IMG/VR virus record: IMGVR_UViG_3300027973_000176
Span: 1-28,420 of that record
Source of the DNA: a virus
Length of the DNA: 28,420 nt
Reading direction: 5' to 3' (one strand)
Part shown: piece after piece, positions 1 through 28,420 of the stretch
Numbering within the stretch: position 1 is the stretch's first letter
How the letters are laid out: each line of letters starts with the position of its first letter
Translations under genes and position numbers: made by a program
Notes under the pieces: generated by a model
What the model was told of the DNA's origin: nothing
What the model saw: only the letters and a program-made list of their open reading frames with translations
Databases searched by the model: none

Positions 1-253
1 TCCTAAAAATTAGTTCGACGTCCACCCGTGCAACCTCGATGAATCTCCCGATCCAGACGCACGTCTCAAATGTCGAAGCTCCTACCGCCATGCCGTAGCT
101 GGCGATCATCTCGCAGGCGCATCGAGTATATTCCCGACCGATAAGAATCTGGCGGATCTCGGCATTCGGTAAGTGACCGTGGTCAACAATCCTTTGTTGG
201 TCGTACTGCACGAACGCGCTGTGCGTCGTTCCTGGGTCGAGTGATAATATCAT
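1..253 (-). CDS. RuvC/RNase H-fold nuclease (Holliday junction resolvase-like), 3' end cut by window edge
   Basis: The first 84 codons of a gene that runs off the left edge without a stop. The N-terminus MILSLDPGTTHSAFVQYD has the beta-strand plus catalytic Asp (D6) and DPG-T-T pattern of the RuvC/RNase H superfamily. Around residues 50-57 there is CEMIASYGMA, where the Glu is the expected second acidic residue, followed by FETCVWIGRF. This pair of motifs is familiar from small phage resolvase-like proteins. The family resolves branched DNA before packaging or in recombination. The start ATG has an AGGG about nine bases upstream and lies inside the end of the preceding gene, overlapping it by 71 bases. 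The C-terminal catalytic acids are outside the window, so activity cannot be judged. Confidence 0.7.
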   Translation of the reverse strand, partial: MILSLDPGTTHSAFVQYDQQRIVDHGHLPNAEIRQILIGREYTRCACEMIASYGMAVGASTFETCVWIGRFIEVARVDVELIFR

Positions 254-494
254 TTTTTAATGCCCTTGTTTTTATTTTATCGGCTGGGAGTGCTAAGACG
301 TCGCAGATGCCTTGGAACGCTTTTGACTTTATGAAGTGGATCGCCGACTCTCGGTCAAGTTCTTGCGCCTCGTTCAGTTGTTTGGTCATGTACACCTTCT
401 CGCTTTGCAGGTCGGCAACGGCCTGTTGTATCATTCCGCACAAGAGGCTGCGGGTGAACTCGCATTCTGCGTCATGTAACTCCTCAGCGGTCAC
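183..494 (-). CDS. Hypothetical protein, 103 aa
   Basis: I do not recognise this protein. I chose a GTG start at 494 because it overlaps the TAG of the upstream gene (TAGTG) and sits about eight bases after a good Shine-Dalgarno GGGAG. A longer version from GTG at 533 is open but would overlap the upstream gene further. The first 70 residues look helical and charged (TAEELHDAECEF, then a stretch with Gln, Lys and Glu that may form a short coiled coil). The last 25 residues overlap the start of the RuvC-like gene and look less like normal protein, so the true C-terminus could differ if there is a sequence error. It belongs to the leftmost cluster of small accessory genes. Confidence 0.55.
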   Translation of the reverse strand: MTAEELHDAECEFTRSLLCGMIQQAVADLQSEKVYMTKQLNEAQELDRESAIHFIKSKAFQGICDVLALPADKIKTRALKNDIITRPRNDAQRVRAVRPTKDC

Positions 495-646
495 TATTTT
501 CGCTCCCTGCGGATTTGGCGATTCATCCACCACTTGCGGGTCTGTTCCATCTCGCAGGTGGCTTTTATGTTGCCGATCAAATAACCGGCGATAAATGCAC
601 AGGTTGTGCAGGTGGCGAATAGTGCCAAGAATGTTAGTGGTTCCAT
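494..646 (-). CDS. Small membrane protein, 50 aa
   Basis: A short frame starting at ATG 646 and ending at TAG 494-496. The product begins MEPLTFLALFATCTTCAFIA and continues GYLIGNIKATCEMEQ, then ends in a basic tail (RKWWMNRQIRRERK). This is one hydrophobic segment of roughly 22 residues followed by a positively charged cytoplasmic tail, so probably a single-pass inner-membrane protein with N-out topology. The start is preceded by an A/T-rich leader without a Shine-Dalgarno, and the stop overlaps the GTG of the next gene, which supports both calls. The role is unknown. A spanin or superinfection-exclusion peptide is possible, but nothing in the sequence decides it. Confidence 0.6.
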   Translation of the reverse strand: MEPLTFLALFATCTTCAFIAGYLIGNIKATCEMEQTRKWWMNRQIRRERK

Positions 647-753
647 ATATTTAGTTTTTTAGTTTCTATCGTCAGCGTCTTTGCTTTCGATGTGCAAACC
701 TTCTTTCATCTCCGCAAAGATGAAAAGAAAAAAATTCGCGAAGTGCAAAAATA

Positions 754-759
754 ATTATA
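754..759 (-). promoter_or_regulatory. Possible -10 box (TATAAT) for the leftmost genes
   Basis: The 170-base gap between the 92-aa gene and the 50-aa membrane gene contains a perfect TATAAT on the minus strand in an A/T-rich context, pointing at the genes at 646-1. At a 17-base spacing there is no match to TTGACA, so this is only a weak promoter candidate. The gap otherwise holds a possible 16-codon reading frame starting near 716 and the hairpin at 792-817. Confidence 0.2.
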
Positions 760-791
760 GGGAAAAAGCTTTACAAGTGCGCTCAAACAAT

Positions 792-817
792 GCCCACACG
801 CCTCTGCGGGCTTTTTT
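792..817 (+). terminator. Hairpin with T-tract at the end of the late operon (T-tract on plus side)
   Basis: GCCCACA pairs with TGCGGGC around a six-base loop, with one A-C mismatch when read on plus. It is followed directly by six Ts. On the minus strand the same stem is fully paired with one G-U, but the Ts precede it and only ATTGTTTG follows. It therefore looks more like a terminator for rightward transcription, or a bidirectional one, placed exactly at the stop codon of the minus-strand gene at 816-1094. Confidence 0.4.
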
Positions 818-1094
818 ATTTTACAATCGGTCGAAAGAAATTTACCTCGCGAAGTCCTTGCTTCGTCATTATCCTAGCTTTTTTTGATTCAATCTGATTC
901 CTGCTAATCGCAATTTCTAGGCGGGAATTTGTTGCTGCGATGGTTGACTTGGTCTCGCTGGCAATAGCGCGGGCGGTCTTCCATCCCTGTTTTTCAAGAT
1001 CGGTCTCGCTCTCACGTTTTGAGACTTTGTAAAAAGCCTCCCACGCTTCATTTACAGCGGCAACAGCCACGGATGATTCATTTTTCTTTCGCAT
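816..1094 (-). CDS. Hypothetical protein, 92 aa
   Basis: Unrecognised. The start is taken at ATG 1094 (MRKKNESSVAVAAV), which overlaps the end of the metallophosphoesterase gene by 43 bases. Upstream codons in this frame lie over that gene and look like shadow sequence. The protein is polar and helical, with a basic second half (LEIAISRNQIESKKARIMTK) and a C-terminus ending in FFRPIV. The amphipathic pattern would fit a small DNA-binding or regulatory protein, but no helix-turn-helix can be claimed. It is the last gene before the hairpin at 792-817 and so may close the main late transcript. Confidence 0.5.
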   Translation of the reverse strand: MRKKNESSVAVAAVNEAWEAFYKVSKRESETDLEKQGWKTARAIASETKSTIAATNSRLEIAISRNQIESKKARIMTKQGLREVNFFRPIVK

Positions 1095-1774
1095 AAATTG
1101 ACTGTGATCGAGTTGTCCTTGTAATAGCCGTACGCGAAGCCCTGCGACCAAGCAAATGTTGCGCGGCGTGTGCTCGCGTATTCCATATCGAAACGCGCCA
1201 GCATTCCAACGCAGTAGCCACTCGCGCCGTCGAGCGTGCGTGCGCGTTCCCATCCGACTCGATGTAGGTGAGCCATCACGCATTGGCCGTATGTCTCTGC
1301 GTGATCGCGGATAGCTTGCACGTTGTACATATACCCGTGAAGGAACTTGGTTCCACCTAGTTCGTAATATGAGCGAATGTGGTATGGATACAGCTGCGCT
1401 TTGAGTTCCTTCGCGGTCTTCTCAATAGCTTGGATCGTGAGCGTTGCGGCGTGAGCCGCAAGCGCGTTCGGAGACGACGCGAGTTTATAAAGCCTAGCTT
1501 CGTGGTTTCCGTAGAGAATGTGTTGCGGTCTGAGTTCGTGCAGAAAATCAATACCGGCAGAAAGGTCGTCCGAGATGCTCGCGGCGCGGTCGCTTGAGTT
1601 CGGGTCTGAGATAGCACCGGAGCGAAACGCGGCAAGGTCTAGGAAGTCGCCAAGCATGATGGTCGTGTCTGGTTTCCAGCGTTCCTTGAACATGAGAACG
1701 CCATTTCGTGCCTCTGGGTCGATCTGATCGCCGTGAGAGCACCCGACTGCCATCCATTTTTTCCATCCTTTCAT
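1052..1774 (-). CDS. Calcineurin-like metallophosphoesterase, 240 aa
   Basis: This has most signature blocks of the metallophosphoesterase superfamily in order: CSHGD at residues 12-16, LGDFLD with D43, YGNHEAR with N90 and H91, an isolated H146 and MAHLHR with H169 and H171. These are the ligands of a two-metal site that hydrolyses phosphomono- or diesters. The Asp of the usual first D-x-H motif is replaced by Cys12, so one metal site may be altered. The start at ATG 1774 overlaps the stop of the upstream gene (ATGA). A longer frame to 1819 would run into that gene. The cellular substrate is unknown. Phage members of this superfamily include phosphatases and nuclease-like proteins. Confidence 0.85.
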   Translation of the reverse strand: MKGWKKWMAVGCSHGDQIDPEARNGVLMFKERWKPDTTIMLGDFLDLAAFRSGAISDPNSSDRAASISDDLSAGIDFLHELRPQHILYGNHEARLYKLASSPNALAAHAATLTIQAIEKTAKELKAQLYPYHIRSYYELGGTKFLHGYMYNVQAIRDHAETYGQCVMAHLHRVGWERARTLDGASGYCVGMLARFDMEYASTRRATFAWSQGFAYGYYKDNSITVNLCERKMNHPWLLPL

Positions 1775-1995
1775 GTCAGTTCTGGGATGTTCCGGCTGGT
1801 TCGTTGTTCCCAAATCCAAGCGCGAACGGCCTCCATAGTTTCCACGTCGAGCTTTGCAAATTCGCCGCTCTCGTGCTTGAGAGCGGATCTAAGCTCTTGG
1901 TCGATGTCGTCAAGCAGGATCAGAATATCAAGACCTTTACAGGCAACCTCGTGCTCGTATCGCTCGGTCTCGTCGAATTCCAATGTCATTTTCAT
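1771..1995 (-). CDS. Hypothetical acidic protein, 74 aa
   Basis: Begins MKMTLEFDETERYEHEVAC at ATG 1995, which overlaps the previous stop as ATGA. The open frame upstream of this Met is an Arg-rich shadow of the neighbouring gene. The product is acidic, with an N-terminal beta-hairpin-like segment, then DILILLDDIDQELR and a C-terminal helix (METMEAVRAWIWEQ-like pattern at residues 50-63). The layout, an N-terminal beta segment followed by a helix that ends the chain, resembles the 72-aa protein at 27726-27944, but similarity is only general. Function unknown. It is translationally coupled to both neighbours. Confidence 0.6.
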   Translation of the reverse strand: MKMTLEFDETERYEHEVACKGLDILILLDDIDQELRSALKHESGEFAKLDVETMEAVRAWIWEQRTSRNIPELT

Positions 1996-2234
1996 GCTTC
2001 TTCGTCCTCCTCTTCTTCCTCGGTGTCTGGAAATAGGATGCTGAATGAATCTCCTGCGAGTCCCTCGACGGCGTACTTGTTGCCGAATACGAATTCTCCG
2101 TGCATCGTCTCGCCTCCCTGCTCCCAACTGACGATTGTAAAGCCACAGTCATAATGCTCCGACAGAAGCCGTTTCGCTTCCGCGAGTGCTTCTGTTCGCT
2201 CCGATTCAACCGTCGGCTGTTTTCGTTTTTTCAA
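1992..2234 (-). CDS. Hypothetical protein, 80 aa, with acidic tail
   Basis: The start appears to be TTG at 2234, overlapping the stop of the endolysin gene as TTGA. There is no ATG until residue 44, which would remove half of the protein. The N-terminal half is helical and basic (SERTEALAEAKRLLSEHY), the middle is beta-like (GFTIVSWEQGG, GEFVFGNKYAVEG) and the C-terminus is a run of Glu and Asp. Unrecognised. It is the first gene after the lysis cassette. Confidence 0.6.
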   Translation of the reverse strand: MKKRKQPTVESERTEALAEAKRLLSEHYDCGFTIVSWEQGGETMHGEFVFGNKYAVEGLAGDSFSILFPDTEEEEEDEEA

Positions 2235-2704
2235 GCAAGAACGTCTATTTTTTTCGATACTCTATTGCGTAAATTGGCGAGCATATCGCGCTCGGTCATG
2301 CCCTTCGCCCAATGCGGACGTAGTTGATAGTGCGGTTCGTCAACAAATTTCCAGTCGCCACCCCATTCCATGCCGAGGCTTTTACCAAGCGTGCCTAGCT
2401 CGTGGTATAGCGGATGTTCTTCGCAGTATTCTTTTCCGCGAAAAATTCCGACATCGAAAGCGATGCCGAAATTATGGTTTGAATGACCGGCGGCGGCATT
2501 CGTTATTTTCTTTCCTGGTGTCGTGCGGCCCCGCGCATACAACGCATCTTGCTCCATATACGATCTCGTGCCGCTAATGATCTTAACGTCACAACCGACT
2601 TTTGCGCAGATGACCTTTGCAACGCCTAGGAAGGCGCGTGCGGCCTTTTGCGCTTCGGGGTGGAGCGTTGCCAAGTTGATCTCGCTTCGCTCGTCAAAGG
2701 TCAT
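2231..2704 (-). CDS. Endolysin, M15-family (VanY/Ply500-like) peptidase, 157 aa
   Basis: Cleaves a peptide bond in peptidoglycan cross-bridges or stems at the end of infection. The M15 (LAS) zinc site is clear: S-N-H-N-F-G-I-A-F-D at residues 75-84 supplies H77 and D84, and DEPHYQL at 122-128 supplies H125 with an acidic residue beside it. An upstream SGTRSYMEQDALYARGR block (44-60) is also typical of this family. The length matches a single-domain enzyme with no separate cell-wall-binding domain and no signal peptide, so it needs a holin to reach the wall. The ATG overlaps the stop of the lipoprotein gene (ATGA). The context of small membrane proteins directly upstream makes the lysis role firm. 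Confidence 0.9.
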   Translation of the reverse strand: MTFDERSEINLATLHPEAQKAARAFLGVAKVICAKVGCDVKIISGTRSYMEQDALYARGRTTPGKKITNAAAGHSNHNFGIAFDVGIFRGKEYCEEHPLYHELGTLGKSLGMEWGGDWKFVDEPHYQLRPHWAKGMTERDMLANLRNRVSKKIDVLA

Positions 2705-2868
2705 TTTTTTAGCGATGGTATTTCTGGTAACTCATAACAAAAAGTTCCGTAGTCCGTCTTGACGCATAACGAAGGATTATTAAATCCAGCGCATGACGTA
2801 AGAAACGCCATGCCCAAGAACGCAAATGAAAGAACGATCATCCACAGCGCGATTTTTCGAGCGTTCAT
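2701..2868 (-). CDS. Small lipoprotein, spanin-like candidate, 55 aa
   Basis: Starts at ATG 2868 (MNARKIALW), overlapping the previous stop as ATGA. The open frame upstream is shadow sequence. A basic N-terminus and a hydrophobic stretch (WMIVLSFAFLGMAFL) lead to a lipobox L-T-S-C with Cys at residue 26, so signal peptidase II processing is expected. The mature peptide of about 30 residues contains Pro and two further Cys. Its place between holin-like genes and the endolysin, and its Rz1-like size, suggest an outer-membrane spanin subunit, which would imply a Gram-negative host. No inner-membrane Rz partner is obvious, so this is inference. Confidence 0.65.
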   Translation of the reverse strand: MNARKIALWMIVLSFAFLGMAFLTSCAGFNNPSLCVKTDYGTFCYELPEIPSLKK

Positions 2869-3029
2869 TTTTCTTTGCGGAAGATTTCTATCAAGCCGAT
2901 TATCGCCGCTAGTGCCGAACCGATAGCGTCCCATTTCGCTGGTTCTAGGCTGAGTCCTGCAACTGCTCCGATGATGGCGATTCCGCGAATTGTGGATGGT
3001 TCTTTGAGTTTTGAAAATAGTGTCTTCAT
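2865..3029 (-). CDS. Small hydrophobic holin-like protein, 54 aa
   Basis: A short frame from ATG 3029 to TGA 2865-2867, overlapping both neighbours as ATGA. The product starts MKTLFSKLKEPSTIRGIAII, then GAVAGLSLEPAKWDAIGSAL and AAIIGLIEIFRKEK. Two short hydrophobic segments (about residues 15-27 and 36-50) are separated by a polar turn, with a basic N-terminus and a charged C-terminus. This pattern, including the T-I-R-G-I opening and a central E-P-A-x-W-D-A-I turn, is common among small phage membrane proteins annotated as holins or holin-like. The coding call is supported by the exact stop-start overlaps on both sides. Confidence 0.7.
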   Translation of the reverse strand: MKTLFSKLKEPSTIRGIAIIGAVAGLSLEPAKWDAIGSALAAIIGLIEIFRKEK

Positions 3030-3193
3030 GATTTTTTAGCTTTCAGCATTTTGTATAGCGATACCGCACCGATGCAAATTCCGAGCAAGAGAGAAGCGAT
3101 GCGAAGCCACGCCTCGACCTCGGAGAACGAGATCAAAACAGCCATTGCTGGCGCGCTCGTACCGACGAACGTGTGGAAAGTGTGGTTGTCCAT
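3026..3193 (-). CDS. Small membrane protein, holin candidate, 55 aa
   Basis: The start is ATG 3193, sharing an A with the TAA of the fibre gene upstream (TAATG). The longer frame to 3238 is shadow. Residues about 7-20 and 25-48 are hydrophobic (the second, around WLRIASLLLGICIGAVSLY, is a clear membrane helix), and the chain ends in K-M-L-K-A-K-K-S, a basic cytoplasmic tail typical of holins. It is the first gene of the lysis cassette. Whether this or the next 54-aa protein is the pore-former, and whether the other acts as an antiholin, cannot be told from sequence. Confidence 0.65.
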   Translation of the reverse strand: MDNHTFHTFVGTSAPAMAVLISFSEVEAWLRIASLLLGICIGAVSLYKMLKAKKS

Positions 3194-4497
3194 TAGCTCA
3201 ACCCGCCTTGCGAAATGAGTTCTTCGGTAAGTGTGCATGGTTGGAGAATGATCGTGCTACGCTCGCCTGCGGTCGTGAGTTCAACCTCGATCTCGGTCGT
3301 GACCGATGTTGCATTGAGGAGCAGATCGCGAACGCCGAACGTATTAAAATCCACAGCGGCTGTTTTGCCCGGCGTTGCGCTCAAGCCGCTCTGAACTTGA
3401 AGAGTCGGCAAGTCGGTGAATTCTTTATCTCCGCCAAATGTCAAGTCGAAATAACTGCCTTGAATGCCGCTCACAGTCAGGTTGTTCGCGCCGATGCTGT
3501 CTAGTGCTTGCAAAGCCGCTTGTAGCTGCGCGGCGGTCGTCGTTGCGTCGAGCGGGTCGGTCTGGCGTAGAATGGTTGTTGCAACGCTGCCCGTCGTCAC
3601 CGTGCCTGTGCCGGTAGTGATCGCGGTTGCTCCCGCTGTTATACCTAGCAAAAACTCGGTCGTCTGTGGGATCGAGCGAACGAAATATTGGATGCCTGCC
3701 GTGTAGCCGGTCAACGCGGTGAAGCCTGTTAGAACTACAGGCTGAGAGAGCGAAAGACCGTGGTTGCTCGTTGTGATGAATACGCCAGCGGTGACGGTGC
3801 TTGAGATGTCGACGTTGTAGGTTGGAACAGTCACGCGGTAGCTTCCGAGATACGGAGCGCGAGAAAACGAGACTCGTTGGACTTCGTTGTTGAGCGTTGA
3901 TCCGGTTATCGTGGTTGCAACGCTGACGGTCAAAGCTGTGCCGAGATCCGTCCACGTTGGCTCGTAGACTGCTGGCGCAAGGCGAAGTTGAAGCTCTTGA
4001 ATTTCGGCGTTGGTCGCGTCTCCTGCGATGCGCTCGTCTATGAGAGCGGTTGTGGTCGGAATGAGTCGAGTAAAGTTGCCTGTGATCGCGCCCTGCGTAC
4101 CGGCAGAGTTGAAGGACACAACGAAGTTGGTCGCCATTGTGCCGTCAACGGACACTTTGCCTGCGGCGGTTATCGTCGAAAGCGAGTTGAGCGCGGACGA
4201 GATCGCGCCTGCGGTCGCGCTGAATCCGATTGCGCCGCTCGTCTGGCCTCCGAATGAGAGAGTAAACGTGCCGCTGGCTGGAGTTCCTGTGCGGCTTCCT
4301 ACGCCGAATTTTACGCTCGTTCCGGTGTAGTCGATCACGTTAAACGGAGCGGATACGTTGCCTGTTGCCTCCAGAAAATACAGGTTGATCGCGCCGTTGT
4401 CGCCTTTTACGAAGCGCGGCGTTGTTGCTGGTGCAAGGCTCGTCAAGCTCGTGGCCAGTCTGCGGTTCGTTGTGTCAATAAAAAGATCGCGTGCCAT
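3193..4497 (-). CDS. Distal tail/baseplate or fibre protein with beta repeats, 434 aa
   Basis: A Thr/Ser/Gly/Ala-rich, almost wholly beta-strand protein. Residues about 30-75 (GDNGAINLYFLEATGNVSAP, then IDYTGTSVKFGVGSR) resemble the N-terminal Ig-like domain of siphovirus baseplate upper proteins. Two repeats follow a G-G-x-Q-T/aLqaL-x-x-I pattern: one at about 100-155 (FTLSFGGQTSGAIGF) and another near 325-375 (LQALDSIGANNLTVSGIQGS followed by FDLTFGG). Such units recur in phage tail appendages. It sits between the small zinc-ribbon gene and the lysis cassette, the usual place of a receptor-binding or tail-tip protein. I infer a virion surface role but cannot name the receptor or family. Confidence 0.65.
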   Translation of the reverse strand: MARDLFIDTTNRRLATSLTSLAPATTPRFVKGDNGAINLYFLEATGNVSAPFNVIDYTGTSVKFGVGSRTGTPASGTFTLSFGGQTSGAIGFSATAGAISSALNSLSTITAAGKVSVDGTMATNFVVSFNSAGTQGAITGNFTRLIPTTTALIDERIAGDATNAEIQELQLRLAPAVYEPTWTDLGTALTVSVATTITGSTLNNEVQRVSFSRAPYLGSYRVTVPTYNVDISSTVTAGVFITTSNHGLSLSQPVVLTGFTALTGYTAGIQYFVRSIPQTTEFLLGITAGATAITTGTGTVTTGSVATTILRQTDPLDATTTAAQLQAALQALDSIGANNLTVSGIQGSYFDLTFGGDKEFTDLPTLQVQSGLSATPGKTAAVDFNTFGVRDLLLNATSVTTEIEVELTTAGERSTIILQPCTLTEELISQGGLS

Positions 4498-4797
4498 TTA
4501 TTCGGGTGTTTTGTCAACAGCTTCCCACTTGCCTATCGGGCATCGCTCGGTTGCCATGCGTAGTTTTGCCCACGTCGAGCACCCGCACTTGCGACAGCGG
4601 CCCGTGGCGTTGAGTGCCTGCGCGTCCCATTCGGGGCAGGCGCGGCACGTTGCTTCACGGGTGGCGAGTGCTTCGGGTGGGGTGGTGGCGAAGCCTGCGC
4701 TAGCGAAGCGATGTCCCGCATTTATAGCTGATCGCATTTGCGCGTGCTTCTCTCGCAAGTCTTCTGGCATTTTCGCTAAAAATTCCTCGTAAGTCAT
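4498..4797 (-). CDS. Small zinc-ribbon protein, 99 aa
   Basis: The C-terminal half carries six Cys in zinc-ribbon spacing: C51-x2-C54, then C68-x2-C71-x-C73 and C86, ending R-C-P-I-G-K-W. This arrangement, with the final CP(I/L)GKW, occurs in small phage proteins of unknown role next to tail genes. The N-terminal 45 residues are helical (MTYEEFLAKMPEDLREKHAQ). The start ATG overlaps the upstream stop (ATGA), and the downstream fibre gene starts one base after this stop. It probably binds one or two zinc ions. A structural part in the tail tip or an assembly role are both possible. Confidence 0.7.
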   Translation of the reverse strand: MTYEEFLAKMPEDLREKHAQMRSAINAGHRFASAGFATTPPEALATREATCRACPEWDAQALNATGRCRKCGCSTWAKLRMATERCPIGKWEAVDKTPE

Positions 4798-5315
4798 GAG
4801 ACGGTCACGATGAAATTGAAGTCAGTCGGTGGCCCAAATGGATCGCATTGCGCTGAGATTGTAAATGGATAAGACCCTACCGGATTTAAACTGGTTATAT
4901 TAACAGAATCAGAACCTATTACGCTGCAAATATCAGGATTTCCCTCAAATATAAATTCAAATGTGCCGAACACATCAAGAGTAAGCGTCCAACAGCATCC
5001 GCTTAACTCGCCGTTTGTTGAGCTCCTGTTAATATTTATGAGATACAAATTTGTCTCAGATGCACCAGGGCCAAATGCGTCCCAAAAATCAGAACAAGTT
5101 CGGAGAGGATTGTATCCATCGGTTGAAGGATATTGAAATTGTTCAGTAATGCTTACTTGATCTCCCGACAACGAAAATTCAAAATTTTTAAGAAATGGCG
5201 GGCAATCCCTGCATGGAATTATAACCCCCCCACCACAACACGCGCAATTCACAGCGCGAAGGCCGCCGTCGGTCTTTGTTTTGATAGCTCCTGCTGGTGT
5301 GCGGCCTAGGATCAT
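4794..5315 (-). CDS. Cys-rich distal tail protein of unknown function, 173 aa
   Basis: Begins MILGRTPAGAIKTKTDGG at ATG 5315, which overlaps the previous stop as ATGA. The open frame to 5411 is shadow. A Cys cluster A-V-N-C-A-C-C-G-G-G at residues 21-30 and C35-R-D-C38 could bind metal or form disulfides. The rest is beta-rich with further Cys (TCSDFWDAFG, GCCWTLTLDVFG, DICSVIG, SAQCDPFG). I do not recognise a family. The position after the tape measure and before the zinc-ribbon gene indicates a tail-tip component. Confidence 0.6.
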   Translation of the reverse strand: MILGRTPAGAIKTKTDGGLRAVNCACCGGGVIIPCRDCPPFLKNFEFSLSGDQVSITEQFQYPSTDGYNPLRTCSDFWDAFGPGASETNLYLININRSSTNGELSGCCWTLTLDVFGTFEFIFEGNPDICSVIGSDSVNITSLNPVGSYPFTISAQCDPFGPPTDFNFIVTVS

Positions 5316-5638
5316 GGGCACTCCTCGGTTGCGATCCACGTCAACGCGCCCGAAATTGCGCCGAGGACGTATGTCCCAGATGCTGGTGGCGTTGGGATGT
5401 CCTCTTTCCAACTTAACGCCCCGCCTGTCGAGGAGAGCACCCTATTCCCATTATTGTTGATAGCTGGGATTTTAAGCTTTCGAGCAGAAAAACCAAGCTG
5501 CGTTGTATCCTCGATCAATGACGGATCGGCAACCAATTTTGCCCAAGCGAAATTTTGCATCAGGTTTGACGCCGAAATCGGAGACGTCGATTTGCCAGCT
5601 GTTATCTGATCACGGAAATCGTTTGGAAAATCATTCAT
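5312..5638 (-). CDS. Small tail-associated protein, 108 aa
   Basis: A short protein starting MNDFPNDFRDQITAGKSTSP. Its second half has a pattern seen in phage fibre adaptor segments: a GGALSWKEDIP block and a near-repeat SGALTWIATEE, preceded by NNNGNRVLSSTG and PASGTYVLGAIS. This looks like a short beta-hairpin repeat used to attach or extend a tail fibre. The start overlaps the upstream gene by eight bases, and its stop overlaps the next start. Function unproven. Confidence 0.55.
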   Translation of the reverse strand: MNDFPNDFRDQITAGKSTSPISASNLMQNFAWAKLVADPSLIEDTTQLGFSARKLKIPAINNNGNRVLSSTGGALSWKEDIPTPPASGTYVLGAISGALTWIATEECP

Positions 5639-6425
5639 ATATTGGTGCGCCTTGTTGGTAAGTCACTGTAACCGATGTTCGATTTAAAGATAACCCCCAC
5701 GTCACAGTGACCTCATCGTAGCTTCCGAAACTGGATCGGTTTACGTTGATTATTTCCACTTGTCCTGATATGGACGCCTCAAGCGTTCCGGGTATGTATT
5801 GCGATATTGCTTTATGAAGTTCTGGTGAAAACGGGAAAACATCGGAAGGCCAATATGATGCTGAGTCTGCTGACAAGTATGCTTCAAGTTCGGCAACGGA
5901 TAATTGCTGTCCGCCACCGTAAGCTGTAGCACTTAAGATTTTTGTTTTCAAAGTCTCTTCCGGTAAATTCAGAGAAGTAACCGAGTCGGTCGGTAACATT
6001 GTGAATTTTCGCGTAATCGTGTCGCATAGGATGTTCATTTTAAAGACACTAACGAGACCCGAGCCATAGATTGTTTGCGGATTGTAATTATTATAAAAAT
6101 ACAAATCCGACGATGATAATTGCGCTCCCAGCACGCTTGGGATGGGTGTGACCGTATTCGGACTAGTCACTAAGCTCGCGTAAAACCCAGAGACGGTAAA
6201 GGTCGTGAAACCATCCGTCTCGTCCTTGCGCTTCGCGTTTTCACGGATCAAGTAATCCTGCCGATCTGGCACGCGAAGCCCTGCAACCAGTGTTTGCTCC
6301 AGAGCGTCGGCCTTCGTTGTGCGGCACTTGTATATGCAATCGACGCGGCTAAGGCCGCTGTCGAAATTCTCTTTTGTTATGTTTGTTAAAATTAAGCCGT
6401 CCGATCCATAATATGTATGTGCCAT
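5631..6425 (-). CDS. Distal tail protein candidate, 264 aa
   Basis: Directly follows the tape measure gene (five-base gap), where siphophages keep distal-tail or minor tail proteins. The sequence is mixed alpha/beta and polar: an N-terminal MAHTYYGSDGLILTNITKEN, a central YFYNNYNPQTIYG block and a C-terminal beta segment (YDEVTVTWGLSLNRTSVTVT). There is no transmembrane segment and no recognisable enzyme motif. I cannot match it to the lambda M/L/K/I/J set, so I assign only a position-based role. Confidence 0.5.
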   Translation of the reverse strand: MAHTYYGSDGLILTNITKENFDSGLSRVDCIYKCRTTKADALEQTLVAGLRVPDRQDYLIRENAKRKDETDGFTTFTVSGFYASLVTSPNTVTPIPSVLGAQLSSSDLYFYNNYNPQTIYGSGLVSVFKMNILCDTITRKFTMLPTDSVTSLNLPEETLKTKILSATAYGGGQQLSVAELEAYLSADSASYWPSDVFPFSPELHKAISQYIPGTLEASISGQVEIINVNRSSFGSYDEVTVTWGLSLNRTSVTVTYQQGAPIYE

Positions 6426-6430
6426 AACTT

Positions 6431-9091
6431 TTATGCTAAAACTGGTTGCGGTAGTTTTCCGTCAAGATTTACTACCTTGTCTTTGATTGTTTCCACAAAC
6501 CCTTTGATCGCGGACATAACATCTTCCATCGTTGCCGGAACGGTTGCATCTCCGCCTGTCCCTCCATCTCCTCCGCTTCCTGCATCTCCACCTGCTCCGC
6601 CCTGCGAATTTCCTCCAGCTCCACCAACTCCACCGGTTCCGCCGGTGAAGTTGTTTTTTATTTCCGTGTTTAACCCAGTAATTGAATTATCAAAAGCCTT
6701 TTTATCTACAGTTGCAGTAACTGTAACCGGGACATCTCCAAGGCCTTTTATTTTATCTTGCGCGTCGGTTGCTTGGACAACCAAATCTGCCTTCAGTGGA
6801 TTTCCGCCTAAAAATTTGATTATTTCTTTAATTGCATCTTGTCCCTTTGCCGAATCAATTGGGTTTTTAGAAAGGTCGGTTTTCACTTTGTCCATATAAG
6901 CGACAACAGCTTCAATTTGCTCTTGCCCTGTTTGCCCGATTTTATCGACACCTAGCTTTTTAGCAAGATCAGGAAAACTTTTTTGAGCAAGATCGGTTCC
7001 AAGCAACTTGTCCATTGCTTTTAGCTCATCGTGCGCACCCTTTGAAGAGTTGTGAGCCTTGCTCATGGCTTCAATTTCTTTCATTTTTGAAAGCGTGTCG
7101 GCAAAGCCTGTTGCAGATTTTAGGTTTTCATTTAGTTTCCTAGAGTTCTCTGCTGCCTGAAAAAACAAAGGATTTCCTTCCTTGTCATATTGCTTTATAT
7201 TTGCGGAGTTGTTTGCGGCGATAGCCATGTTGGTCGCGAACGTAGCGGCTTGTTCTGGATCAAGTCCTGCGTCCAATGCTTTTTTAACATCCTCGGCATA
7301 TTTCTTTTGTTCTTGCAAAGCAGTGACGCGCTCCGAGTCGCCAGCGGCTTGCGCCTCGGCTAGCTCAAGTTGGTATTTTAGTTCGTCTTGTTTTAGCGCA
7401 TTCTGTTCTGCTTGCGCCTTTGCCTTTTTTGCGTCCTCCTCCGCTGCTTTTGCTTGTCCTTTTTGATATTCGTCAAAGTATTTCCGCGCCTCTTGCTCTG
7501 CTGCCGCCTGCTCTTTTGTTGTTTCGCTGACGGTTGCCGTCTGATCGTCCTGTGATTTTGTGATGCTTTGCGTCAGTCGATCAATTTCCTGCTGGTGTTT
7601 TTCTAGGTCGGTAAACAGCGGCGGAACGTCGGCCATGTTTTCTTTGAAGTTTTCTGGGATGTTGCTCATCGACTCGCCAGCTTTTTCAGCGGTCAACTCC
7701 GCGTGAATTGGTATTACATCAAGCGCGGTTTTAACTTCATTTGCCGATGTTTCTGCTTGATATCTGAATGTGTCTGCCATTCCAGATTTGCCAATGGCGT
7801 CCATGAAATCAGCCATTACATTATAGAGCTTTTCCGTAATGTATCCAGAGATCAACTTCCCGAAGTCTTGAAACAAAGCAACCAACGGCCCACCTGATGC
7901 GAATTGCTCCATTATGAAGTCGCCGGTTGTCTTAAACGCAGCGACCATATTGGTGTAGACGTTGTTTGCAGTCTCTTTGAATTGTAGTTGTATCGCCTCC
8001 CCTACAATTTGAAATGCCGTTCCCATGTCGCCAGCGGAAATCGCATCCACAGCGGCTTGGAATCCCTTCATTCCTTCTCCTGCGCCTGTGAAAAATCCTG
8101 CAAGCTCTTGACCTAGTTTTGTAGCGTCAATGAGCGTTAAGGCAGTCGTTAGCGCGTCGAGTGCAGGGGAGACTTTGTCGATAATTCCTGCCGCAAATTC
8201 TACAAATTTGCCACTGATGACCGTCAAGTTGTCGCTGATTCTGTCGAATTGCGCTGCTCCCGCTTTCATCACTTCGGGCAACGATCCGAGTTGAGCCTTT
8301 GCTGTCTCAACCTCGCCATCCATGTTTGCAAATAATTGGTTCAACGCACCGCCAGATTCTCCGAATATGTCCATCGATACAGCGGCCCTTTCCGCAGGAT
8401 CGGGAATGCCTGCAATCGCTTTTCCTATTGCGCGGAGTTGCTCATCCGGTGATAAGTTTTGAAGCGTAGAAAGCGGAATGCCAAGCTGAGTAAATGCGTC
8501 AGCGGCTGCGCTCGTGCCGTCGCCAGCGTCAACAATTGCCTTTTGTATTTTGTTTATAATCGGCCCCAGTGAATCGGCCCCCACCCCTGTATTTTGGAAT
8601 GCTCGCTCTAGTAGCATGATCTTATCTACAGCAACGCCTGTGCGGTCTGAAAGATCCGCAAGCCTGCCACCCATGCTCAACGCATCTCCGAAGCTCTGAA
8701 CGGTCTTCTGCGCGGCAGCAAAGGCCGCATCAATCGCTGCCGTTCCAACCTTAACTGCCGCGCCCGCAATACCTGCGCCTATTGCTATTTCTCCAAATCC
8801 GGAACCTGCTTTTTTCCCAGCGGTTTCGGAATTATCCCCAGTTTTTTTGATATCAGAATTAAGCTCCGCGACCTTTGGCGATGTTTCGGTGGACGAATCG
8901 CCGATAGCCTTGATCCTTTTCTCCATGCTTTCAACCTGCCCGATACGCTTGATCGTGCTTTCAAGCTCGATCATCGAAAGCTCGCCGCTCAATAACTTGT
9001 CTTTTAGCCGGGTCAGTTCGTCTTGAACGGCCTTGAGTGTCTTTTCAAGTCCTGTGTCGGTTGCTCCAAATTCTACTGTTACTTCGGCCAT
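6431..9091 (-). CDS. Tape measure protein, 886 aa
   Basis: The longest protein of the window and immediately downstream of the chaperone frameshift region, as expected for a tail-length ruler. The N-terminus is coiled coil (about residues 8-60). A Gly/Ala-rich hydrophobic segment lies near 97-125 (GFGEIAIGAGIAGAAVKVG), followed by a region with LSDRTGVAVDKIMLLERAF, IDKIQKAIVDAG-like and AAVSMDIFGESGGALNQLF blocks that are typical of siphophage tape measures. Residues about 490-600 are a Glu/Lys/Ala/Gln coiled coil. Near 800-840 there is a Gly-rich low-complexity linker (GGTGG, GGAGG, GSGGDGG). If the usual 1.5 angstrom per residue rule holds, the tail would be roughly 130 nm. Confidence 0.88.
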   Translation of the reverse strand: MAEVTVEFGATDTGLEKTLKAVQDELTRLKDKLLSGELSMIELESTIKRIGQVESMEKRIKAIGDSSTETSPKVAELNSDIKKTGDNSETAGKKAGSGFGEIAIGAGIAGAAVKVGTAAIDAAFAAAQKTVQSFGDALSMGGRLADLSDRTGVAVDKIMLLERAFQNTGVGADSLGPIINKIQKAIVDAGDGTSAAADAFTQLGIPLSTLQNLSPDEQLRAIGKAIAGIPDPAERAAVSMDIFGESGGALNQLFANMDGEVETAKAQLGSLPEVMKAGAAQFDRISDNLTVISGKFVEFAAGIIDKVSPALDALTTALTLIDATKLGQELAGFFTGAGEGMKGFQAAVDAISAGDMGTAFQIVGEAIQLQFKETANNVYTNMVAAFKTTGDFIMEQFASGGPLVALFQDFGKLISGYITEKLYNVMADFMDAIGKSGMADTFRYQAETSANEVKTALDVIPIHAELTAEKAGESMSNIPENFKENMADVPPLFTDLEKHQQEIDRLTQSITKSQDDQTATVSETTKEQAAAEQEARKYFDEYQKGQAKAAEEDAKKAKAQAEQNALKQDELKYQLELAEAQAAGDSERVTALQEQKKYAEDVKKALDAGLDPEQAATFATNMAIAANNSANIKQYDKEGNPLFFQAAENSRKLNENLKSATGFADTLSKMKEIEAMSKAHNSSKGAHDELKAMDKLLGTDLAQKSFPDLAKKLGVDKIGQTGQEQIEAVVAYMDKVKTDLSKNPIDSAKGQDAIKEIIKFLGGNPLKADLVVQATDAQDKIKGLGDVPVTVTATVDKKAFDNSITGLNTEIKNNFTGGTGGVGGAGGNSQGGAGGDAGSGGDGGTGGDATVPATMEDVMSAIKGFVETIKDKVVNLDGKLPQPVLA

Positions 9092-9095
9092 ATTA

Positions 9096-9896
9096 TTAAG
9101 TTTCTACAAGGTTTTTTTGTCTCTTTTTTAGGATCTGATTCATCTGATTGCGCATCTTTACCACTACAACAGCGGTTGCATTGTCTTGTTCGCTTTCTGG
9201 AATGACGTTGCTTGCCCACGGCACATTATTAGTCAAGAAAACGCGAGGATTCTTAATGTCGCCCGTCATATCTTGAACCTTGCCAGATCCGCTTTTCATT
9301 GCCTTTTTTACCCAAGTCGGAAATCCAGCAAGAAGCCCACCCTTGTTTACTTTTTTCAGCTGTGTAGCGCAATCGGCCCATCCGCCTTTGCTGATGCCGA
9401 CTCGCTTTTGCACCTCTGAGATGTATGTCTCTTTATCCGAGTCGGAAGCGATAAATAGCTTTGATCCTCGTGACTTTGTGCGGCCTGTCGTTTTGTTCCG
9501 AGCCTCGTTGTGAACGGATTTCATTTTGGTCGCGCCAATGACTTCCATTCCTGTCCACTTATTCAAAAAACCGATGTTGCGAAGGATCGTTTCAACGATA
9601 TCAAATCGACCACTTTTTATCAAAACATTGAGACGTGCCTTGATCCTTTGTGATCCAACTCTGTCAGCGTATTCGTCAAGTTGCTCTGTGTTTTTGATAA
9701 TCTTGCCGATGTCATTTTTTACGCGAATAGTTCCAGACGTTTGCTCTTCTCCGAATGGCTGCGTCCGCCTAGCTAGCTCAACGCAAAGAAGGCGAGCGTT
9801 GAGCATGACGGCGTCAGGAATCGTGACCTCGCGGATCTCCGCGTAGTCCGCCATGATCTGCTCGAACTTCAAGCTCTCGAATTTAAACTTTGCCAT
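9096..9896 (-). CDS. Minor tail-region protein, 266 aa, unknown function
   Basis: Lies between the chaperone frameshift gene and the tape measure. The ATG at 9896 falls 14 bases inside the end of the frameshift extension. The product is basic and mostly helical at its start (FKFESLKFEQIMADYAEIR, then PDAVMLNARLLCVELARRTQ), with a central Lys/Arg-rich stretch (NEARNKTTGRTKSRGSK) and a helical C-terminus (MRNQMNQILKKRQKN). No catalytic motif is visible. The extra gene between chaperone and tape measure is not present in lambda, and its order suggests a structural or assembly role. Confidence 0.6.
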   Translation of the reverse strand: MAKFKFESLKFEQIMADYAEIREVTIPDAVMLNARLLCVELARRTQPFGEEQTSGTIRVKNDIGKIIKNTEQLDEYADRVGSQRIKARLNVLIKSGRFDIVETILRNIGFLNKWTGMEVIGATKMKSVHNEARNKTTGRTKSRGSKLFIASDSDKETYISEVQKRVGISKGGWADCATQLKKVNKGGLLAGFPTWVKKAMKSGSGKVQDMTGDIKNPRVFLTNNVPWASNVIPESEQDNATAVVVVKMRNQMNQILKKRQKNLVET

Positions 9897-10517
9897 ATTT
9901 TGCGAGGGTTGCCTCTATGGTGGCGAAAGCGTCAACATCCGTTGACACGGTGTCGTTTTGCCATGACGCAGGATTCCCGTGCGCATACGTGTCGGCCTGG
10001 ATCATCTGCAATCCAGCCGAGAACGGAAGCTCTTCAAGGATGTAATTGTAGCCCCAAGAGGTGATCTTTACTAGGCGGTAAACATAAGAGATCAGCCAGT
10101 TGGGGCTGTTTAGTTTCCCGATCCTAATCCTTCACTTGTCCCTGCACGAGACGTGAAGAGAGCGGAAGAATATCGCTTGAACGCTGCATTCATGTCTTCC
10201 GAGATCATCGAAATTTCGTTGTGGTGAATGAGGTTTTCACTGATCCAAAGATCGACTGCATCGCTGAATAATTCTCTGTCATTTACAACTGGCTGAATCT
10301 TTGCAAATGGCGCAGAATGTAAAAAGGCATATGCTCCGCTCTTCCAGATCAAATCAAATTTGTCTCCGAAAATGTCATTGCGTTGCATCCATGATACGGT
10401 CAAAGCCGTGATCGGGCGAAATTCCCACTTGTGCAGTTCTCTTTTGTTTTCGGTTGCGCCTTCAATTCGAAGGATTTCGTCGTCTTTTTCTAACTCGTTT
10501 CGTTTTGTTTTTTTCAT
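9883..10517 (-). CDS. Tail assembly chaperone, -1 frameshift product (gpGT-like), about 211 aa
   Basis: The zero-frame gene (135 aa) ends TCG GGA AAC TAA. The heptamer G GGA AAC at 10119-10113 is a canonical X XXY YYZ -1 slippery site. After slipping, translation continues CTA AAC AGC and so on for 76 residues, beginning LNSPNWLISYVYRLVKITSW and ending IEATLAKYGKV, to TAA at 9883-9885. The extension has no in-frame ATG or GTG and its first TTG is about 35 codons in, so it can only be made well by frameshifting. Order (tube, this gene, tape measure) and site match lambda G/GT, where the minority GT product links tape measure and tube subunits. Its W-x-x-x-x-x-Y-x-Y pattern looks like real protein. 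Confidence 0.8.
10093..10108 (-). promoter_or_regulatory. Stem-loop downstream of the slippery site
   Basis: CAGCC and GGCTG form a five-base-pair stem with a six-base loop, beginning four bases after the slippery heptamer. An alternative partner exists: AGCCCCAA at 10107-10100 is exactly complementary to TTGGGGCT at 10057-10050. The two pairings exclude each other, so this RNA could switch between a short hairpin and a longer-range stem. Either could stimulate frameshifting. Confidence 0.45.
10110..10517 (-). CDS. Tail assembly chaperone, zero-frame product (gpG-like), 135 aa
   Basis: The major product of the chaperone gene. The N-terminus is basic (MKKTKRNELEKDDEILRIEG). The middle is a compact mixed segment (WEFRPITALTVSWMQRNDIF, then LIWKSGAYAFLHSAPFAKI). 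Then comes a helical segment around VVNDRELFSDAVDLWISENL. The last residues, SEGLGSGN, are encoded over the slippery heptamer. Sequence similarity to lambda gpG is not evident by eye, so the call rests on order, size and the frameshift signal. In related phages this protein coats the tape measure before tail tube assembly and is absent from the virion. No Shine-Dalgarno is seen; the leader is A/T-rich. Confidence 0.75.
   Translation of the reverse strand: MKKTKRNELEKDDEILRIEGATENKRELHKWEFRPITALTVSWMQRNDIFGDKFDLIWKSGAYAFLHSAPFAKIQPVVNDRELFSDAVDLWISENLIHHNEISMISEDMNAAFKRYSSALFTSRAGTSEGLGSGN
10113..10119 (-). promoter_or_regulatory. Programmed -1 frameshift slippery heptamer GGGAAAC
   Basis: Read on minus, the heptamer is in the correct phase for tandem slippage from GGA-AAC to GGG-AAA. 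It abuts the zero-frame TAA. Lambda uses GGGAAAG at the same place in its G gene. Confidence 0.8.
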
Positions 10518-10522
10518 AAAAA

Positions 10523-11488
10523 TTATTTTTCTTCTGAACCATCTTTTTTCTTTTTGCCTTTTTTACCCTTTTCCCCTTTTTCCCCTTTTTTCCCGTTTAA
10601 ATTTGAGCCGGAAGGCATATACGATCTTCCAGGAGATCCCGATTTCCCATCTTCCCCACTTTTACCTGATGGCGATGTTATTTTTTTAACGTCGCTTACA
10701 AGTTCTTTCGCTTTATCTGCAAGAGCCTTAAGCGCATCCTCTTTCTCTTTTCGGGATTTAGTCGGATCTTTTGCGACGTTTTTAAAGTCATCCTTTTGTT
10801 TTTTTAAATCCTTTAAATCCTTAAATATCTTTGGTTCAGGCCCCGTCGCCGTCGCCGCCGCCGCCGCCGCCGTATCGCTTGCTGGATCGCGCTGTGGCTT
10901 TGCTTTTTGATCGATGGCTTGATCGGAGGGTGCTTGGGGAGGTGCTTCAGAAGGTGCTTCAGAGGGTCTTTGAGAAGGTGCTTCAGGCTTGCCATTCGTT
11001 GGATCGCTTGCTGGATCGCGCGGTAGCTTTGCTTCTCCCTCTATCCGCTTGCGCTCTTCCATGTCTCTCTCATCATCCATTAATTCTCGCTCGCGCCTTT
11101 CCGTTTCTCTGTCTTGATCGGAAGGTTCTTGAGGTGATTTAACCGTAGGTGCTTCAGAAGGTGCTTGAGAGGGTGTTGTTGGATCTAGAATCTCATAACC
11201 TTTTCTTAACCATTCAACTTTTTCGGAAAGGTTTTGTTGTATTTTATCTCGCTTTGCAAAAGCTGGATCAACTTCTAGCACGCGCTTTTGCATTTCCTGA
11301 TCATCAAATTCCATGCGCGCTCTCTTTTTATCTTCCTCGGTTTTTTGTGGGTTTTCAAAAACTGAAAATACTTTTTTTTCCTCACTTTGCTGCCACTTAA
11401 AAAATGCGCCCTGTGCTGCTTTTGCTTCTGAATCGGCTTCAGAAAGTTGCTTTTCTAAACTTGAAATCAAATCGATCAGAACGCTCAT
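10523..11488 (-). CDS. Disordered, coiled-coil protein with collagen-like tail, 321 aa
   Basis: Not recognised as a family. Residues 1-100 are coiled coil (SVLIDLISSLEKQLSEADSE onward). Residues about 105-215 are Pro/Ser/Ala/Glu repeats (QAPSEAPT, APSQRPSEAPSEAPPQAPS) with Arg/Glu-rich blocks between. Then comes an Ala run, a Lys-rich helical segment (IFKDLKDLKKQKDDFK), and a C-terminus with Gly-X-Y triplets (GKSGEDGKSGSPGRS, GKKGEKGEKGKKGKK). The start overlaps the previous stop as ATGA. An elongated, trimeric or flexible structural element is likely. It sits between the tail tube and the chaperone gene, an unusual place for a fibre. Confidence 0.6.
   Translation of the reverse strand: MSVLIDLISSLEKQLSEADSEAKAAQGAFFKWQQSEEKKVFSVFENPQKTEEDKKRARMEFDDQEMQKRVLEVDPAFAKRDKIQQNLSEKVEWLRKGYEILDPTTPSQAPSEAPTVKSPQEPSDQDRETERRERELMDDERDMEERKRIEGEAKLPRDPASDPTNGKPEAPSQRPSEAPSEAPPQAPSDQAIDQKAKPQRDPASDTAAAAAATATGPEPKIFKDLKDLKKQKDDFKNVAKDPTKSRKEKEDALKALADKAKELVSDVKKITSPSGKSGEDGKSGSPGRSYMPSGSNLNGKKGEKGEKGKKGKKKKDGSEEK
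10847..10873 (+). repeat. GCC/GTC trinucleotide tract encoding poly-Ala
   Basis: A run of about nine GCC-type triplets inside the 321-aa gene codes for consecutive Ala residues on the minus strand. Its length is prone to slippage in whole codons, so the frame would be kept. Confidence 0.75.
10926..11180 (+). repeat. Degenerate GGTGCTTCAGA repeats encoding Pro-Ser-Glu-Ala units
   Basis: Short imperfect direct repeats (GGTGCTTCAGAAGGTGCTTC and variants) occur in two clusters, about 10930-10990 and 11150-11180. On the minus strand they code for S-E-A-P / Q-A-P-S units of the disordered linker. Confidence 0.65.
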
Positions 11489-11883
11489 TTCAAAAATCTC
11501 GTCATTTCCTGTTTGGTTTTGTCTGAAGCATTCTCTGAAATCGCGATGCGTTTGCCGTTGTGTTCGATCTCAATTAAGCGCGGAGTATTGCGAATGATGT
11601 CCACCAATACGTCCCTATTCGCCAATGCGGCGCGGATGTAACAAAGCGGATTCTCTGGGTCTTTCGCTTCAAGTTCGTCGCCGTCTTTTGTCATCTGGCG
11701 ATAGACCTGCGATGCGTCTTGGCCTTTCGAGTTCTCGCCTTCAAACCAGAACTCCGTTGACTCTTTGCCGTCGGTGCGCACCAGTCGAGTGACCGGTGGG
11801 AAGTTCATCTTGAAGCCCATCGTCGCGAGTGCCACAGCTGCTTTAAGGTTGATCGTGTGGAAGAATTTCTTGTTTGAGTCCAT
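11485..11883 (-). CDS. Tail-region protein of unknown function, 132 aa
   Basis: I place the start at ATG 11883 (MDSNKKFFHTINLKAAVALA) because the upstream open frame to 11925 crosses the terminator hairpin. The sequence has a basic N-terminus, ALATMGFKMNFPPVTRLVRT, a central YRQMTKDGDELEAKDPENPL block and a C-terminal IEIEHNGKRIAISENASDKT segment. No family recognised. It is the first gene after the tube terminator, so it depends on read-through or its own promoter, and its stop overlaps the next start as ATGA. Its position is that of a tail assembly factor. Confidence 0.6.
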   Translation of the reverse strand: MDSNKKFFHTINLKAAVALATMGFKMNFPPVTRLVRTDGKESTEFWFEGENSKGQDASQVYRQMTKDGDELEAKDPENPLCYIRAALANRDVLVDIIRNTPRLIEIEHNGKRIAISENASDKTKQEMTRFLK

Positions 11884-11887
11884 ATAT

Positions 11888-11917
11888 AAAAAGGCGGCTC
11901 CCTTTAGCCGGGGAGCC
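11888..11917 (-). terminator. Intrinsic terminator after the tail tube gene
   Basis: Read on minus: GGCTCCC, an eight-base loop, GGGAGCC, then GCC and TTTTT. Seven perfect G/C-rich pairs followed by a T-tract, 20 bases after the tube stop codon. It would limit transcription into the chaperone and tape measure genes, which are needed in far lower amounts. Confidence 0.8.
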
Positions 11918-11936
11918 AGCGGCATGAGCCAGGGTG

Positions 11937-12302
11937 TTAGACGATCTCTGGGTACTGCGTTGCGGAGACGGTGATCGACTTGAATGTTCCGGCACCTGTC
12001 TTTTCGGAAACGGAATCGACGATGACTGCGCCACCAGAAACGCCATAGGATGTCGTGTCGTTGGCGAGAGTAAGGATGTTGGCGAGTTCGTAAGCAACGC
12101 CGCCGTTGATGACGCCGTCGAGCGAGATCGTTGCAGACTTGTTGAAATACGCCACGGCCACGGTATCGCCAAGAGCGTCCATGACGGTTGCTTTATCGCT
12201 CTGAACCGAGCGAGAAAATGAGTTGAGAAGGAGACCTGTCTCTTGGAGAAGGCCGAACTCGACGCCTGAAGCGACGGATGAGGTGATGACGGTTGCTGGC
12301 AT
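11937..12302 (-). CDS. Major tail tube protein candidate, 121 aa
   Basis: Beta-rich with little helix: MPATVITSSVASGVEFGLLQ at the start, then a block AVAYFNKSATISLDGVINGG (residues 49-68) that resembles the strand pair of siphophage tube proteins, and a C-terminal TGAGTFKSITVSATQYPE. It lies where lambda has its tube gene, before the chaperone, and is followed by a strong terminator as expected for an abundant product. It is shorter than most tube proteins, with no extra Ig-like domain. No Shine-Dalgarno precedes the ATG. A different small virion protein is possible. Confidence 0.55.
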   Translation of the reverse strand: MPATVITSSVASGVEFGLLQETGLLLNSFSRSVQSDKATVMDALGDTVAVAYFNKSATISLDGVINGGVAYELANILTLANDTTSYGVSGGAVIVDSVSEKTGAGTFKSITVSATQYPEIV

Positions 12303-12320
12303 GGTAATTCGTGGAAATTG

Positions 12321-12767
12321 TCAACTTGCGAAAAGTGCGGCGTGAACCGTGATCGTTACCGAGCGTTCAAAGTGCCGCTCGTTTGAAGAAAGTGAAACTG
12401 GCCCGTCGCGAAGTATGCCGAAGACAAAAGCATATTGCGGACGGACTGCATTGAGTTTGGTTTTTAGGCCGGTGATGTCGTGCGAAATGCACAGCACCTG
12501 TGACCACAAGTTCTCCATTGCCATCTGATCCATATCGTCGGCCTGCACGATCAAGGCGATATCAACGGAGAATTGGAAAATTGCGGAGTCGATAATACTC
12601 TCGCGCTGGCGAGTGCATTTAACAAAGCACGCTGGCAATGTCATCGTTCCGAAGTTCTCCGCTGCCGTTACTACAAGTGCGCTCTGCATCTCTTGCTGGA
12701 GCGCGAGAACAAAAGTATCAGTCAATGCTTTTTCAAGCGTCAGCGTGTAAGTCGAGTCCGTTATCAT
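12321..12767 (-). CDS. Tail terminator/completion protein candidate, 148 aa
   Basis: I chose ATG 12767 (MITDSTYTLTLEKAL), with AAGGGA just upstream. A TTG start at 12797 would add ten residues and overlap the previous gene more. The alternating pattern (MTLPACFVKCTRQRES, AIFQFSVDIALIVQAD, SVTITVHAAL) fits the small alpha/beta fold of tail terminator proteins. Its position, just before the tube gene, matches lambda U. The assignment is mostly by position. Confidence 0.45.
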   Translation of the reverse strand: MITDSTYTLTLEKALTDTFVLALQQEMQSALVVTAAENFGTMTLPACFVKCTRQRESIIDSAIFQFSVDIALIVQADDMDQMAMENLWSQVLCISHDITGLKTKLNAVRPQYAFVFGILRDGPVSLSSNERHFERSVTITVHAALFAS

Positions 12768-12969
12768 TCCCTTGGGCGGAAACGTCAACAAGCCCAAGCC
12801 GCGCGATCTCTGCTTCGCATTCGTCTTTTGTTCCTACGAACAGCACGCTCTGCGTCGAGATCGACTTTTCTGTCTCATCAAAAAAGATGATCGTGCTGCC
12901 ATCGTAAACGAGTTTCCAAGCGGTTGACTCGTCGAATGCCCATCCCTGTTCGTTCGGTGAAATTATCAT
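12733..12969 (-). CDS. Hypothetical conserved-looking phage protein, 78 aa
   Basis: A compact protein: N-terminal MIISPNEQGWAFDESTAWKL, beta-strands around VYDGSTIIFFDETEKS and a C-terminal helix DECEAEIARLGL. The ATG overlaps the preceding PATR fibre stop (ATGA), and its end overlaps the next gene by about 35 bases. Unrecognised. By order it may be a small connector or a fibre accessory protein. Confidence 0.6.
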   Translation of the reverse strand: MIISPNEQGWAFDESTAWKLVYDGSTIIFFDETEKSISTQSVLFVGTKDECEAEIARLGLVDVSAQGNDNGLDLHADA

Positions 12970-14084
12970 GCTATTGTAAGCGTAGAGTTTGCCGATGTAT
13001 AAACTCCGGTTCGCCCTGGAGCACCGACCAAAGTCACCGTTGCGTAGGTGTTGGTAGTTGTCCCTTGGAAAAACCGAAACGTCGTGCCTGCGGTCGGGGC
13101 GACACTAAAGGAAACGGATAGGGTTGTTGCCGTAAAACTAGCCGTCGGTGTTGTTGTGGCGAATGGTTTTAATACGCGCAGCGTGCCTGCGCTGATGGTC
13201 GTTGACCCAGTGTAGTCATTCGAAACGGTAAGAGTCGAAAAGGTTGAAAGAATACCAGTTCCAACTTTTGTAAAAGACCCCGCTCCTGTTATTTTACCCG
13301 TTATTGAAAAAGCCGAAGTCGAGTTCCCTACGCTTGAATTTGTGCCAGTAGCCAACGTGATCGTGCCAGTATAAATTGGAGTGTGTGCTGCAACAACCGA
13401 CTCATTCCACAACGCTCCATTGCCATCTGGCCCAGCTCCACCGTTGAGCGTGAAATTATTGTTGATCGTCGGGCTGGTATAAGTCCTAAATTGCGCCCCG
13501 CTAGAAATGTTGATTGCTGCATTTCGGAGTGGTAATCCACCTGTCCCATCCTGACCGACGCCGCCGTTGAGAATGTTTATTTGCCCCAAGCTTGTTCCAG
13601 CCGTCCCATTAAAATAAAGTGGCAATGTGCCAGCAGTTGTGTCCACATAAATATTCAAGGTCTGACCGCCACCGTTAAGAGTGCCAGATTGTAAGTTTAT
13701 CTGACGCAAGCCGTTCAACTTTGTTACAGTAGCCGTAGCAGAAAGAGTTATCGCTCCACTTACAGCAAAGTTGTTGGCACTAAGATTGTAGGCAAGGTTT
13801 CCTCCATTTAAGGTAGTCGTTCCCACAACCAAGGCCGTATTATTTGCGCCATTTCCAATTTGTAGGGTTCCAGCATTAACAATAGTTCCGCCCGTGTAGG
13901 TATTGGTTGCGGTGAGGGTAAGAGTTCCAGGCCCATTTTTTACAATGCCAAATGCTCCAGAAATGACGGTTGAAAAAGTTGTCGCAGAATAAATCGTGAA
14001 CTGGCGAAAAGCGGCGGTTGCGCTTGCAATGAAACTAACAACGCTTGCACCAACTTTTGCTGCGCTGGAGTCGTTTAATTTCAT
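12966..14084 (-). CDS. Fibre-like protein with autotransporter-type PATR repeats, 372 aa
   Basis: A Gly/Thr/Asn-rich beta-solenoid protein. Two units match the passenger-associated transport repeat of autotransporters: residues 46-78, with G-x-G-T-L-T-L, N-T-Y-T-G-G-T and A-G-T-L-Q-I-G-N, and residues 270-303, with K-V-G-T-G, D-Y-T-G-S-T and S-A-G-T-L-R-V. Between them are NGG-centred turns (TLNGGNLAYN, ILNGGVGQDG, LNGGAGPDG). There is no signal peptide and no beta-barrel translocator, so it is not an exported autotransporter. It follows the collagen-tandem repeat fibre (ATGA overlap), and together they look like surface appendages, perhaps at the neck. The passenger-type repeat was probably acquired from a host surface protein. 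Confidence 0.75.
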   Translation of the reverse strand: MKLNDSSAAKVGASVVSFIASATAAFRQFTIYSATTFSTVISGAFGIVKNGPGTLTLTATNTYTGGTIVNAGTLQIGNGANNTALVVGTTTLNGGNLAYNLSANNFAVSGAITLSATATVTKLNGLRQINLQSGTLNGGGQTLNIYVDTTAGTLPLYFNGTAGTSLGQINILNGGVGQDGTGGLPLRNAAINISSGAQFRTYTSPTINNNFTLNGGAGPDGNGALWNESVVAAHTPIYTGTITLATGTNSSVGNSTSAFSITGKITGAGSFTKVGTGILSTFSTLTVSNDYTGSTTISAGTLRVLKPFATTTPTASFTATTLSVSFSVAPTAGTTFRFFQGTTTNTYATVTLVGAPGRTGVYTSANSTLTIA

Positions 14085-15238
14085 CCGACGATAATATAAA
14101 GCGTGTTTGCAACTGGCGAAGTGATCGCAGAATATCCAGCAGAAGTGATCTGCATCATGTTTGTAAGCTGCGTTGCGCCGGTGATGCCGCTCGTTACCGA
14201 AGTAACGTATGCGCCTGCCGTTTGTTTTGCGTTGAACGTGCTCCAGTCTGTCGAGCTTAGATATCCGTTTGTTGTTGCCGTTGCTACGGGAATGGACAAA
14301 GCTGGTGTTGTTCCGCCGCTTGAAACTATCGGTGTTGTGCCTGCAACGGACGTGACATAAGTTCCAGCAGCCTGCTTAGAATTAAACGTGCTCCAGTCTG
14401 TCGAGCTTAAATATCCATTTGTTGTCGCTGTCGCAACCGGAATTGATAATGCTGGTGTAGTTCCCCCGCTAGAAACAACTGGCGATGTGCCTGCAACGGA
14501 TGTAACGTAAGTCCCCGCCGCTTGCTTGGAATTAAATGTGCTCCAATCTGCCGATGCGAGATATCCGCTTGTCGTAGCAGTTGCGACCGGCATCGAAATT
14601 GTTGGAGTTGTTCCCCCGCTAGAAACGATGGGCGATGTTCCGCTGACCGCTGTGACCTTTCCGCTTAGATCGGCTGAAAGGCCGCTGATAGTGCCGATGG
14701 TTAGCGTCGAGTTCTGAAACGCCGTTGCGCTCGAATTGAAAAGGATTGCTTGGTTGTCGGATGGCGACGTGAGCGAGACTGAATAGCCTCGCAACTTGAT
14801 GACCTCTGGTGCTGGGAACGTCCCGGAAAGATCGCCCGACGCTGCGCCTGTCGGCGTGCGAGAGTCGCTCAATCGTGAATCGGTCGTGATGACTGCCGTT
14901 CCCGAAATTGCGCTCGGTGAAATACCGGATGATGGAGCCTTTGCGTCGAGAACCGTTTGAAGATCGGTCTGGTTTGAAAGCGTTCCCGCGATGCCGCCCC
15001 AGATCGCTGCTCCAGCACCACCGCCTGTGACCCACTCGGTATCGTAGTCAGCGTTTGTTTTCTTCGCGAGCACTTGCCCTGTAAGTCCACCTGTAACAAC
15101 GCCAACGCCAACCGGCCCAATCGGACCCTGCGATCCGGTCGGCCCTGCCGCGCCTGCAATAATTTCAGTGCGGAGAATCGGTTGATTATCGACGTTAGGA
15201 ACTTCGCGACCCTCGTCTTCTGGAAAGAAAATGCTCAT
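14081..15238 (-). CDS. Tail or neck fibre with collagen-like segment and 50-residue tandem repeats, 385 aa
   Basis: Residues 31-46 are Gly-X-Y triplets (AGPTGSQGPIGPVGVG). Next is a GQVLAKKTNADYDTEWVTGG block, a common phage fibre segment, and GAASGDLSGTFPAPEVIKL, also widespread in fibres. Residues about 196-348 contain three 50-residue repeats, each with DWSTFN-x-K-Q, AGTYVTSV, P-(I/V)-V-S-S-G-G-T-T and ATATT-x-GYL. The C-terminus is short (AGYSAITSPVANTLYIIVG). Neither a chaperone nor a receptor-binding head domain is recognisable. A trimeric fibre is the natural reading. Confidence 0.8.
   Translation of the reverse strand: MSIFFPEDEGREVPNVDNQPILRTEIIAGAAGPTGSQGPIGPVGVGVVTGGLTGQVLAKKTNADYDTEWVTGGGAGAAIWGGIAGTLSNQTDLQTVLDAKAPSSGISPSAISGTAVITTDSRLSDSRTPTGAASGDLSGTFPAPEVIKLRGYSVSLTSPSDNQAILFNSSATAFQNSTLTIGTISGLSADLSGKVTAVSGTSPIVSSGGTTPTISMPVATATTSGYLASADWSTFNSKQAAGTYVTSVAGTSPVVSSGGTTPALSIPVATATTNGYLSSTDWSTFNSKQAAGTYVTSVAGTTPIVSSGGTTPALSIPVATATTNGYLSSTDWSTFNAKQTAGAYVTSVTSGITGATQLTNMMQITSAGYSAITSPVANTLYIIVG
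14195..14653 (+). repeat. Three direct repeats of 150 bp inside the fibre gene
   Basis: Three in-frame units of 150 bases, very similar to each other and encoding the 50-residue repeat of the fibre. Unequal recombination between them could change fibre length without breaking the frame. Confidence 0.85.
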
Positions 15239-15537
15239 TTGTTGATGTCCTCAAGGCTGAAATCGACCGAGACAGCGTCTTGCGAAAGCTCTGCGGACGT
15301 GACGCGAAAGCGTCGGCCACCAATGACAAGCACATCTCCGAGAGAAATGGTCTGCACGAACGAATCGTAAACCGCCGTGATCGTCATTGATGCGGAGTCT
15401 AAGAATCCGCCGTCGGCTAGGCTGTTGTCGCGCCGGTATGTTGTGCGGTTGGCGAGAAAATTACGCTCGCCAAATGTGACCGCAAGCGGAAGATCGTCCA
15501 TCATCGCCACCAAGTCGTTAGTAAATATGTCTAGCAT
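15235..15537 (-). CDS. Small head-tail joining candidate, 100 aa
   Basis: Start taken at ATG 15537 (MLDIFTNDLVAMM); an in-frame GTG at 15543 would add two residues. The C-terminal half is a small beta-barrel-like pattern (QTISLGDVLVIGGRRFRVTS, then DAVSVDFSLED), as in FII-type head completion proteins. The start region can form a hairpin (CCCAC/GTGGG, about 15540-15552) that would hide the ATG, a possible translational brake. It is the first gene after the glycosyltransferases and the last before the fibres, and its stop overlaps the next start. The role is inferred from size, fold pattern and order. Confidence 0.5.
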   Translation of the reverse strand: MLDIFTNDLVAMMDDLPLAVTFGERNFLANRTTYRRDNSLADGGFLDSASMTITAVYDSFVQTISLGDVLVIGGRRFRVTSAELSQDAVSVDFSLEDINK

Positions 15538-15558
15538 TCCCACATTGTGGGGAAGGCG

Positions 15559-16221
15559 TCAAAACTTGCGCTCGATTCTGCGCTGATTCGGATGCGTGAA
15601 GTCGTGTTTCGGGCTGTCCGAAATGTGAACCCAGCTTTTGCGAAATGCGGACGCAAGAATGCTCGTGCTCGTGTTGATCGTCACAACCTCGTTGGCGTCC
15701 CGGATGTATGCGCACATATATTCTATGCTCTCAAACTCAGCCATACCGTGAGCGGCCTTCCCCGCGCAAAGAACGGGCCTTCCGTTGGCGACTTGATGCG
15801 CCGCTGTAATAACATCCCTCGGATCGATCTTTTTATCTTGACTATATCCGGTCGGGAAACAAAGAACCCAAGATTTGAGTTCGGGCGGAGTGACGATGGC
15901 AGGCGAGTTAAGCACAATCTGCCTGTCGATGTTCTTGCCTTCGGGAAAGAGTCCGTAAACGTAGTCGCTCCAACCCAGCGGACTCGCACAAAAGTCTTCG
16001 TGCAGGTCTGGCCAGATTTGCAAGTTGATGATTCGGTCAAATCCGCCGTGATCGTTCTGTGGATAAATCGGCTTGCAGTAATCGACCATCGCGAAAAGAC
16101 CGTGATACTCCGCCATGCACTCAAAGGTTACGTTGTGCCCTTGATCCGCGAAGTGCTTCGCTATCGGCAAGCACCGAGCGATGTCTCCGAGCCTCAAATG
16201 ATAGATAATTAAGATATTCAA
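15559..16221 (-). CDS. GT-B-type glycosyltransferase (GT9/heptosyltransferase-like), 220 aa
   Basis: The likely start is TTG 16221, which overlaps the stop of the gene before (TTGA) and begins directly at the first strand (NILIIYHLRLGDIARCLPIA). The ATG at 16320 would read over the previous gene. The L-R-L-G-D-I motif and following helix are the N-terminal Rossmann hallmark of GT9-like ADP-heptose transferases. The middle has FDRIINLQIWPDLHED. Near the C-terminus comes VVTINTSTSILASAFRKSWV, resembling the second Rossmann domain. At 220 residues it is shorter than full GT9 enzymes (about 320-350), so part of a domain is reduced. The sugar and acceptor are unknown. Confidence 0.65.
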   Translation of the reverse strand: MNILIIYHLRLGDIARCLPIAKHFADQGHNVTFECMAEYHGLFAMVDYCKPIYPQNDHGGFDRIINLQIWPDLHEDFCASPLGWSDYVYGLFPEGKNIDRQIVLNSPAIVTPPELKSWVLCFPTGYSQDKKIDPRDVITAAHQVANGRPVLCAGKAAHGMAEFESIEYMCAYIRDANEVVTINTSTSILASAFRKSWVHISDSPKHDFTHPNQRRIERKF

Positions 16222-16802
16222 AACGTGTAATATTGTTCCGCGGATTTTCCTGCGACCCAGCCATGGAATCCGAATGAGCGATCCGGCCCCGCCGTGTTTT
16301 CTTCGATATAATGCTCCCAAGAGAATGCTGCCGCTACGTTTACCGGAGCGTATTTGATGCCGTTATCTCGAAACCCTTGCTCCATTGTCCTGCACAAAAA
16401 GACATCGCCTGCCTCGCCCTTCCAAAGTGCCTCGGCCTTTGCTGCCATTTGCAAGAACTTCTGGCTCTGGAGCGTGAATCCGGTATTGCCTACGCGATGT
16501 CCCACGTTCCAGGACGCAGGCCATGGTGCGCCGATCATATCGTATTCTAGCCACGAATCCTGCCACAGGTGCGGATTGGCAATAAAGCCATCGTGCGTGC
16601 AAATGAGCGCGTGCGAGGTGTCGATATAGTCGGAGAATCGGCCTAATTCCCAATGCATCGCCTGTTGATAGTTGCAGTCCTCCGCGATGTAAACAGCGTC
16701 TCCGAATCCACCTAGTCCGCAAAGGTGGTTGAACAGCTTTTCGCTTTGTTCGTGCCTCGTTTTCAATCCTTCAAAAACGATAAGAGTGACGTCTTTATTC
16801 AT
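16218..16802 (-). CDS. DUF5672-like putative glycosyltransferase, 194 aa
   Basis: Contains the DUF5672 hallmarks: HALICTHDGFIANPHLWQDS (residues 64-83), EYDMIGAPWP (85-94) and VGNTGFTLQSQKFLQ (102-116). This family has a GT-A-like fold and is found in polysaccharide clusters. The ATG overlaps the upstream stop as ATGA, and the next gene starts on its stop, so the three sugar genes form one unit. Two Trp-rich stretches near the end (AAAFSWEHYIEE, FGFHGWVAGK) are typical of the family's C-terminus. A catalytic role has to be inferred; no DxD is obvious. Confidence 0.7.
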   Translation of the reverse strand: MNKDVTLIVFEGLKTRHEQSEKLFNHLCGLGGFGDAVYIAEDCNYQQAMHWELGRFSDYIDTSHALICTHDGFIANPHLWQDSWLEYDMIGAPWPASWNVGHRVGNTGFTLQSQKFLQMAAKAEALWKGEAGDVFLCRTMEQGFRDNGIKYAPVNVAAAFSWEHYIEENTAGPDRSFGFHGWVAGKSAEQYYTF

Positions 16803-18472
16803 TTTGGGTGGAGTTCGTCGAAGATTGCTTTTGCCCTTGCATACTCTTCCGGATCGTTTCCGCGCTGGTATGTAGCATCGAGCGGACGCTCTTCAAAAAA
16901 CGGATGGTGATGAACGATGCTAATGTCACGAGCATCAACAATCGCCCCATTTTTCGCGGCACGAAAGGTGAAATCTGTGTCCGAATAGACGTTTCGGAAT
17001 CGTGGGTTGAATAGTCCATTTTGCTCATAATATTTACACGTTAAGATCGCCATGCATAGTAAATCGTCTTTTCTATATCCGTCCGAGATACGAAGCACCT
17101 GTGGTTTTGAAATGTCGAGACGCTTTCCTATCATCTCGTCCCACCCTGGCGGACATTCCCAGTCGTCCGATAACTGGATAATGATGTCGCCGGTCGCTTG
17201 CGCTGCTCCCAAGTTCCACGCTCCGACGGAATACCCATGGTCTTTTTGTGTCACGGATCTGAATCGTTTCAGAACGTCGGCTTTTTCGTCGTCGTGATCG
17301 ACCGCAAATATATGCTCCACGCGCTCTGGATGCGTTGCGCGGGATAACCATAGCGTCATACATTGCACGGCCTCTACCGGCCTTCCTCGCGTTGCGTGGA
17401 CTAGTGAGATTTTCGGCTTGCTTGATCCTGCCAGCGTCTCGCGCTCGATCTCTTCGGCGTCTTCGTTGCGTCCGAGCAGTCGGAGCGTCCATGCGTAGAG
17501 TTGATCGCCCTTCCAACCGTACCACTCTTTTCGGTGCGTCCATTGTGGGAACTTAGGAGTAGGCACTTTGAGCATTTCTTCTACCACTTTTAAAGCATCT
17601 TGATATTTTTTCTCGTCAAGAAGGATGCTGGCCTCAAGCCCGTAGGCTTCGCGGCGGTTCGGCTCAAGTGCCTTGGCCTTGCGTGCTAGGTTGAGCGATG
17701 TTTCTCCGCTCGTAATGTTGGCACAATTTAAAAGGATTTCGTAGCGGTTAACGCCGTCGAGATCGCTCAAGGCCAATGCCTCCGATCCATATTTTGCAGC
17801 GAGTTCCTTGTTTCCTGCGATGAAGTTCTCGTAGTGCAAATAGAATTTGAAATGCGAAGTCATCCGATCTTGGTGCATCAAGATTCTGCGGTTGCGCTCG
17901 CTGCTGTTCCTATGACCTATTGGTGGTTGGTGTATGATTTCAAGATCGCGCCGCATACAGACCTGCACGTCCTTTGTAGGCTGCGCGTTCTCATGCACCG
18001 GCCGATGCCACCATGCCGTGTGGTAACGAAAGAATCGCTCGCGTGGTGCGCGTTTGCCCTGCTCTGGAATAACGTAGTCGGTGAGAATCCAATCTTGTTC
18101 CGGTGGGCATTCTTCAAGAGCGGTCAGCGTTGGCGCGACCATTGCCGGTTCAATTATGTCGTCGCAGTCTGCCCACATAACCCAGCCGTCTTTCCCTGCG
18201 AGTTCGTAAGCCTTGGCGAATGCTTTGTTCCGAGCTTCGCCAAAGTTGTCGAGGTGCTCCCAATCTGCGACCAGCGGAGAGTTGAGATATTCGTCAACGT
18301 GACAACCGAGTTCCCTGGCGATGTCGAGCGTGCGATCTGGTACGAGTGCTCCAATTGCTCGGACGATAACGATCTCGTCACAGATTTGTTTGAGCGACTT
18401 TATGCATCGCTCGATGCGCGGTTCTTCGTTGCCACAGATAAGCCCTGCGACCAGCTTCTTTTTTTGGTTCAT
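16799..18472 (-). CDS. Two-domain GT-A glycosyltransferase with TPR linker, 557 aa
   Basis: Start at ATG 18472 (MNQKKKLVAGLICGNEEPRI), with AAGGG five bases upstream. The frame to 18499 would add nine unlikely residues. Residues 1-185 are a GT2/WaaE-like domain: GNEEPRIERC, VDEYLNSP, FGEARNKAF and the acidic motif W-A-D-C-D-D (residues 100-105). Residues about 218-346 are helical TPR-like repeats. Residues 353-557 form a second GT-A domain with the opening ISLVHATRGRP, a VGAWNLGAAQATGDIIIQLS block leading to D-D-W (436-438) and a C-terminal H-H-H-P. Such double domains can add two sugars. It begins right after the capsid terminator. Confidence 0.82.
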   Translation of the reverse strand: MNQKKKLVAGLICGNEEPRIERCIKSLKQICDEIVIVRAIGALVPDRTLDIARELGCHVDEYLNSPLVADWEHLDNFGEARNKAFAKAYELAGKDGWVMWADCDDIIEPAMVAPTLTALEECPPEQDWILTDYVIPEQGKRAPRERFFRYHTAWWHRPVHENAQPTKDVQVCMRRDLEIIHQPPIGHRNSSERNRRILMHQDRMTSHFKFYLHYENFIAGNKELAAKYGSEALALSDLDGVNRYEILLNCANITSGETSLNLARKAKALEPNRREAYGLEASILLDEKKYQDALKVVEEMLKVPTPKFPQWTHRKEWYGWKGDQLYAWTLRLLGRNEDAEEIERETLAGSSKPKISLVHATRGRPVEAVQCMTLWLSRATHPERVEHIFAVDHDDEKADVLKRFRSVTQKDHGYSVGAWNLGAAQATGDIIIQLSDDWECPPGWDEMIGKRLDISKPQVLRISDGYRKDDLLCMAILTCKYYEQNGLFNPRFRNVYSDTDFTFRAAKNGAIVDARDISIVHHHPFFEERPLDATYQRGNDPEEYARAKAIFDELHPK

Positions 18473-18502
18473 GTTTACCCTTGATGTATATGTCAACAAA
18501 AC

Positions 18503-18530
18503 AAAAAAGCCACCCCTTTCGAGGTGGCTT
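18503..18530 (-). terminator. Strong intrinsic terminator after the major capsid gene
   Basis: Read on minus: AAGCCACCTC, tetraloop GAAA, GGGGTGGCTT, then a run of six Ts. Ten pairs with one T-G wobble. It lies 25 bases after the capsid stop and 31 before the glycosyltransferase start. Confidence 0.88.
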
Positions 18531-18554
18531 CTTCGATGCTAACTTGCGGGAATC

Positions 18555-19508
18555 TTAAGCGAATCCCGTTGTGATGCGGATGATGCTGGATCCGTCGATA
18601 ACTTTCTCAGCTGAGTTCTGACGAACACGGAGGACGTTAGCGCGGCGGGCCTCGTCGCGGTAGGTTTCGGAAACGAAAGGCACGGGGCTATCTGCTGCCC
18701 ATACAATCGTGCGACCGAATCCGCCACCGGAGAAATCTCCGCCGGAGGTTGTGGCAAGTGCGAGGTAGGTGTTCGACCAGATGAATCCACCGGCGTAGGC
18801 TTGACCCTTTGCGGCACTGTTCTTTGGTGCGCGGCCTACGAGAACGCGGTCAACGCCGACAGCGGCGGCAACTTCGCCTTCGCTCAAGAGACGGCTTTGA
18901 TTCGATGGAACAACGCCGAAGAACTGGTTCTGCACAAATGTTGAACGACGGATGCGCTCGAACACAGGCATGGACATGATGAGCGTATTTGGAAGAACGC
19001 CATATTTGGCGAGTTCCAACTTAGCTGCTGCAACGTCACCGGGAACATTGAAGCTGGTGATGTTGGCCTCTGTGTATGCTGCGGTCGCGCTAATCGCGGT
19101 CAGACCGTTGGCGGCGAATGCTGCTGTAGCAACACGAGCCTCGTGGCTGATTTGGATTTGACGGAGGAGCATCGAAGCGATGTTCACCTCGGTGTCGAAA
19201 AATCTGTCGAGATCGCGGCGGTTGGAGTCAGGAAGAACCTCTTCGAGTCCGTACTCAATCGCGTCGAAAGAATCGCTCGTGAACCGGCGGCTTGTGCGGG
19301 GATATCCAGCACCAGCGGCGATCTTCAGAACGTCGTCGTTGAGAGTTTCAGAATCACCGATGTTCAGCTTCAGGTACGCGCCGGACTTAACGTCGGACGA
19401 GTAAACTGGCATGACTTCGGTTCCGATGAACAAATTATTTTTGTTCGACAGACCTTCGAAGACGGCCTGCGCGATATCGGCGCGGATTGTTGTGTATGAG
19501 AGTGCCAT
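18555..19508 (-). CDS. Major capsid protein, 317 aa
   Basis: Follows the protease-scaffold and decoration genes and is followed by the strongest terminator of the window, the usual setting of the capsid gene. The sequence has features of HK97-fold shells: an N-terminal arm, a middle with DLDRFFDTEVNIASMLLRQI (residues 99-118) reading as a spine helix, then LELAKYGVLPNTLIMSMPVF and a C-terminal region with TIVWAADSPVPF and VLRVRQNSAEKVI. The opening, MALSYTTIRADIAQAVFEGL, resembles the coat of other phages with DUF2190-type decoration genes next door. The leader has no Shine-Dalgarno. No protease cleavage site is evident, although one is expected near the N-terminus. Confidence 0.82.
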   Translation of the reverse strand: MALSYTTIRADIAQAVFEGLSNKNNLFIGTEVMPVYSSDVKSGAYLKLNIGDSETLNDDVLKIAAGAGYPRTSRRFTSDSFDAIEYGLEEVLPDSNRRDLDRFFDTEVNIASMLLRQIQISHEARVATAAFAANGLTAISATAAYTEANITSFNVPGDVAAAKLELAKYGVLPNTLIMSMPVFERIRRSTFVQNQFFGVVPSNQSRLLSEGEVAAAVGVDRVLVGRAPKNSAAKGQAYAGGFIWSNTYLALATTSGGDFSGGGFGRTIVWAADSPVPFVSETYRDEARRANVLRVRQNSAEKVIDGSSIIRITTGFA

Positions 19509-19520
19509 ATTAGTAGTTGG

Positions 19521-19880
19521 TTATTGGATGAATTTAGGGACGTATTCGATGACATCACCAGAAACGCCGCCGTTGATCGCAACTCCGAGAGTCACGGTTG
19601 AAGCGTTGGCATATGTTCCGACGACCAATCCGCTCGTAACTGCGAAGACGGTATTACCGGCTGTAGCGATTGCGGAAAGGATTCCGAATTGGGTTGGGAA
19701 AAATAGTTTAACGGCTCCTTGTCCACCAGCGGCTACGTCAGCTTGGACGGCTCCGATGGCGTTTGCGCCGGTTGATGCTGCTTGCGCAGCGTTTGCGCCG
19801 GTGATGTTCACGAGCGTGTTCGCGGTGATCGCGGATGCGAAGGTGAAGCTTCGGATACCGTTGTCGTTTTGTGTTGCCAT
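19521..19880 (-). CDS. Capsid decoration protein candidate (DUF2190-like), 119 aa
   Basis: A small, Ala/Thr/Gly/Val-rich beta protein: MATQNDNGIRSFTFASAITA, then AQAASTGANAIGAVQADVAA, GNTVFAVTSGLVVGTYANAS and VAINGGVSGDVIEYVPKFI. The pattern of short strands and the GAVQADVAAGGQGAV segment resemble the DUF2190 and other decoration proteins placed just before phage capsid genes. It lies 12 bases upstream of the capsid gene, probably on the same message. It may cement the capsid surface. An A/T-rich leader replaces a Shine-Dalgarno. Confidence 0.65.
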   Translation of the reverse strand: MATQNDNGIRSFTFASAITANTLVNITGANAAQAASTGANAIGAVQADVAAGGQGAVKLFFPTQFGILSAIATAGNTVFAVTSGLVVGTYANASTVTLGVAINGGVSGDVIEYVPKFIQ

Positions 19881-19892
19881 AAATTAGGTGGA

Positions 19893-20765
19893 TTAAAAAT
19901 TGAGTTCGTTGTTGTCGCGGGCCTCGATGTAGGCTTCGCGGTGGTTGCGCATTGCGAAGCGGATAGCTTCGGTGCGGCTGCCGAGTTCCTCGGTCTTCTG
20001 GACGATGACTGATTTAAGGTCGAATTTTTCGACTGCTTTTGCTTCAGCGATGACCGATGCCTTTACTGGAGCGGCTCCGAAGTTGGAGATGATCGAGTCG
20101 AGCTTTGCTTCGAGCTTGGAAATGACGCTGAGTTCAGCGGCCACTTCTTCTTTTATTTCGGCTACTGGCTTTTCAGCTGGAATCATTGCTTCCATCTGGG
20201 TTTTCATCGAACCGAAAGCTTCTTCAAGTGCGCTCATGCGCTTGGAAAGATCGACGATTGTGACTTCGGATTCTCCCGAATCTTCGGGCATTGGTGTTGT
20301 TGCGGTATCTTCGGGCATTTGTTTGGAAAAACTGTCAACTTGCTTGGCTGTAAAACTGAAAAGACCTGTCGCGTTTGCGGCTGGTGTTTGCACGAGATCG
20401 GCACTGTAAAGCTCAGTACAACTTGCGAAGTCCATTCCATCCACTTCGCGGATCGGGCCGCTGAAGGCGATGCTGATGCCGAAGGTGTCAGGGAGTTTGC
20501 TTGAAATCTCCAAGACGTAATCTCGCATTGGCGATGTTTCGAGTAGGTTGAGATCTCCCAAGAGTTGATTTCCGACGATGCGGAAATTGTTCACGAAACC
20601 GACGATGTCCTTGATCCCTGCGCCGTGATCCAGATTGACCTTAACGCCGCCCTTGTATGACTCCGCGCACGTTTTGACTTCCATCAAAGTCTGCTCGTCA
20701 ACGTATAGCCCGTGGCCTTTAGCCTCGCCGATTGAAATTATTGATACGCCTTCGATGACATCCAT
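19893..20765 (-). CDS. Prohead protease fused to scaffold, 290 aa
   Basis: Residues 1-135 resemble a phage prohead protease: VKVNLDHGAGIKDIVGF supplies His47, and TFGISIAFSG supplies Ser98, the expected nucleophile, with a nearby Asp46. This is the same order (His then Ser) as in S78/U35-type proteases. Residues 165-225 are an alpha-helical coiled coil (LSKRMSALEEAFGSMKTQ, AAELSVISKLEAKLDSII), the expected scaffold, and the C-terminus (RTEAIRFAMRNHREAYIEAR) is helical and charged, as in scaffold proteins that bind the capsid. An internal ATG at Met150 could start a separate scaffold, as lambda Nu3 does within C. Neighbour order fits lambda. Confidence 0.7.
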   Translation of the reverse strand: MDVIEGVSIISIGEAKGHGLYVDEQTLMEVKTCAESYKGGVKVNLDHGAGIKDIVGFVNNFRIVGNQLLGDLNLLETSPMRDYVLEISSKLPDTFGISIAFSGPIREVDGMDFASCTELYSADLVQTPAANATGLFSFTAKQVDSFSKQMPEDTATTPMPEDSGESEVTIVDLSKRMSALEEAFGSMKTQMEAMIPAEKPVAEIKEEVAAELSVISKLEAKLDSIISNFGAAPVKASVIAEAKAVEKFDLKSVIVQKTEELGSRTEAIRFAMRNHREAYIEARDNNELNF

Positions 20766-20784
20766 GCGAAGGCGCGGATGTCAA

Positions 20785-21228
20785 TTAGTCGCCCATCAGT
20801 GCCATCGCGGCTTGCGCCATCAAATAAACTTCCAACTCGTTTTCTTCTTCGCACCCGATGACGTTGAACGTGCTGGAAATAGAAAGCCCTGCGCGACTCA
20901 CGCCAGCATGGTTGCGACTACCAAGCACCGTTGTTTTTGCGCTGATCGAAAGTCCTGCCTCGCCAGCATTAGTGAAGCAAGACGAACCTGCAACTTGAAT
21001 GCGCGAACCAGCGCACGCTTCGACATTCGCAACCGAGAAGACAAGACGATTGCCGCGAACCTTGATTGTGACTTTGCGCTCCTCGCGCTCCCGTCCTCCG
21101 CCTCCTGGCAGATCGATCGGATTGATCGGCGGAACGACCGGAATAAACAGCAAGCCCTGAACGCCGATAGATAACGGCGTCGGGCTTGGCATTAAGCCCT
21201 GCGTAGCGATGAGCAGGGAAGCTAGCAT
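20785..21228 (-). CDS. Hypothetical virion-region protein, 147 aa
   Basis: Not recognised. The first 35 residues are hydrophobic with Pro (MLASLLIATQGLMPSPTPLS, then GVQGLLFIPVVPPINP), followed by a Gly/Arg/Glu linker and then beta strands (KVTIKVRGNRLVFSVANVEA). Two similar segments follow: GSRIQVAGSSCFTNAGEAGL and GSRNHAGVSRAGLSISST. It ends in a helical, Ala-rich tail. It sits between the fibre-like gene and the protease, in the head module. Confidence 0.5.
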   Translation of the reverse strand: MLASLLIATQGLMPSPTPLSIGVQGLLFIPVVPPINPIDLPGGGGREREERKVTIKVRGNRLVFSVANVEACAGSRIQVAGSSCFTNAGEAGLSISAKTTVLGSRNHAGVSRAGLSISSTFNVIGCEEENELEVYLMAQAAMALMGD

Positions 21229-21232
21229 AAAC

Positions 21233-22660
21233 CTAGACCCTAGTTACTACGGTGTTCGTTGTGCCGTCTCCGGTGATCGCTTGCGTGATCGCTCCCGATG
21301 TCCTGCTCGTAGGCGTGACCGTGAGTGCATTTGCGATGTCAAGTCCGTGGATCGCGTGAACCTCGGTTATCTCCGTAAGTTCTGGCGTTAGTTCGGCTCG
21401 CATTGCGCCTGTGAAAAGCGTTACTGCGCTTGTAGCGAAGGCCGCGGACTGAATTACGGCAGCTTGAAAATCGTGAACGACTGCGGCGGCGTGATGCGAT
21501 CCGTTGAGTTGCAGTTCGTTGTTCGCATTTATTGATCGCACGATCCTTCCTCCGAATGTGCCAGCGGTTGTGTGGTTGGACATCAACTCGTCCCATACTG
21601 CGTTCGCATTTGTGATGGCGGTTGGGATCGCGGCAAGTTGCGTGTCGAGGTTGGCTGTTGCCAAGCCTATTGCGGCTCGCACGTTGGCGGCGGTCAGCGT
21701 TGCCGTGCCGGTGGTGTTGTCGACAGGCACGCCGAATGCGACCGATCCTGCTGATGGAATATATGCAACGCCCGTCAAAGCTCCGCTTGCGTAGACCGTT
21801 CCGAAACGCACGTCGGTAATCGCGGCTTGGCCTAGGCTGTTGTCTGCGGTAAACATGTCGAGGTAAGTGCTCGATCCGTTCAATGCATATCGAGTCTTTG
21901 CGGCTGTTGGAGATGTGTTTAAGAAATACTTGACAGCATAAATCGCAGCATATCCGTTTGCCGCTGAAATAAACGATCCGGATAATCTGTTCGTTGCGCC
22001 GGAGTTTGAAGATGTAAATGCATTGGAAGATAATGATGCCGTAAAATTTCCGATGACGGTAACGCTAGAAGTTGAAGTATTTGAAACTGCTGCGCCTCCG
22101 CTTCCTGCTATCAAATTTCCAGTAATCGAAACGGTAGCGGCGGCACTTGTTATATTAACGCCAGATGCCGCTCCAGTGGAGCTTGAGATATCGCCTGTCG
22201 CATTCAATGTTCCGTTTCCAGAAACTGTTATTCCATGAGAATTATTGCCTGTCGACGATGTAATAGTGCCTGTCGTTGTTAGCGTTCCAGAAGAGGAATG
22301 CGTTATGCAATTTGCACTACCTGTAGATCCTCCTATTATTGCTCCATTTATAGAGGCGGAAGCTGTCCCTGAAAGCGTAATCAAATTTGCTGCTGTTGCG
22401 CCTGCTTGGATTGTCGTTGACGTTAGTGATACGCCATTGTTTAAAGCAAATAATCCACCTGCTGCGGCAGTCCCACCACCAACAAATGTTCCTGCATTTG
22501 CGAGGTTCGTAATAAGTGCAACATCAACAGTCGTATCCACCGTTACTGTGAACGTATTCGAATATATGCTATGACCAGCACCATTTGGAGGCACTGCACC
22601 GCCTCCCCACGTTGCTGCTGTGTTCCAATTTCCAGAAGCTACGGCGCGATAGTTTGCCAT
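21233..22660 (-). CDS. Fibre or whisker-like beta-repeat protein in the head module, 475 aa
   Basis: Residues 1-240 are a Ser/Thr/Gly/Asn-rich beta-solenoid pattern (ATWGGGAVPPNGAGH, then turns such as TLTTTGTITSSTG and SVSITGNL-like strands). Residues about 340-400 contain the phage fibre module DTQLAAIPTAITNANAVWDE with GTFGGRIV. The C-terminus is HAIHGLDIANALTVTPTSRT, then AITQAITGDGTTNTVVTRV, a motif I recognise as recurrent in phage head-associated and neck proteins. It lies between portal-side genes and the protease, so a head fibre or whisker attached to the capsid or neck is more likely than a tail fibre. Confidence 0.65.
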   Translation of the reverse strand: MANYRAVASGNWNTAATWGGGAVPPNGAGHSIYSNTFTVTVDTTVDVALITNLANAGTFVGGGTAAAGGLFALNNGVSLTSTTIQAGATAANLITLSGTASASINGAIIGGSTGSANCITHSSSGTLTTTGTITSSTGNNSHGITVSGNGTLNATGDISSSTGAASGVNITSAAATVSITGNLIAGSGGAAVSNTSTSSVTVIGNFTASLSSNAFTSSNSGATNRLSGSFISAANGYAAIYAVKYFLNTSPTAAKTRYALNGSSTYLDMFTADNSLGQAAITDVRFGTVYASGALTGVAYIPSAGSVAFGVPVDNTTGTATLTAANVRAAIGLATANLDTQLAAIPTAITNANAVWDELMSNHTTAGTFGGRIVRSINANNELQLNGSHHAAAVVHDFQAAVIQSAAFATSAVTLFTGAMRAELTPELTEITEVHAIHGLDIANALTVTPTSRTSGAITQAITGDGTTNTVVTRV

Positions 22661-22663
22661 CGA

Positions 22664-22945
22664 TTAAAGTCCCTTCGCGTCGATAAATGTTTGCAAAGCG
22701 GATTGAATTGAGAGCGCGGTTTGCGTTGTTACGGCATCCGCTCCTTCAAGTGTTCCGATTGAGAGTCCGCGAGCTTCGGCGTCTGCTGTAATCACATCTC
22801 CATTGTCGATTCTAGTCGGCACAAGACGCATGGCAATACTTGCATCTTCACCCCCGTTGCCTATATATTTAGACGTAACGGCAAGATTTAAAGTATAAAG
22901 ATCGTAGGTTTCTCCGTCGATCACGATTGGTTGGCTAGGTTTCAT
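22664..22945 (-). CDS. Hypothetical structural-module protein, 93 aa
   Basis: A small protein with an N-terminal beta segment (SQPIVIDGETYDLYTLNLAV), a central region rich in Asp and Gly (YIGNGGEDASIAMRLVPTRI) and a C-terminal helix (TTQTALSIQSALQTFIDA). It is directly followed by the fibre-like gene with a three-base gap and is preceded by the 137-aa gene with two bases between. Function not recognised. The gene order suggests an accessory to the fibre or to head completion. Confidence 0.6.
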   Translation of the reverse strand: MKPSQPIVIDGETYDLYTLNLAVTSKYIGNGGEDASIAMRLVPTRIDNGDVITADAEARGLSIGTLEGADAVTTQTALSIQSALQTFIDAKGL

Positions 22946-22947
22946 AT

Positions 22948-23361
22948 TTAAGCGAGTAAAATCAATGCGGTGGTTTCAGTTGGCTTGGGAAATTTGAGTT
23001 CAAATGCGCCGTCGTAGACATGTCTCTCGGCTCCAAGGTTGAGGACGCAAAGCGCGGCGTTGCCTTTGCTGGCATTGTATATCATCGCGCCACCTGCGGC
23101 GAATGTTGCAGATTTTAGGACAACATCGTCGAATGTTATGAAAGCATTTTTGCCGATGATGCCTGTGCGATGTCCCTTGAGCGTTACGCCTCCGGCGGTG
23201 TAGCCCATGCCCTTGATCTCGCCTTCGGTTGTGTAGGCTTTCGTGGTCGGCCCGATCTTTGCCGATGCACTATAAAGCGCGATCCTATATTCGTCGCCGG
23301 GTTGATGGACGCCGGTGATGAGTGCTTTTTTTGCTTCGAGTGCTATGCCGTGTGTGATCAT
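22948..23361 (-). CDS. Conserved phage structural protein, 137 aa
   Basis: Begins MITHGIALEAKKALITGVHQ. Strands YRIALYSASAKIGPTTKAYT and GMGYTAGGVTLKGHRTG, and a later segment AGGAMIYNASKGNAALCVLN, belong to a small protein type common among phage structural genes of unknown role. The ATG follows the portal TAA with no gap, so it is translated with the portal message. A beta-sandwich fold is likely. Confidence 0.65.
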   Translation of the reverse strand: MITHGIALEAKKALITGVHQPGDEYRIALYSASAKIGPTTKAYTTEGEIKGMGYTAGGVTLKGHRTGIIGKNAFITFDDVVLKSATFAAGGAMIYNASKGNAALCVLNLGAERHVYDGAFELKFPKPTETTALILLA

Positions 23362-25413
23362 TTATTTTTTCTCCCATTGCGCCATACAGACGGCGGCGCG
23401 CTGGCTCTCGTCTGGATATTCGCTCGTCATCGTTCCGCTCACCATACAACGACCAATAAAGTCATCTTGCTCTTCGTCTTTTTCTGGAGTCGGCATAACG
23501 AGTTCGTGCTTTGTTTCAAATCCGGTAATGCGTCCGAACATATCGCGAACGGCGAGCGAGACTTTCATCTGTTCGGGTTGCGATGCCTGCATCCCTTTTA
23601 CTTTATCAGCGGCCCAAGTCTGTCCTGCGTCTCCGCCCCACAATGCCCATGCGATGCGGCCTGCGGATGGGAAGCCGTCTTCACCTTGTTGAAAACCCTG
23701 TCCCTTTTTATCAACTTCGTGTCGTGAAAAAAACGAGTGCATTCTTTTAACGGTGTCGTCTGACAAGTTCTTTCCGTTGCTGATGTCGCGAGCGCGTGCA
23801 ACTCCGACCGCTGTTCCTCCTCGGTTGTATTCTTCGCGCCACTTCAATCCCTTTAGTGCCTCTTCAACCATTCCCTTGCTTGGCTTGTTTTGGTCTGCGA
23901 GATCAATTTGCTTTGGTTGTTCTTGTGGTTTCTCAAGTTGCGGTTCTTCTTGAACGATAGGTGCGGTAATAGGCGCGGAAGCTTGAATGGGAATGATAGA
24001 ATCTGAAATATATTCTGATGGAATATCCATCTCGGCTCCGAGTGCAACGATCATTGCGGCCTCCTTCGCTCTTGCGCGGAGTGCTTCTTCGTAGTCCTCT
24101 CCCATGTCGGAGTAAATCTGCCCTGCTGTCTTCAAACCAGCCTTCCAAAGCTCGATATCTGCGCGAGCTTCGCGTCCGTAATCAATCGAAACCTTAGCAG
24201 GCCAGCACCAGCGGCCATCAAGCAAGTATTCGGAATCTGGAATGAGTCCGCGAGATGCGGCGTCCAGTAAGATAACATTTTTGATGCGGTTGAGGAACTG
24301 ACCTTCCAAAAGTCCACGCCACCGGAGGAACGTGCGCTCTGCCATTGCAGCTTCCATCCGTGCCATAGGCCCGCTCTTATCTGCGTCGAATGCGAAGCCG
24401 TAGGGAAGACCAACGGCCATGCAAATGTGCGCTTGCACTAATCGGATGAACTCTCCGAATGCTCCGGTCGGACGATCCGACTTGAACATCTCCATCTTCT
24501 CGCCTGCGCTCAAATAGTTGACCGTTCCTGGGTCGAGCGACTGCAATCGTGCGACTTGGCCTTGATCGTTTGAGTTGCCGCGAGCGAAATAGTCGCCAGC
24601 GTCTGCCGCTCCGCTCTCGGTTGTGATGACTCCGGATTGATACGAAGCGTATTTGATCGCCTGCACTTCTGCCTTGATCGCTTCTTGCAGATCGCGCGTT
24701 GCGTTTAACGCAGTAGCGAAAGCAGATCGCCCACGATATTCGTCAAGTCTTGCTGCGTCGAACAAGTGGATAAACTCTTTTGCAACAATATCAACAGGAG
24801 AAATATACTGGTTATTGATAGTGCGCGTGAAAATTGTGTATGAAACGGGTCTTCCATAGTCGTCTACGTTGATACCACCGATATATTTGTCGGTGTCGGT
24901 TTGATCGTAAGGAGAACCGATGCGATCGGCTTCGACGCTTTGTAGTTTTAAATCTTCTTTGTCGCGTACGATGATGAATCCGCAGTCGCCATCGCGAAGC
25001 ATTGCGGTGACCGCGAGTTGCAGGAGCGTTGTGAAATTGTGACGGCCTAGAAAGTCGCAGTCGTTGCACCATTTCTGCCAGTAGCGTTCGATGGCGGTGT
25101 CCGCTTCGCGGTTGCCGGTGCGTGCTTGGTATGCGATGCGCCCCGAAACGTAGGTCGCAAATTTGAGCAGGAGCGAACGAACAGGCGGAAAATTGTCTGC
25201 AAGATCGCGAGCGGCTCGGATCAGCGCGAAGCGTTCGCGAGTTCCGCTAGTGTCTTCGCCACCGGATACGCCACGGCTAATTCCTCGCTTCTCGCTTGTC
25301 AAGGCTGAGTCGAAGCGACCGAAGTTGCGAAGCTTCGCCTGGTTGACCATGCGGTCAAGAGCGGCCTTGGGAGAGACGAACGAAATGGCCTTGGTGATGA
25401 TGTCTTGAGTCAT
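23362..25413 (-). CDS. Portal protein, lambda gpB family, with C-terminal accessory modules, 683 aa
   Basis: The dodecameric ring through which DNA enters and leaves the capsid. Residues 1-480 match the lambda portal type: DNFPPVRSLLLKFATYVSGR, AVTAMLRDGDCGFIIVRDKE, RPVSYTIFTRTIN, DEYRGRSAFATALN and AVGLPYGFAFDADKSGPMAR. Lambda B has 533 residues, so about 150 are extra. That tail has a Gln/Glu/Pro linker, then residues 521-605, a phage module with WREEYNRGGTAVGVARARD, SDDTVKRMHSFFSRHEVDKK and GRIAWALWGGDAGQTWA, and residues 648-683 ending in DFIGRCMVSG, YPDESQRAAVCMAQW. These modules usually occur with capsid or protease genes. The start overlaps the gpW stop (ATGA). Confidence 0.88.
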   Translation of the reverse strand: MTQDIITKAISFVSPKAALDRMVNQAKLRNFGRFDSALTSEKRGISRGVSGGEDTSGTRERFALIRAARDLADNFPPVRSLLLKFATYVSGRIAYQARTGNREADTAIERYWQKWCNDCDFLGRHNFTTLLQLAVTAMLRDGDCGFIIVRDKEDLKLQSVEADRIGSPYDQTDTDKYIGGINVDDYGRPVSYTIFTRTINNQYISPVDIVAKEFIHLFDAARLDEYRGRSAFATALNATRDLQEAIKAEVQAIKYASYQSGVITTESGAADAGDYFARGNSNDQGQVARLQSLDPGTVNYLSAGEKMEMFKSDRPTGAFGEFIRLVQAHICMAVGLPYGFAFDADKSGPMARMEAAMAERTFLRWRGLLEGQFLNRIKNVILLDAASRGLIPDSEYLLDGRWCWPAKVSIDYGREARADIELWKAGLKTAGQIYSDMGEDYEEALRARAKEAAMIVALGAEMDIPSEYISDSIIPIQASAPITAPIVQEEPQLEKPQEQPKQIDLADQNKPSKGMVEEALKGLKWREEYNRGGTAVGVARARDISNGKNLSDDTVKRMHSFFSRHEVDKKGQGFQQGEDGFPSAGRIAWALWGGDAGQTWAADKVKGMQASQPEQMKVSLAVRDMFGRITGFETKHELVMPTPEKDEEQDDFIGRCMVSGTMTSEYPDESQRAAVCMAQWEKK

Positions 25414-25658
25414 GGTCGTTGCGTCGGAAATGTCGGCGTGAAACGTCTTACCCTATTGCCGCTGGCGTTGTCAATAGCGGCTTGCAGTTCCTTGATAGTC
25501 TGCGCGACCTCGGCAAGGTTGGCTCTCGTGAAGCTACGCCCTGCGATGCTGTAGCTCGCGCCTGCAATGGCGATAGCCTTTAGGCAAGCCGTGAAATCGG
25601 TCTGCAATTCTTGCAAGGTTGCAAGCGGGAGACCGAAGAATGATTTGTTCATCGCCAT
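25410..25658 (-). CDS. gpW-like head-tail connector, 82 aa
   Basis: Sits between large terminase and portal, exactly where lambda has W. The middle has the gpW pattern: an N-terminal helix (LATLQELQTDFTACLKAIA), a beta-hairpin around ASYSIAGRSFTRA and a second helix (NLAEVAQTIKELQAAI), followed by an Arg-rich tail. The C-terminal stop overlaps the portal ATG. Upstream, 138 bases separate it from the terminase stop; I see no gene or clear promoter there. Confidence 0.7.
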   Translation of the reverse strand: MAMNKSFFGLPLATLQELQTDFTACLKAIAIAGASYSIAGRSFTRANLAEVAQTIKELQAAIDNASGNRVRRFTPTFPTQRP

Positions 25659-25796
25659 TTAAATGTTCGTTGTGTCAAAAGTAGAACCCTACGCCCAAGC
25701 GTCCCTAGGCCTCATCTGTCGATTCAGATTGTCTGTTGCGCATGGCAAGCCAGCCAGATGGCGTGACGGGAAGTGTCTTGGAAGATATGTCAAAAC

Positions 25797-27527
25797 CTAG
25801 CTCTCCGCACCTATCGGCAAAACCCCTGCCAGCATCGCGGACGCGAGTGCGATGCACTCGCAGTCCCAAAGGTGGTTCGGCCTGCCGCCGATGCGAACCC
25901 ATCGTTGCTCGACTTGTTTGGTCTTAGAGTTCGTGACGTCCTTTTTCATCTCCGAGAGCATTTGCTTGCGGTAGTCATCCGAAACGTCCCGCGCAACTTC
26001 CCATTTCGGCACGGCGTCAGCCTGGCGGAGTGAAGCCAATTTATCTTTTATGCCTTCATTGCTGAAGAAAAAGTAAGCACACTTGAGCCCGTCCGATCCG
26101 GCCTGCGCTCCCTCGATCTTTGAGACGAAGCGTCGCGTCCTTCGTCCTCCGTCGATATGATAAAACCCGTCCTGCCCAGATCCGTGCGATGCCGTCCACC
26201 CACGCCGAGCGCATTGTTCGTAAACAAGCGGAGTATCGTAACCGGCATCAACGACAACGCACCTCGGCACTACGTCGAATTGTTGCTGGATGGCGTCGAG
26301 CGTTTCCCAAGTCAGCGGACGTGACTCATGCAAGAGCATCGAAGACCCATCCACTCGGAAGGCGCGGACGATACACCAAAAGTGATCGCGCTGTTTATCC
26401 ACGCACATAAAGCGTCGGTGCTCTCCGTCGATCTTCTGGCCTTCGAGATATTCGGTCTTGGCATAGTCACCTGTTGTGATCTCCGGTAGATCGCTCGTCA
26501 CTTCATCCTGCCAAGTCTGCGCCTTGCGTTTCTGAATAAATTGTTTGAGTGGCTCTAGGTTGCCGCTGCTCTTGGCTTCGTTGGCTTCGATCCATTCTTT
26601 CGCAATGCTGAACCAAGGTATCCACCAGACGGCGTATGCTGGATACTCGAAAGAGCGATGCCCCCGCACCGGATGCGGGTTGAGTGCGCGATACGTTGCA
26701 GTATTTGCAAGGTTGCGTCGAGTGCTTGCATCGTCTTTGTAGCGCGTTTCGCAGTGCTCGCACTTCATAACGACCGAGTCCTGGACCCTATCCCACAGGA
26801 TGCCGCCCTTGTCGTCGCGTTCGGTCGTGTATTCGATCTGATCAAACAGATATCGCTGCCAGTTCCCACAATGGGAACAAGTCCAGCCCCAGACTTCTCG
26901 CGTTCCGCTATCCCATTCGGCGTCCGCTTCGTGCCCTGCGTCCCATCCCTGCGATACCAAGAGCGTTTTGCGGTTCCATCTGTCGTGGTGTCGCGCCTTG
27001 AGTTCCTTTATCATGCCGCTTTTCCACCGCCATACCTCGTCTCCGATGCAATAGCGCATCGATTTCTCTTGCAAGTTCGTCATGTTCGCCCCGCCTGCGA
27101 AGAGAACCATGTGCGGAAATAGGATCGTGGTCTTGCGTAGCGCGTGCCGGTCTTCTGGGAACAGGTCGCGAACAGGCTTGCACTCTTGAAAAATCGGCAA
27201 TAAGCGCGACTCTGTCCAGTCTTTCACCATGTCATCCGTCTGCCCCACGAATAAAGTCGGCCCAGGCTTTTGCGCGACAATGAAGCAAGCCAGCGTTTCC
27301 ATCATGGTCGTCTTGCCTCCTCCGGTCGGAGCGCGAAGAAATACCTGTGTTGTCTCGTCATCACTTGCCGCCAACAACGGCGCATTTAGCCACGGCGCAA
27401 CCGACGGATCAAAGCGCGAAGCGCGATCCGAGTTTGGAAAGCTGACGTGATCGCTTGCCCAATCAAGTATCGTGCCGTCGAATGCGAGCTTGATGCCGTC
27501 GCGGATGCCTTGTGCTAGTGGATTCAT
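25797..27527 (-). CDS. Terminase large subunit, GpA family, 576 aa
   Basis: The DNA packaging motor and nuclease. The Walker A is A-P-T-G-G-G-K-T-T at residues 66-74, and the Walker B is M-R-Y-C-I-G-D-E, with D163-E164. A zinc-binding cluster, C217-x2-C220 and C256-x2-C259, lies in the middle, as in GpA-type enzymes. The nuclease domain has FMCVDKQRD (D377) and CVVVDAGYDT (D427), with the RNase H-like order. The tail IGGRPNHLWDCECIALASAM (about 543-562) closes the family pattern. The ATG overlaps the upstream stop. Confidence 0.92.
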   Translation of the reverse strand: MNPLAQGIRDGIKLAFDGTILDWASDHVSFPNSDRASRFDPSVAPWLNAPLLAASDDETTQVFLRAPTGGGKTTMMETLACFIVAQKPGPTLFVGQTDDMVKDWTESRLLPIFQECKPVRDLFPEDRHALRKTTILFPHMVLFAGGANMTNLQEKSMRYCIGDEVWRWKSGMIKELKARHHDRWNRKTLLVSQGWDAGHEADAEWDSGTREVWGWTCSHCGNWQRYLFDQIEYTTERDDKGGILWDRVQDSVVMKCEHCETRYKDDASTRRNLANTATYRALNPHPVRGHRSFEYPAYAVWWIPWFSIAKEWIEANEAKSSGNLEPLKQFIQKRKAQTWQDEVTSDLPEITTGDYAKTEYLEGQKIDGEHRRFMCVDKQRDHFWCIVRAFRVDGSSMLLHESRPLTWETLDAIQQQFDVVPRCVVVDAGYDTPLVYEQCARRGWTASHGSGQDGFYHIDGGRRTRRFVSKIEGAQAGSDGLKCAYFFFSNEGIKDKLASLRQADAVPKWEVARDVSDDYRKQMLSEMKKDVTNSKTKQVEQRWVRIGGRPNHLWDCECIALASAMLAGVLPIGAES

Positions 27528-27733
27528 CGCATTCCGAATATCTGTTTGAGAGCGTCTACATTCGCAGACGCCGGTTGTTTAGATGTCGGCTCCTCTTCTC
27601 CGTCATACATGGCAATATCCCACGTCGTTTCAAACATCTTTCGTAGCCCGGCAGCGGACATCGTCACGTTGTTTTCACCGTCGAATGAAGGATAGCGTTT
27701 TGAGTAAATTTTCCAGAGTTCGCGTTTAGTCAT
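27524..27733 (-). CDS. Hypothetical protein, 69 aa
   Basis: A short polar protein (MTKRELWKIYSKRYPSFDGE at the start, then LRKMFETTWDIAMYDGEEEP and a C-terminal VDALKQIFGMR helix). Unrecognised. The ATG lies inside the end of the 72-aa gene (eight-base overlap), and its stop overlaps the terminase start (ATGA). The order TerS, two small genes, TerL is unusual for lambda-like phages, and the tight coupling implies co-expression. Confidence 0.65.
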   Translation of the reverse strand: MTKRELWKIYSKRYPSFDGENNVTMSAAGLRKMFETTWDIAMYDGEEEPTSKQPASANVDALKQIFGMR

Positions 27734-27944
27734 AATTTCGGCACAGTTTAAACATCTTCTCGATGGCGGCTCGGACGTGAGGCCATTCTTCGGGGTCGAA
27801 TCGTAGCTTGCCGCCTTCTTGGCTTACCTCCAAGAACTCCCCAGCGGCTTCGTCGATGATTTCGATCTCTGTGATGCTGCAATGGAATAGTTGCTCTCCC
27901 TTAACTCCGACTATCATTTTCGTTGTTCGTGTTTCGTAGTTCAT
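27726..27944 (-). CDS. Hypothetical protein, 72 aa
   Basis: Begins MNYETRTTKMIVGVKGEQLF with beta strands (HCSITEIEIIDEAAGEFLEV), then a C-terminal helix (EEWPHVRAAIEKMFKLCRNY). The beta-then-helix pattern and the acidic character resemble small phage regulators, but no family is assigned. The ATG overlaps the small terminase stop (ATGA). Confidence 0.65.
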   Translation of the reverse strand: MNYETRTTKMIVGVKGEQLFHCSITEIEIIDEAAGEFLEVSQEGGKLRFDPEEWPHVRAAIEKMFKLCRNYD

Positions 27945-28390
27945 ACCTTCTCAAGTTCGTTGCGTATCTCCGCTAAAATAGACTGCGTGCGTTCGTGCAG
28001 TTTCTTCCGCAGGGTTGACTCGTCTAGCCCTGCCAACGCGCCGCTGGCGTCGTTGACGAGCGCAGCGAGTTTTGCGCTGAAGATCGCGCCGATGCGGATG
28101 CCAGCTTCGCGGACTACGGCGATCTCGACCAACTCGCCTCGGTCTTGCTGAAGGCGGACACGAATGCGTTCGCTTTCGAGCAAGGTTTTTTCAAGTCGCG
28201 CTTCGTTGAGCGTAGCCGGAGCGGCCTTGCCCGATGCCTGCAAGTATTCGTCGCGCCATTTTGTCGCGTCTTCAATCGACGTTGTGGGGCAACCCATTTT
28301 GACCCATTTATGGACTGCAACTTTGGAGACGCCCCACGCATCCGCGATGACTTGGAGCGTCACCTTGTTAACCTTTGTTTTTTTAATCAT
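27941..28390 (-). CDS. Terminase small subunit, Nu1-like, 149 aa
   Basis: Recognises the packaging site on phage DNA and recruits the large subunit. Residues 10-32 are a winged helix-turn-helix (LQVIADAWGVSKVAVHKWVK), and a helical linker follows (ARLEKTLLESERIRVRLQQD, then RGELVEIAVVREAGIR), which is the Nu1/TerS arrangement. The C-terminus (LRKKLHERTQSILAEIRNEL) would make contact with the large subunit. Only 30 bases remain upstream, A/T-rich, with no clear Shine-Dalgarno. Any cos or pac site is beyond the right edge. Confidence 0.8.
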   Translation of the reverse strand: MIKKTKVNKVTLQVIADAWGVSKVAVHKWVKMGCPTTSIEDATKWRDEYLQASGKAAPATLNEARLEKTLLESERIRVRLQQDRGELVEIAVVREAGIRIGAIFSAKLAALVNDASGALAGLDESTLRKKLHERTQSILAEIRNELEKV

Positions 28391-28420
28391 TCATAAGGGA
28401 GATAAGAGAGTTTATTGACC

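Follow-up and report, generated by a model that had tools for sequence, protein, structure and literature searches.

We analysed a virus contig of 28,420 bases, IMGVR_UViG_3300027973_000176 (the window; all coordinates are positions in it), whose record encodes a lambda-type portal and a GpA terminase. On its minus strand, an open reading frame (ORF) of 135 amino acids (aa) ends in ..TCG GGA AAC TAA, with the heptamer GGGAAAC in X_XXY_YYZ phase, and a further open stretch continues in the -1 frame. The features of the locus and its neighbourhood, from high to low coordinates, are:

11937..12302, minus strand: tail-tube-like protein, 121 aa (Foldseek matches to tail tube and neck proteins)
11485..11925, minus strand: 146-aa gene, directly preceding the short-form ORF in most relatives
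10110..10517, minus strand: zero-frame ORF, putative short form (gpG-like), 135 aa, ATG to TAA
10122..10133, minus strand: possible Shine-Dalgarno (SD)-like 5' stimulator GAAGGATTAGGA, tentative, from anti-SD pairing energy in the family
10113..10119, minus strand: candidate slippery heptamer G_GGA_AAC, an in-phase XXXAAAC in 65/65 distinct relatives
10110..10112, minus strand: zero-frame stop TAA abutting the heptamer, at distance 0 in all relatives
10050..10107, minus strand: 3' stem-loop starting 5 nt past the heptamer, from folding energy and frozen third positions
9883..10113, minus strand: -1 frame extension (putative, gpT-like), 76 codons and TAA, the C at 10113 being re-read
9096..9896, minus strand: 266-aa gene in the 'tail completion' position, its ATG overlapping the end of the extension by 14 nt
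6431..9091, minus strand: tape measure protein of 886 aa (best match to PHROG tape measure families at E 1.1e-17)

Reading in the -1 frame is uninterrupted between 10131 and a TAA ending at 9883, which bears out the 76-codon open frame that the original prediction, made from the letters of the window, had placed after the 135-aa ORF. It had also put GGGAAAC in the correct phase before the zero-frame stop, and the heptamer indeed occupies 10119..10113 and touches the TAA. The joined product would have 211 aa, with the junction ..SGN-LNSPNW... A gene finder was expected to leave 10110-9896 as a gap, and no ORF of at least 60 aa with a usual start is found over this interval on the minus strand. 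The claim on start codons held in part: the first TTG does lie deep inside the extension (10011), but the ATG (10005) and GTG (9948) that were said to be absent are present. Because all of these sit 35-55 codons into the conserved part, the error does not sink the argument that the extension has no start of its own. As a chance-level comparison, in-phase XXXYYYZ heptamers occur at 46/7643 in-phase sites (0.6%) of the window's genes. Another stop-touching heptamer in the window, CCCAAAA TGA at 16808, was rejected as an ordinary ATGA gene overlap.

The genes follow one another in the order tail-tube-like 121-aa, 146-aa, putative chaperone pair, 266-aa and tape measure. The pair lies between major tail protein and tape measure, as expected of a G/GT-type gene, and the 146-aa and 266-aa genes also fall in this interval. 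A homologue of the 266-aa gene is found directly 3' of the pair in relatives. The best Foldseek match of the 121-aa protein has an E of 7.4e-4 (prob 1.00, TM about 0.4), obtained with a model of moderate quality (mean pLDDT 67).

In the window and in one other locus (L001) only, the 146-aa gene and the pair are separated by a 321-aa gene (10523-11488) whose C-terminus is collagen-like. Conservation is mosaic: at 11937-12797, the tube-like and 158-aa genes are 97-100% identical to many relatives, and at 6431-10517 the chaperone gene (about 50%) and the tape measure are far more divergent. The 372-aa protein encoded at 12966-14084 has Gly/Thr-rich repeats (..GTLTLTATNTYTGGTIVNAGTLQIG..) and the look of an autotransporter-type beta-repeat; many relatives match it over the C-terminal part only. 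At 16218-18499, within the structural gene block, a family 2 glycosyltransferase gene is followed, with an ATGA overlap, by one for a DUF5672 protein.

Conservation of the heptamer and of both reading frames

We identified relatives in IMG/VR in two ways: searches with the short form and with the adjacent 266-aa protein gave 24 loci, and an alignment of joined products gave 76, with many contigs shared between the two sets. The comparative set consists of 65 distinct joined sequences from uncultivated viruses in which both parts are complete, the window included. A tblastn search of 50,697 phage records (IME_AB3 among them) returned no relative of the family, and genome contigs searched with an alignment of seven joined products gave no match.

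Every locus with both parts complete has the same arrangement. The heptamer is GGGAAAC in 46 of the 65 sequences, CCCAAAC in 16 and AAAAAAC in 3, always in phase, and the zero-frame stop directly 3' of it is TAA (58), TGA (4) or TAG (3). The XXX triplet thus varies, but it switches only as a full block (GGG, CCC or AAA before AAAC). In a tree of the joined proteins built without the heptamer residues, we count at least about 7 changes of heptamer type, not all of which need be independent mutations because close relatives may have recombined it.

Read in its own frame, the short form has a pN/pS of 0.35. For the extension the value is 0.33 in the -1 frame and 1.15-1.42 in its other two frames (1.15-1.48 over the other frames of both parts). 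These other two frames are closed in 65/65 sequences, and purifying selection acts on the -1 frame. The conservation of the heptamer and of the -1 frame in relatives, which the original prediction had named as a check, was therefore found for both in all 65 sequences, and together with the RNA features below it strongly supports the proposed programmed -1 frameshift.

A constrained stem-loop downstream of the slip site

The predicted stem-loop has outer arms that pair AGCCCCAA (10107-10100) with 10057-10050, given as TTGGGGCU and TTGGGGCT. In the window it folds at -24.4 kcal/mol (z -4.63), and 0/200 shuffles are as stable. Resampling of synonymous codons gives a z of -3.39 for the window and a median z of -3.2 for the family, with 65/65 sequences below -1. 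Standard pairs make up 91.8% of the stem across the family vs 21-63% in slid controls. Formal base-pair covariation in the stem was not above shuffles in the 65-sequence family, because most stem pairs hardly change; the structure is supported instead by synonymous constraint and by its folding energy.

Codon choice is narrow throughout the signal. At the slip site, GGA is used in 46/46 Gly codons and AAC in 65/65, and the Leu codon that follows is CTA (61) or CTG (4) only, choices that keep the zero-frame stop. Codon 138 has C as its third base throughout (AGC, GGC or CGC, and one AAC), CCC is found in 63/65 sequences among the stem codons, and codon 156 is GGC in 65/65. The frozen third positions fall in both arms of the hairpin. 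An X_XXY_YYZ heptamer with a 3' structure at 5 nt, as in a -1 programmed frameshift signal, is thus in place. A 5' element is more tentative: anti-SD pairing energy in the family peaks 4-8 nt upstream of the heptamer, and the SD-like stretch GAAGGATTAGGA, which doubles as the coding sequence of a Gly/Ser linker, is a possible stimulator.

There is a second strong block of synonymous constraint at 9919-9959 (about codons 187-199 of the joined product's gene; ratio about 0.25). The 266-aa gene starts roughly 25-60 nt downstream of this block, which is perhaps a translation-initiation or RNA element.

A putative tail assembly chaperone, probably made in two forms

We consider it very probable that the locus encodes a tail assembly chaperone of the G/GT type, for which a -1 slip before the stem-loop gives a 135-aa short form and a 211-aa fusion. 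Most ribosomes would read 10517..10110 and end at the TAA. A minority, paused by the stem-loop 5 nt downstream, would move back one base on G_GGA_AAC; their tRNAs would re-pair on GGG and AAA, and 76 more codons would be read. Sequence comparison shows the signal, the conserved frames, the stem-loop and the gene order; the slippage and its rate are inferred. The short and long forms would then cover the tape measure protein, and the extension would bring in tail-tube subunits, in a lambda-like manner; lambda G/GT provides the functional precedent for a chaperone in two forms (PMC5009743).

The role as tail assembly chaperone is strongly suggested by gene order and two-form architecture. Two features that characterise G/GT-type genes are present: an in-phase slippery heptamer close to where the short ORF ends, and a conserved coding extension in a shifted frame that lacks a start of its own. 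On this point position and architecture support the original prediction, but the profile search that it proposed matched no chaperone family. PHROGs, Pfam and PDB were searched with profiles of the short form, the joined product and divergent relatives, and none of them matched. The model of the short form is helical, with an N-terminal hairpin (mean pLDDT 75.6, core pLDDT 85-95), and Foldseek found no significant match to it in viral and PDB libraries. A profile match is a supporting rather than defining feature of the G/GT type, and we did not count its absence as exclusion because recognised chaperone families are also mutually dissimilar: an hhalign comparison of two of them reveals no clear similarity. 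With no Pfam, PHROG, PDB or fold match, this is an unrecognised protein family. The mechanism is an ordinary one, known in phages; the protein family is unannotated.

The lack of family or fold matches to known chaperones, and the extra 146-aa gene between the pair and the tube gene, would also suit a true frameshift pair with another function, e.g., another tail protein made in two lengths. We regard this as improbable, since the site before the tail-completion and tape-measure genes, the size and the two-form design are those of lambda G/GT and IME_AB3, and the gene position is retained in relatives. Still less probable is an independent, overlapping gene for the extension, whose translation would re-initiate at a rare start codon on or close to the TAA. 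Terminating ribosomes would be available, since the conserved segment adjoins the TAA, and ATT (10128) and CTG (10095) are nearby in the window. Yet 62/65 relatives have no ATG, GTG or TTG in the -1 frame between the upstream stop and the heptamer, and the conservation of the extension begins with the first codon past the slip site (LN.P.W). Such start codons being so rare upstream (3/65) and conservation beginning right at the slip, independent initiation, an outcome that would have counted against the original prediction, appears unlikely; re-initiation would also leave the invariant in-phase heptamer and its block changes unexplained. Slippage by RNA polymerase is hardly credible: the AAAAAAC clade does offer six adenines, but the runs in GGGAAAC and CCCAAAC are of at most three, generally understood as too short for it, and a phased heptamer with a downstream stem is a ribosomal feature.

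Comparison with known two-form systems

Among characterised systems, the putative chaperone gene resembles lambda G/GT in being a two-form gene ahead of the tape measure, with a -1 shift on a GGGAAA-type heptamer (PMC5009743) and an extension that reaches the next gene. It differs from lambda in that the proteins show no family match, that a further gene separates the pair from the tape measure, and that the lambda heptamer, GGGAAAG as the original prediction had stated, lies 15 nt ahead of the G stop whereas GGGAAAC touches the stop in the window.

This adjacency is found in Acinetobacter phages Loki and IME_AB3, in which AAAAAAC adjoins the zero-frame stop (AAAAAAC TGA in IME_AB3). IME_AB3 also shares the order chaperone, extension, tail completion and tape measure, with 'tail completion' in the slot of the 266-aa gene. 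In these two phages XXX is AAA, whereas it is mostly GGG or CCC in the window family. The authors of the Loki study noted the adjacency in that phage and the same motif in IME_AB3 (PMC5313236).

Roseobacter phages CRP-811 and CRP-831 (PHROG 16513, 344) have AAAAAAC touching the stop in 62/62 distinct loci, followed by a -1 extension and then the tape measure; unlike in the window family, the extension has about 50 codons and there is no comparable stem-loop (median z -0.6). In Synechococcus phages S-CBS1 and S-CBS3 (PHROG 680, 569, 8233), XXXAAAC touches the stop in 35/35 distinct loci and there is some downstream structure (median z -1.6), but most extensions have about 107-137 codons. By hhalign, neither the CRP nor the S-CBS chaperones showed similarity to the window family, in comparisons of very few sequences. 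CRP-811-like and S-CBS-like chaperones match tail or chaperone PHROGs, and the loci of both groups with a stop-touching XXXAAAC reach down to about 26% identity. In the CRP-811 and CRP-831 records (L026, L105) the extension is unannotated and fills a gap before the tape measure; in those of S-CBS3 and S-CBS1 (L027, L106) it is annotated as a separate gene in GenBank. Stop-touching AAAAAAC heptamers end an annotated chaperone or hypothetical gene in the CRP and S-CBS phages and also in loci L109-L233.

The stop codon next to the heptamer

Taken over three dissimilar families, the distance from heptamer to stop is 0 in 162/162 sequences (65 + 62 + 35). The rule is frequent rather than general, given the 15 nt of lambda, the 90 nt between a candidate GGGAAAC and the stop in Rhodobacter phage RcKemmy, and IS1, where no stop follows: considered as a precedent for a stop-abutting A_AAA_AAC, IS1 was rejected because it reads AAAAAAC TCA. 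We found no open-licence paper stating a stop-adjacency rule across families.

The breadth of the adjacency suggests that the frameshift signal may include the stop codon. In E. coli, slippage is weak on heptamers ending in AAC, G_GGA_AAC and A_AAA_AAC among them (PMC4066793), and at a plant virus shift site the change of a stop 3 nt downstream into a sense codon is reported to alter frameshifting strongly (PMC5009743). These two observations make a role of the stop in slippage plausible.

There is nearly an even chance that the fixed stop lies outside the signal and merely ends the short form exactly where the shared part does. The stem, 5 nt away, is well placed for slippage while AAC occupies the A site and the stop has yet to arrive, and lambda functions with its stop 15 nt off; against this, the distance is 0 throughout three dissimilar families, and the plant virus site is reportedly affected by a change of the nearby stop. 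We put forward, tentatively and as a somewhat doubtful proposal, that X_XXA_AAC and an immediate stop form a composite frameshift signal in several dissimilar chaperone families, where slippage and release factor would compete and the stop would thereby help to set the ratio of short to long form, at sites with weak slippage in E. coli.

Implications

This putative tail assembly chaperone adds a family that is invisible to present profile libraries, and suggests that frameshift signals combined with gene order can find chaperone genes where homology fails. Next to a well-supported, ordinary mechanism, the stop-touching heptamer across families is the less ordinary part. As a rule for annotation it is simple and could recover many extensions so far missed; no joined gene is present in the published records of CRP-811, CRP-831, S-CBS1 and S-CBS3. 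It also makes a mechanistic question testable, namely whether competition with termination tunes the frameshifting of tail chaperones.

Follow-up and report, generated by a model that had tools for sequence, protein, structure and literature searches.

The window, by which we mean the whole 28,420-base virus record that was analysed, carries its main genes all on the minus strand, in the order terminase, portal, head genes, capsid gene, hairpin, GT1, DUF5672 protein, GT9-like protein, head-closure-like gene, fibre-like genes and tail genes. A search of the window against Rfam returned no match. The features in and around the three-gene cassette of sugar enzymes are the following.

18555..19508, minus strand: major capsid protein gene, 317 aa (phrog_1005 major head protein, E 1.7e-27)
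18502..18535, minus strand: terminator-like hairpin of 15 pairs, between the capsid gene and GT1
16799..18472, minus strand: GT1, two-domain GT-A glycosyltransferase with a TPR-like linker, 557 aa, the constant cassette gene (PF00535, phrog_13126, phrog_14945)
16218..16802, minus strand: DUF5672 protein of predicted GT-A-like fold, 194 aa, exchangeable slot 2 (PF18922, E 9.6e-17)
15559..16221, minus strand: divergent GT9-like enzyme (heptosyltransferase fold, as predicted), 220 aa, TTG start, slot 3
15235..15543, minus strand: gene with a weak head-closure/attachment likeness, 102 aa, next downstream of the cassette (phrog_82, E 0.044; PF05354, E 0.0079)
14081-15238 and 12966-14084: fibre-like and PATR-repeat protein genes downstream of the cassette

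The three cassette genes overlap at AAAATGAAT (ATGA) and TTTTGAAT (TTGA), and the preliminary description, which had reported these overlaps and three sugar enzymes placed among virion genes with a terminator in front, is borne out on both counts. Glycosyltransferase genes within the virion structural operon are the arrangement that characterizes phage virion-glycosylation loci, and the window has this arrangement. The GT1 reading frame spans 16799-18499 with a TTG upstream, and the ATG at 18472, behind AAGGG, is the likely start. At the other end, the homologue of the head-closure-like gene marks the end of the cassette in the 83 relatives typed below.

GT1 belongs to the GT2 family of GT-A enzymes, matching Glycos_transf_2 (PF00535) at E 1.2e-14 with 55 bits against a cut-off of 23.3, and its two parts match separate PHROG glycosyltransferase families, residues 6-345 the one (E 1.4e-17) and residues 354-539 the other (E 1e-10). 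An acidic DxD-type motif is expected in each GT-A domain. Both domains of GT1 carry one: A101 D102 C103 D104 D105 (ADCDD) and S435 D436 D437 (SDD) are invariant, as is a late HHHP motif, in an alignment of 11 sequences whose ten relatives are 62-95% identical to the first. The TPR linker ascribed earlier to this two-domain enzyme is plausible, with sub-threshold Pfam TPR matches (E 0.056-0.21) and matches of the GT1 profile to two designed TPR proteins among PDB sequences (E 0.015-0.018); the two GT-A domains themselves stand. Against PDB sequences the GT1 profile gave six matches at E <=0.1, comprising GmaR (2.4e-6), SunS (3.8e-4 and 8.9e-4), the designed TPR proteins and one WD40 protein, such that GmaR and SunS are the only glycosyltransferases among them, and both are protein or peptide glycosyltransferases. 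The relation to SunS is one of profile, with GT1 scoring 15.2 bits against the family model TIGR04195, whose cut-off is 350. GmaR transfers GlcNAc to flagellin and has a glycosyltransferase domain followed by TPR, the latter proposed to bind the protein substrate (PMC9638930).

The naming of the second and third genes in the preliminary description holds as well, on different grounds. The DUF5672 protein scores 61.5 bits against PF18922, above the cut-off of 24.4. Its predicted model has modest confidence (mean pLDDT 68) and, at that confidence, matches 2p6w in Foldseek at E 5e-4. Three PBCV-1 capsid-glycosyltransferase entries rank first in VIA, the best at Z 9.0 (rmsd 3.7, 153 aligned), tied with mannosylglycerate synthase at 8.5; at ~10% identity the PBCV-1 match is not separable from other GT-A folds. 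The GT9-like protein had no match in Pfam or PHROG at E 1 and none in NCBIfam, and a profile search of the PDB with this protein returned no GT9 among its matches, so that the GT9-like name is supported by predicted fold without a sequence profile match. That model is confident (pLDDT 91), and in VIA it scores Z 15.6 to heptosyltransferase II (1psw; rmsd 3.5, 218 aligned), 15.0 to WaaC and 14.0 to TibC, with other glycosyltransferase families at 10.1 or below and three plant NDH-complex chains at 14.3-15.0; TibC is also among the top Foldseek matches. The model thus places the third cassette protein in the GT-B fold of the GT9 kind.

We examined how constant this arrangement is by keeping relatives from scans of viral contigs (80 of 132 for the GT1 query, 80 of 109 for the capsid query, 80 of 183 for a second capsid scan with a divergent first sequence, and 76 loci from a DUF5672 scan), which when pooled gave 310 loci used. 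Deduplication left 131 distinct capsid sequences, spanning ~71-100% identity to the capsid protein of the window, and 5 with fewer than 160 bases downstream were set aside. Among the matches listed, GT1 lies within 1.5 kb downstream of the capsid gene in all 126 testable distinct capsid sequences, with a gap of less than 150 bases in 116 of them. The loci found with the capsid query alone give the same picture among the matches listed (115/115 testable; 4/119 were too short), and in the opposite direction a capsid gene lies upstream in 65 of the 68 distinct GT1 sequences listed for the GT1 query. Two of the remaining three have too little DNA and the third (L065) is cut off within an insert gene, one that in other loci separates the capsid gene from GT1. 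Such inserts occupy 10 of the 126 gaps and include Mom (L296), a Mom-like gene (L251, E 3e-12) and a C5 cytosine methylase (L242, E 2e-29). A survey of gene neighbourhoods had been proposed as a check at the outset, with the cassette being a local insertion as the outcome that would count against it; since GT1, the start of the cassette, is next to the capsid gene in 126/126 capsid relatives, a local insertion is excluded. The obligate linkage points to a late or virion-related role for GT1, and not to the identity of its substrate.

The gap between the capsid gene and GT1 is itself conserved in structure. Of the 14 hairpins that a 10-kb scan returned, a total not above shuffles, the one at 18535-18502 ranks first by a wide margin, and a hairpin with a T-run is present in 105 of 109 short capsid-GT1 gaps as opposed to 0 of 109 shuffled gaps. 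Stem sequences differ between clades while the structure is kept. The cassette genes are also under purifying selection, with median dN/dS values of 0.050 for GT1, 0.038 for DUF5672 and 0.043 for GT9 compared with 0.070 for the capsid gene, 0.097 for the protease-like gene and 0.073 for head closure (at most 300 pairs for each gene, drawn from the window and the DUF5672+GT9 loci), although these values are rough because, for the cassette genes, 32-44 of 300 pairs had saturated synonymous distances. By this comparison of coding sequences the cassette appears to be as constrained as the core head genes, and because the reading frames are kept in dozens of relatives at a median dN/dS of 0.04-0.05 they are not chance. 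Distance correlations gave no sign that GT1 co-evolves in any special way with the capsid protein (0.70 for GT1 and capsid, 0.74 for the protease-like gene and 0.82 for head closure).

The genes in slots 2 and 3 vary. Typing was possible in 83 loci in which the cassette could be traced as far as the head-closure gene, and these comprise 51 with DUF5672+GT9, 27 with a GT-methyltransferase and a GT32-like gene, 4 with a methyltransferase and GT9 (one of which, L298, has a further intervening ORF without a Pfam match) and 1 other, in which an FkbM-type methyltransferase and a weakly GT2-like enzyme precede GT9. Slot genes thus include methyltransferases fused to or beside glycosyltransferases. 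Mapped onto a 76-protein capsid tree, the five cassette types require five changes or more, where the least possible is four, and the sister capsids L207 and L073 (support 100/93) carry different modules. Given these changes and the difference between sisters, module swap is real, though infrequent. Within this sister pair the GT1 genes are 0.84-0.97 identical in DNA up to about residue 480 and 0.63 identical beyond it.

We hypothesize that the cassette is a virion-glycosylation locus in which GT1 initiates a glycan on a virion component, most probably the capsid, that the swappable enzymes finish, and we regard this as probable. Three observations speak for it: GT1 is obligately paired with the capsid gene, its profile resembles protein glycosyltransferases, and the records searched showed no lysogeny genes. 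GT1 would act in the cytoplasm as a protein glycosyltransferase, expressed late as part of the head operon, and would use host nucleotide sugars to add the first sugar or sugars to a virion protein; host sugars are assumed because the PF01370 epimerase family of sugar-nucleotide synthesis was found in 0/22 records. This acceptor would most likely be the major capsid protein; in every case its gene lies in front of GT1. The second and third enzymes, here the DUF5672 GT-A-like and GT9-like proteins, would extend or cap the glycan, and the conserved terminator-like hairpin may keep the enzymes at a low level relative to their abundant substrate. Exchange of the slot 2 and 3 enzymes between phages as modules would give related capsids glycans of different structure, and the benefit may be shielding or an altered particle surface.

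A more far-reaching version, which we put forward only tentatively and consider somewhat short of an even chance, is a capsid "serotype" system in which GT1 is inherited with the capsid gene as one unit and interchangeable modules give near-identical particles different sugar coats. As part of the same tentative proposal, recombination within the 3' end of GT1 would be one switching point. The modules in such a system are the DUF5672+GT9, methyltransferase+GT9, GT-methyltransferase+GT32-like and FkbM-like sets.

The enzymes could instead modify host surface sugars, such as the lipopolysaccharide core or O-antigen, late in infection, with the GT9-like heptosyltransferase and GT2 enzymes acting at the inner leaflet of the inner membrane and with a purpose such as freeing progeny from debris or excluding other phages. 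The predicted GT9-like fold is indeed closest to the lipopolysaccharide heptosyltransferases WaaF and WaaC (Z 15.6 and 15.0), and the modular exchange of sugar enzymes seen here is a feature that surface-antigen loci share. We nevertheless consider host-surface modification unlikely, as the cassette is found throughout and not in patches, at a fixed position behind the capsid gene, the GT1 profile matches protein glycosyltransferases and not those of lipopolysaccharide, and the three cassette proteins have no membrane-like segment or long hydrophobic stretch (maximum 19-aa Kyte-Doolittle mean 1.31). Lysogenic conversion, which is a trait of temperate phages with an integrase or resolvase, is made unlikely by the searches of 22 records, a set that counts the window and one unrelated record among its members and may contain fragments: integrase (PF00589) was found in 0/22, with the control matched in 14/14 genomes, and resolvase (PF00239) in 0/22, with the control matched in 10/14. 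It is made so too by the GTDB species-genome contigs, among which neither the GT1 profile nor terminase alignment found a relative. That the cassette instead glycosylates phage DNA is very improbable in our estimation. Genes for DNA modification serve to protect the packaged genome and are likewise expressed late, the Mom, Mom-like and C5 cytosine methylase genes are inserted in some of the very gaps in front of GT1, record G007 carries a Tet_JBP oxygenase as well, and glycosyltransferases able to hypermodify phage DNA are cited in PMC12619734. Against this, the inserts are in just 10 of 126 gaps, and routes to hydroxylated bases are nearly absent (Tet_JBP in 1/22 records, the thymidylate-synthase family PF00303 in 0/22 and Mom in 2/22), whereas GT1 was found in 11 of 12 records searched, the exception being the unrelated record G011. 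In the window, a fragment, searches for Tet_JBP and PF00303 found no co-occurring base-hydroxylating enzyme of the kind expected for DNA hypermodification.

Virion glycosylation might also be directed at the fibre-like or PATR-repeat proteins rather than the capsid, and the distribution of the fibre region, which in the window is the extra DNA between the head-closure and tail-terminator genes, bears on this. Among measurable loci, 27 of the 30 with DUF5672+GT9 have such DNA, compared with 2 of the 25 with GT-methyltransferase+GT32; this, together with the match to TibC, would suit a fibre substrate. TibC modifies an autotransporter. The association, however, tracks the two capsid clades and is broken in both directions, with L179, L202 and L020 lacking the region in spite of the DUF5672+GT9 module and L207 (the same contig as L100) keeping fibre sequence with the other module. 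The preliminary description had named capsid and fibres together as possible targets, and it is the capsid or virion that is favoured; as the pairing of GT1 with the capsid gene holds whether or not fibre-like genes are present, fibres are less likely as the obligate substrate, and we hold it quite improbable that they take the place of the capsid.

At 1e-5 a tblastn search with GT1 matched only four phage records, none of them a mycobacteriophage. Podovirus ctKR88 has a 26% homologue of the first half of GT1 two genes behind an unrelated capsid gene, in a region that also holds further glycosyltransferase and methyltransferase genes, and ctf1B273 has a 25% homologue of the N-terminal half between its terminase and portal genes, so that in two unrelated phages GT1 homologues adjoin head or packaging genes. 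Record G011, of 67 kb, has a DUF5672 relative (67%) whose neighbours are a terminase-like and a methyltransferase-like gene, both named by reading. In cultured phages, more distant matches to the C-terminal domain of GT1 are found among replication or sugar genes, away from capsid genes, the one cyanophage DUF5672 relative inspected, in S-H68, sits in a sugar-gene cluster, and none of the other contexts opened (TunaTartare, HTVC008M, HTVC027P, S-H68) is next to capsid genes. The terminase matches listed in cultured phages are 21-24% identical and come from varied hosts; the isolated phage that comes closest when terminases are ranked by coverage and score, Verrucomicrobia phage P8625 (24%), has no annotated glycosyltransferase.

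Virion glycosylation in tailed phages has so far been shown in few cultured systems. If our hypothesis is true, it would be a core, diversifying trait of a widespread lineage, GT1 never being missing across more than 100 environmental phage sequences. The cassette also gives DUF5672 a predicted role, and the capsid protein and GT1 would form a small, directly testable pair of enzyme and substrate.

Several known systems resemble the cassette in part. Gtr-type lysogenic conversion cassettes are phage-borne glycosyltransferase genes, and the cassette differs from them in its place in the head operon, the lack of membrane-like segments in its proteins and the lack of integrase or resolvase in the records. 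GmaR (PMC9638930) and SunS share with GT1 a GT-A domain followed by a TPR or helical part, but GT1 has a second GT-A domain and is far from the SunS family cut-off. The PBCV-1 protein A064R combines two glycosyltransferases and a methyltransferase for capsid glycans (PMC7826918). PBCV-1 thus likewise encodes glycosyltransferase domains with a methyltransferase, and its structures rank first for the DUF5672 model; unlike the phage of the window it is a eukaryotic giant virus with N-linked glycans, and the match has the low identity and tied Z noted above. Virion glycosylation of the mycobacteriophages Che8 and Rita was reportedly described by Freeman et al. in 2023. Glycans on mycobacteriophage capsid and tail-tube subunits are reported second-hand in PMC12619734 and PMC11256854, the latter for the Che8 and Rita capsids. 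In Corndog (cluster O), an O-methyltransferase, two glycosyltransferases and a putative GlcNAc-transferase lie between the portal and protease genes, there is no integrase and capsid modification was proposed (PMC4351075). The earlier statement that phage glycosyltransferases usually lie near DNA modification or lysogenic conversion genes is thus partly right, with Corndog-type mycobacteriophages a counterexample. These phages are like the window in having glycosyltransferase and methyltransferase genes among virion genes, no integrase and a proposed modification of the capsid; they are unlike it in that GT1 is not a close relative of their enzymes and in that the locus of the window lies behind the capsid gene, is universal in its clade and varies in slots 2 and 3. 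A literature search of open-licence papers found no earlier report of this cassette. The kind of system is already known from mycobacteriophage virion glycosylation and from Corndog, and what is new here is the obligate pair of capsid gene and GT1, the swappable modules and the conserved hairpin.

The gap between the major capsid gene and GT1, the two-domain GT-A glycosyltransferase gene directly behind it, is an insertion site that is occupied in 10 of the 126 relative loci (L296, L251, L242, L282, L276, L217, L144, L220, L133, and L295). The genes found in this capsid-GT1 gap include those encoding the following:

Mom, in L296
a Mom-like protein, in L251
a C5 cytosine methylase, in L242
a 184-aa protein without a Pfam match, in L282 and L276
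a phrog_15826 protein of 210 aa, among the 10 insert loci

The last of these presumably resembles the DpdA-type 7-deazaguanine enzymes. A single relative, record G007, encodes a Tet_JBP oxygenase (L318:17222-18070; E value, 7e-13) and also carries Mom, placed between the capsid gene and GT1.

An extra small gene lies between GT1 and the DUF5672 gene in 28 of the 51 loci that share the DUF5672 plus GT9-like cassette type (e.g., L034:3067-3753, L180, and L031), and is absent from the window. It is built of repeated LERERDEARE-like coiled-coil units, varies greatly in length (inserts of 198 to 724 bases), and has exchangeable start and end pieces. It looks like a recombining repeat gene. We note that the unrelated record G011 (L191; 67 kb) carries a DUF5672 protein of 67% identity, and that a small methyltransferase-like protein, a GT9-like protein, and a GT-like protein are likewise encoded around its terminase-like and portal-like genes.

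Two arrangements have the appearance of related genomes joined during assembly: G001 contains a head-gene stretch twice with small differences (L314:90-2801 and L315:17320-20001), and L087 and L127 are the inverted ends of one contig, carrying capsid-GT1 twice in opposite directions.

High variability among relatives was also seen for one gene of the virion region:

12966-14084, gene with Passenger-associated-transport repeats (PF12951; E value, 2.6e-15)

Bacterial autotransporters are known carriers of this repeat.
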